Assembly (NCBI GenBank): GCA_007845355.1
Contig: SDRQ01000006.1
Coordinates: 1-38,506, forward strand
Source of the DNA: TM7 phylum sp. oral taxon 352
GTDB taxonomy: Bacteria > Patescibacteriota > Saccharimonadia > Saccharimonadales > Saccharimonadaceae
Direction: 5' to 3'
DNA length: 38,506 nt
In this document: positions 1 to 38,506 of the stretch, piece by piece
Layout of the letters: every line of letters begins with the position of its first letter
How positions within the stretch are numbered: position 1 is the stretch's first letter
Translations under genes and position numbers: made by a program
The notes under the pieces: generated by a model
Told to the model about the DNA's origin: nothing
What the model saw: the letters and a program-made list of their open reading frames with translations, nothing else
Database searches by the model: none

Positions 1-1
1 A

Positions 2-124
2 TTGAACGAAAAGATCAATGAGCGCAAGGCTGCTGGTGTAAAGATTGATGAAAATGCTGAGAAATTTAAGCAGGCAGGCTACACAGCACAGCAACGATTT
101 AAGGGTCTTGGTGAGATGGATGCC
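2..124 (+). pseudogene. gyrB: gyrB C-terminal fragment, forward orientation, truncated at window edge
   Basis: Translated from base 2, this is open and contains the GyrB/ParE C-terminal signature [11 protein letters not shown] (family form: QRYKGLGEMN), followed in intact proteins by a LWETTM-like stretch. Here the homology stops after GEMDA at about base 124. The rest of this reading frame is nonsense because it runs antisense through other gyrB pieces. Seen: the signature and the abrupt loss. Known: this motif lies near the end of DNA gyrase subunit B. Inference: this is the 3' part of gyrB joined head-to-head with its 5' part, most likely an assembly or rearrangement junction, since gyrB is essential and should be intact elsewhere. 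Confidence 0.8.
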
Positions 125-469
125 GCTGAGATCAAATTGGCCACCAAATCCACCGCCCATAGCCTTAATCCACGAAACAATCTCAGCATTAGCAAACATC
201 ATATCAAACCTTGCGCGATCAGTATTCAACACCTTACCGCGAAGAGGAAGAACACCACCATCCTTTAACAAAGTTACTTCGACCTTTGTAGCATAACCAG
301 CAATTGCCTCGTCAATTGAGTTATCGGCAATCTCCTTAATCAAGTGATGCACGCCCTCATACCCCGTACTACCAATGTACATTCCTGGACGCTTACGAAC
401 CGGCTCAAGACCCTCTAGGACCTGGATTTGTGAGCCATCATAAGATTGTTCATTTGTTTGTTTAGCCAT
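122..469 (-). pseudogene. gyrB: gyrB N-terminus fused to an internal TOPRIM segment
   Basis: Read leftwards from ATG 467-469, the first 73 codons are a good GyrB N-terminus: [15 protein letters not shown], then the ATPase motif DNSIDEA. At about base 250 the protein jumps from KDGGV straight to LPLRGKVLN and continues to [10 protein letters not shown] at about base 122. That second block belongs to the TOPRIM region some 350 residues further on in normal GyrB. The GHKL glycine motifs, the transducer domain and the EGDSA motif are missing. A GAGGGAG Shine-Dalgarno precedes the ATG and a promoter lies at 516-544, so the gene start is real. Two junctions in 350 bp plus the inverted 3' piece point to a chimera rather than a functional gene. 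Confidence 0.8.
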
Positions 470-515
470 ATCTCCCTCACTATTATCTGAATTATCAGCT
501 CTTTTCAACAACCTT

Positions 516-544
516 ATTATACATCAAAATAGATATATTCTCAA
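516..544 (-). promoter_or_regulatory. Promoter of gyrB (TTGAGA-17-TATAAT)
   Basis: On the minus strand TTGAGA (539-544) and TATAAT (516-521) are separated by 17 bp. The predicted start is near 509, giving a leader of about 40 nt that carries the GAGGGAG ribosome site. This contrasts with the leaderless genes elsewhere in the window. Confidence 0.65.
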
Positions 545-619
545 ACTATTTACTTTTTCAGCATGCTTATGCTAAAGTTAGATTAAAGTTATATAACAAC
601 AAAAATAAAAGAGGTCAAA

Positions 620-2224
620 ATGTTCAAAAAAATTATCTCGCGCCTACCATACAGCCCTTCAATGATCCACAGTTTGGGCTTTTATGCGAAACGCTTACGC
701 AAAGAAGAAGCCACTCGAAAGATCGGGCTTATCTTAACCGCCCTAGCGCTTATTGTGCAATCTTTCACTGTTTTTTCACCGCCAGAATCAGCCAATGCAG
801 CAGATTCCAGCGACCTAATTTACGGCGGAATTTCTAGCGGCCAACAACTAATGGCTCATTATGACGCGAACACAAATAATATTCACGACCTCTACGATCA
901 TCTTGGTATTAGCCGCTCTGATTTGGTAGCGGCGACTGGTAATCTTCAGACCTTAAATAGCAATATGGGTACCTATTCATGGGGACTTACACCTCACTTT
1001 GGCGCAGCAAGAGGTGAAGGATCTTACGTAGTTCGTACGTCACAAGGCAGTGCTCGCACTTTCTACTATCGACCTCACAACCTCTGGGGCAGCTTCTCAT
1101 ATAGAGCATTCGTTGGATATTCAGCTGGGGCTGGCTGGTTTGCAATCATGCTTAACTGCGGTAACTTAATCCTTAAAATCGCACCACCGAGCCATCAATG
1201 TCCAACTGGGCAAGTCGGAACATACCCCAACTGCTCTACTCCGCCACAGCCAGTAGCTACGTGTAACGCCTTAGACATAAAGAAGAATGGCGATACATAT
1301 CAATTTACTGCTAACGCCAGTGCGGCCAATGGTGCGACAATCCAAAAATATGTATACAGCATTTACCGAGGAAATACTCTAGTTAAAACTATCGAAGGCA
1401 ACGATAAAATCGTAACTTATACAGAGAAAACACCGGGATCATACAAAGTTATTCTAACGGTAAAGAGCTCATTAGGCGATAAGACCTCAGACGCCTGCGT
1501 AAAGACATTTACCATACCGGAGCCAGCAAGGTGTCCTCAAAACCCTAAATTGTTAAAGGACGACCCTCAGTGCCAACCATGCCCAGGCGACTCTACTATA
1601 TGGATTAACGATAGTCGATGTTCTGCCTCGTTCGTGCAGACAAAAACTGCAGTTAATCTCACCCAGAATAACGCTGACGCAACAACTACGGTTGCGAAAT
1701 CTGGAGATCGAATTACCTACACTCTTTCGGTAAAAAACAAAGGTCTAAAAGAGGAAGAGTTTACATTCAAAGACCAAGTCAGCGATTTATTGGAATATGC
1801 AGACATATTCGACGCTGGCGGTGGAACATTGACAGATGATAAAGGCGCTAGCGCGGGCAGCGGCAACGCAAAAGTACTAGTATGGAACCCTATCAAGATC
1901 AAGCCAGGAGAAACTCAAAAGCGCAGCTTTACCGTCCAAATAAAGAACAGCATCCCAGCGATGGCTAGCGGTAAAAGTAATCCAATGTCTTATGACTGTA
2001 GAATCGATAACACATTTGGCAATACTGTCAGCACAAAAATTGACTGCCCTGCACCGAAAGTTATTGAACAAACCACTTCGCAACTACCAAAAACTGGTGC
2101 CAGCGAGAATATGATGTTCGCAGGAATTATTGCAGCCGTGGTCGTATACTTCTATGCTCGATCACGTCAATTAAATAAAGAAGTTAGAATCATTCGGCGA
2201 GACATGTCCGCAGGAACTTTATAG
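620..2224 (+). CDS. LPXTG-type cell-wall-anchored surface protein with DUF11-like repeat domain
   Basis: A 534-aa exported protein. Residues about 33-62 form a hydrophobic signal segment ending in a SANAAD-like cleavage site. The middle is Cys-containing and low in recognisable domains. Residues about 345-455 resemble a DUF11/conserved-repeat domain (VAKSGDRITYTLSVKNKG). Near the C-terminus LPKTG is followed by a membrane helix (MMFAGIIAAVVVYFYA) and a basic tail, the classic sortase sorting signal. An AGAGGTC site precedes the ATG. The next gene follows after 10 bp with a strong AGGAGGTG site, so they are co-transcribed. Known: LPXTG proteins are cut by sortase and attached to peptidoglycan. 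Inference: a surface protein possibly involved in host contact; the specific role is unknown and no sortase gene lies in the window. Confidence 0.75.
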   Translation: MFKKIISRLPYSPSMIHSLGFYAKRLRKEEATRKIGLILTALALIVQSFTVFSPPESANAADSSDLIYGGISSGQQLMAHYDANTNNIHDLYDHLGISRSDLVAATGNLQTLNSNMGTYSWGLTPHFGAARGEGSYVVRTSQGSARTFYYRPHNLWGSFSYRAFVGYSAGAGWFAIMLNCGNLILKIAPPSHQCPTGQVGTYPNCSTPPQPVATCNALDIKKNGDTYQFTANASAANGATIQKYVYSIYRGNTLVKTIEGNDKIVTYTEKTPGSYKVILTVKSSLGDKTSDACVKTFTIPEPARCPQNPKLLKDDPQCQPCPGDSTIWINDSRCSASFVQTKTAVNLTQNNADATTTVAKSGDRITYTLSVKNKGLKEEEFTFKDQVSDLLEYADIFDAGGGTLTDDKGASAGSGNAKVLVWNPIKIKPGETQKRSFTVQIKNSIPAMASGKSNPMSYDCRIDNTFGNTVSTKIDCPAPKVIEQTTSQLPKTGASENMMFAGIIAAVVVYFYARSRQLNKEVRIIRRDMSAGTL

Positions 2225-2234
2225 GAGGTGAAAA

Positions 2235-2804
2235 ATGAGTGAAAAATTAAAATCTACCGTAGAGAATGCTGTCGACACCAGAGAGTTAGCAGATTTAAAC
2301 AGAGAAAAAGCTGCTGAAATCGAAAGATCTCTAGAAAAGGCGGTTGAAAAAGAAAAATCAAATGCCGAAAATGAAAATAGCATTAAACACGAGGCTATAG
2401 AAATTGCCGCCCGCCAAGAAAAGCGGCAAGAACAAAAAGAATCTAAAGAGATAAAAGAAGATAAGCCTCTTACAAAAAAAGATATTGAAGCTTCGTATAA
2501 GAAGACTTTGGAAAATGTACAAGACCAACTATCAGCTCCATCCAGGGCTTTCAGTAAGGTCATTCATAATCCAGTCGTCGAAAAGACTAGTGACGCAATT
2601 GGCAATACCGTTGCCCGCCCTAACTTAATCATCTCTGGCGCCTTAGGCGCAATAGCTTCTGTCGTTGTGTATTTTATCGCCAAACGATACGGATATCTAT
2701 TATCAGGATCAGAAACTATTATCTTGTTTGTAGCTGGCTGGTCTATCGGCGCTGTTATCGAATATGCTCGAGTAGGGTTTATCAACAACAGAAAAAATAG
2801 CTAG
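2235..2804 (+). CDS. Coiled-coil protein with two C-terminal membrane helices, function unknown
   Basis: A 189-aa protein whose first 110 residues are very rich in Glu/Lys/Ala, with a heptad-like pattern typical of a long charged coiled coil. Two hydrophobic helices follow at about residues 130-150 (LIISGALGAIASVVVYFIA) and 158-176 (TIILFVAGWSIGAVIEYA). Its start is fixed by the AGGAGGTG site 5-6 nt upstream, 10 bp after the LPKTG protein gene. It converges on the 966-aa ATPase gene with only 14 bp between stops and no visible terminator. No family is recognised. The topology suggests a membrane-anchored cytoplasmic coiled coil that may work with the adjacent surface protein; this is inference from context only. 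Confidence 0.7.
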   Translation: MSEKLKSTVENAVDTRELADLNREKAAEIERSLEKAVEKEKSNAENENSIKHEAIEIAARQEKRQEQKESKEIKEDKPLTKKDIEASYKKTLENVQDQLSAPSRAFSKVIHNPVVEKTSDAIGNTVARPNLIISGALGAIASVVVYFIAKRYGYLLSGSETIILFVAGWSIGAVIEYARVGFINNRKNS

Positions 2805-2818
2805 ATAGATGTTGAATC

Positions 2819-5719
2819 TTATCTCAAACTAATCATCACTTCACTATCGTCATCATCACCATTACGTAAATCGAGCCGATTCTTAACCACAGGCTGGCTC
2901 GGTTTTACATTTACAGAAGAGACAGAGTTATTATTTGTAGCCATAGACACATTTGCCCTATTGATGACAGCACTATCTATCGTAAAAGGTTGACTTTGCT
3001 GTTTGCTGTCAAGATTAGAAGCCGTAGTATTTACACTATTTATATTAGAAGATGCATTATTAACCGCCCCTGGGCGGCCTTGCGGATTCTGTATTTGTGA
3101 GGAAGTCTGTAGAGTTTGCGAATTTGCTGGTCTTACGGTTGAGCTAGAAGCAGGCTTTCCTCCTAATTGTTGTCTCTTCGCTAGCCATTCATCCAAGAAC
3201 GATGACCCACCAGGTGCCTTTTGATTAGCAGAAGGCGTTAATTGAGAAGGACTCGTCTTTGGTTGCACACTACCTCTAATCCTGTCAAATATCTCCTTCT
3301 CAACAACAGCTCGTGGTCTACCGTATTTAGCAGCAGATAGCCTTACTAACGCATCCCTCAGCTGATTATTAACTTGCCCCATCGGAGGAATCCAATTCAT
3401 ACTAAACGGCGCAGACGGCACATTATTAATCATCACAGAGGTTATAGATTGGAAGTTTGGCAATTTAGCCAAGTCGTCGACATCAAAAGTCGGCTGAAAC
3501 TTCTTAACCATCAATTCAGCGTCAGTTACACCGATACGCCCAGAAATAACTGTACCGACGTTACCAATAATAGCTTCTCGTATCTTATCTGTTAACTGCG
3601 TCATAAACTGGTTGCCCATAATAAGACTCAATTTATACTTACGAGCCTCAGACAAAATAGATTCAAAGCTGTCAGTGGCGAAGTTCTGGAACTCATCAAC
3701 ATACAATGAGAAATCAACTCGCTGATCCTCTGGGATGTCCGCTCGAGACATCGCTGCTGCCTGGAACTTCATCACAAAAATAATACCCAGAAGCTTCGAA
3801 TTAAGTTCACCCATCTTACCTTTTGACAAGTTAACCAGCAAAATCTTATTATTGTCCATAATTTCACGCAAATTAAATCCAGATTTGGTCTGACCAATGA
3901 TATTGCGCATTGCATCGTTGGAAATAAATGGACCAAACTTTGATACAACCCATGAAATAACCTCACCTGCCTCATTTGACCTCTGTGACGCAGGAAATTC
4001 CTTTGTCCAGAAATCAATAACTTGCTGATCTTTTACATACTTAAGCTTGCTTTTCACAAATTCAGGATCAATAAGACACTTCGGCACGTCAATAAACGTT
4101 CCACCAGCAGGATCCGACATCAGCAGCAAGGCGCAGTTTCTAAAAATATGTTCCAAACGAGGACCAACAATTCCCGTATGTCCTGGATCGTAAAGGCCAT
4201 ACAGCATATTAATCGCCTCTTGAACCAAAAAGTCTTTTTGGTCTGGAGTGTCGAACTCAAACATATTCAACCCAATTGGATTAGTCATATCAGCAGGATT
4301 AAAGTAGATAATATCCTCAACGCGTTCTTTTGGAACCTTACCCAATAAAGATTCAACCAAATCACCGTGCGGATCAATAAAGGCAAATCCCCGACCATCC
4401 ATCATATCCTGATAAGCCATATTTTCCTGCAAGACAGATTTACCAACGCCTGTTTGACCAATAATATATACATGGCGGCGGCGGTCTTTTGTTCCGATTC
4501 TAATAGGTTTTTTGACTCCTCGAAATTCGTTATACCCAATCAGCAAACCCTCATCCAAAACGTCTGTTGGTCCATCAACCTGCTTGGACATCTGTCGCTT
4601 AACTTGTGAAGTTGGGATCGCGTTAGCTCCAGGCAAATGGAATAACGTTGCCATTTCTACACTGTTGAGAATATTACTACGAGTTTCCTGAGGGAAGAAC
4701 CTCATAATATATGCTGTTGTCATTTCCTCAACATTCCTAGTTAAAGAGAACTTAAACCCATTATTGCGCGGTGAGTCAAACAACGAGAAGGCTGCTATTA
4801 TATTTTTTAACAGCACTTGAGAGCGCGCCGCAGTGTTTGACGAAATTACAACACGCACCAGAACTTCATACGCAGGATAGCGAGCTTTTTCGCTGATAGC
4901 ATCCACTTCCGCCTGCTCTAAAGATGTTAGCTGCTTGTCCTCAGAACTAGAGCCACCGTCTTTTTCGTTATTCTCTGGCGGTTTCCACAGAGCCTCCATA
5001 ATATCCATAGGAGCAACGCCTCCAAAGCCTTTCTTCTTGCCCTTATTTTTCTTCATGCCGTCAATGTGAGACTCTGAAGCCTTGGACCAACCGTCATACG
5101 CCGGACGTAGTAAAAATTGCACACCTATTCCATCTTCTCTGGACGCCGAAGATAAAGCATTTAATAATGCCCTGGAAGCATCTCTTTTCGACTCCTGATA
5201 AGTCGATATTGGATAAACAAAGGACTTTTTCAGGGTGAATTCTCCGCCGATGGTTCCGCTCATCTTGCCGACCTTGCTGAATATATTAGTATCAGATACC
5301 TCTTCTAGCCTAGCAGAAGGATATGCTGCCGCTACAGCTTGACGAATAACATCAACTAACACTAGCGGAACGACAGCATAATAGTGAACTAGCCCACCAT
5401 GTGCAACAATCTCAAACGATATATGACGTTGGCCGTAGACTTTACTTTTGAATCCTTTAGTTGCCGTACTTGAGATAATATTGTACATCACCTGGGCTTG
5501 CGACAGCACCTCTTCAGTTAAATCTCGCTCATCTCGATTTGAACTATTGACGTCTTCACTTGTCGGAGGCAAATGTATAAGTAGCGGCACCATCTTCAAG
5601 CCTCGTTCATAATTTTTGGCTTCCCTCAGCATGTTACGATACAACACAAAAGCTACCGCAGAACCAGCGGCTATAATAACAATCGCGATAAAACTAACTA
5701 TCAAAGGACCCGCACCCAT
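2819..5719 (-). CDS. VirD4/TraD- or HerA-like membrane ATPase (type IV secretion coupling family)
   Basis: A 966-aa protein with one N-terminal membrane helix (residues about 5-28). After roughly 390 residues of soluble sequence comes a P-loop NTPase core: Walker A IGQTGVGKS near residue 419, the FIDPHGDL motif about 25 residues on, and Walker B LYVDEFQNF near 670. Residues about 820-966 are a low-complexity Ser/Asn/Gln/Pro tail. The FIDPHGD and VDEFQNF motifs are characteristic of the TraD/VirD4/HerA-FtsK ATPase clade that pumps DNA or protein through membranes. No relaxase, VirB-type channel or mobile-element gene lies nearby, so ordinary conjugation is unsupported. The gene follows the 146-aa ORF by 8 bp and is probably driven by its leaderless promoter. 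The substrate is unknown. Confidence 0.75.
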   Translation of the reverse strand: MGAGPLIVSFIAIVIIAAGSAVAFVLYRNMLREAKNYERGLKMVPLLIHLPPTSEDVNSSNRDERDLTEEVLSQAQVMYNIISSTATKGFKSKVYGQRHISFEIVAHGGLVHYYAVVPLVLVDVIRQAVAAAYPSARLEEVSDTNIFSKVGKMSGTIGGEFTLKKSFVYPISTYQESKRDASRALLNALSSASREDGIGVQFLLRPAYDGWSKASESHIDGMKKNKGKKKGFGGVAPMDIMEALWKPPENNEKDGGSSSEDKQLTSLEQAEVDAISEKARYPAYEVLVRVVISSNTAARSQVLLKNIIAAFSLFDSPRNNGFKFSLTRNVEEMTTAYIMRFFPQETRSNILNSVEMATLFHLPGANAIPTSQVKRQMSKQVDGPTDVLDEGLLIGYNEFRGVKKPIRIGTKDRRRHVYIIGQTGVGKSVLQENMAYQDMMDGRGFAFIDPHGDLVESLLGKVPKERVEDIIYFNPADMTNPIGLNMFEFDTPDQKDFLVQEAINMLYGLYDPGHTGIVGPRLEHIFRNCALLLMSDPAGGTFIDVPKCLIDPEFVKSKLKYVKDQQVIDFWTKEFPASQRSNEAGEVISWVVSKFGPFISNDAMRNIIGQTKSGFNLREIMDNNKILLVNLSKGKMGELNSKLLGIIFVMKFQAAAMSRADIPEDQRVDFSLYVDEFQNFATDSFESILSEARKYKLSLIMGNQFMTQLTDKIREAIIGNVGTVISGRIGVTDAELMVKKFQPTFDVDDLAKLPNFQSITSVMINNVPSAPFSMNWIPPMGQVNNQLRDALVRLSAAKYGRPRAVVEKEIFDRIRGSVQPKTSPSQLTPSANQKAPGGSSFLDEWLAKRQQLGGKPASSSTVRPANSQTLQTSSQIQNPQGRPGAVNNASSNINSVNTTASNLDSKQQSQPFTIDSAVINRANVSMATNNNSVSSVNVKPSQPVVKNRLDLRNGDDDDSEVMISLR

Positions 5720-5727
5720 ATAAAACC

Positions 5728-6168
5728 CTACTTACTACCGTCGTCATTTTGACCTAAAGTCTTATTATATCGTTTTTTTAAATAATCAGCCTGCAGCTGT
5801 GCGATAACTCTATTCCTCTCATAAGGATTATCTTTTGTTAAAGCTATAATCTTTTTAACTTTATCCACCCATTCTCTTTCTATCAAGTCTTCATCCGCTG
5901 CCACCAGAGGAGTATCATCATCAGCTACTACCCCCGACTGCTTCGTACTTTGAGCGTCGTTTTGAGATAAAGGAACTGTTGTAGTATTATCAACAGGCAA
6001 AGCCACAGGGATATTGTTATATTGTTCAACCCTAGCACCAAGTAATTGCTCGGACTCTCTTCCGGTCTCAGGATTTAATGATGTATTTTCTACATTATAC
6101 TCACCGCCACCTATATTTTGTGGCTGCACCTCAGGAGTCCTATTAACTTGTGGCAGTTCGGGATTCAT
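5728..6168 (-). CDS. Small acidic, Asn/Gln-rich protein upstream of the VirD4-like ATPase, unknown
   Basis: A 146-aa soluble protein without signal or membrane segments. The first 90 residues are low-complexity (Pro, Asn, Gln, Glu). The last 50 form a charged, probably helical domain (ALTKDNPYERNRVIAQLQADYLKKRY). No family is recognised. It is the first gene of a unit with the ATPase 8 bp downstream. A TGGTACAAT extended -10 ends 6 nt before the ATG, so transcription should start at the A of the start codon, and there is no Shine-Dalgarno. The gene pair suggests an accessory factor or regulator of the ATPase; this is inference. Confidence 0.65.
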   Translation of the reverse strand: MNPELPQVNRTPEVQPQNIGGGEYNVENTSLNPETGRESEQLLGARVEQYNNIPVALPVDNTTTVPLSQNDAQSTKQSGVVADDDTPLVAADEDLIEREWVDKVKKIIALTKDNPYERNRVIAQLQADYLKKRYNKTLGQNDDGSK

Positions 6169-6174
6169 AAATAT

Positions 6175-6183
6175 ATTGTACCA
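6175..6183 (-). promoter_or_regulatory. Extended -10 (TGGTACAAT) for leaderless 146-aa gene
   Basis: TACAAT occupies 6175-6180 on the minus strand, preceded by TGG. The +1 predicted by normal spacing is 6168, exactly the A of the ATG. Confidence 0.55.
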
Positions 6184-6222
6184 CGTAACTACTTAAAATA
6201 CACGACTACATTCAGGACGAGA

Positions 6223-6594
6223 TTAGTATCTTTTATGTATAAAAAAACACGCCAGCAACTCAAACACACCAAGTAATAATATCTCAAAAATCCCAACATC
6301 TCCCATCGACTGCATACCCACATAAATAACTGGAGCAAGAGATATTACAGTAGAGTAATAATACGTCTTATACTTAGATTCATTGCGGCTATTCTTGAAA
6401 TTAAAAAATTTCGCAGCTATTCGCTCCGATGTTAAAAATACTACATAAGTTAGACAGATAAATAGCACATACAAACATACAAAAAACGCTAAAATCCCAA
6501 ACGGACCAGCAGAACTCGGGTTTGTTGCGTTCAAAATAACCGCAGTCAAAATCAATACAACCAACGCTATAAAACTAATTATCTTCATCTCCAT
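6223..6594 (-). CDS. Small multi-helix membrane protein, unknown
   Basis: About 123 aa with four hydrophobic stretches (residues about 5-23, 30-52, 78-95 and 100-118), consistent with four membrane helices, and a short basic loop after helix two (FFNFKNSRNESKYK). No conserved catalytic motif is seen and no family is recognised. The frame can also be read from GTG 6600. I prefer ATG 6594 because a TATGAT box (6601-6606) places +1 exactly on that A and there is no ribosome site upstream. The gene lies 54 bp upstream of the 146-aa gene, which has its own promoter. Confidence 0.55.
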   Translation of the reverse strand: MEMKIISFIALVVLILTAVILNATNPSSAGPFGILAFFVCLYVLFICLTYVVFLTSERIAAKFFNFKNSRNESKYKTYYYSTVISLAPVIYVGMQSMGDVGIFEILLLGVFELLACFFIHKRY

Positions 6595-6663
6595 ACTCAC
6601 ATCATACTATACACAAGAAGCCTGAGCGATAATACTATAGCATATAGACACAAACCATCCGCC

Positions 6664-6877
6664 GATAAAAAATAACTATTAGGCGCGGGTGCTACTTGCC
6701 TATTACCGCTCGAGGCGATTTGACCGCTCCTTAATTAAGGAGCATCCTTGCAGTTTTCCTCTGCATACATCCAGGACTCTCACCGCTAGTTCTTTAACGA
6801 GGATTAACTGGATGTATGCGGTACTAGCCGCGCGCTCAACGCTTTTACAATTTACGAAGTAAAGGCGGAGCATTGGC
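6664..6877 (-). ncRNA. Candidate structured non-coding RNA, family not recognised
   Basis: A GC-richer island in AT-rich non-coding DNA. Seen: a perfect 12-bp inverted repeat GCATACATCCAG (6763-6774) / CTGGATGTATGC (6808-6819); an 18-bp palindrome (6726-6743); loop segments ACUAG and GCGGU that can pair with CUAGU and ACCGC outside the hairpin, hinting at a pseudoknot; and a 5-bp hairpin (6680-6702) followed by a U-run on the minus strand (6667-6675), resembling a terminator. A TATAAT (6884-6889, minus) would start a transcript near 6877. No convincing protein is encoded. About 210 nt would be made. A 64-codon minus-strand frame here lacks any ribosome site or protein character. Confidence 0.45.
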
Positions 6878-7736
6878 TGCGTCATTATAAAAATCATGCA
6901 GCCAACTATCCGTCGATTTATACGTAAAAACGCGGCTTTATATAAATTTTATTGTTAATGTATTTTTGCTTTTTTGTTTTTCTAAAAGCTTAACCTTATA
7001 CTAGCATAGCCCTATTTATATGTCAATCATTACTCAGCCAAAAATATTGTAATTTTCACCTATTTTTTAATGTTGTTAAAATTATCATCTGTTAATTATT
7101 CTCTTATCACTTTATAGCTATCTGTGCATTTTACAACAATCTTGTCATTTTTGAGTATTATCTAGCACGAATTACACACCATTCAATGAAGATATCGTTG
7201 ACTTAGCGAACACCCAATTGCACAACTAACCTATGATTGCCCGTCATCCAAACATTGCCACAAAAATAGGTTCGTACAGTCAATATCAGACCGACGTCTA
7301 ACACTCAAATCCGCGATAAAATAATAGTCTCTATTTCCCCGCTTTATAAAACTCTATTCACTTTCATTGTCACACTACAGCAAACTTAACAAAATTATTT
7401 TTTATATTACTACAAGAACATCCAAACGTTAGTATGCATATTAAATTCTATACACCAAAGATGTTATACAGTTTTAATTAAAAATTACAAAACAAAAAGC
7501 ATAAAGTTTATTCATAGTACACAAAGCTACCTTTTACACTTCAATAAAAGAGTCCTAGAAAATGTGCGATAATTTAATTTGTCGCACACGTAAAAGACAT
7601 AAAAAGCAATCAAACAAACGCCAGTCTCTGACATATAACTTCATAGTAAAAGCCATTAGAAAAAATAGTTGCGAAAATTAGAAAGAAGATTATAAAATGT
7701 GTGGTATTTTTTACTAAACTTTTTACAAAAATATTG
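6878..7736. other. AT-rich non-coding stretch with no gene recognised
   Basis: About 860 bp without a credible protein gene, tRNA or CRISPR repeat. The few structures seen are an 8-bp inverted repeat TTGGCTGC/GCAGCCAA around a TATAAT (6873-6905) and a 7-bp inverted repeat TGTGCGA/TCGCACA (7563-7588). No DnaA-box cluster of the TTATCCACA type was seen, so an origin is not supported. It may be decayed sequence or regulatory DNA. Confidence 0.5.
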
Positions 7737-7765
7737 TTGACATAAGCATTTATATAGCTTATTAT
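7737..7765 (+). promoter_or_regulatory. Consensus promoter TTGACA-17-TATTAT for a small RNA
   Basis: The perfect -35 TTGACA (7737-7742) and TATTAT (7760-7765) are 17 bp apart, the best -35 in the window. The predicted start is 7771-7773. No start codon with a ribosome site follows before the terminator at 7839. Confidence 0.7.
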
Positions 7766-7771
7766 AGGGGT

Positions 7772-7871
7772 AGCTTCTGAATAAAAAAGTTATACAGAGG
7801 CCAAAAATAAAAAGAAATTGTAAAACTCCACTTTTTTGAAAACAACCACTACTCGCAGGTGGTTGTTTTTC
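7772..7871 (+). ncRNA. Candidate ~100-nt small RNA
   Basis: Bounded by a consensus promoter and a strong intrinsic terminator, with no usable ORF between. Near the 5' end GCUUCUG can pair with CAGAGGC to form a 7-bp stem around an A-rich loop. The middle is A-rich and single-stranded (CAAAAAUAAAAAG...). The 3' end is the terminator hairpin. This layout is typical of a stand-alone regulatory or housekeeping small RNA. It does not show the SRP RNA GGAAGGxAGCAGCC core. Function and targets are unknown. Confidence 0.5.
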
Positions 7872-7873
7872 TA
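7839..7873 (+). terminator. Rho-independent terminator of the small RNA
   Basis: AAAACAACCAC (7839-7849) pairs perfectly with GTGGTTGTTTT (7859-7869) around a 9-nt loop, followed by T. It could act in both directions. Confidence 0.75.
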
Positions 7874-7898
7874 TATTAAAGATAAATTCTACTCTTTA

Positions 7899-7928
7899 AC
7901 ATAAATAAAGCCAGCAATAAGGCTGACT
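7899..7928 (-). terminator. Rho-independent terminator of tmRNA
   Basis: On the minus strand AGUCAGC / GCUGGCU form a 7-bp stem with a CUUAUU loop, followed by UUAUUUAU. It starts 17 nt beyond the tmRNA CCA end. Confidence 0.65.
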
Positions 7929-7944
7929 TTTAATCTAATCTATC

Positions 7945-8347
7945 TGGTGGAGCTGCCGGGTACTGCCCCCGGGTCCAACTGGTATCACAACATCCGTCTA
8001 CGAGCATAGGCTTATCTAAATTTATTTAATAACGCTACTCGGATTTAGAATAAACCAAGAAAACCGAGTCTCGTTACGTAGTAAAAGTCCTATATATCCG
8101 CTACTTCCAAATATATAGCTAGCAACATAGATATAACACCCTTAGATATTGACTGTTGCCACAATACAAGGATGATCGCTAAAAATTAGGCAGCGATTGG
8201 CGCAAAGACCATCTTAGGAGCGAAAGCGCTCGCTACGAATGACTTTGCTTTTGCAACAAAGTTTGCATCTAAAAATATACGTTACGCGTATCGTCGGCTC
8301 GCAGAATGTCATGATAAGGTCCAATTGTCGAAAGCTATATCAGCCCC
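7945..8347 (-). ncRNA. ssrA: Transfer-messenger RNA (tmRNA)
   Basis: This 403-nt RNA rescues stalled ribosomes and tags incomplete proteins. The 5' GGGGCUG pairs with the 3' CAGCUCC ahead of ACCA, the standard 7-bp tRNA-like acceptor stem. A 5-bp T stem CCGGG/CCCGG lies next to it. The tag frame starts with resume codon GCA at 8264-8266, just after a UUAGAU context like the E. coli one, and ends with UAA at 8186-8188. It encodes 26 residues beginning ANFVAKAKSF and ending FAPIAA, much longer than the 10 codons of E. coli. The UAA lies inside a helix loop (AUCGCU/AGCGAU). The T loop reads GGCAGUA rather than UUCRANY. A TATAAT at 8362-8367 is a plausible -10, and a terminator follows. Confidence 0.93.
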
Positions 8348-8361
8348 ACATATCGATTCAT

Positions 8362-8367
8362 ATTATA
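8362..8367 (-). promoter_or_regulatory. -10 box of tmRNA
   Basis: TATAAT on the minus strand places +1 near 8355, leaving about 8 nt of 5' leader for RNase P to remove. No good -35 is seen. Confidence 0.5.
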
Positions 8368-8378
8368 TCCTGATCTCA

Positions 8379-8407
8379 TTCAAAAATCTACATGCTTATG
8401 TTTTAAT
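8379..8407 (+). promoter_or_regulatory. Promoter of leaderless comM (TTCAAA-17-TTTAAT)
   Basis: TTCAAA (8379-8384, 4/6) and TTTAAT (8402-8407, 5/6) are 17 bp apart. The predicted +1 is 8414, the A of the comM ATG. No Shine-Dalgarno is present. Confidence 0.5.
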
Positions 8408-8413
8408 AGATTC

Positions 8414-9937
8414 ATGATTAGTAGAGTTATTTCAGCTACACCTTATGGATTTAGCGGGCAAATCATCGAAGTTGAGGGAGATATGTCAAAAGGACTTCCT
8501 AGCCTGCAAATTGTCGGAATGGGTAATAAGGCCATCGATGAGTCCAGAGATCGAGTACGTAGTGCAATAAAAAACTCTTCCCTGGATTTTCCAAAAGGAA
8601 AAATAATCATCAACTTAGCACCGGCAGAGTTACCAAAAGACGGATCTCACTTCGATCTCCCCATCGCCTTATCTATTTTATGCATCAGCAGCGCACTCAA
8701 CCAAAGCGACGTAAGTAATGCGGTTTTTGCAGGAGAGCTAGCGCTAGACGGCAGCCTACGTCCAATACGATCAGCAATTATTACAGCCGAAGTGGCTAAA
8801 AACCAAAAAATTAAATCAGTATACGTGCCAGCCCAAAACGCCAAACAAGCAGCGCTAGTGACTGGAATTGATGTATTTCCAGTAGAAAACCTAAAATCAC
8901 TATTCTTACATCTCAAAAAAGAAAAGATTATTAAGCCAATAGACAGATCATCAATAAAAAATGTATCTCACAATCATAAAAACGTGCCAACCATCGACGA
9001 CATCTACGGACAAGAACAAGCAAAGAGAGCTATCCAGATAGCCGTTGCCGGAAGACATAATATTTTATTGTCCGGCCCTCCGGGATCAGGAAAAACTATG
9101 TTGGCAAAATCTTTGAAGAATCTATTACCAGCCCTATCAGAGGATGAGATAGTAGAAGTGACAAAACTTCACAGTCTTGGAGAACACACTATAATAAATA
9201 ATCCCATAGTAGATAGACCATTCAGGTCGCCGCACCACACCGCAAGTAGAGCATCTATTATTGGCGGAGGATCGAAAGTACAGCCAGGAGAAATCAGTTT
9301 AGCTCATAGAGGCGTCCTATTTCTTGATGAGTTACTCGAATATCCGCGCACTGTACTTGAATCACTTCGTCAACCCCTAGAGGATCACGAAATTACCGTC
9401 AGTCGTGCAAATGGCAAGTTCAACTTCCCTGCCAATTTCTTATTAGTAGCCACAATGAATCCCTGTCCTTGTGGATTTCTTGGAGACCCAGAAAAAACTT
9501 GCGTATGTTCACAAAATCAAATTATCAATTATCAAAAAAGATTATCGGGACCGCTACTCGATCGAATAGACCTAACGGTATCGGTTTCACGAGTCCCCCA
9601 TGAAAAATTATTAAATAATAAAATGTCGACAAAATCACAACAAGAGACATTTTTATCTGAGATACATAAAGCCTACTCTATTCAGAGAGACAGATATAAG
9701 TGTAGTTATAAATACAACAATGACATTCCAAGTAGTAACGTTGATAAAATTACATCAATCTCAGAATCTGCAAAAACCTTCTTGACGAACGCAGCCAGAA
9801 AACTAGACTTAAGCACTCGCAGCTACTTTAAGGTCATAAAAGTTTCTCGCACTATCGCAGATTTAGAAGGATCCACATCCATAGAAGTTCCGCACATAGC
9901 AGAAAGCCTACAATACAGACAGATTAACATAGGTTAA
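8414..9937 (+). CDS. comM: ComM/YifB family Mg-chelatase-like AAA+ ATPase
   Basis: A 507-aa protein of normal family length. Residues 1-190 are the ChlI/Lon-protease-like N-terminal domain (opening MISRVISATPYGFSG, LPSLQIVGM). The AAA+ core has Walker A GPPGSGKT near residue 222, FRSPHHTAS, the FLDELLEYPR Walker B region, and a cysteine cluster CPCGFLGDPEKTCVC. The Mg-chelatase C-terminal domain follows. Known: ComM is a hexameric helicase that drives branch migration during integration of transformed DNA. Linked with the type IV pilus genes in this window, it supports natural transformation. It stands alone, divergent from tmRNA, and is probably leaderless. Confidence 0.93.
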   Translation: MISRVISATPYGFSGQIIEVEGDMSKGLPSLQIVGMGNKAIDESRDRVRSAIKNSSLDFPKGKIIINLAPAELPKDGSHFDLPIALSILCISSALNQSDVSNAVFAGELALDGSLRPIRSAIITAEVAKNQKIKSVYVPAQNAKQAALVTGIDVFPVENLKSLFLHLKKEKIIKPIDRSSIKNVSHNHKNVPTIDDIYGQEQAKRAIQIAVAGRHNILLSGPPGSGKTMLAKSLKNLLPALSEDEIVEVTKLHSLGEHTIINNPIVDRPFRSPHHTASRASIIGGGSKVQPGEISLAHRGVLFLDELLEYPRTVLESLRQPLEDHEITVSRANGKFNFPANFLLVATMNPCPCGFLGDPEKTCVCSQNQIINYQKRLSGPLLDRIDLTVSVSRVPHEKLLNNKMSTKSQQETFLSEIHKAYSIQRDRYKCSYKYNNDIPSSNVDKITSISESAKTFLTNAARKLDLSTRSYFKVIKVSRTIADLEGSTSIEVPHIAESLQYRQINIG

Positions 9938-9946
9938 TTATTATCC

Positions 9947-9975
9947 TTGAAAATAACAGACATCTCTGTTACAAT
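9947..9975 (+). promoter_or_regulatory. Promoter of infC-rpmI-rplT (TTGAAA-17-TACAAT)
   Basis: TTGAAA (9947-9952) and TACAAT (9970-9975) are 17 bp apart. The predicted start near 9982 gives a leader of about 39 nt, too short for a classical L20 leader structure. Confidence 0.7.
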
Positions 9976-10020
9976 AGCAACTGAGTTAATCTAAAATTGC
10001 TTCAAAAAGGAGAGCCAGAG

Positions 10021-10527
10021 ATTAATAAATCAATCCGTATCAACGGAGCAATCCGTGCAAGAGAACTGCGGATAATTGGTCCTGATGGAGAGCAGCTAGG
10101 AATCATGTCCCTTAAAGAGGCTTTAAGTAAGGCCAACGACATGAATCTTGACCTAGTTGAAATATCACCGGGAGCCAATCCGCCAGTTGCTAAAATCATT
10201 GACTGGGGTAAGTACCAGTACCAAAAAATGAAGGATCAACAGAAGAATCGGCGCCAAGCCAAATCTGGAGACCTAAAGCAGATGCGCTTTGGTCTAAAGA
10301 TAGGAGCTGGAGACCTAGAAGTCAAGCTGAAGAAGATCCGTAAATTTTTAGAGGGCGGACATAAAGTTCGTATACAAGTGGTCTACAAAGGTCGCGAAAT
10401 GGCCCATAAAGAGATCGGCTACGAATTGATCGACAAAATCATGGAACACCTTAGTGAGGACGCAATATTAGAGCAAAAACCTCAGATGGCTGGTCGCAAT
10501 CTGAGCGTAGTAATAAGGAGTAAATAA
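10021..10527 (+). CDS. infC: Translation initiation factor IF-3 with probable AUU start
   Basis: A 168-aa protein. The N-domain begins IRINGAIRARELRIIG; the linker is Lys/Arg-rich; the C-domain contains KFLEGGHKVRIQVVYKGREMAH. IF-3 binds the 30S subunit and rejects wrong start codons and initiator tRNAs. The frame could be read from TTG 9997, but nothing resembling a ribosome site precedes that. AGGAG at 10008-10012 lies 8 nt before ATT 10021, and an AUU start is the known hallmark of infC used for autoregulation. The gene overlaps rpmI by one base (TAATG), the conserved infC-rpmI-rplT order. Confidence 0.93.
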   Translation: MNKSIRINGAIRARELRIIGPDGEQLGIMSLKEALSKANDMNLDLVEISPGANPPVAKIIDWGKYQYQKMKDQQKNRRQAKSGDLKQMRFGLKIGAGDLEVKLKKIRKFLEGGHKVRIQVVYKGREMAHKEIGYELIDKIMEHLSEDAILEQKPQMAGRNLSVVIRSK

Positions 10528-10721
10528 TGCCAAAGCTAAAGACCCACAAAGGCACTGCGAAGCGTATCAAGCTGACCAGCACCGGAAAATTGACCCGCCA
10601 GCGCGCATTTGGCGGCCACTTGTTGGCTAAAAAGTCAAAAAGTCGTAAGCGCGCAATCAACACAACAGCAACAGTAACTGGTTCGATGGCCAAGAACGCC
10701 CGTCGAGCAATGGGAGTATAG
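10527..10721 (+). CDS. rpmI: 50S ribosomal protein L35
   Basis: A 64-aa, very basic protein beginning [20 protein letters not shown], the L35 family signature, at the usual length of about 65 residues. It is a component of the large ribosomal subunit. Its ATG overlaps the infC stop by one base, with GGAG upstream inside the infC end. rplT follows after 2 bp. It is therefore translationally coupled and subject to whatever control acts on infC. Confidence 0.95.
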
Positions 10722-10723
10722 TT

Positions 10724-11065
10724 ATGCGAGTAAAACGAGGAGTTGCCGCACGTGCTAAGCACAAAAAAATCTTAAAAGCAGCTGAGGGAATGCAACATAA
10801 TCGCACCAGAAGTTTTCGTCTTGCAAAACAAGGTGTTATTAGGGCTCTACAGTACGCTTACCGCGATCGCCGAAACAAGAAGCGCGATCTACGCGGTCTA
10901 TGGATTACCCGAATCAATGCAGCCGCTCGACAAGAAGGCACAACTTACGGCAAACTTATAGCCTCTATGAAATCTAAAAACATTGAGATTGATAGAAAAA
11001 TATTAGCAGAATTGGCAGTTAACGAGCCAAAAGCTTTCGCTGAAATAGTAAAAGCTAGTCTATAA
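10724..11065 (+). CDS. rplT: 50S ribosomal protein L20
   Basis: A 113-aa basic protein: [22 protein letters not shown], then [31 protein letters not shown] (residues about 30-61), the conserved L20 core, and [16 protein letters not shown]. Length and sequence match the family. L20 binds 23S rRNA early in 50S assembly and represses its own operon in other bacteria. It is the last gene of infC-rpmI-rplT, closed by the hairpin at 11086-11118. Confidence 0.95.
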
Positions 11066-11085
11066 CAGGATAAAACCACCAATAT

Positions 11086-11118
11086 AAAACACCCTGCATA
11101 ATGTCAGGGTGTTTTATT
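11086..11118. terminator. Bidirectional terminator between rplT and rnpB
   Basis: AAAACACCCTG (11086-11096) pairs with CAGGGTGTTTT (11105-11115), an 11-bp stem. T residues follow on the plus strand and TTTT lies within the stem on the minus strand, so it can end both rplT and rnpB transcripts. Confidence 0.75.
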
Positions 11119-11457
11119 CATAGTCTGCTTATAAGCCGGGTTCTGTCTAGGGCAATCATCTATCTAGTTTGCTTGTTGCCAAACAAATCAAGCGGTTATC
11201 GATCTGCGGACGGATAATCCTATTTGCAAATCTCCTTGCAGCCGACAGGGTTTACCTCTCGTCTATGTCGCCATAGACGACTGTGGGCTCTTACCCCACT
11301 CGTTTCACCTTTTCCCTCGTATATAAAATACGAAGGTAGTTTCGTTTCTGTGGCACTTTCCCTAGAGTTGCCTCCGGTCGCCGTTAACGACTGTCGTATC
11401 CTTCGCTGCCCGGACTTTCCTCTTAAGTATAACTTAAGCGATTGCCTAACAGACTAC
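11117..11457 (-). ncRNA. rnpB: RNase P RNA (bacterial type A-like)
   Basis: The catalytic RNA of RNase P, which matures tRNA 5' ends. The minus strand shows the invariant 5' GAGGAAAGUCCGGGC and 3' ACAGAACCCGGCUUAUAAG blocks plus GUGCCACAGAAA and GGUAAACCC. P1 forms from UAGUCUG (11450-11456) and CAGACUA (11121-11127), which fixes the ends; length is about 341 nt. An extended -10 TGCTATAAT (11465-11473) predicts a start near 11457-11458. The L15 region (GGAUUAUC...GAUAACC) seems to lack the GGU that binds tRNA CCA, although the tRNAs here encode CCA. Confidence 0.95.
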
Positions 11458-11464
11458 ATGATAT

Positions 11465-11473
11465 ATTATAGCA
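11465..11473 (-). promoter_or_regulatory. Extended -10 (TGCTATAAT) of rnpB
   Basis: TATAAT at 11465-11470 on the minus strand with TGC before it. The +1 falls at 11457-11458, immediately before helix P1. Confidence 0.6.
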
Positions 11474-11475
11474 CT

Positions 11476-11625
11476 AAACCCTAGACTTGTCTGTGGGCGC
11501 TAGATATTCCCCGCATAAATGCAAGGTGGGTGCTCGCAACTTATTGCCACGACAATAAATCATTAAAGCTCCCTATCATATGATGTTAGGAAAATCATAC
11601 GCGCCCACGGATAAATCCAGGGTAT
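11476..11625 (-). ncRNA. 6S RNA-like candidate
   Basis: The roughly 150 nt between the M50 protease gene and rnpB folds into one long rod. CCCUGGAUUU-A-UC-C-GUGGGCGC at the 5' end pairs with the mirror segment ending ...AAGUCUAGGG at the 3' end (11479-11500), about 20 bp with two 1x1 mismatches. Inside are a large bubble with small hairpins (CCUA/UAGG; CCUUGCAU/AUGCGGGG) and an apical stem UUAUUG/CAAUAA. A TATAAT at 11632-11637 predicts +1 at 11625, right at the base of the stem. A long closing stem, central bubble and apical stem are the architecture of 6S RNA, which binds RNA polymerase holoenzyme; GCACCCACCUUG also recalls some 6S sequences. Family assignment is inference. Confidence 0.5.
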
Positions 11626-11631
11626 GCTCCT

Positions 11632-11637
11632 ATTATA
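11632..11637 (-). promoter_or_regulatory. -10 box of 6S-like RNA
   Basis: TATAAT on the minus strand, overlapping the last codons of the M50 protease gene. Normal spacing puts +1 at 11625, matching the start of the long helix. Confidence 0.55.
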
Positions 11638-12277
11638 CACCAAATATATTCATAAATACACGCAAAATTGCCCGAATACAGCCCGACATAACCTGCCCAA
11701 TTACATCAGAAAACAGTACAACTATAATCATCACCAAAAGAACGCCGTTTTGCTCAATTTTTTGCATAACACCCCTGATACCATCCGGCGCTACGGCATA
11801 TAATATTCTAGATCCGTCCAGAGGTGGAATTGGTAGCATATTAAAAACAAAAAAACCCAGATTTACCGATATAGCAGTAGAAATAATCAGTCCAAATATC
11901 GTAGGCTGTACTGCCCCAGCATTATTAATAACGCCACTAAACACTCCGACGCCGAACACAATAAAGGCGATTACTAAATTAGTAATTGGGCCAGAAAGAG
12001 CAACAAGAGTCGCCCCCCAATCGCCAAAACGGACTCTATTTGGATTAAACGGAACAGGCTTAGCTCCTCCGAAAACTGGAGCATGCAACACCACCATAAT
12101 CAAAGGAAGCAAAATAGTCATCACAGGATCGATATGTCTTATGGGATTAAGTGTCAATCTCCCCTCTTCTTTTGCAGTATTATCGCCCAGTGCATACCCC
12201 ATAAAAGCATGCATAGCCTCATGAATGGTCATAGACAGCAATATGACAGTCAAAACTATTATTATTTCTAAAATCAT
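11633..12277 (-). CDS. Site-2 protease family (M50B) intramembrane zinc metalloprotease
   Basis: A 214-aa protein with four to six membrane helices. The zinc site is HEAMH near residues 19-23 in the first helix, and the third ligand is the Asp of FNMLPIPPLDGSRIL near residue 153; both are family hallmarks. Known: S2P proteases cut membrane-embedded substrates such as anti-sigma factors. It is a short form without a PDZ domain. It is divergent from rpmB. A TGCTATAAT extended -10 sits so that the ATG is at +2, so the mRNA should be leaderless. The 6S-like RNA promoter overlaps its 3' end. Confidence 0.88.
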   Translation of the reverse strand: MILEIIIVLTVILLSMTIHEAMHAFMGYALGDNTAKEEGRLTLNPIRHIDPVMTILLPLIMVVLHAPVFGGAKPVPFNPNRVRFGDWGATLVALSGPITNLVIAFIVFGVGVFSGVINNAGAVQPTIFGLIISTAISVNLGFFVFNMLPIPPLDGSRILYAVAPDGIRGVMQKIEQNGVLLVMIIVVLFSDVIGQVMSGCIRAILRVFMNIFGV

Positions 12278-12284
12278 AAGTGTT

Positions 12285-12293
12285 ATTATAGCA
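12285..12293 (-). promoter_or_regulatory. Extended -10 (TGCTATAAT) for leaderless M50 protease
   Basis: TATAAT occupies 12285-12290 (minus), +1 is 12278, and the A of the ATG is 12277. TAGTCA lies 17 bp upstream as a partial -35. Confidence 0.6.
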
Positions 12294-12306
12294 TCAATAC
12301 GTAATC

Positions 12307-12335
12307 TTGACTAATTACACAAATGTCGCTACAAT
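12307..12335 (+). promoter_or_regulatory. Promoter of rpmB (TTGACT-17-TACAAT)
   Basis: TTGACT (12307-12312) and TACAAT (12330-12335) are 17 bp apart. The start near 12342 gives a leader of about 34 nt carrying GAGAGTGG before the ATG at 12376. Confidence 0.7.
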
Positions 12336-12375
12336 AATAAGGATTGTTATTAATAATAAAGTAAAGAGAGTGGAA

Positions 12376-12585
12376 ATGGCATCACGATGTGATTTAACAG
12401 GCAAAGGAAAGCAGTATGGCAACAACGTCAGCTTCTCCCTGCGCCGCACTAAGCGTGTTTTCAAACCAAACCTTCAGAAGAAGACTTTTGTTGTTGACGG
12501 TCAAAAAATTACCATGACTTTAAGCACGAAAGCTATTCGCACCCTGAAGAAAAAAGGTATTTTGAGCGCAGCTGCTAATAAGTAA
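12376..12585 (+). CDS. rpmB: 50S ribosomal protein L28
   Basis: A 69-aa basic protein: MASRCDLTGKGKQYGNNVS, then RTKRVFKPNLQKKTF, the L28 signature, at the usual length of 60-78 residues. The frame is open further upstream to 12307, but that part contains the promoter and does not look like L28; the GAGTGG site 6 nt before ATG 12376 decides the start. It is a single-gene unit, with the terminator at 12611-12640. Confidence 0.93.
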   Translation: MASRCDLTGKGKQYGNNVSFSLRRTKRVFKPNLQKKTFVVDGQKITMTLSTKAIRTLKKKGILSAAANK

Positions 12586-12610
12586 TCGCTAAATCAAATT
12601 TTAATAAAAT

Positions 12611-12640
12611 AACTCCGATTGTATTATCGGAGTTATTTTT
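12611..12640. terminator. Terminator after rpmB, usable in both directions
   Basis: AACTCCGAT (12611-12619) pairs with ATCGGAGTT (12626-12634), followed by ATTTTT. It also lies just beyond the MBL gene stop on the minus strand. Confidence 0.75.
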
Positions 12641-12657
12641 AATTCAACAAGAAGACC

Positions 12658-13296
12658 CTAGCTTTTAGATATCTGAACAACTGTTAAATTATCTGGCAAA
12701 TCCGTTATTTTCTTTAGCTTCCACTTTGGACCAGCCTCAACAACTGGAGCTCCTAGATTTTTCACAAACTCATCCACACCATCCTGTGGAACTTCATAAT
12801 GCAAAGTAGCGTCATTGTAATGTACCGGAATCACCACCTTAGGATCCAATTGACGAATTATTGAAGTCGCCCCCATTGCGTCTAATGTATATCCATTTCC
12901 ACCGACAGGTAATATTGCAAAATCAACAACACCTATATCTTCAAGCTGATCATCAGTTAGTTTATTCTCAATATTACCAACAACCACCCCCTTAGCTTCA
13001 CCAATCGTAATTTTATATATTGTAGATTTTTTAACATCATCTGCAGCGTCGATATGTCGTCGCGCTGGAATTCCTAGCAATGAGATGTCTCCGACTTCAT
13101 ATTCACCTGGACCCGAAAATAGCAGTCTTGGTGTAGAATCCACAACAGCAAACCGATCCTCTGTAGCCACTTCTACGTCATTATTCACAGAAACATTTTT
13201 CCCTCCGACAATCTCTAAATTCGGATCAAATACCACACGAAGTTTCTTTGTAGTAATAATAACAGCATTTGCTCCTTTATACTCTATTTCAAACAT
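12658..13296 (-). CDS. Metallo-beta-lactamase-fold protein lacking the usual metal motif
   Basis: A 212-aa protein resembling small MBL-fold hydrolases of the UPF0173/UlaG-like group. Seen are the opening FEIEYKGANAVIITTKKLRVVFDP, the GPGEYEVGDI strand, ILPVGGNGYTLD and the terminal IPVHYN. The HxHxDH zinc motif expected about residue 50-60 is absent (the region reads VEVATEDRF), and the later GDxGH is replaced by GNIENK. Known: this layout recurs in CPR and Firmicutes proteins of unknown activity. It is probably non-hydrolytic or binds metal differently. It is the last gene of thrS-miaA-winged helix-MBL, with AAAGGAG before the ATG. Confidence 0.75.
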   Translation of the reverse strand: MFEIEYKGANAVIITTKKLRVVFDPNLEIVGGKNVSVNNDVEVATEDRFAVVDSTPRLLFSGPGEYEVGDISLLGIPARRHIDAADDVKKSTIYKITIGEAKGVVVGNIENKLTDDQLEDIGVVDFAILPVGGNGYTLDAMGATSIIRQLDPKVVIPVHYNDATLHYEVPQDGVDEFVKNLGAPVVEAGPKWKLKKITDLPDNLTVVQISKS

Positions 13297-13298
13297 AC

Positions 13299-13892
13299 CT
13301 ACTCCTTTCTCATTATATTTTCCGTATCTACTAATACGGAGTGCTTATTTCTTATAATATCCATTATAAACCTATCTTTGACACTCATCCTATAATAGAA
13401 ATCATCATAAGATATTACGGCATAATTTATCTCTATTTTTCTATCTTTTTCGATTTTTTTAACAAGATTTTTTATAGTTACGGCAGACATGTCATCACCA
13501 ACTAATAACAAATCAACAGAAGAGCTTGATCCGACCACTAATTTTCCCGAAATAATAGCCAACCTTAAACCCCTCATTCTTCCTAAAGAATCTTTCCAGG
13601 AAACGCCACTCGTAATACCCATGCCGCCTTCTGTATTTTTATCTGAGAATATAGCCGCAAGCGGCTTGATATACGGATAATCCTCATTTACGCTATAGTA
13701 TAACTTATTATCAATAGCGTCCTGTTGCACTATGCCGACAGACACCATATTAGCTAGCTCTCGACGGACGGAGTTTATCTGCTCATCGATCATCCTAGTA
13801 ATTTCCCTCACATAAAATGATTTTTCTGGATTATTCAGAAAAAGATGTAATAATTTTACCCTAGTTTTTGAACCAAATAATGAATCAATCAT
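13299..13892 (-). CDS. Winged-helix DNA-binding protein with nucleotidyltransferase-like domain
   Basis: A 197-aa protein. Residues 1-75 form an ArsR-like winged helix (KTRVKLLHLFLNNPEKSFYVREITRMI, then NSVRRELANMVSVGIV). Residues about 95-190 resemble a minimal nucleotidyltransferase: GKLVVGSSSSVDLLLVGD is a variant of the GSRxxGDxDLLV pattern, with the serines and only one clear acidic residue. Known: fusions of this kind are common in archaea and CPR, possibly toxin-antitoxin derived or regulatory. It lies 25 bp after miaA and 2 bp before the MBL gene. A TACAAT at 13902-13907 would start RNA 3 nt before the ATG, so an internal promoter is possible. Confidence 0.65.
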   Translation of the reverse strand: MIDSLFGSKTRVKLLHLFLNNPEKSFYVREITRMIDEQINSVRRELANMVSVGIVQQDAIDNKLYYSVNEDYPYIKPLAAIFSDKNTEGGMGITSGVSWKDSLGRMRGLRLAIISGKLVVGSSSSVDLLLVGDDMSAVTIKNLVKKIEKDRKIEINYAVISYDDFYYRMSVKDRFIMDIIRNKHSVLVDTENIMRKE

Positions 13893-13916
13893 TGTACTAT
13901 AATTGTAACATATTTT

Positions 13917-14819
13917 TTACTTACTATCTAATACTCGAGATAAATATTGTTCACACGAGTGAACATCTCCCCATTCAATAAATGAGTTTCGCCTAAACCA
14001 CGTCAACTGACGTTTTACTAAGTTTACATCACTAACAATAAACTCCCGAACAGCCTGATCTTCGTCTATTTCTTTCTCGATTAATTTCTTAATAATAGGA
14101 TAAACATTACCCGTCATAGCCTCATTACACCACCCGGCGCTATTAGCTAATTCTATTGTCTCTTCTACAACACCATCTTTGAACATTTTTTTTGCTCTAT
14201 CTGTAATCCTCTGTTTTAATAGTTGTTTATCTGTAGTAATTCCGACAACGATGGTATTACTCAACGGCACTTCCAATCCAGATGACTTTTTACCGGCTCG
14301 CTCAATAGCCCTAATTAGATATCTTTTATTTTTACTATTCTCCGGCAAGGCTACATCGTGATTGACGCAGTATTGTTGAAGTTCAGATATCGTCATTTCT
14401 TGTAAGTTGGCTCTCTTTTCTTTGCTGTATTTAACTCCAAACTGAAAATCAAATATAACAGAATCAATGTACAGCCCTGTTCCACCGACAAGAAATGGAA
14501 TATTTCCTCGACTTCGGATTTCTTTAATCTTTTGACAGGCATAGTCCTTAAATTGCGATACACTGAAAGAATCTCCTGGATCTACTAAGTCAAGACCCCA
14601 ATGAGACACTCCTTGCTGTTCACCCAAAGAAGGCTTAGCTGTCCCGATATTCATACCACAATAGACAGTTCTACTGTCAGCACAAATTATCTCTCCTCTA
14701 TACTTCTTTGCCAATTGTATAGCTAATGATGTTTTACCACTAGCAGTAGGACCAACAATTACAATTAGTGGTAGGTGATCTTCATCAACACCATTATCCA
14801 ATTTTATAAACCTATCCAA
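13917..14819 (-). CDS. miaA: tRNA dimethylallyltransferase
   Basis: About 300 aa. MiaA attaches dimethylallyl to A37 of tRNAs reading UNN codons. The P-loop IVGPTASGKTSLA is near residue 20, followed by the conserved EIICADSRTVY and GMNIGTAKPS, then FLVGGTGLYIDSVIFDF and a C-terminal QLTWFRRN motif. The start is uncertain: the longest frame begins at TTG 14819 with TAGGG upstream, 11 bp after the thrS stop, and another TTG is at 14801; no ATG is available. It is co-transcribed with thrS. Confidence 0.93.
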   Translation of the reverse strand: MDRFIKLDNGVDEDHLPLIVIVGPTASGKTSLAIQLAKKYRGEIICADSRTVYCGMNIGTAKPSLGEQQGVSHWGLDLVDPGDSFSVSQFKDYACQKIKEIRSRGNIPFLVGGTGLYIDSVIFDFQFGVKYSKEKRANLQEMTISELQQYCVNHDVALPENSKNKRYLIRAIERAGKKSSGLEVPLSNTIVVGITTDKQLLKQRITDRAKKMFKDGVVEETIELANSAGWCNEAMTGNVYPIIKKLIEKEIDEDQAVREFIVSDVNLVKRQLTWFRRNSFIEWGDVHSCEQYLSRVLDSK

Positions 14820-14830
14820 TTAGCTCAACC

Positions 14831-16642
14831 CTACAAAGATTTTATATACTCAGCAAGCTGCTCCAACGATATTTTTTCTTCGCCAGATTGTGTGCGAACA
14901 CTAACCTCGTTAGCTTCCATATCCTTTGGTCCTACGATAAGTTGAACAGGTATCTTCATAGAGGTAGCTTCCCTAATCTTCTTACCTAATGACTCATTTC
15001 TAGAGTCTATTGTAAATCTTACATCATTATATCTAACTGGTCTCATGAGGGTAATATCTGATAATATAGTTGTTATTTTATCAACATATTCTAAAACCGT
15101 GTCGTTAATCGTCAAAATACGAACTTGTTCCGGAGCCGCCCAAAACGGAAACCATCCGCCAGTATGCTCTATAAACACACTTAAGAATCGCTCAATTGAA
15201 CCCAATAAGGCACAGTGAATCATAACTGGTGTTGTAAAATTACCGTCAGTATCCGCATATTCCAAACCGAACCTTTGTGGTTGCACGAAATCTAGCTGCA
15301 CAGTTGCAACTTGATGTTCACGACCGATTGCATCTGTCGCCATGAAGTCAATCTTTGGACCATAAAATGCCGCCTCGCCCTCTTGCTCAAAATAGTCCAA
15401 GCCTACTTTCTCAACAGCAGATTTTAACTGGCTCTGTGCGGAATCCCATAAGCCAAGGTCGCCTAAATACGAATCAGACTCGTCACGATAGCTTAATCTA
15501 ACCCTGAGCTTCATATCGATCGATCCATACAGCTCACGAGCGGCAGATAATAAATTATTAATCTCCTCCTCAATCTGATCAGTACGACAAAATATATGGC
15601 TATCATCCTGAGTTAATGAGCGCACACGATTTAACCCGCCTAGCTCACCAGTTTTTTCGTCACGATAATCTGTTGTCGTCTCCAAGTACCTTACCGGCAT
15701 GTCACGATAACTTCGCGGTCGTGAGGCAAAAATTTGCGTATGATGCGGACAGTTCATAGGCTTAAGAGCCATCTCATCACTAGTTTCTTGGCTTTTAACT
15801 AAAAATAGCTCTTCTCCAAACTTAGCCCAATGGCCCGATGTTTCATATAAATCTTTTTTCGTAATATGAGGAGTCCAGACCTTTTCAAAGCCAAACTTCT
15901 GTCTCAGCTGGTTCGAATATTGAGCCACTATATCTCGTAAAATCGTACCGCGAGGAGTAAACAAAGGTAAACCAATCCCCACCAGAGGAGACGTCGTATA
16001 TAGATCAAGCTCCTTGCCTAACTTGCGATGATCTCGCTGTTTTGCAATTTCCAATCTATTAAGATATTCATCCAGCTCTTCCTGCGTAGCAAACGCTACG
16101 CCATATATTCGCTGCATTTGTGGATTATTCTCATTGCCTCGCCAATACGCTCCAGCCGTCTTAGTAAGCTTAAATGCGCCAACTTTTCCAGTACTATCCA
16201 CATGTCCACCCCTACACAAATCAGTGTAATCACCCTGAGAATACAAAGAAACAGTCTCGACTTTACTATCGCCATCAGACACAGATCCCATTTTTTCTCC
16301 AGCCAATTCACTAGCAATTGTAGTACCGGATCGTTTAAGGTCGTTCAGTAGCTCCACCTTAAATGACTGATTTCCACTTATAGCCCAATCAATAGCTTCT
16401 GCTACCGACACATCGCGCCTCTCAAACGGATAATTAGCCGCTACAATCTTTCGCATCTCCTCTTCTATCTTCGGAAGATCTGCTTCAGAAATTGTCCCAT
16501 TGTCAAGATAAACATCATAATAAAAACCATTATCGATAGCCGGTCCCACGCCAAACTTCGCCTGAGGCCATAAATGCTGAATAGCCTGTGCCATAATGTG
16601 CGCTAGGCTGTGTCTCATAGATTTTAGTTCTTCTTCACTCAT
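14831..16642 (-). CDS. thrS: Threonyl-tRNA synthetase without N-terminal TGS domain
   Basis: A 603-aa protein that charges tRNA-Thr. It opens directly at the editing (N2) domain: RHSLAH near residue 10, YSQGDYTDLCRGGHV near 140-153. The class II core follows: motif 1 around FGFEKVWTP, zinc ligand region MNCPHH, motif 2 around TDYRDEKTGELGG, motif 3 GSIERFL, then the anticodon-binding domain. The E. coli enzyme has about 60 extra N-terminal residues (TGS). The ATG is fixed by a TGGTATAAT box that places +1 exactly on it. It heads the operon with miaA and two unknown genes and is divergent from tRNA-Val. Confidence 0.95.
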   Translation of the reverse strand: MSEEELKSMRHSLAHIMAQAIQHLWPQAKFGVGPAIDNGFYYDVYLDNGTISEADLPKIEEEMRKIVAANYPFERRDVSVAEAIDWAISGNQSFKVELLNDLKRSGTTIASELAGEKMGSVSDGDSKVETVSLYSQGDYTDLCRGGHVDSTGKVGAFKLTKTAGAYWRGNENNPQMQRIYGVAFATQEELDEYLNRLEIAKQRDHRKLGKELDLYTTSPLVGIGLPLFTPRGTILRDIVAQYSNQLRQKFGFEKVWTPHITKKDLYETSGHWAKFGEELFLVKSQETSDEMALKPMNCPHHTQIFASRPRSYRDMPVRYLETTTDYRDEKTGELGGLNRVRSLTQDDSHIFCRTDQIEEEINNLLSAARELYGSIDMKLRVRLSYRDESDSYLGDLGLWDSAQSQLKSAVEKVGLDYFEQEGEAAFYGPKIDFMATDAIGREHQVATVQLDFVQPQRFGLEYADTDGNFTTPVMIHCALLGSIERFLSVFIEHTGGWFPFWAAPEQVRILTINDTVLEYVDKITTILSDITLMRPVRYNDVRFTIDSRNESLGKKIREATSMKIPVQLIVGPKDMEANEVSVRTQSGEEKISLEQLAEYIKSL

Positions 16643-16648
16643 ATCAAT

Positions 16649-16657
16649 ATTATACCA
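16649..16657 (-). promoter_or_regulatory. Extended -10 (TGGTATAAT) for leaderless thrS
   Basis: TATAAT occupies 16649-16654 (minus), so +1 is 16642, the A of the thrS ATG. No -35 is visible. GGAG lies upstream of the -10 and cannot be on the mRNA. Confidence 0.65.
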
Positions 16658-16663
16658 CGCTCC

Positions 16664-16692
16664 TTGATAGTAGGCATCTGTTATGATAATAT
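16664..16692 (+). promoter_or_regulatory. Promoter of tRNA-Val (TTGATA-17-TAATAT)
   Basis: TTGATA (16664-16669) and TAATAT (16687-16692) are 17 bp apart. The start near 16699 leaves a 4-nt leader before the tRNA. It lies back to back with the thrS promoter. Confidence 0.6.
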
Positions 16693-16702
16693 TATTATAT
16701 CT

Positions 16703-16779
16703 GGGCGATTAGCTCATTTGGCTAGAGCGCTTCATTGACGTTGAAGAGGTGAGAGGTTCGAATCCTCTATTGCCCACCA
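16703..16779 (+). tRNA. tRNA-Val (GAC)
   Basis: A 77-nt cloverleaf: acceptor GGGCGAU/AUUGCCC, anticodon stem CUUCA/UGAAG around loop UUGACGU (anticodon GAC), T arm GAGAGGUUCGAAUCCUCU, encoded CCA. A terminator follows 12 nt downstream. Confidence 0.95.
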
Positions 16780-16791
16780 GATGTGATACAC

Positions 16792-16823
16792 AAGCCTCGT
16801 CGATAGTAGACGGGGCCTTTTTA
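16792..16823 (+). terminator. Terminator after tRNA-Val
   Basis: GCCTCGTC (16794-16801) pairs with GACGGGGC (16809-16816), then CTTTTTATT. Confidence 0.75.
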
Positions 16824-16841
16824 TTGCTTACTATACACACC

Positions 16842-16870
16842 TTGACTTTATTTGATAAGTATGTTAGAAT
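16842..16870 (+). promoter_or_regulatory. Promoter of leaderless 41-aa ORF (TTGACT-17-TAGAAT)
   Basis: TTGACT (16842-16847) and TAGAAT (16865-16870) are 17 bp apart. The predicted +1 is 16877, one base before the ATG at 16878. Confidence 0.65.
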
Positions 16871-16877
16871 TTAAAGT

Positions 16878-17003
16878 ATGAGTAAACATGACTCGCCTAG
16901 TTTAGGCACAAAAAAGCCACAACACTGTTCTTTATTGAGCAAGGCAAAAATTCACTACGAATATAACAAGAAGATCAACGAAGAGAGATCTATACTTAAT
17001 TAA
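16878..17003 (+). CDS. 41-residue protein, leaderless, function unknown
   Basis: Beginning MSKHDSPSLGTKKPQH and ending NKKINEERSILN, this basic 41-aa peptide has no membrane segment and one Cys. It forms a complete minimal transcription unit: a near-consensus promoter whose +1 is one base before the ATG, then the ORF, then a strong terminator 20 nt after the stop. That framing is the main argument that it is real, because no family is recognised. An alternative is a small non-coding RNA that happens to contain the frame. Confidence 0.55.
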   Translation: MSKHDSPSLGTKKPQHCSLLSKAKIHYEYNKKINEERSILN

Positions 17004-17022
17004 GTTCCCAGATTTACAAAGT

Positions 17023-17053
17023 AATCGCCTCTATAATGAGGCGATTTTTATTT
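17023..17053 (+). terminator. Terminator after the 41-aa ORF
   Basis: AATCGCCTC (17023-17031) pairs with GAGGCGATT (17038-17046) around TATAAT, followed by TTTATTTT. Confidence 0.8.
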
Positions 17054-17106
17054 TACACAGCACTTTTCCACTGGATTTTTTTATAGTTGTATGTCAATAT
17101 ATTGAT

Positions 17107-17592
17107 ATGATATGCATAAAATGTTTTCACGAAAAAACCCACGTAGCAAATTCTCGTCAAAATAAAAAATACCCAATAACCTGGCGTAGACATATATGCG
17201 ACCAATGCGGTTATTCTTTTACAACCTACGAAAAGCCTGCGATTTCCCTAGTTGTCACATCACAAGATGGCAAGAAGAATAATTTTTCTATAGGAAAACT
17301 GATACTTAGTATTGCACGAAGTTTTAATCATAATGAAAAATTAGCAGGCTCATATAGCTATGACTTGGCCAATACTATACAAGATAAGTTGATACTTTTA
17401 CAAAACAAACCCGCAATATCATCTCAACACATCGCCGAAATAACCCACTCAACATTACAGAATTTCGACCAAATAGCCGCACTGCAATACGCAGCACAAC
17501 ATGATCTTATCATCCCTCGGAGGAAGAGGCGTCGTGGTCGTCCTTCTTTTTCTTATTCTGAGCACGACTCTGATCATTCATCTCTACAGTAG
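17107..17592 (+). CDS. nrdR: NrdR-like transcriptional repressor of ribonucleotide reductase genes
   Basis: A 161-aa protein. The zinc ribbon has CIKC (Cys3/Cys6) and CDQC near residues 31-34 followed by the NrdR signature FTTYEKP. An ATP-cone follows (SLVVTSQDGKKNNFSIGKLI...). Known: NrdR senses ATP/dATP through the cone and represses nrd operons. The zinc ribbon is divergent (NSRQNKKYPITWRRHIC) but correctly spaced. The C-terminal tail is Arg-rich (PRRKRRRGRP). The last 83 bp overlap the 3' end of the convergent glycosyltransferase gene. No ribonucleotide reductase gene or clear ribosome site is seen nearby. Confidence 0.85.
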   Translation: MICIKCFHEKTHVANSRQNKKYPITWRRHICDQCGYSFTTYEKPAISLVVTSQDGKKNNFSIGKLILSIARSFNHNEKLAGSYSYDLANTIQDKLILLQNKPAISSQHIAEITHSTLQNFDQIAALQYAAQHDLIIPRRKRRRGRPSFSYSEHDSDHSSLQ

Positions 17593-19198
17593 TCTTCTCT
17601 GTCACGTCAAACTTATCAAGATATTTACCAAGCAAAAGATGGGTCTGGGCATTATACGAGGCCATTGAGCTGTACACTATAGCAATTACAGGCATCAGAG
17701 CCCATTGCAAGACCATTAATACATTCCTGCTCTTTTTATATCTTTCTGGGCGCGGAGGCAGAAGTTTAAATGATACGAAAATTGAAACCAGAATACCCAC
17801 CATAGCTATCTGTTGTATTAAGCTAACCGTATCCGGCAGTTGATGTGCGGCAACACTACGAGCAGCCTCACCATTCAGCACAAGCGGCGCCCACCCGCCA
17901 AAAGCAACAATTAGGGCAATACAGGCCTGTGTTACATGTCCATCTAACAACCTTATAAACCTGGCTAGACTAGGCCAAAATTTTACTGTTCTATTTTTAT
18001 TGAATACGTTATTACCGACGTATGCCACATCTGAAGCCCCGTAGCTCCAACGACGCAACTGAACAAACTGCGCCTTCAGTGTCTTTTTATATCCATTAGA
18101 CAATACCGCATCCTGATAAATCGGTACAAAAATTGGCACAACCTCGTAATTACCATCAAAATAGAAATAGCTTCTCCAGTACTGGTGGCCATCTTCAACA
18201 ATTGTTCGCGTACTCCAAAAGTTCATCTCAACGAGAGCATTCATTGGTTGCGAATGTGACGCAAAGTTACGTAAAGAATATGGACGCATAGAGCTTATAA
18301 TATTCCAAAATGAATTCCCTGTTGCCACTACTCGCATTGGCGCAGGAACATCCCATATATTATTAGTAAACAAACATATAGGCTGGAACGATAAATGTTT
18401 TCTATCTTCATGAGTAATATACTCATATGTCACATAATCAAAATAATACTTATGCGGCTTATTATCACAGTCCATTGTTGTAACAATAACATCAGAAAAA
18501 GCTATTTCTTCCTGTTGTAAATATTGCTCCAGCCACTTGCCTGCATACGTGATATTTCCACCCTTACCAACTACCTCATTTGGTAGATCTTTTGGATGTT
18601 TTACAATATGAAAAGAATGAAAGTACTTGCCGTATTTCTTTTTCAGTATTTTAGCTGTTGTATCAATATCAACACCACCACGTTCTTCGTACGCAAAAAC
18701 CACAATCAGATGCTTCTTATCATATGTTGTATCTAAAACTGATTTGAGGGCAGGCTCAATCACTTCTATACTCTCGTTGTATGCAGGCATAATAAGAGCG
18801 TTGTAAATATTACTAGGTTTAGGATAGTACCCGTCTTCCGCAGCAGACATAAATCTTAGATTGTCTACATGCTGTTGATATAACAACTCCCTAGATTGAT
18901 TATCTCTCAGTCTAGAGTATGCTTCTTTCGGATCTTCCAAATCAGACAATCGACCATTCCAGTCGACTCTCGATGCTTTTTCCATATTGCCATAGCCAGT
19001 AATCACCCTATAGCTGATTGCTATGGCTTTCACAAACGCAGCTAGGATTATAGACAGTAAATAAATTGACGCCAGAACAGGACTTAAAATAGACAAAACA
19101 ACCAAAAGAATAATAGCCCCGTAGCTTAATAATCCAGGAAGCATCTCAAGAAAACGATATTTTTTTGTTCGTTTACCAAGTGGGATTTCAATGTCCAT
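17510..19198 (-). CDS. Family 2 glycosyltransferase, membrane-bound, processive type
   Basis: A 562-aa protein. Two N-terminal membrane helices (residues about 20-60) are followed by a GT-A domain: NALIMPAYNES near 128, the metal-binding region TTMDCDNKPHKYY near 235, and QLRRW near 372, which matches the Q/RxxRW product-binding motif of cellulose/hyaluronan synthase-like enzymes. Three or four further helices lie at about 410-530, and the tail is charged (Lys/Asp/Ser-rich). It probably polymerises or transfers a sugar across the membrane for the cell surface; the sugar is unknown. It starts 3 bp after the 125-aa membrane protein and belongs to the tRNA-Thr transcription unit. Confidence 0.85.
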   Translation of the reverse strand: MDIEIPLGKRTKKYRFLEMLPGLLSYGAIILLVVLSILSPVLASIYLLSIILAAFVKAIAISYRVITGYGNMEKASRVDWNGRLSDLEDPKEAYSRLRDNQSRELLYQQHVDNLRFMSAAEDGYYPKPSNIYNALIMPAYNESIEVIEPALKSVLDTTYDKKHLIVVFAYEERGGVDIDTTAKILKKKYGKYFHSFHIVKHPKDLPNEVVGKGGNITYAGKWLEQYLQQEEIAFSDVIVTTMDCDNKPHKYYFDYVTYEYITHEDRKHLSFQPICLFTNNIWDVPAPMRVVATGNSFWNIISSMRPYSLRNFASHSQPMNALVEMNFWSTRTIVEDGHQYWRSYFYFDGNYEVVPIFVPIYQDAVLSNGYKKTLKAQFVQLRRWSYGASDVAYVGNNVFNKNRTVKFWPSLARFIRLLDGHVTQACIALIVAFGGWAPLVLNGEAARSVAAHQLPDTVSLIQQIAMVGILVSIFVSFKLLPPRPERYKKSRNVLMVLQWALMPVIAIVYSSMASYNAQTHLLLGKYLDKFDVTEKTTVEMNDQSRAQNKKKKDDHDASSSEG

Positions 19199-19201
19199 AT
19201 A

Positions 19202-19579
19202 TTATCCTATCGATGCAATTTTAATTATAGAATAGGCTAAAATAGCTAAAATAGCTAAAATACCCAACGTCAACCATAAAATAAATATAGCCAAGCTTCG
19301 TTTCTCTAGTGAAATTAACTTGACACTTAGTGCGGAGTGACCAAAAACTATCATAAACGCCAAAGCAAAGTAGCTAAATAGACTAGACCAGTGGCTCCTA
19401 TAAAAATTCGCATCACCATACGTAGTGTAGCGCGTAATAACCTGAGCCTCGCTATGTTTTATTGATGATCCTAAAAATATAGATACAACAATAGCCACAA
19501 CAACGTTAACGATCAAAAGAGTTGCCACAGTCCTGTCGCTAAAAACAATTTTTATCGATTTCTTTATAGTGTCTTTCAT
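19202..19579 (-). CDS. Small membrane protein between tRNA-Thr and the glycosyltransferase
   Basis: A 125-aa protein with three hydrophobic helices (about residues 17-36, 68-88 and 96-122) and a short extracytoplasmic-looking segment between the first two. No family is recognised. Its ATG lies only 4 nt (UUUU) after the CCA of tRNA-Thr, with no room for a ribosome site and no own promoter, so it is probably translated from the tRNA transcript or a processed leaderless mRNA. The 3-bp gap to the glycosyltransferase suggests a partner or subunit. Confidence 0.65.
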   Translation of the reverse strand: MKDTIKKSIKIVFSDRTVATLLIVNVVVAIVVSIFLGSSIKHSEAQVITRYTTYGDANFYRSHWSSLFSYFALAFMIVFGHSALSVKLISLEKRSLAIFILWLTLGILAILAILAYSIIKIASIG

Positions 19580-19583
19580 AAAA

Positions 19584-19659
19584 TGGAGCCGTTGACTGGG
19601 CTTGAACCAGCGACCTGCTCGTTACGAATGAGCTGCTCTACCAGCTGAGCTACAACGGC
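19584..19659 (-). tRNA. tRNA-Thr (CGT)
   Basis: 76 nt: acceptor GCCGUUG/CAACGGC, discriminator U, encoded CCA, anticodon loop UUCGUAA (anticodon CGU), T arm CGCUGGUUCAAGCCCAG. The anticodon stem has one A-C mismatch at its base next to the loop. It is followed after 4 nt by a protein start codon. Confidence 0.93.
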
Positions 19660-19673
19660 AAGCTCCTTAGGAA

Positions 19674-19701
19674 ATTATAACAAAAATAGGAGTTTTTTCA
19701 A
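19674..19701 (-). promoter_or_regulatory. Promoter of tRNA-Thr operon (TTGAAA-16-TATAAT)
   Basis: TTGAAA (19696-19701) and TGTTATAAT (TATAAT at 19674-19679) on the minus strand. The start near 19667 is about 8 nt before the tRNA. No other promoter is seen for the two protein genes downstream. Confidence 0.65.
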
Positions 19702-19711
19702 ACTAGAACGA

Positions 19712-20710
19712 CTATTTATCAATTGAAATGAAATATTTTACTTTATTGTTATTTTTTAAGTAGTTAAACTGGTTATTAAATTCAGTCAACGGAACTTTTA
19801 CGTAAGAGTAATTTACGGTGTTGCCTTCAATATTATTAAGCGTCACAAAATAATATCCGTCACCTGAAAGAGTCTTTATAGGACCTGAGATTTTGCCCTT
19901 TGTTAATGACATAGCCGCTTTCGTTAGACCTCCGTCAGAATTATCCGTAGAGACGGATAGATCAAATACCGGCTGCACTTTGTCGCCCATTTCCGTAACA
20001 ATATCCTTTAAGGATTTACCCCCTTGCAGCCTCTTCTTAATGTCAGACGCTAGATTATTAGCTGTTTTATCAATCTTAAAAGATACTTCCTGTTTTAACA
20101 AAGTATATTTCATAGCAGTTTTTAGCTCATCCATTGACCAATGAAGATTGTCTTTCACTACAGACTCATAAGCGGACTGCGATAGCTTGCTAGATTCCTG
20201 CTGTTTTTTGATAAGATCTTGAACCTTTTTATCGTCTACCGTAATATTATTTTCTCTCGCAAGTTTTTTGGCATATGCCACCTCCAATGCCTTATTTATA
20301 GACTGGTTTTGATAGAACTTAACTTTATCCTTTTGATCTGCTTGCCCCTGAGACTGCAATACCGCCAACGAACTACGATGATACAGAAGATAATCACTAT
20401 ACTCAGCATTTTCTCCGTCAATATTAGCCACAGGAAGAGGTAAAATCTTAGTTATCCTATATGCGATATCACTTGTATCTTTCCAGACGTATAACTGTGT
20501 CCAACCAAGAGCAATGAAAACAATCAGAATAACAACGCTAACGAGCATCGTTATCCATACCAATCGACGTTTGGTGTATTGGATAGGATATTTATGCTTA
20601 CGACCAGCCGCCAAGACTTTCTCGCGGTGCTGAGCTACTGTATCGTTCGTAATCCTCTTAGGTAGCTCCTTTGGTTGTTTTTTATTTTTACGGTTCAATA
20701 GATTCTTCAT
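19712..20710 (-). CDS. SurA/PrsA-like membrane-anchored chaperone or peptidyl-prolyl isomerase
   Basis: A 332-aa protein. A basic cytoplasmic N-terminus (about 45 residues) and one membrane helix (LVWITMLVSVVILIVFIALGW, 50-70) precede an extracytoplasmic part. Residues about 95-230 match a SurA N-terminal-type helical domain, with the repeated pattern NQSINKALEVAYAKKLARENNITV and SAYESVVKDNLHWSMDELK. Residues about 230-330 look like a parvulin PPIase fold (LTKGKISGPIKTLSGDGYYFVTL). It probably helps fold exported proteins such as pilins or surface proteins. Its ATG, with GGAGG 7 nt upstream, overlaps the PH-domain gene by 23 bp. Confidence 0.75.
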   Translation of the reverse strand: MKNLLNRKNKKQPKELPKRITNDTVAQHREKVLAAGRKHKYPIQYTKRRLVWITMLVSVVILIVFIALGWTQLYVWKDTSDIAYRITKILPLPVANIDGENAEYSDYLLYHRSSLAVLQSQGQADQKDKVKFYQNQSINKALEVAYAKKLARENNITVDDKKVQDLIKKQQESSKLSQSAYESVVKDNLHWSMDELKTAMKYTLLKQEVSFKIDKTANNLASDIKKRLQGGKSLKDIVTEMGDKVQPVFDLSVSTDNSDGGLTKAAMSLTKGKISGPIKTLSGDGYYFVTLNNIEGNTVNYSYVKVPLTEFNNQFNYLKNNNKVKYFISIDK

Positions 20711-21218
20711 TGATATCCTCCCTCTTTGTCGAAATTTCCACTGCGTCTTGTAGTTTATTATAGATCTTATCTGGATGTTCTACGTTTTTTATAACAAGAT
20801 CTCCAACAAAAGTTTGAATAACTATTGTACCAAACTTAAACATTTCTCCGCTAAACCCCGGGATACTATAACTAATATTCTGAATTTTTGACAATTTCAG
20901 CTCAATGACATCTTTACCAAAAAATCCATGCTGAGTAATCTGACGAATCCTCTGATCGGTAACAATATAGTAAGTATAAAACCACATCAGGAAATGATAG
21001 AAAAAGAGCATCAAACCAAAAATAAATCCACCAACAAATACCCATAAAAGATTCAAATTATCTTGCCAAATTAAAAAAGGCAATGAACCAAGCGTCATTG
21101 ATCCGAGAAGCAGATAAAATCCTTTTCTCATAGCGATTATGTGACGACGAAACACAAACAACAGTTGCTCTCCGTCACGCTGCCCATCAAATTGCTTATC
21201 TTTAATTTGTTCTGTCAT
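20688..21218 (-). CDS. Bacterial PH-domain membrane protein (YdbS/YdbT-like)
   Basis: A 176-aa protein with two membrane helices (about residues 33-52 and 57-82), then a bacterial PH domain: YYIVTDQRIRQITQHGFFGKDVIELKLSKIQNI, the signature of the bPH_2 family (YVLTNRRI..., I..IQSV). Such proteins sit at the membrane face and are of unclear function. The ATG is 5 nt after the encoded CCA of tRNA-Arg and has no Shine-Dalgarno of its own. It overlaps the SurA-like gene downstream. Confidence 0.8.
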   Translation of the reverse strand: MTEQIKDKQFDGQRDGEQLLFVFRRHIIAMRKGFYLLLGSMTLGSLPFLIWQDNLNLLWVFVGGFIFGLMLFFYHFLMWFYTYYIVTDQRIRQITQHGFFGKDVIELKLSKIQNISYSIPGFSGEMFKFGTIVIQTFVGDLVIKNVEHPDKIYNKLQDAVEISTKREDINEESIEP

Positions 21219-21223
21219 ATATC

Positions 21224-21300
21224 TGGTACCCCGGGCAGGAGTCGAACCTACAACCTTATCCTTAGGACGGATCTGCTCTATCCAGTTGAGCTACCGAGGC
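21224..21300 (-). tRNA. tRNA-Arg (CCT)
   Basis: 77 nt: acceptor GCCUCGG/CCGGGGU with a G-U first pair, anticodon loop GUCCUAA (anticodon CCU), T arm GUAGGUUCGACUCCUGC, encoded CCA. It is transcribed from a promoter only a few bases upstream and is followed after 5 nt by an ATG. Confidence 0.93.
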
Positions 21301-21308
21301 ATACAACC

Positions 21309-21317
21309 ATTATACCA
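21309..21317 (-). promoter_or_regulatory. Extended -10 (TGGTATAAT) of tRNA-Arg
   Basis: TATAAT occupies 21309-21314 (minus) with TGG upstream. The predicted +1 is 21302, only 2 nt before the mature tRNA 5' end. Confidence 0.6.
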
Positions 21318-21341
21318 CGGTAGCTCTCAGGAAAGACTAGC

Positions 21342-21866
21342 TTAGCGAGTAAACTTTTCACTTAATGTGTGATAATTTACCAATTCTTCCGGCTTAAACC
21401 AATGCTCGATCTCACGAACAGCCTCATCTGAATCGCCGGATGCGTGAATCAAATTTGGAACTCCCTTTTGGCACTCATCTGCATAGCCAAAACTAATGTG
21501 TGAGTAATCACCGCGAATTGTTCCCATGTCAGCCGATTTAGGCTCTGTTGGACCAACAATCTTCCTAACAACAGCAACAGCTTCGACACCCTCTAGTACC
21601 ATTGCTATAACTGGACCATCCATCATCATATCTAATGTTATATTCAAAGTTCCCTCGCCTCGACGAGTAGCTAATTTACCGATGTCTTCGTAATGAGCAT
21701 AGTAATGGTCTCTGGATGGTGATGTCATTTTTACACCAACTATTTTCAAGCCAACTCGCTCAAAACGTTGTAAAATTTCCCCAACTATACCTCGTTGAAC
21801 TGCGTCAGGCTTAAAGACGATCAATGTCCTTTCAACGCCACAGTAGTTTTTTTCGCTTTCTGTCAT
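21342..21866 (-). CDS. ndk: Nucleoside diphosphate kinase
   Basis: A 174-aa protein that transfers phosphate from ATP to NDPs through a phospho-histidine. Seen are TLIVFKPDAVQRGIVGEI near residues 14-31, the GPTEPKSADMGTIRGDYSH block, and the active-site loop NLIHASGDSDEAVREIEHWF with His near 140. It is longer than the 140-150 residues of most Ndks because of an insertion between GDYSH and the active His, as in archaeal-type enzymes. AGAGGAG precedes the ATG. It probably matters for nucleotide balance in an organism dependent on salvage. Confidence 0.95.
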   Translation of the reverse strand: MTESEKNYCGVERTLIVFKPDAVQRGIVGEILQRFERVGLKIVGVKMTSPSRDHYYAHYEDIGKLATRRGEGTLNITLDMMMDGPVIAMVLEGVEAVAVVRKIVGPTEPKSADMGTIRGDYSHISFGYADECQKGVPNLIHASGDSDEAVREIEHWFKPEELVNYHTLSEKFTR

Positions 21867-21916
21867 AGATACTCCTCTGCTTATTATTTTCTAATATAGT
21901 AACAGAAATAAATAAT

Positions 21917-21945
21917 TTGATAAACATATTCATTAGCGATAGAAT
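21917..21945 (+). promoter_or_regulatory. Promoter of leaderless xer (TTGATA-17-TAGAAT)
   Basis: TTGATA (21917-21922) and TAGAAT (21940-21945) are 17 bp apart. The +1 is 21952 and the ATG is 21953. The TTG at 21917, which would be the longest start of the frame, is the -35 box. Confidence 0.7.
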
Positions 21946-21952
21946 AAATATT

Positions 21953-22876
21953 ATGTTTATGTCAGAAGCTTTAACTGATTTCTTAGAGCACCTAGAAGTT
22001 GAAGGTGGGCGTAGTCAAAAAACCATCATAAATTATCAACTATACCTGGAGAGATTCATTGATTTTGCTGGCGATATAGCTGTTGAGAAAATTACATCAG
22101 AACTAATACGCCAGTATCGCCTCTGGCTAAACCGTTATAAAAATGACAACACCGGCGAAGAGCTGTCTTTAATTACCCAAAGTTATCATCTTATTGCATT
22201 ACGAGGTCTGCTAACCTACCTTTCTCGTCGTAATATCAAAAGCCTGGCTGCCGACAGAATTATATTACCCAAAGTAGTCCGTAAACAAGTGACTTTTTTA
22301 CAATATGACGAGATTTTACGCATGATCGATCAAATACCAACCGATACAGAATCTGGACTGAGAGATCGAGCAATCGTTGAGTTGCTATTTTCCAGCGGAC
22401 TGCGTGTTTCAGAATTGGTCAATTTAAACCGAGATCATATAAACCTAAAGAGGCGCGAATTTATGGTGCGAGGAAAAGGACAAAAGGATCGCCCTGTTTT
22501 TATTTCAAAAAGTGCTGCCGAACACATATCGGCATACCTGGAAGCTAGAACAGATAATCTACCCGCTCTATTTTTAAGCTATAGCAAACGCCACGCAACT
22601 CCCAACACCTCCGGAGACTACCGTAGGTTAAGCGCGCGCAGTATTCAGAGAATGGTTGGTCAATATGCTAGATTGGCTGGTATCACAAAACATGTAAGCC
22701 CACACACTATGCGCCATAGCTTTGCCACCGACCTACTTATGAACGGTGCAGACTTGCGCTCAGTTCAGTCAATGCTGGGACATAGCAATATATCAACAAC
22801 ACAGGTATACACGCACGTTACTGACCAGCACCTGAAAGACATTCACGACCGATTCCATAGTGATACAGAAGCTTAG
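21953..22876 (+). CDS. xerC/D-like: Tyrosine recombinase, XerC/XerD family
   Basis: 307 aa from ATG 21953. Residues 1-95 are the SAM-like core-binding domain (TDFLEHLEVEGGRSQKTIINY). The catalytic domain carries Arg in SSGLRVSEL, Lys in RGKGQKDRPV, HTMRHSFA (His-x-x-Arg), LGHSNISTTQVYTH (His and the Tyr nucleophile), the complete family set and normal length. Known: Xer proteins resolve chromosome dimers at dif. No integron or phage context is seen, so a housekeeping role is likely. It is divergent from ndk and convergent with the PilX-like gene, 1 bp away. Confidence 0.92.
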   Translation: MFMSEALTDFLEHLEVEGGRSQKTIINYQLYLERFIDFAGDIAVEKITSELIRQYRLWLNRYKNDNTGEELSLITQSYHLIALRGLLTYLSRRNIKSLAADRIILPKVVRKQVTFLQYDEILRMIDQIPTDTESGLRDRAIVELLFSSGLRVSELVNLNRDHINLKRREFMVRGKGQKDRPVFISKSAAEHISAYLEARTDNLPALFLSYSKRHATPNTSGDYRRLSARSIQRMVGQYARLAGITKHVSPHTMRHSFATDLLMNGADLRSVQSMLGHSNISTTQVYTHVTDQHLKDIHDRFHSDTEA

Positions 22877-22877
22877 C

Positions 22878-24020
22878 TTATGGCTTACATCGACCTGCGG
22901 TAGCAGATCCGCCGCCAGATACAGAGAAATCTTTACATAGACTATTCTTTAATTCAACCGCATTATTAGGATATGCGAAATCATCTCCTATTTGCAATCG
23001 AGCTTCAACTCTTCTAAACAAATCACTTGCCCGCCCCGTGGAATCGACAATTGGCTGAACTCCATCAAAATTGACAATTGTTCCGTCGGTTTTCTGAAGA
23101 GAAATCTTCACACTGCCACCTTTATATATAGGCAATAACCTTAAGAGTGCTGTTTCGCTACCAGCTGGAATCTCATCAACATCAATCACCGCTTTGCACG
23201 AATATTCGCCAGAAAACTTGAATGTCTTACTGCAAGAAACCACACTTGTTCCATTATTATGTTCATTCCCGTCAGTTGCGCGTGGATGATCAGAAATCTT
23301 ACCAGAAACAGCAGTACCATTCTGGCTTGCTACGTCTGACCTTAAAACGTTTGGCCGCAAGAAAGAAGTGACGCCAGTTGAGTCTAAAGCCGCTAAATTA
23401 AAGGTGGATCCTGGATTGATAAGCTGCACGCGCATCAATTGTGGCGAATTAGCATTCCAGTTGTTTTTCGTCGGCAAATCCCCAGAAGTGGATATTTCAG
23501 TGTTAGCGGCGTTGGCACCATTCAAATTGCTCTCATCATCGCGCCTATACCATTCGATAGATATCTTGTTGAATGAACCAGTTGCACGTAATGGCACAAT
23601 TTGAGATTTTTCCTCGATAGACTTATATATAAAATCTTGAGATTTCATAGTGATTTTTACACAAGTATACGCTTGATCAAATTTTTTACCCGCATCTGTA
23701 CCAGTTTTAATAATAGTTTCGCCAGAAGAACTGCCTCCAACAACACCAGATGCCGCGACCATATTACAATTAATTGGACCATTCAGCACTCCCGCCGCTT
23801 GAATATTGCCTGTCTGGGCGGCACGAACCACACGCTTAGCATCCTCAACCCCAGCCAAAGCCGCGTCATAAGCACTTTGCGACAGATCATTATTCGAGGA
23901 CTGTCGCTGATCCATAATCATCAACTTGATAAACCCAATAGTAACAATAGTCAGCAACATCGCGCCAAATATGACCGCAAAAAGAGATACAGCACCTGAT
24001 TGTCGCGCATTTTTACCCAT
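22878..24020 (-). CDS. PilX-like pilus assembly protein
   Basis: A 380-aa protein. The N-terminus SGAVSLFAVIFGAMLLTIVTIGFIKL resembles PilX_N: a type IV pilin-like hydrophobic helix in which the canonical prepilin GFTLIE site is replaced by GAVSLF, so Glu5 is missing. The remainder is a large Ser/Asn/Gly-rich extracellular domain with few Cys. Such large minor pilin-like proteins sit at the tip as GspK/PilX equivalents, which also lack Glu5. It is the last gene of the minor pilin operon and overlaps the preceding prepilin by 8 bp. Confidence 0.78.
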   Translation of the reverse strand: MGKNARQSGAVSLFAVIFGAMLLTIVTIGFIKLMIMDQRQSSNNDLSQSAYDAALAGVEDAKRVVRAAQTGNIQAAGVLNGPINCNMVAASGVVGGSSSGETIIKTGTDAGKKFDQAYTCVKITMKSQDFIYKSIEEKSQIVPLRATGSFNKISIEWYRRDDESNLNGANAANTEISTSGDLPTKNNWNANSPQLMRVQLINPGSTFNLAALDSTGVTSFLRPNVLRSDVASQNGTAVSGKISDHPRATDGNEHNNGTSVVSCSKTFKFSGEYSCKAVIDVDEIPAGSETALLRLLPIYKGGSVKISLQKTDGTIVNFDGVQPIVDSTGRASDLFRRVEARLQIGDDFAYPNNAVELKNSLCKDFSVSGGGSATAGRCKP

Positions 24021-24711
24021 TTGTCCTCACAATCATCTCAAATTTATTTATAGCACAGAACTCAAAATTGCTATCATCTTCAGTCGGAGCTTTACAGGAA
24101 GAATCCCTTATTTCACTCATCTTGCTCGTCCCCAATGTAAAAGTCAATTTATACAGCGCCTCTCTTGAATTATCTGAGGTAACCTTTTCTAACGTAACTT
24201 CGTGTACACCAATTGAGCCATCGCCGCTGTCGATAGACCTGAGCAAATTGGATGATTTCGCAAGATCGACGGTTTCCGGATATTTGCCAGAAGCATCTTT
24301 TTTACATAATCCGCTATCCGCATCAACTACACGCACCAAATTCACTGGGTTACCATCAACCTTAAACAGACTATTTCCGCCCAACAGACTAGGATCGTCC
24401 AAATACTTCGGATTATTCCACACATAAGAATGAGAGCCAAGACAAAGTCGACCAGTTGACCAATTGCTATTATTCGGCACTCTCAAACCGGTAATGTCAA
24501 TCTTTTCGGCATTTGCCTGAAGAAAATCGCGTCGAATAGTATCTGAAATATCTCGCCCCGCTTGATTAACATCACGAAGCACAATACCTCTGCTATACAT
24601 TTTTCCCGCTTGAATACCCACCATCGCAATCGACAACAAAAGAACAGAGATAAAACTCATGGCGAGCATCAATTCGATAAGTGTAAATCCTTTTTTATAA
24701 CCCCGAATCAT
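24013..24711 (-). CDS. Type IV prepilin-like protein (minor pilin)
   Basis: A 232-aa protein with leader MIRGYKK, then the prepilin peptidase site G|FTLIELMLAMSF with Glu5 conserved and a hydrophobic helix to about residue 32. The globular part contains several Cys. The length and position resemble PilW/GspJ-type minor pilins. It overlaps the upstream prepilin gene by 17 bp and the PilX-like gene by 8 bp, so the four are translationally coupled. PilD (26042-26923) should cleave and methylate it. Confidence 0.85.
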   Translation of the reverse strand: MIRGYKKGFTLIELMLAMSFISVLLLSIAMVGIQAGKMYSRGIVLRDVNQAGRDISDTIRRDFLQANAEKIDITGLRVPNNSNWSTGRLCLGSHSYVWNNPKYLDDPSLLGGNSLFKVDGNPVNLVRVVDADSGLCKKDASGKYPETVDLAKSSNLLRSIDSGDGSIGVHEVTLEKVTSDNSREALYKLTFTLGTSKMSEIRDSSCKAPTEDDSNFEFCAINKFEMIVRTNG

Positions 24712-25276
24712 ACAACCTCACAATCGTACCAATGGTTGCCGGCATTTTGCTACCAACAGGCATCCAGCATGCTTTTATGTACGCATCATATTTGTTACTA
24801 TCCCTACTTCCAGTGGTCGTACTCGGCTTAACCAATCTAACTGATATTCCATACGTTTTTTTAGTATCGCTATCAACCCGCGCGTATGTTTCTGCCGCTT
24901 TATAATCTCCAGGATTGTTCAATATACTAATCTTCGAAGCAAGTGAAGGCGTCGCAGCCAAAGCAAACTCTTTCGTAGAAAAATCATCAGGACATTTTTC
25001 AACACCCAAGTTTCCTTCATTGTCATTAACAACAGAAACGCTCACCGAATTATTGTCTACCAATTTCTTCCAAGTATCATTTTTCATATCATGCGCATAT
25101 CTTAGCATTTCAGCCTGAGCGTCAACCTGTTGACGAACCAATGTCGTCTCTAAAGAATACTGAGCAATAGCCATCCCGCGGTTCATGGTTTCTAATGCAA
25201 TAACGGCGACTAGGCTAAAAATGGTTACTCCAAGCAACACTTCGACAAGTGTGTCACCTCTGTTAAACTTACGCAT
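24695..25276 (-). CDS. Type IV prepilin-like protein (minor pilin, PilV/GspI-like)
   Basis: About 193 aa from ATG 25276, chosen because GGGAGG lies about 9 nt upstream; the frame is open to 25297. The leader MRKFNR precedes G|DTLVEVLLGVTIFSLVAVIA. Glu5 is kept, but the first residue of the mature protein is Asp instead of the usual Phe/Met. The rest is a small pseudopilin with a few Cys. DTLVEVL at the helix start is typical of PilV/GspI-like pseudopilins in Gram-positive and CPR systems. It overlaps its upstream neighbour by 8 bp. Confidence 0.82.
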   Translation of the reverse strand: MRKFNRGDTLVEVLLGVTIFSLVAVIALETMNRGMAIAQYSLETTLVRQQVDAQAEMLRYAHDMKNDTWKKLVDNNSVSVSVVNDNEGNLGVEKCPDDFSTKEFALAATPSLASKISILNNPGDYKAAETYARVDSDTKKTYGISVRLVKPSTTTGSRDSNKYDAYIKACWMPVGSKMPATIGTIVRLYDSGL

Positions 25277-26009
25277 CAGCACAACCTCCCGTAGCATTAC
25301 CTATAAATACAGCATCAGCAGAACCTGCGTGTGATCGTAGAAAAATAGATAATCTCTCTCCCGGCATCCAGCCGTCATCATAAACACAGATCTCCCTCTG
25401 TTGACGTTGCTCGCCAGCAGATTGCACAACTCCAGCACTATTTTTATTGTTGACGAAATCAGTTAAATTGTCACCGAATCGGCTCGTGTCAGTCCTAATA
25501 TCCAACTGCCCAGTCTCTGGATGGCGGTACATCAAAATAGAAATATACGCACTATCCTTAGCTTGGTTAGAGAACCTAGTTTTTGCTTGCCAATTAACAA
25601 TATATTTGTCAGACTCAGCACCGCGTTTATAAGTCCACGCGCTACCCTTGTCTGATCTATAAGCATAAACTGGATAAGTTTTGTACAGATTACCGTCCGT
25701 CGAGCCCAGAGAACCTTCAGTGGTAATATAGCGACCGACAATCACGCAATCGGATTGTCCACGTAGAGTTTCAGCTCGACCATCAGAGCCCTCAATTGGG
25801 CAAGTACCCTTAGATCGCTCATTCTCAACATTGACCACCTTCGAGTACTCATTTCGCAAAAAACCAGCATAAGACTGCACCGAATCGCGATATTGCTGAC
25901 GATTAATTGACATACTTACGCCAACCATCAACATAGAGGTCAGCAAACCAGAAATAGCCACAAACAAAATCACTTCAATTATAGTAAAACCTTTTTGTTT
26001 ATTGCCCAT
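25269..26009 (-). CDS. Type IV prepilin-like protein (minor pilin, first of operon)
   Basis: About 246 aa from ATG 26009: MGNKQK, then G|FTIIEVILFVAISGLLTSMLMVGVSM, a canonical prepilin site with Glu5. The extracellular domain has paired Cys (GTCPIEG..., QSDCVIVG...). The frame is open 18 codons further upstream, but a TGTTATAAT box (26019-26027) lies there, giving a 3-nt leader; GGAG overlaps this region and could act as a ribosome site only on read-through RNA from pilD. It heads the four-gene minor pilin unit. Confidence 0.82.
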   Translation of the reverse strand: MGNKQKGFTIIEVILFVAISGLLTSMLMVGVSMSINRQQYRDSVQSYAGFLRNEYSKVVNVENERSKGTCPIEGSDGRAETLRGQSDCVIVGRYITTEGSLGSTDGNLYKTYPVYAYRSDKGSAWTYKRGAESDKYIVNWQAKTRFSNQAKDSAYISILMYRHPETGQLDIRTDTSRFGDNLTDFVNNKNSAGVVQSAGEQRQQREICVYDDGWMPGERLSIFLRSHAGSADAVFIGNATGGCADA

Positions 26010-26041
26010 CACTTCTCCATTATAACATAAGCGCTTTTTAC

Positions 26042-26923
26042 TTAGACAATAAGAAAGCCCCACTCTAAAATTTGTCGGCTAAAGAACCAAGCGAGTAAAA
26101 ACCCTACGATAAGCAATGGGCCGAAGCATATCCGTGAAGTTGCTTGCAATTTTCCTCGCATCATTGATGGCAAGACAAGAAGCGTGCCGATAAGATTTGC
26201 GATAAATAAAGCTGCAAAAGCCAAAAGCCAATTTCCCAAGAATAGAGCCAATCCAAGTCCAAGCTTAACATCACCAAAACCGATCCAAGTTTTATCTTCC
26301 CCGTAACGATATTTCGAGAATAAATATAGCACCATATATATTCCGCTCAGAATCGCAATCGACCCAAATAACGTCATCAAGCTTTTTGAGAAATCGCCAG
26401 CTAGACATACTTTTATTCCCGCAAAAATAGCACCAAGAATGATAAACGGAATATTAATTACATCTGGAAGAAGTAGCCATCTGAGGTCATAGACAAATAA
26501 AATCGCCAGCAGCACCAAACTTGCCAACCACAAGACCAGCAACGCGACTTGCCAGATATCCGTCAATGATCCAGGCCAAAAAGCCACGGATACAACGAAT
26601 AATCCAGCCATCACTAGCTCTAGAAAGATTTCCGTCCAACCGATAAATGCCTTGCAATATCTGCACCGTCCCAATCCAGCGACCCAACTTACCACAGGAA
26701 TCAAATCGCACCACTTAAGCTCATGTCCGCAAGATAAACAGCGAGATCTATCTTTGGAAATTTTTTTTATCAATGGAGATAATTTCTTTAATTCCTTTTG
26801 GTCAACTTTTTCTCCGGCTTTTTTATCTTCCATCAATTGACGAGCCCGCAAGCGCCAAATTTGCGCTCCGGCGAAACTGCCTAAAATAGCCCCTAAAAAT
26901 CCCACTAGTACAAACTTAATCAT
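26042..26923 (-). CDS. pilD: Prepilin peptidase / N-methyltransferase
   Basis: About 293 aa from ATG 26923; 14 further codons upstream are open but not family-like. GSFAGAQIWRLRAR near the start is followed by a zinc-binding tetracysteine, CLSCGHELKWCDL...CRYC. Multiple membrane helices carry the two catalytic aspartates, one in DLRWLLLPDVINIPF and one in GFGDVKLGLGLALFLG. PilD cuts prepilin leaders and N-methylates the new end. A TGTTACCAT box may give a leaderless start (+2). It is separated from the pilin gene by a terminator and adjoins the minor pilins. Confidence 0.93.
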   Translation of the reverse strand: MIKFVLVGFLGAILGSFAGAQIWRLRARQLMEDKKAGEKVDQKELKKLSPLIKKISKDRSRCLSCGHELKWCDLIPVVSWVAGLGRCRYCKAFIGWTEIFLELVMAGLFVVSVAFWPGSLTDIWQVALLVLWLASLVLLAILFVYDLRWLLLPDVINIPFIILGAIFAGIKVCLAGDFSKSLMTLFGSIAILSGIYMVLYLFSKYRYGEDKTWIGFGDVKLGLGLALFLGNWLLAFAALFIANLIGTLLVLPSMMRGKLQATSRICFGPLLIVGFLLAWFFSRQILEWGFLIV

Positions 26924-26946
26924 ACTTCTTATGGTAACAAAAAACC

Positions 26947-26978
26947 ATAAAAAAATCAGCCCCATGCCGAGGCTGATT
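26947..26978 (-). terminator. Terminator after the major pilin gene
   Basis: On the minus strand AATCAGCC / GGCTGATT form an 8-bp stem with a 9-nt loop, followed by seven T. This isolates high pilin expression from pilD and the minor pilins. Confidence 0.75.
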
Positions 26979-26995
26979 CGTAATTTATCTATGGA

Positions 26996-27475
26996 TTATA
27001 CGTCCTGGCAATATAGTTGCTTTTGAGAACCGTTGTTCTCCAGTAGAACTACGACTGCTGCATTACGTGAAGATCCGTTTTGCAAAGTTATGTTTGCTGG
27101 ATCGTCAGCAGATGGAGCTGGCATGCTGGCAGGACATTTCTTGCCACGCATAACCTTAACTTCATTGCCAGCGACTGACATTGAAGCGCCAGGTGTAGCA
27201 ACTTTTAATTCTGAAGATTTGTCGTATTGATCAAGCTTGTCGACATACTTGCGTAGAGACTCTTCGTTAAATGTGCCGCCGTTGCGGTTAGCTGCGTTCC
27301 AATTAGTAATAGCTGCAGCAACCGTTGAAGCGTCGTTCTTCCTTGACTGGTCACGCTGGCTACGTTGCAAAGCTGGCAATGCGATAAATACCATCGCAAA
27401 GATAAGTCCAGCAATAGCCAAGACTAGAACAACCTCGATGATTGTAAATCCTTTTTTATTATCGTTTTTTGTCAT
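26996..27475 (-). CDS. pilA-like: Type IV major pilin-like prepilin
   Basis: About 159 aa from ATG 27475, preceded by AAGGTGG; GTG 27487 is a less likely start. The short leader ends KKG|FTIIEVVLVLAIAGLIFAMVFIALPAL, a perfect prepilin helix with Glu5. The globular part is Asn/Ser-rich with two Cys (KKCPASMP near 118 and the terminal LYCQDV), consistent with the C-terminal disulfide loop of pilins. Its own terminator and ribosome site suggest strong expression. This is the best candidate for the main pilus subunit. Confidence 0.88.
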   Translation of the reverse strand: MTKNDNKKGFTIIEVVLVLAIAGLIFAMVFIALPALQRSQRDQSRKNDASTVAAAITNWNAANRNGGTFNEESLRKYVDKLDQYDKSSELKVATPGASMSVAGNEVKVMRGKKCPASMPAPSADDPANITLQNGSSRNAAVVVLLENNGSQKQLYCQDV

Positions 27476-27557
27476 TAGATTTCCCACCTTTCTATGGTTT
27501 ACCTATATTTACGCAAAAAATGCTTACGTTTATAATACACTAAAAATATAAGTCAGT

Positions 27558-28772
27558 CTAGCGAATATTAATATTACCGACCAAACTATATATTGGAAGC
27601 AAGATAGCCGACACCATCGTACCAGCAACTATAGCTAAGAAGACCATTAGGACTGGTTCTATCGCCGTCGACAAAGCGTGAATTTCCTCATCAAGCTCAT
27701 CTTCATAAACTTGAGCGGTCTTGCCCATCATCTCATCAATCTTACCCGATTGCTCACCGATTTTAATCATCTGCGGCACCATTGCTAGGAAATAATCTTC
27801 ATTAGATAAAGAAGCTGAGAGCGCCTTGCCACCTTTAACCTTATCCGATGCGCGAAGTATGCTTTCACTAATAATCACGTTATTAACAGCGTCAGCCGTA
27901 ATACGAAGCATATCAAGCATTGGCACACCAGTTCTCAGAAGAACTTGACCAGTTCTAGCAAATCGAGCCATGTACATCTTCCTGAACATTCCTTTAAATA
28001 GCGGGACATTGAGCTTAAAGATGTCTTTAGTCCTAATTCCCTGCTCAGTTTTCAAATATTGTGCTAGGAAATAACCGCCGATAATCATTGCCAATATAAC
28101 AAGCCACCAAAGACTACTAAAAAAGTTCGACACTTTAATCATCGCAAGAGTCACAAATGGCAACTCCTTATTTAAGTCACGATACAGACCCTCAACTTGC
28201 GGAACAACCGTGAACAACATAAATCCGATAACTAAGATAATCACTACCAAGACAATTGACGGATACATCATAGCGCCTCTAATTTTACTCATCATAGCAG
28301 CGTCTTTTTCCTGCTGAGCAGCTAACCTCTTAAGCGAATCATCCATCGTACCTGACGTCTCGCCAGCCGAGACCAAAGCTACATAAACTTTATTAAAAGC
28401 CTCTGGATGCTTTGCGAACGAATCAGACAAGGATTTACCGCCTTCAACATCAGAGATAATTTCCTGGACTATTTCCTGCATGCGCTTATTCGTAGTCTGC
28501 TCCTGAACCGTTCGAAGGCTTTGCGCCAAAGGTAGCCCTGCTCCAATAAGAGTTGCTAGCTGACGAGTAAACACAACCTTATCCTTAGTGGTGATTCTAC
28601 CAGAAAACCTCGCAAAGAAATTTGTTTTATCGTCTTGTAATTCAATTTTTAACGGCACAAAGCCCTGCGCCGTCAAAAGCTTTGCGGCAGCGTTTTCACT
28701 ATCAGCCTGAACAACTGATTTAACGATTTTGTTACTTGCGCTATCTCTGGCTTCATAATTGTATTTTTTCAT
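27558..28772 (-). CDS. pilC: Type IV pilus inner-membrane platform protein PilC
   Basis: A 404-aa protein with two T2SSF repeats: FTRQLATLIGAGLPLAQSLRTV near residues 68-90 and ARTGQVLLRTGVPMLDMLRITADAV near 270. There are three membrane helices (about 170-195, 215-240, 375-400) and the conserved PQMIKIGEQSGKIDEMM. Known: PilC is the platform turned by PilB and PilT. Length matches the family. GAGGGGG precedes the ATG, with 3 bp to pilT. Confidence 0.95.
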   Translation of the reverse strand: MKKYNYEARDSASNKIVKSVVQADSENAAAKLLTAQGFVPLKIELQDDKTNFFARFSGRITTKDKVVFTRQLATLIGAGLPLAQSLRTVQEQTTNKRMQEIVQEIISDVEGGKSLSDSFAKHPEAFNKVYVALVSAGETSGTMDDSLKRLAAQQEKDAAMMSKIRGAMMYPSIVLVVIILVIGFMLFTVVPQVEGLYRDLNKELPFVTLAMIKVSNFFSSLWWLVILAMIIGGYFLAQYLKTEQGIRTKDIFKLNVPLFKGMFRKMYMARFARTGQVLLRTGVPMLDMLRITADAVNNVIISESILRASDKVKGGKALSASLSNEDYFLAMVPQMIKIGEQSGKIDEMMGKTAQVYEDELDEEIHALSTAIEPVLMVFLAIVAGTMVSAILLPIYSLVGNINIR

Positions 28773-28775
28773 TTA

Positions 28776-29846
28776 TTACCCCCTCATCAACCTCTCAAAT
28801 TCCGTCAAATCGACAGCAAATTCACGAGCACTATCATACGTAATCGTACCGTTCTGCACCAAATTGGCCAAAGTTCGATCCATCGTCTGCATTCCCTGGT
28901 CAGCACCAGTCTGAATCACGGCATCCAATTGGTGAGATTTACCTTCGCGAATAATATTGCGCACCGCTGGATTAGCAATCAAAACCTCTGCCGCCACGAC
29001 TCGTCCACCGCCGATAGCCGGGACTAGTCGCTGCGAACAAATTGCCATCAAAATATTACTGAGCTGAGCGCGAATCTGTGGCTGCTGGTGTGGCGGGAAC
29101 ACGTCAATCATACGGTCAATTGATTGTGCGGCAGAGTTCGTGTGTAGCGTCGCAAACACCAAGTGTCCAGTTTCAGCAATTGTAATCGCTGCTGAAATCG
29201 TCTCGAGGTCGCGCATCTCACCAATCAGCACAACATCTGGGTCTTGGCGAAGACTCGAACGTAAAGCCGCAGAGAATGAATAAGTGTCGTAGTGAACTTC
29301 ACGCTGAACTACCACTGATTTTTTCGACTTGTGAGTAAACTCGATAGGGTCTTCAATGGTAATAATATGCTGTGAGCGCTCAGAATTAATTTTATCAACC
29401 AGCGCCGCCAAAGTCGTTGACTTACCGGAACCAGTTGGACCAGTGACCAACACTAAACCGCGAGGAAAATCCGCAAACGTATTAACAACTGGTGGCATAC
29501 CCAGCTCAGACGCTGACTTAATTTCATTTGGAATCAAGCGTAGAGCTGCAGCCAAATTGCCACGCTCATGGAAGGCGTTAACTCGGAATCGTCCCAGTGT
29601 ACCAAACGCAAACGAAAAGTCGAATTCCTTATCTTTTAGCAAAATCTGTCGCTGATCTTCATCAAGAATCTGAAATACCAATCTCTCAACTGCAGGCTCG
29701 TCCAATGGTTGAGTTCCGGCGGCCGGCATTAATGAACCGTCAATTCGTAGCATTGGCGGCAAACCAACTTGAATATGAAGGTCCGAAGCTCGCTTCTTAA
29801 CGACTTCTTCCAGCAAAATCTCAATTCGCAATTCTTGATTATTCAT
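28776..29846 (-). CDS. pilT: Type IV pilus retraction ATPase PilT
   Basis: A 356-aa protein with the PAS-like N-domain (ASDLHIQVGLPPMLRIDGSL), Walker A GPTGSGKSTT near residue 139, Asp box TIEDPIEF, Walker B VVLIGEMRDLET, His box GHLVFATLHTNSA, and the AVRNIIREGK motif needed for retraction. Length and motifs are typical. PilT depolymerises the pilus, powering twitching and DNA uptake. AAAGGAGG precedes the ATG, and it lies 11 bp after pilB. Confidence 0.96.
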   Translation of the reverse strand: MNNQELRIEILLEEVVKKRASDLHIQVGLPPMLRIDGSLMPAAGTQPLDEPAVERLVFQILDEDQRQILLKDKEFDFSFAFGTLGRFRVNAFHERGNLAAALRLIPNEIKSASELGMPPVVNTFADFPRGLVLVTGPTGSGKSTTLAALVDKINSERSQHIITIEDPIEFTHKSKKSVVVQREVHYDTYSFSAALRSSLRQDPDVVLIGEMRDLETISAAITIAETGHLVFATLHTNSAAQSIDRMIDVFPPHQQPQIRAQLSNILMAICSQRLVPAIGGGRVVAAEVLIANPAVRNIIREGKSHQLDAVIQTGADQGMQTMDRTLANLVQNGTITYDSAREFAVDLTEFERLMRG

Positions 29847-29857
29847 ATTTCCTCCTT

Positions 29858-31618
29858 TTACGCGGTATCCGCCGCTACCCTATTAACTTCTTCTATTGTC
29901 GTTATTCCGTTCAACGCCTTCAGATAACCATCTTGACGCATCGTAATCATACCCTGTTGAATTGCCGTTCGCTGGATTTCCGCTGAAGTTGCACGCTTAA
30001 CAATCAAATTCTGAATCTCTTCAGTAATATCCATGACCTCATACAAACCAGCTCGACCAGCATAACCGCGAGGAGTTTGCGGCGTATCTTTTCCTTTTGC
30101 CAAGGCAAACGACGCCTGCGTCGCTAGCGGCAAACTTTCATATCCCAAATCTTGCGCATATTGAGCAACCTGCTCCCTTGTTTGCGGCAATAATCCACCA
30201 ACCGCCTCGCGAATTGCCTGCGTTTCCAGCGGTGATGATTGATAAATATCCCGACGGCGCGCCACTCGCCTCACCAAACGCTGACCGATGATTGTGTTAA
30301 CCGTACTGGCGATAAGAAACGGCTCAATTCCCATATCCAACAAACGCGGCAGCACACCAGCGGCGGAATTTGTGTGAAGTGTCGAGAAAACCAAGTGCCC
30401 CGTTAAAGCTGCCTGAATAGCCAAATTTGCTGTTTCATTATCGCGAATCTCACCAACCATCACAATGTCTGGGTCTTGACGCAAAATTGAGCGCAGCCCA
30501 GAAGCAAACGTCAAGCCAACTTCCGCGTTCACCTGAATCTGATTGACGCCATCCATCTTATACTCAACCGGATCTTCAAGCGTCACAATATTCACAGCGT
30601 CGTCTTTAATCTCTTTAATCAACGCGTACAAACTCGTTGACTTACCAGAACCAGTTGGACCCGACGTTAAGATCATTCCATTTGGCCGCTTAATTCCCTT
30701 ACGGATCGTTCTTAATGCACGCCCAGCGTAGCCCATATCTTCCAAATTGAAAGAACTTCCACTCTTATCAAGCAGACGAATAACCACCTGTTCACCCCAA
30801 ACGACAGGAGAGATAGCAATACGAAGGTCAACCTCTTTACCTGCAACGTTAACCGCAAATTGACCGTCCTGAGGAATGCGATGCTCGTCAATTTTCAGAT
30901 TGGAAAGAATCTTAATACGACTAACCAACGCCGGCTCAATACTCTTTGGGAGCTGCATTATTTCACGCAAAACACCGTCAACACGACAACGAATCTTCAA
31001 AGCCTTCTCTAATGGCTCAATATGCACGTCGGACGCGTGACTCTTCACTGCGTATTCCAAAATTGTCGATAACGCCCGTGATATTGGTGAATCTTGGACA
31101 ATCGTTTTAATATTGCCAGCCTCCGACAAAGACTCTTCCTGAGAAGCCTGAGCCGCTACATTAACAGATGACAAGTCAGTCTTATATTGATCTAAGACGT
31201 GACGGACACTCTCTTCCGAAGCCATGAATACTTTTATCGGACGCTGGATGCGATTCGACAAATAGTCCACCGCTTGAACATTATTCGCGTCGATCATCGC
31301 TACCGCTAGTCGGTTCTGAACCTCGGCCAGCGGCACAGCCATAAATCTCTCAGCAACATCGGACGGTAATAGAGATAAAATATCCTGGCTAATAACACTA
31401 TTCGACAGATTGACATACGGCACGCCCGAAACTTGAGCCACACCATGAACTAATAGTTCATTGTCAAGCAACCCCTCTTCACTAAGCAAACTAAATAACG
31501 GCTTGCCGCTCTCAGAGGCACGCTTTAAGGCATCATCAATGACAGACTTCTCAATAAGCCCCTCGTTTACGAGCAGCTCGATCAACTTATCTTGGATGTC
31601 GTCCGTCAGTAAAGCCAT
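29858..31618 (-). CDS. pilB: Type IV pilus assembly ATPase PilB
   Basis: A 586-aa protein. The MshEN/T2SSE N-domain is residues 1-150. The core has Walker A TSGPTGSGKSTSLY near 320, the Asp box VTLEDPVEYKMDGVNQIQVN, Walker B IVMVGEIRDNETA, and GHLVFSTLHTNSA. The zinc tetracysteine found in many PilB/GspE proteins before the GRxGxYE motif is absent; the region reads KDTPQTPRGYAGRAGLYEVM. PilB powers pilus extension. AAGGGG precedes the ATG, and it lies 13 bp after the 76-aa gene. Confidence 0.95.
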   Translation of the reverse strand: MALLTDDIQDKLIELLVNEGLIEKSVIDDALKRASESGKPLFSLLSEEGLLDNELLVHGVAQVSGVPYVNLSNSVISQDILSLLPSDVAERFMAVPLAEVQNRLAVAMIDANNVQAVDYLSNRIQRPIKVFMASEESVRHVLDQYKTDLSSVNVAAQASQEESLSEAGNIKTIVQDSPISRALSTILEYAVKSHASDVHIEPLEKALKIRCRVDGVLREIMQLPKSIEPALVSRIKILSNLKIDEHRIPQDGQFAVNVAGKEVDLRIAISPVVWGEQVVIRLLDKSGSSFNLEDMGYAGRALRTIRKGIKRPNGMILTSGPTGSGKSTSLYALIKEIKDDAVNIVTLEDPVEYKMDGVNQIQVNAEVGLTFASGLRSILRQDPDIVMVGEIRDNETANLAIQAALTGHLVFSTLHTNSAAGVLPRLLDMGIEPFLIASTVNTIIGQRLVRRVARRRDIYQSSPLETQAIREAVGGLLPQTREQVAQYAQDLGYESLPLATQASFALAKGKDTPQTPRGYAGRAGLYEVMDITEEIQNLIVKRATSAEIQRTAIQQGMITMRQDGYLKALNGITTIEEVNRVAADTA

Positions 31619-31631
31619 TTACACCCCTTCT

Positions 31632-31862
31632 CTATTTGGCTGCATCTTGACCTACGAATATTTCAACAGTTGGATTTATCGCATTATTATTAAAAATCGC
31701 TGGGTTTGGTTTTTCGACGTCAGGTGATATTTCTCGAATAGTCTGTACTTTTGTGCCAGATTCTGGGACTTTTAAGAACGAGATGTTAGAGGCGACAATA
31801 TAGCCGATTGCCACACCCACACCCGCGATCAATATTACCATTGCTATGTCTGTTTTCTTCAT
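31632..31862 (-). CDS. Small membrane-anchored protein in the PilP position
   Basis: A 76-aa protein: one N-terminal membrane helix (IAMVILIAGVGVAIGYIVA, residues 6-24) and a roughly 50-residue extracytoplasmic tail. It follows pilO with an ATGA overlap and precedes pilB. PilP, a lipoprotein partner of PilN/PilO, occupies this place in other operons, but there is no lipobox and the protein is much shorter, so homology is not claimed. A role in the PilMNO alignment complex is inferred from position. Confidence 0.6.
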   Translation of the reverse strand: MKKTDIAMVILIAGVGVAIGYIVASNISFLKVPESGTKVQTIREISPDVEKPNPAIFNNNAINPTVEIFVGQDAAK

Positions 31863-32527
31863 GGCTTAACCACCTTATTCTCTAATTGTATTGTTTGTGC
31901 TGGCTCGTAATAAGCAACACCTCGAACCACTAAGCTCAATCTATCCTCATTTCGCTGGATTTCCACGATCTTTAGGTCAATGACTCGAATAGACGCCTCT
32001 AACTTAGTTAACAATTCTTTCAATTTTTCAGCCGAACCACTCACTTCCATAGTAAATGATATGGCATTTTCAGACGTTGACTCAGAGCTTTCACTATCAG
32101 ATCCAGATTGAGCAACGGTCAGGTTTTGAATAGTCACACCGGTGGTCGTGTCAATAAATTTATTCTTCAATGAAGCACCAAGAGCATCGGCGTTCGCATT
32201 ATCCGGCAATGCATCCAGTATCGTCTGAAGAGCATTACTTTCGCTGCTTGATTTTATAGAGTTAAGAGCAGTGTTCGTGTCTAAAACTCGGATATTCTTC
32301 TTTAATTCATCAACTGATGACAAGTTTTTATCTAGACGAGAAATAGTATTTTGCTTCTCCAGAAGAATCTTCGAATGAAATACAATTTGTTGTACCAAAA
32401 ATATGCTCACAACAAGCGCAATTCCCGCCAAAAATGCCGCAGAAGCCACAAAAATAAACATAGTCTTTTTCGATGAGTCAATCTGTTGACGCTTGCGTAT
32501 TGCAACTTCTTTATTATCGGTCGCCAT
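31859..32527 (-). CDS. pilO: PilO-like alignment-complex protein
   Basis: A 222-aa protein: a short basic cytoplasmic N-terminus, a membrane helix (MFIFVASAAFLAGIALVVSIFLV, about 20-42), a coiled coil (EKQNTISRLDKNLSSVDELKKNI) and a C-terminal ferredoxin-like domain with the FTMEVSGSAEKLKELLTKLE segment typical of PilO. With PilN and PilM it links the cytoplasmic motor to the pilus platform. It overlaps pilN by one base (TAATG) and the 76-aa gene by ATGA. Confidence 0.85.
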   Translation of the reverse strand: MATDNKEVAIRKRQQIDSSKKTMFIFVASAAFLAGIALVVSIFLVQQIVFHSKILLEKQNTISRLDKNLSSVDELKKNIRVLDTNTALNSIKSSSESNALQTILDALPDNANADALGASLKNKFIDTTTGVTIQNLTVAQSGSDSESSESTSENAISFTMEVSGSAEKLKELLTKLEASIRVIDLKIVEIQRNEDRLSLVVRGVAYYEPAQTIQLENKVVKP

Positions 32528-33252
32528 TATTTCTTCTCCTGTTTTTTCGAGTTACTCTTAAACAAGCTATCTGGAATTCCCTGACGTGAATCCGTCACAT
32601 CAACCTTACCAGTTGGCGTCAATACGGAAACTGTACCGTTATTTGCAGGCGCTAGTAATTCTTCTGCGTATTCAAACGAGAACGAGAATTGTAACACTTT
32701 TTTACCTTCTGAATTCTCTCCAAAACTAGTATCGCCATCTTTTATCTCCTTAGTTAGGCTAACCTCGGAACTTTTATCACCATCAGTAGTCTGAACTTTC
32801 GTATTCAAGATGGTTTTCTTTAAAGTCTCTAACGCACTATAGCCATTAACCGCGCTACCCTCCAGAGTAATAGTTTTTGACCCAGGATTGACTTTTATAT
32901 CCGAAAAACTAACATTATTTGGTGCAACTGGATTAACCGCCGTTACAACATCAAAGATCCTTGAATTAAGCTTCTTTCCAGAATGCTGCTCATTGATCTT
33001 TGTTAATTGATGTTGAATCGTTACAACCTTATTGAGATCTTCGACCGCCATCAATTTATCGTTTCTATCTTTAATAACTCCGTTCTGGACCGACTCGGCT
33101 GCAATTTGGCTGCCCAAAATCAACGCCAAAACAACTACTGCCGCAATCGAAGCACCGCCCACTAAGAACGATATCGAAATAACTCGATTGCGCATAGCCC
33201 GAGTCTTCAATAGCTCACGCTTAACGTTTGGAAGAAGATTTATCTCAATCAT
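32527..33252 (-). CDS. pilN: PilN-like alignment-complex protein
   Basis: A 241-aa protein beginning MIEINLLPNVKREL, the PilN signature (INLLP) that binds PilM. A membrane helix follows (about residues 25-50), then a coiled coil and a periplasmic-type ferredoxin-like domain. The C-terminal extension is Ser/Lys-rich. The start overlaps the pilM stop (ATGA). Confidence 0.92.
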   Translation of the reverse strand: MIEINLLPNVKRELLKTRAMRNRVISISFLVGGASIAAVVVLALILGSQIAAESVQNGVIKDRNDKLMAVEDLNKVVTIQHQLTKINEQHSGKKLNSRIFDVVTAVNPVAPNNVSFSDIKVNPGSKTITLEGSAVNGYSALETLKKTILNTKVQTTDGDKSSEVSLTKEIKDGDTSFGENSEGKKVLQFSFSFEYAEELLAPANNGTVSVLTPTGKVDVTDSRQGIPDSLFKSNSKKQEKK

Positions 33253-34295
33253 GATATATTACTCCTTTGTGCCAGACCTACGGCAATAGCGAATTCTGAA
33301 GCAATCGGCGCCAATTGCTGTTGATCCGACTGAGAAACTTGAACACGCTGCCACGGATCTGCGGCAATTGACTGGACTCCAGTTTTATTCATCACATATC
33401 CATCAAGTTGCGGAATAGCTGAACCAAACCCTGATAACAAAATTCCAGAAACTGCTACGCTTGGATATCGAGTTTGGAAAAACTTTATAGATTTCACTAA
33501 CTCTGAAGAAAAATTGTCGAGAGTTGAATCAATTGCCCTTAATACTTGACCATCCAATTTATCCGGCGCCAAACCAAATTTCAAAATAAATTGACGAGCT
33601 TGATCTTCCTGGACGCTAAGATTCTGAACCGCCGATCGAACCAAAGACGAAAGCCCTGTCGGAATCATACGAATAAGCCGCGGCGCTCCGTTGTAGACAA
33701 CCGCCAAATCCGTTGAATTTTCGCCCATATTGATAATCAAACGCGCATCCTGAGAATCGGTAGCCGATAAAGAGCGAACCATAGCAATAGCGTTCGGCTC
33801 TTCGGCAATCACATTGAAGCCAAGATTTTCAACTAATTCCAGACGCTCTTCCGCATAAGACTTCGCTGTACTTGTCAGCAAAATCTCATACTGATTCTGA
33901 GCATGCAAACTATCACCCAATAAAGCCCAGTCAACTTCTGCCTCATCCAAAGACATTGGAATATATTGGTCAATTTGATACTTCATCATTGCCTTTAGTT
34001 CTTGCTCAGGAACTTTCGGCACGTCAATAATGGTAGAAAACGTCTTATTTGACGGCAAACCAACAGCCACATTAGACGTCTTAATTCCGGCTTGACCAAC
34101 GGCGGTCATAATAGCCTCACCCAAACGTCGCTTAGACTCTGGAGAGTCGCCGCTCGTTATCTTAGAATCAACTGGTGTATAACCGTAATGAGACAAACTC
34201 CATCCCGCGCCAGTACGAGACAATTGAACCACTCGCACCGCATTCGTATCGATGTCTAGTCCGAAGAATTCGCCCAACCCTTTTGCTAATTTCAT
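33249..34295 (-). CDS. pilM: PilM, actin-like type IV pilus assembly ATPase
   Basis: About 348 aa from ATG 34295. GEFFGLDIDTNAVRVVQL is the PilM opening and the first phosphate loop. LIINMGENSTDLAVV is the second actin-like phosphate motif, and GILLSGFGSAIPQLDGYV the adenosine motif. Known: PilM binds ATP and the INLLP tail of PilN. The frame reaches TTG 34307, but a TATAAT (34307-34312) overlaps it and predicts +1 at 34300, a 5-nt leader with no ribosome site. So pilM may have its own promoter in addition to read-through from the 989-aa gene. Confidence 0.92.
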   Translation of the reverse strand: MKLAKGLGEFFGLDIDTNAVRVVQLSRTGAGWSLSHYGYTPVDSKITSGDSPESKRRLGEAIMTAVGQAGIKTSNVAVGLPSNKTFSTIIDVPKVPEQELKAMMKYQIDQYIPMSLDEAEVDWALLGDSLHAQNQYEILLTSTAKSYAEERLELVENLGFNVIAEEPNAIAMVRSLSATDSQDARLIINMGENSTDLAVVYNGAPRLIRMIPTGLSSLVRSAVQNLSVQEDQARQFILKFGLAPDKLDGQVLRAIDSTLDNFSSELVKSIKFFQTRYPSVAVSGILLSGFGSAIPQLDGYVMNKTGVQSIAADPWQRVQVSQSDQQQLAPIASEFAIAVGLAQRSNIS

Positions 34296-34339
34296 AACTA
34301 ATAACAATTATATACATTAGCGTTTTAATTTGCAAACTT

Positions 34340-37309
34340 TTAATATCTTGGCGGCAATTCACGAACATTCATCGTACTAATCGCGCCAGTGTTTCGATAA
34401 TTATTGTAAGCCCAAATATAAGTGTCAGCCCTCAAATTGATGATTTCTGCTGGAGTTCCAGGATGCATGTTCGGATCATTCTTTGCAGATGAAGCATGCT
34501 TTCCGCCGTACGTTCGTCGCAAAAACAAGCGTCCAGTTTTAATTGGCCCGTTAACCTTCAGCTGTTTACCGCAAGAAGATTCAGAAACTCCACTCAGCCA
34601 ACCTCCGGCGCTAATTACCACGCCACAGGTACTAACATATCCGTCTTTCTGAGTAATCAACCAAGCATTCACCTCTCCAACCGAAGGCTCTATAATAATA
34701 TTCTTCGCGTAGATAATTAGTTGTGGCAATTGGCGCACATCATTCGTGTCTGTGTATAGCAAATCACCCGAAATCCTAACTACGCCCGAGGACTTTATGA
34801 CTATACTCTTGCCTACGCTTAATTTTGACCCCGTTAATGTTACGTTTCCAGCGTTATATTCACCTGAAGCTAGACTATTCACATCTACATTGCCAGAAAT
34901 ATTACCCCTAGCTCCACGAACCGAAGGCAAAGTGAAGTTGTCTGGAACGGAATTAGTTGTGCTAAAATTACCAAACTTTGGAATATTGGCGAAAGTTAGC
35001 TTATTATAGTCACGTGGAGTTACTCCCGAGCGACCATTAAACGACGATGACAATCCAGCCCCCGAAGCCGAATCCGCCTTACCATTAGCAATAATTCCAT
35101 ATTCACCCCAAGAACCGTACACATTCTGATTTGTATAAGCCATCTTATACGCCAATGATATATCCTCGATCAGTAGCCCCATATGCGATGGGTTAGATTT
35201 TACATAAATATCGATGAAGTTGTTATTCTCGTATAAAACAGTGCCCGGCTGTGTCTCAGCAGTAAACCGGGAATTTACAACATAACCCGGAAAACCCCAA
35301 CCAGAATACTGGGTTCCCTCAGGTCTTGCGCCGTTTTCATTACCCAACACCTTCATTTCATGACCATTAATTTTCACTCGAACATAGTTATCTACGGCTC
35401 CACTAAAACCAATCTCCAGCTTCTTAGCATCTTTTAGCTCTCCTAAATTAATACCTTTTAACCTAAAGACGTACGTATTCGAGCACGAGATAACTTCTGC
35501 TATAGGGCGAGTATCATCCCGACAGTTTAGATTCGCTGGATCTGGTTTACTATTAGAATGTGTATGCCGACCAAAACTATTCATACTAATCCACTTCGCA
35601 GAGTCAGATGTTCTCCAAACGCCCCTCTTGCAATAACCAGGATTATAAACGAGTGATGCGTCACCAACTATATCGTGATACATAGAATCGGGTGTACATG
35701 TAATATAACCATCTCTCAATACATCGCCTCCACTAGGATTGCGCCACTGTGTCGTTACGACCGTTCTGGCTTGATAGTCGTCTTTTAGGTTGGTTGCGTC
35801 ACCATGGCAGCTCGGAAGATAATCTGGCTGTCCAGTAGACTTCTTATATGCTCTCTGGTTTCCATTACCGCCATACTGATCCTCAGCACACACTATAGAC
35901 CAGTGCGGATCAGCGTCGTTGCCCCCCTTAAAGCCGTATTCGCCAGGGCTAAAGTGAACATCGCCTCCAATTTTATTACCATCTTTGTCTAAACCTGTAC
36001 CCCACAGCCCCTTTGCTCGTATAGAGGTCTTATCTAGCTCAATACGGCTAAGATTCTCATCAGGAACATTCACATTATTTGATGTCCTGCTGGTAATAAC
36101 CTCTTTATCTGTCTTAATATCACCACCCCAAACCTGAACCTTTGGTCTTTTTGACGATCTGATACACTTAACCGCGTATTTAAAATCCGTCGAAGGCGCC
36201 GAACCGTTGTAATTACTGACCATAACCACATAACATAGGCTGTCGTTAGCGCTTAGCTTAACCCTATCCAGATTATCTATCTGATTTGTAGCCACTGGAG
36301 TCTGACCGGTGTTTAATTGACTGCCGGTGTTTTGAACAATTTTTCCACACGCGCCACTATCAATATTCAAGCTATCTTTATATTGTCCTTTAATCAGTCG
36401 CACGATTGCACACGGCCAATCATTATCAGCAGTACCACCAGGCAACGAAACCACATCGCTCTTGCCCGTAAGTCCCGATACTTCAGCCCCTCTGACAACA
36501 AACCGAGCAAGTGCATACGAAGAATTTTGAGTTTTTGACGTACCCTTATTATTCAACCCAGCATTTATTCCCTCAATTTTCGTGACATTTTCTGCGTCAA
36601 TGTAATCCGAGTTAACACTGACCGAAGGCTCTACGTCATAATCATACGGAACCTCTACACATGCATACTGCGAATAGCCCCATCCCGAAACCGGCAAAGA
36701 ATTGCGCTTGCTCCAATAAATTCGCTGACAGATACGCTTACCCATATCCTCTCTTTTAATGCCTCGTGTATACATGAATTTATTCTTTCCAAGCTCGCCA
36801 TGAAGATCCTCAAGCCGAGATTTACCGTTCAACGCCTCCATAGAGGTAGTGTTATAATCCGCTGGATTGTTTATTCGTCTCCAAGCATAATCCTTCCAAT
36901 CCGTCATAACGTTAAACCATCGAGGATCTTCATTATGCCAAGCCCCCCTGTCGTTCAGACTGACATCATTATCCATCGGCTGATTTGAGCTTAAATCGAA
37001 CACATCTTGCTGTACGCCAGTCACGACATTGTCAGTGGCTCCTCCGCTAACAAAAAGACTATGCCACCAATCAACCGTATCTCCAGGCTTCACATTCTTT
37101 AATCTCCCCGGAGCAACAGTCCAACTAGATCCATAATTAGTGGTATCTGATGGATTAAATTGCTTAGTAACCCAGGATTTACCAGTTATCGTCCAATTTG
37201 GCGAGCTTGGCGCCGCGTACGTATAGATAAAAAAAGCCGTTACTGAAATAGCTAAAGCCACTACTATTGCCAGCATGCCCACCTTAGGCAATGAGTATTT
37301 TCTTCTCAT
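34340..37309 (-). CDS. Large secreted, membrane-anchored protein heading the pilus locus; possible tip adhesin
   Basis: A 989-aa protein with one N-terminal helix (VGMLAIVVALAISVTAFFIYTYA, about residues 10-32) serving as signal anchor. The extracellular part has many Cys, Trp and Tyr. Residues about 790-930 are rich in short Gly/Val/Ile strands (SGNVDVNSL..., VVRISGDLLYTD, LIIYAKNIIIEPSVGEVNAWLIT) suggesting a beta-solenoid. The protein ends with ELPPRY. No family is recognised. It lies 32 bp upstream of pilM on the same strand, the position of PilY1-like adhesins in some pilus systems; the adhesin role is inference. A TGATATAAT box puts the ATG at +2. Confidence 0.6.
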   Translation of the reverse strand: MRRKYSLPKVGMLAIVVALAISVTAFFIYTYAAPSSPNWTITGKSWVTKQFNPSDTTNYGSSWTVAPGRLKNVKPGDTVDWWHSLFVSGGATDNVVTGVQQDVFDLSSNQPMDNDVSLNDRGAWHNEDPRWFNVMTDWKDYAWRRINNPADYNTTSMEALNGKSRLEDLHGELGKNKFMYTRGIKREDMGKRICQRIYWSKRNSLPVSGWGYSQYACVEVPYDYDVEPSVSVNSDYIDAENVTKIEGINAGLNNKGTSKTQNSSYALARFVVRGAEVSGLTGKSDVVSLPGGTADNDWPCAIVRLIKGQYKDSLNIDSGACGKIVQNTGSQLNTGQTPVATNQIDNLDRVKLSANDSLCYVVMVSNYNGSAPSTDFKYAVKCIRSSKRPKVQVWGGDIKTDKEVITSRTSNNVNVPDENLSRIELDKTSIRAKGLWGTGLDKDGNKIGGDVHFSPGEYGFKGGNDADPHWSIVCAEDQYGGNGNQRAYKKSTGQPDYLPSCHGDATNLKDDYQARTVVTTQWRNPSGGDVLRDGYITCTPDSMYHDIVGDASLVYNPGYCKRGVWRTSDSAKWISMNSFGRHTHSNSKPDPANLNCRDDTRPIAEVISCSNTYVFRLKGINLGELKDAKKLEIGFSGAVDNYVRVKINGHEMKVLGNENGARPEGTQYSGWGFPGYVVNSRFTAETQPGTVLYENNNFIDIYVKSNPSHMGLLIEDISLAYKMAYTNQNVYGSWGEYGIIANGKADSASGAGLSSSFNGRSGVTPRDYNKLTFANIPKFGNFSTTNSVPDNFTLPSVRGARGNISGNVDVNSLASGEYNAGNVTLTGSKLSVGKSIVIKSSGVVRISGDLLYTDTNDVRQLPQLIIYAKNIIIEPSVGEVNAWLITQKDGYVSTCGVVISAGGWLSGVSESSCGKQLKVNGPIKTGRLFLRRTYGGKHASSAKNDPNMHPGTPAEIINLRADTYIWAYNNYRNTGAISTMNVRELPPRY

Positions 37310-37316
37310 GCTTATA

Positions 37317-37325
37317 ATTATATCA
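37317..37325 (-). promoter_or_regulatory. Extended -10 (TGATATAAT) for the leaderless 989-aa gene
   Basis: TATAAT occupies 37317-37322 (minus), +1 is 37310, and the A of the ATG is 37309. It lies back to back with the ychF promoter in a 44-bp spacer. Confidence 0.65.
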
Positions 37326-37338
37326 AAGATTACGCAGA

Positions 37339-37347
37339 TGATATAAT
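37339..37347 (+). promoter_or_regulatory. Extended -10 (TGATATAAT) for leaderless ychF
   Basis: TATAAT occupies 37342-37347, so +1 is 37354, the A of the ychF ATG. No -35 or Shine-Dalgarno is seen. Confidence 0.65.
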
Positions 37348-37353
37348 AAATAT

Positions 37354-38433
37354 ATGAGTTTATCTATTGGAATCGTTGGCTTACCGAACGTCGGCAAATC
37401 GACACTTTTTAACGCTTTAACAAATAATGATATTTTGGCGGCTAATTATCCGTTTGCGACAATTGAACCGAACACAGGAATCGTTCCTGTGCCAGATAAT
37501 CGCCTGCAAATTTTAGCCGATCTTTATCACGCACAAAAAATTATTCCAGCCACCGTCACTTTCGTTGATATCGCTGGGCTAGTTGCTGGCGCATCTAAGG
37601 GTGAAGGTTTGGGCAATAAATTTCTTCACAACATCAGAGAGTGCGACGCGATTATCCACGTTGTCCGTGCATTCGAAAATTCAAAAATTTTGCGCCACGA
37701 TGAAGCGCCAATTGACCCTAAGAAAGACATTGAGGTTATAAATACTGAGCTGATTCTGGCCGATCTACAAACTCTTGAAAAACGCCTGCCCCAGCTTCAA
37801 AAAGAAGCCAAAGCAAACCCAAAAGCTCGCCAAAAAGTTGAATATCTGCAGTCTTTAATCGACAGTTTACAAAAAGGCGTACCAATTTCCGCCCTGTCAG
37901 ATGTGGATTTTGAGGCAATTTCCGACCTACACCTTCTTACCGCCAAGCCAGTAATTTACGCGTTTAATGTCGACGAGGAAGGGTTGAACAATTCCGACCT
38001 ACAGAGCCGACTAACCGAACTCGTAAGTCCTGCAAAAGCCGTCTTTGTCTGCGCAAAACTGGAAGAAGAGTTGAAGGGATTATCTGAAAATGACGCCAAA
38101 GAGTTATTAGAAAGCTACGGCGTCAAGGAAACTGGACTCGCCAAACTTATTCACGCGGCCTACGATACGCTCGGACTACAAAGCTACTTAACTGCGGGCG
38201 AAAAAGAAGTCCACGCTTGGACAATTCACAAAGGCTGGACTGCACCGCAAGCTGCGGGCGTTATTCATTCGGATTTTGAACGCGGATTTATTGCCGCACA
38301 GATTGTTGATTTTAACGATTTAGTCACCGCAGGATCGGAAGTTAAGGCCCGTGAAAACGGTAAAATTCGCACCGAAGGAAAAACTTACGTTATGCAACCG
38401 AATGACGTTGTTGAGTTTAGGTTTAACGTTTAG
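37354..38433 (+). CDS. ychF: YchF/OLA1 family P-loop ATPase
   Basis: A 359-aa protein, normal length. G1 is GLPNVGKST near residue 8; [20 protein letters not shown] is near 70; the altered G4 motif FNVDEE replaces NKxD, which gives ATP rather than GTP preference; VCAKLEEEL follows. The C-terminal TGS-like domain holds [21 protein letters not shown]. Known: YchF binds ribosomes and takes part in stress and translation control. Its stop overlaps the convergent partial gene at the right edge. Confidence 0.95.
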
Positions 38434-38506
38434 CTAATTTCAATTTATAAAATCGCTCAAGATTACCCTTACTGCCAGCCACTTCACTATCTTTATATTG
38501 TCCTTT
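38423..38506 (-). CDS. 3' end of a convergent gene cut by the window edge, unknown
   Basis: 27 codons followed by TAA are open to the edge, ending [17 protein letters not shown]. The basic C-terminus looks protein-like, and the stop overlaps the ychF 3' end by 11 bp, as for the other tight convergent pairs here. Too short to assign. Its first seven visible residues, KGQYKDS, repeat a stretch of the 989-aa protein because of a 20-bp identical sequence. Confidence 0.4.
   Translation of the reverse strand, partial: KGQYKDSEVAGSKGNLERFYKLKLAKR

Follow-up and report, generated by a model that had tools for sequence, protein, structure and literature searches.

6S RNA is a small RNA that throttles bacterial RNA polymerase. 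In the Escherichia coli RNA, pRNA synthesis begins at U44. The 3' strand of the P2 helix of E. coli 6S is freed during pRNA synthesis and folds into a 3' hairpin; in the 6S-1 RNA of Bacillus subtilis, where the pRNA starts at nucleotide 40, the 3' hairpin exists already in the free RNA, and a collapse helix forms afterwards (PMC8876501). The B. subtilis pRNA has the sequence 5'-GUUCGGUCAAAACUA (PMC12005410). A further 6S-like rod is Ms1 of the actinobacteria, which binds the core RNA polymerase and is described as structurally related to 6S (PMC9130861).

Here we describe a 153-nt minus-strand stretch, situated between an M50 peptidase gene and rnpB, that carries a candidate 6S gene. It lies in the window, by which we mean the whole 38,506-nt stretch of Saccharibacterial DNA analysed, and belongs to a draft assembly of 636 kb in 38 contigs. 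We put at about 93% the probability that the stretch is a single Saccharibacterial 6S gene with its own promoter, whose RNA would bind the polymerase holoenzyme and be released through pRNA synthesis.

The locus and the predicted fold of the RNA

The predicted transcript of the 6S (ssrS) gene, some 150 nt in length (11474-11625, minus strand), is preceded by the M50 peptidase gene (11633-12277, minus strand; PF02163, E 6.4e-10) and followed by rnpB, encoding class A RNase P RNA (11116-11457, minus strand; RF00010, 268.1 bits). The sequence TATAAT at 11637-11632 on the minus strand provides a -10 box, which has counterparts upstream of most homologues, and the A seven bases on is 11625, in agreement with the preliminary description, which had the RNA start exactly at a promoter +1. 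This box includes the TAA with which the M50 gene ends (11635-11633), a case of extremely compact gene packing. At the other end, the RNA had been said to stop before the rnpB promoter. The statement is accurate to a few bases, the closing stem ending at 11478 and the extended -10 element of rnpB, TGCTATAAT (11465-11473, minus strand, recognised from the sequence and a promoter scan), beginning at 11473. However, a -35-like hexamer at 11493-11488, which the promoter scan pairs with this -10, falls within the RNA's 3' strand; the 6S gene therefore adjoins the rnpB promoter and overlaps it in part.

Read on the minus strand, positions 11626-11474 give a folding energy of -63.6 kcal/mol, compared with -37.1 +/- 4.2 kcal/mol for dinucleotide shuffles (z -6.3), none of the 200 shuffles being as good. 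Since any long inverted repeat folds well on both strands, the plus strand of the same stretch gives a similar result (z -6.1), and folding energy alone therefore cannot tell the strands apart. The gene is assigned to the minus strand by the Rfam alignment, together with the promoter, synteny and the relatives. The rod of about 150 nt with an apical hairpin in the preliminary description, which gave no strand, corresponds to this minus-strand fold, and the closing stem, estimated there at about 20 bp, comprises 21 bp in three blocks (11 + 2 + 8).

Three parts make up the predicted architecture: a closing stem with interruptions, a central region bearing two short hairpins, and the apical arm. 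In the closing stem, a 5' strand at 11601-11623 pairs with a 3' strand at 11478-11500 (both minus strand), after which most relatives have a T run; in the window this run, at 11473-11478, is reduced to TTTAG where the rnpB promoter abuts. The 5' central-bubble hairpin (11578-11600, minus strand) holds the predicted pRNA start region, UUUCCUAAC, in its loop, and the 3' central-bubble hairpin, CCUUGCA-UUUA-UGCGGGG, occupies 11509-11526 (minus strand). Between them is the apical arm, GGGAGC...GCACCC with a CCGUGG-type tip (11528-11573, minus strand). An alternative, canonical 6S pairing is available in the P2 helix, whose 5' strand, GAUUUUCC (11589-11596, minus strand), can pair with 11503-11511; the Rfam alignment pairs the same region. 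The predicted minimum-energy fold has local hairpins in place of an open bubble, and enforcing P2 costs 3.6 kcal/mol (-59.7 against -63.3 kcal/mol for the two-hairpin fold).

Matches to the Rfam 6S model and to models built from relatives

Searched with the Rfam 6S covariance model, RF00013, as had been proposed from the outset, the locus is aligned over the full length of the model (positions 1-187 on 11626-11474) with 31.1 bits, below the gathering score of 46.4. A single match of this strength proves little by itself, so that the relatives have to decide. Other full-length alignments were obtained in L009 (45.8 bits), L023, L019, L013, L008 and L004. A strict genome-wide search of 149 genomes of the order matched 11 genomes, none of them above the cut-off, and a search across the phylum matched 22 of 287, three of them above it (60.2, 56.3 and 55.4 bits); the window's own match is not significant genome-wide, and the window's genome appears in neither of these whole-genome match lists. 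The core GGGAGC ... GCACCCACCU-GG is common to the clade RNAs and the Rfam 6S consensus.

A DNA search of 60 related genomes revealed homologues in 24 besides the window's own. Model R1, a covariance model made from DNA-similarity homologues of the window with a hand-set structure, found the RNA at full length in 165 of 198 genomes of the order, spanning more than 30 family groups. Nearly all of these 165 have a single R1 match; one genome of the order, G214, has two 6S matches on different contigs (C9:3406-3555 and C39:1149-1287), which represent either a second copy or contamination. A wider alignment, A3, and from it a widened model, R2, were built from 81 loci found in the R1, DNA and RF00013 searches, and R2 found the RNA in 115 of 287 genomes sampled across the phylum. 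The window itself scores 146.1 bits with R1 and 128.5 bits with R2 (E 3.4e-28), the runner-up to the R2 match in the window having 9.0 bits.

All 11 RF00013 matches in the order (149 genomes) coincide with R1 matches. Outside the order, the 18 RF00013 loci that were retrieved, among them the three above the cut-off, are all matched at full length by R2 at the same coordinates (E 9e-14 to 0.003). In genomes of about 1 Mb, two models that share no source thus place the RNA within a few bases of each other. The clade model is narrow and does not recognise E. coli 6S, so the link to the textbook RNA runs through the Rfam model and intermediate members. On these matches, the predicted 6S gene is conserved across the Saccharibacteria and present elsewhere in the same phylum.

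Covariation and competing helices

With MAFFT and RNAalifold the closing stem was misaligned and only partly recovered, and we therefore relied on an alignment-free arm-swap test and on covariance-model alignments. For 24 RNAs, duplexes of a stem's own arms have a mean energy of -29.3 kcal/mol, against -16.1 kcal/mol for swapped arms, and none of 100,000 permutations was as good. In A1, an alignment of 24 trimmed and oriented homologues made without reference to structure, the proportion of cells that pair is 90.3%, with a covariation score of 0.397, compared with 0.195 for shuffled and at most 0.133 for slid alignments. Both-sided changes are seen in A3 at 34 of 37 pairs, and at all seven pairs of the apical tip, A3 being fitted to the structure so that its counts lean towards it and are weaker evidence than A1. 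The preliminary description had staked its reading on covariation in the stem, and this is found both in the arm-swap test and in the A1 score. The long closing stem, central bubble and apical arm that characterise the 6S family are thus all present, with covariation.

The individual helices were examined by comparing segments, instead of columns, with their own and with swapped partners in 80 homologues. This gave z -9.9 for P2 (the 5' bubble with the GGGGAAUAUC-type strand), -11.9 for the 3' bubble hairpin and -10.7 for the 5' bubble hairpin, while control segment pairs gave +0.7 and +3.6. A weak analogue of the B. subtilis collapse helix, formed by the distal 5' bubble and the P2 3' strand, has z -4.1. 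Because the 3' strand of P2 is also that of the 3' hairpin, these two helices are mutually exclusive; P2 competes with the 5' bubble hairpin as well. With a shared 3' strand, covariation in both helices and energies 3.6 kcal/mol apart, the potential for rearrangement between P2 and the bubble hairpins is evident, and the comparisons show that P2 and the 3' hairpin, exclusive as they are, are both maintained by selection. The pair matches the known 6S release switch. Within the window's own family there is little variation in P2 or the 5' hairpin; their support is therefore drawn mostly from differences between families, which may reflect few independent events.

Promoter, 3' end and gene order in relatives

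Of 80 homologues, 73 have a -10 box in the 26 nt upstream, as against 21% of shuffles; it usually precedes model position 1 by 3-5 nt. A T run (at least four in 6 nt) marks the 3' end in 59 of 80 loci. In about 77 of 81 loci the RNA is immediately preceded by the M50 gene, encoded on the same strand, and in about 43 of 81 there is a tRNA-Pro gene no more than 320 nt downstream, likewise on this strand. The position next to rnpB, as given in the preliminary description, is real in the window and is not general, because most relatives have tRNA-Pro, a NUDIX-RNase H gene or both between the RNA and rnpB. The NUDIX-RNase H gene encodes a fusion protein of about 288 residues and lies between 6S/tRNA-Pro and rnpB at about 1740-2640 in L003, 1665-2544 in L004 and 1630-2510 in L010. 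Neither of these intervening genes is present in the gap of the window or of a 98%-identical relative, L002, and the direct contact is for this reason probably the result of a local deletion. The window genome has two tRNA-Pro-like genes at other sites.

This gene order bears on whether the structure works as a free RNA at all. A leader or processing signal of rnpB, or a 3' untranslated region or terminator of the M50 mRNA, would lie on the same strand between the two genes, as this stretch does, and could overlap the rnpB promoter and lack a good T run, as it does in the window. We consider such a cis element very improbable. The same structure recurs in most relatives despite the genes that separate it from rnpB, it has a conserved -10 box of its own, and in L028 and L030 no M50 gene was found beside the RNA, yet the RNA is present. 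Moreover, its core matches that of 6S, for which a leader would have no need.

Predicted pRNA and proposed mechanism

Nucleotide 44 of the sequence in L117 is a U, and the RF00013 alignment puts E. coli U44 one base before C11585 of the window, which is nucleotide 41 of the RNA. From the alignments to E. coli 6S and to the B. subtilis pRNA, this C (11585, minus strand) is the predicted template base for the first pRNA nucleotide, giving, by analogy, a pRNA of 5'-GUUAGGAAAAUCAU... (5'-GUUAGGAAAAUCAUACG). Most of the 81 homologues have UCCUAAC, UCCUGAAU or UCUGAAU at the start site, from which a purine pRNA start is predicted throughout.

We envisage that the RNA is transcribed from a -10 promoter of its own, located where the M50 gene ends, as the conserved box suggests. 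As a member of the 6S family, the RNA would mimic an open promoter with the central bubble of its rod, bind the housekeeping holoenzyme and keep it inactive. When nucleotides are plentiful, the polymerase would copy the 5' strand of the bubble from near C41 into the short pRNA; this would invade P2 (GAUUUUCC/GGGGAAUAUC), and the freed 3' strand would form the 3' hairpin (CCUUGC/GCGGGG), upon which the RNA would be released. The order of these release events is borrowed from E. coli and B. subtilis; for the 6S RNA of the window, transcription, polymerase binding and pRNA synthesis are inferred.

The shape alone would also fit an RNA that binds core polymerase as Ms1 does, and not the holoenzyme, since Ms1 is described as structurally related to 6S (PMC9130861). 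Against this, a permissive Rfam scan of 11000-12400, taken up to E 10, lists 6S and no Ms1-type family, and the relatives conserve the pRNA-start motif and the P2/3'-hairpin switch expected of a 6S RNA that is released by pRNA synthesis; we judge an Ms1-like function to have only a slight chance of being correct. A chance inverted repeat or a degenerate repeat, on either strand, would account for the good folding of both strands and for a single RF00013 match below the cut-off, and is ruled out by the comparative data, namely one copy per genome in most of the order, with covariation and synteny.

For the 6S gene itself, homology to 6S RNA is, on sequence comparison, beyond reasonable doubt, because the two independent covariance models converge, with three loci above the Rfam cut-off, every stem covaries and gene order is conserved. 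The identification in the preliminary description is therefore upheld, and the RNA is apparently a previously undescribed member of a known family.

Comparison with known 6S-type RNAs

Like E. coli-type 6S (RF00013), the RNA is the product of a single gene and has a closing stem, P2, central bubble and apical arm in the same order; it shares the core CACCU...GG in the 3' bubble, and the 3' strand of P2 can switch into the 3' bubble hairpin. It differs in its length, about 150 nt as against 183 nt in E. coli, in that most clade members fall below the Rfam cut-off, and in the covarying 5' bubble hairpin of the clade and the weaker P2 of the window's own family. With B. subtilis 6S-1 it shares a 3' bubble hairpin that is predicted already in the free RNA, the collapse-helix analogue and the pRNA start motif, CCGAAC (nucleotide 40) in B. 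subtilis and CCUAAC (nucleotide 41) in the window. Unlike the 5' bubble hairpin of 6S-1, which is predicted and unconfirmed by probing (PMC8876501), that of the clade is conserved by covariation.

Sigma factors, annotation and significance

The Patescibacteria (CPR), which account for a large share of bacterial diversity, are host-attached and have very small genomes, and the shutdown and restart of their transcription are little understood. Our results suggest that 6S regulation has been retained across the Saccharibacteria and much of the phylum. Genus mates of the window organism have one Sigma70_r2 protein each, and the window genome's assembly, which is 85% complete, shows none. If such a protein is the sole sigma70 factor, 6S would restrain transcription in general rather than switch between sigma factors. 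More tentatively, and at somewhat under even odds, we propose that the Patescibacterial RNAs form a branch of 6S of their own. In it, a conserved 5' bubble hairpin, incompatible with P2, would hold the pRNA start in its loop, obliging the free RNA to refold before it can mimic a promoter; in a genus with one detectable sigma70 factor, such an RNA would act as a global brake and not as a sigma selector. A cultured Saccharibacterium would allow the function of 6S and its pRNA to be tested in an organism with an apparently single sigma70 factor.

Annotation has a corresponding gap: the Rfam cut-off admits 3 of 287 genomes, against 115 of 287 with a clade-aware model, and the order (149 genomes) lies entirely below it. 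A clade model would close this gap. The Saccharibacterial 6S RNA is apparently unreported; papers under open licences on 6S in CPR, Saccharibacteria, Patescibacteria or TM7, or on Saccharibacterial small RNA, report no such RNA, a literature scope that makes this weak evidence of novelty.

Other features of the neighbourhood

At 11083-11121, where rnpB and the L20 gene converge, a strong hairpin, AAAACACCCTG...CAGGGTGTTTT, lies between the two genes and resembles a bidirectional terminator serving both. An Rfam match of the microRNA family mir-374 to this hairpin is below the cut-off and was judged to be due to chance. Around the IF3-L35-L20 genes, tmRNA (7945-8347) and the RNase P and 6S RNAs (11116-11625) are encoded within 3.7 kb, all on the minus strand.
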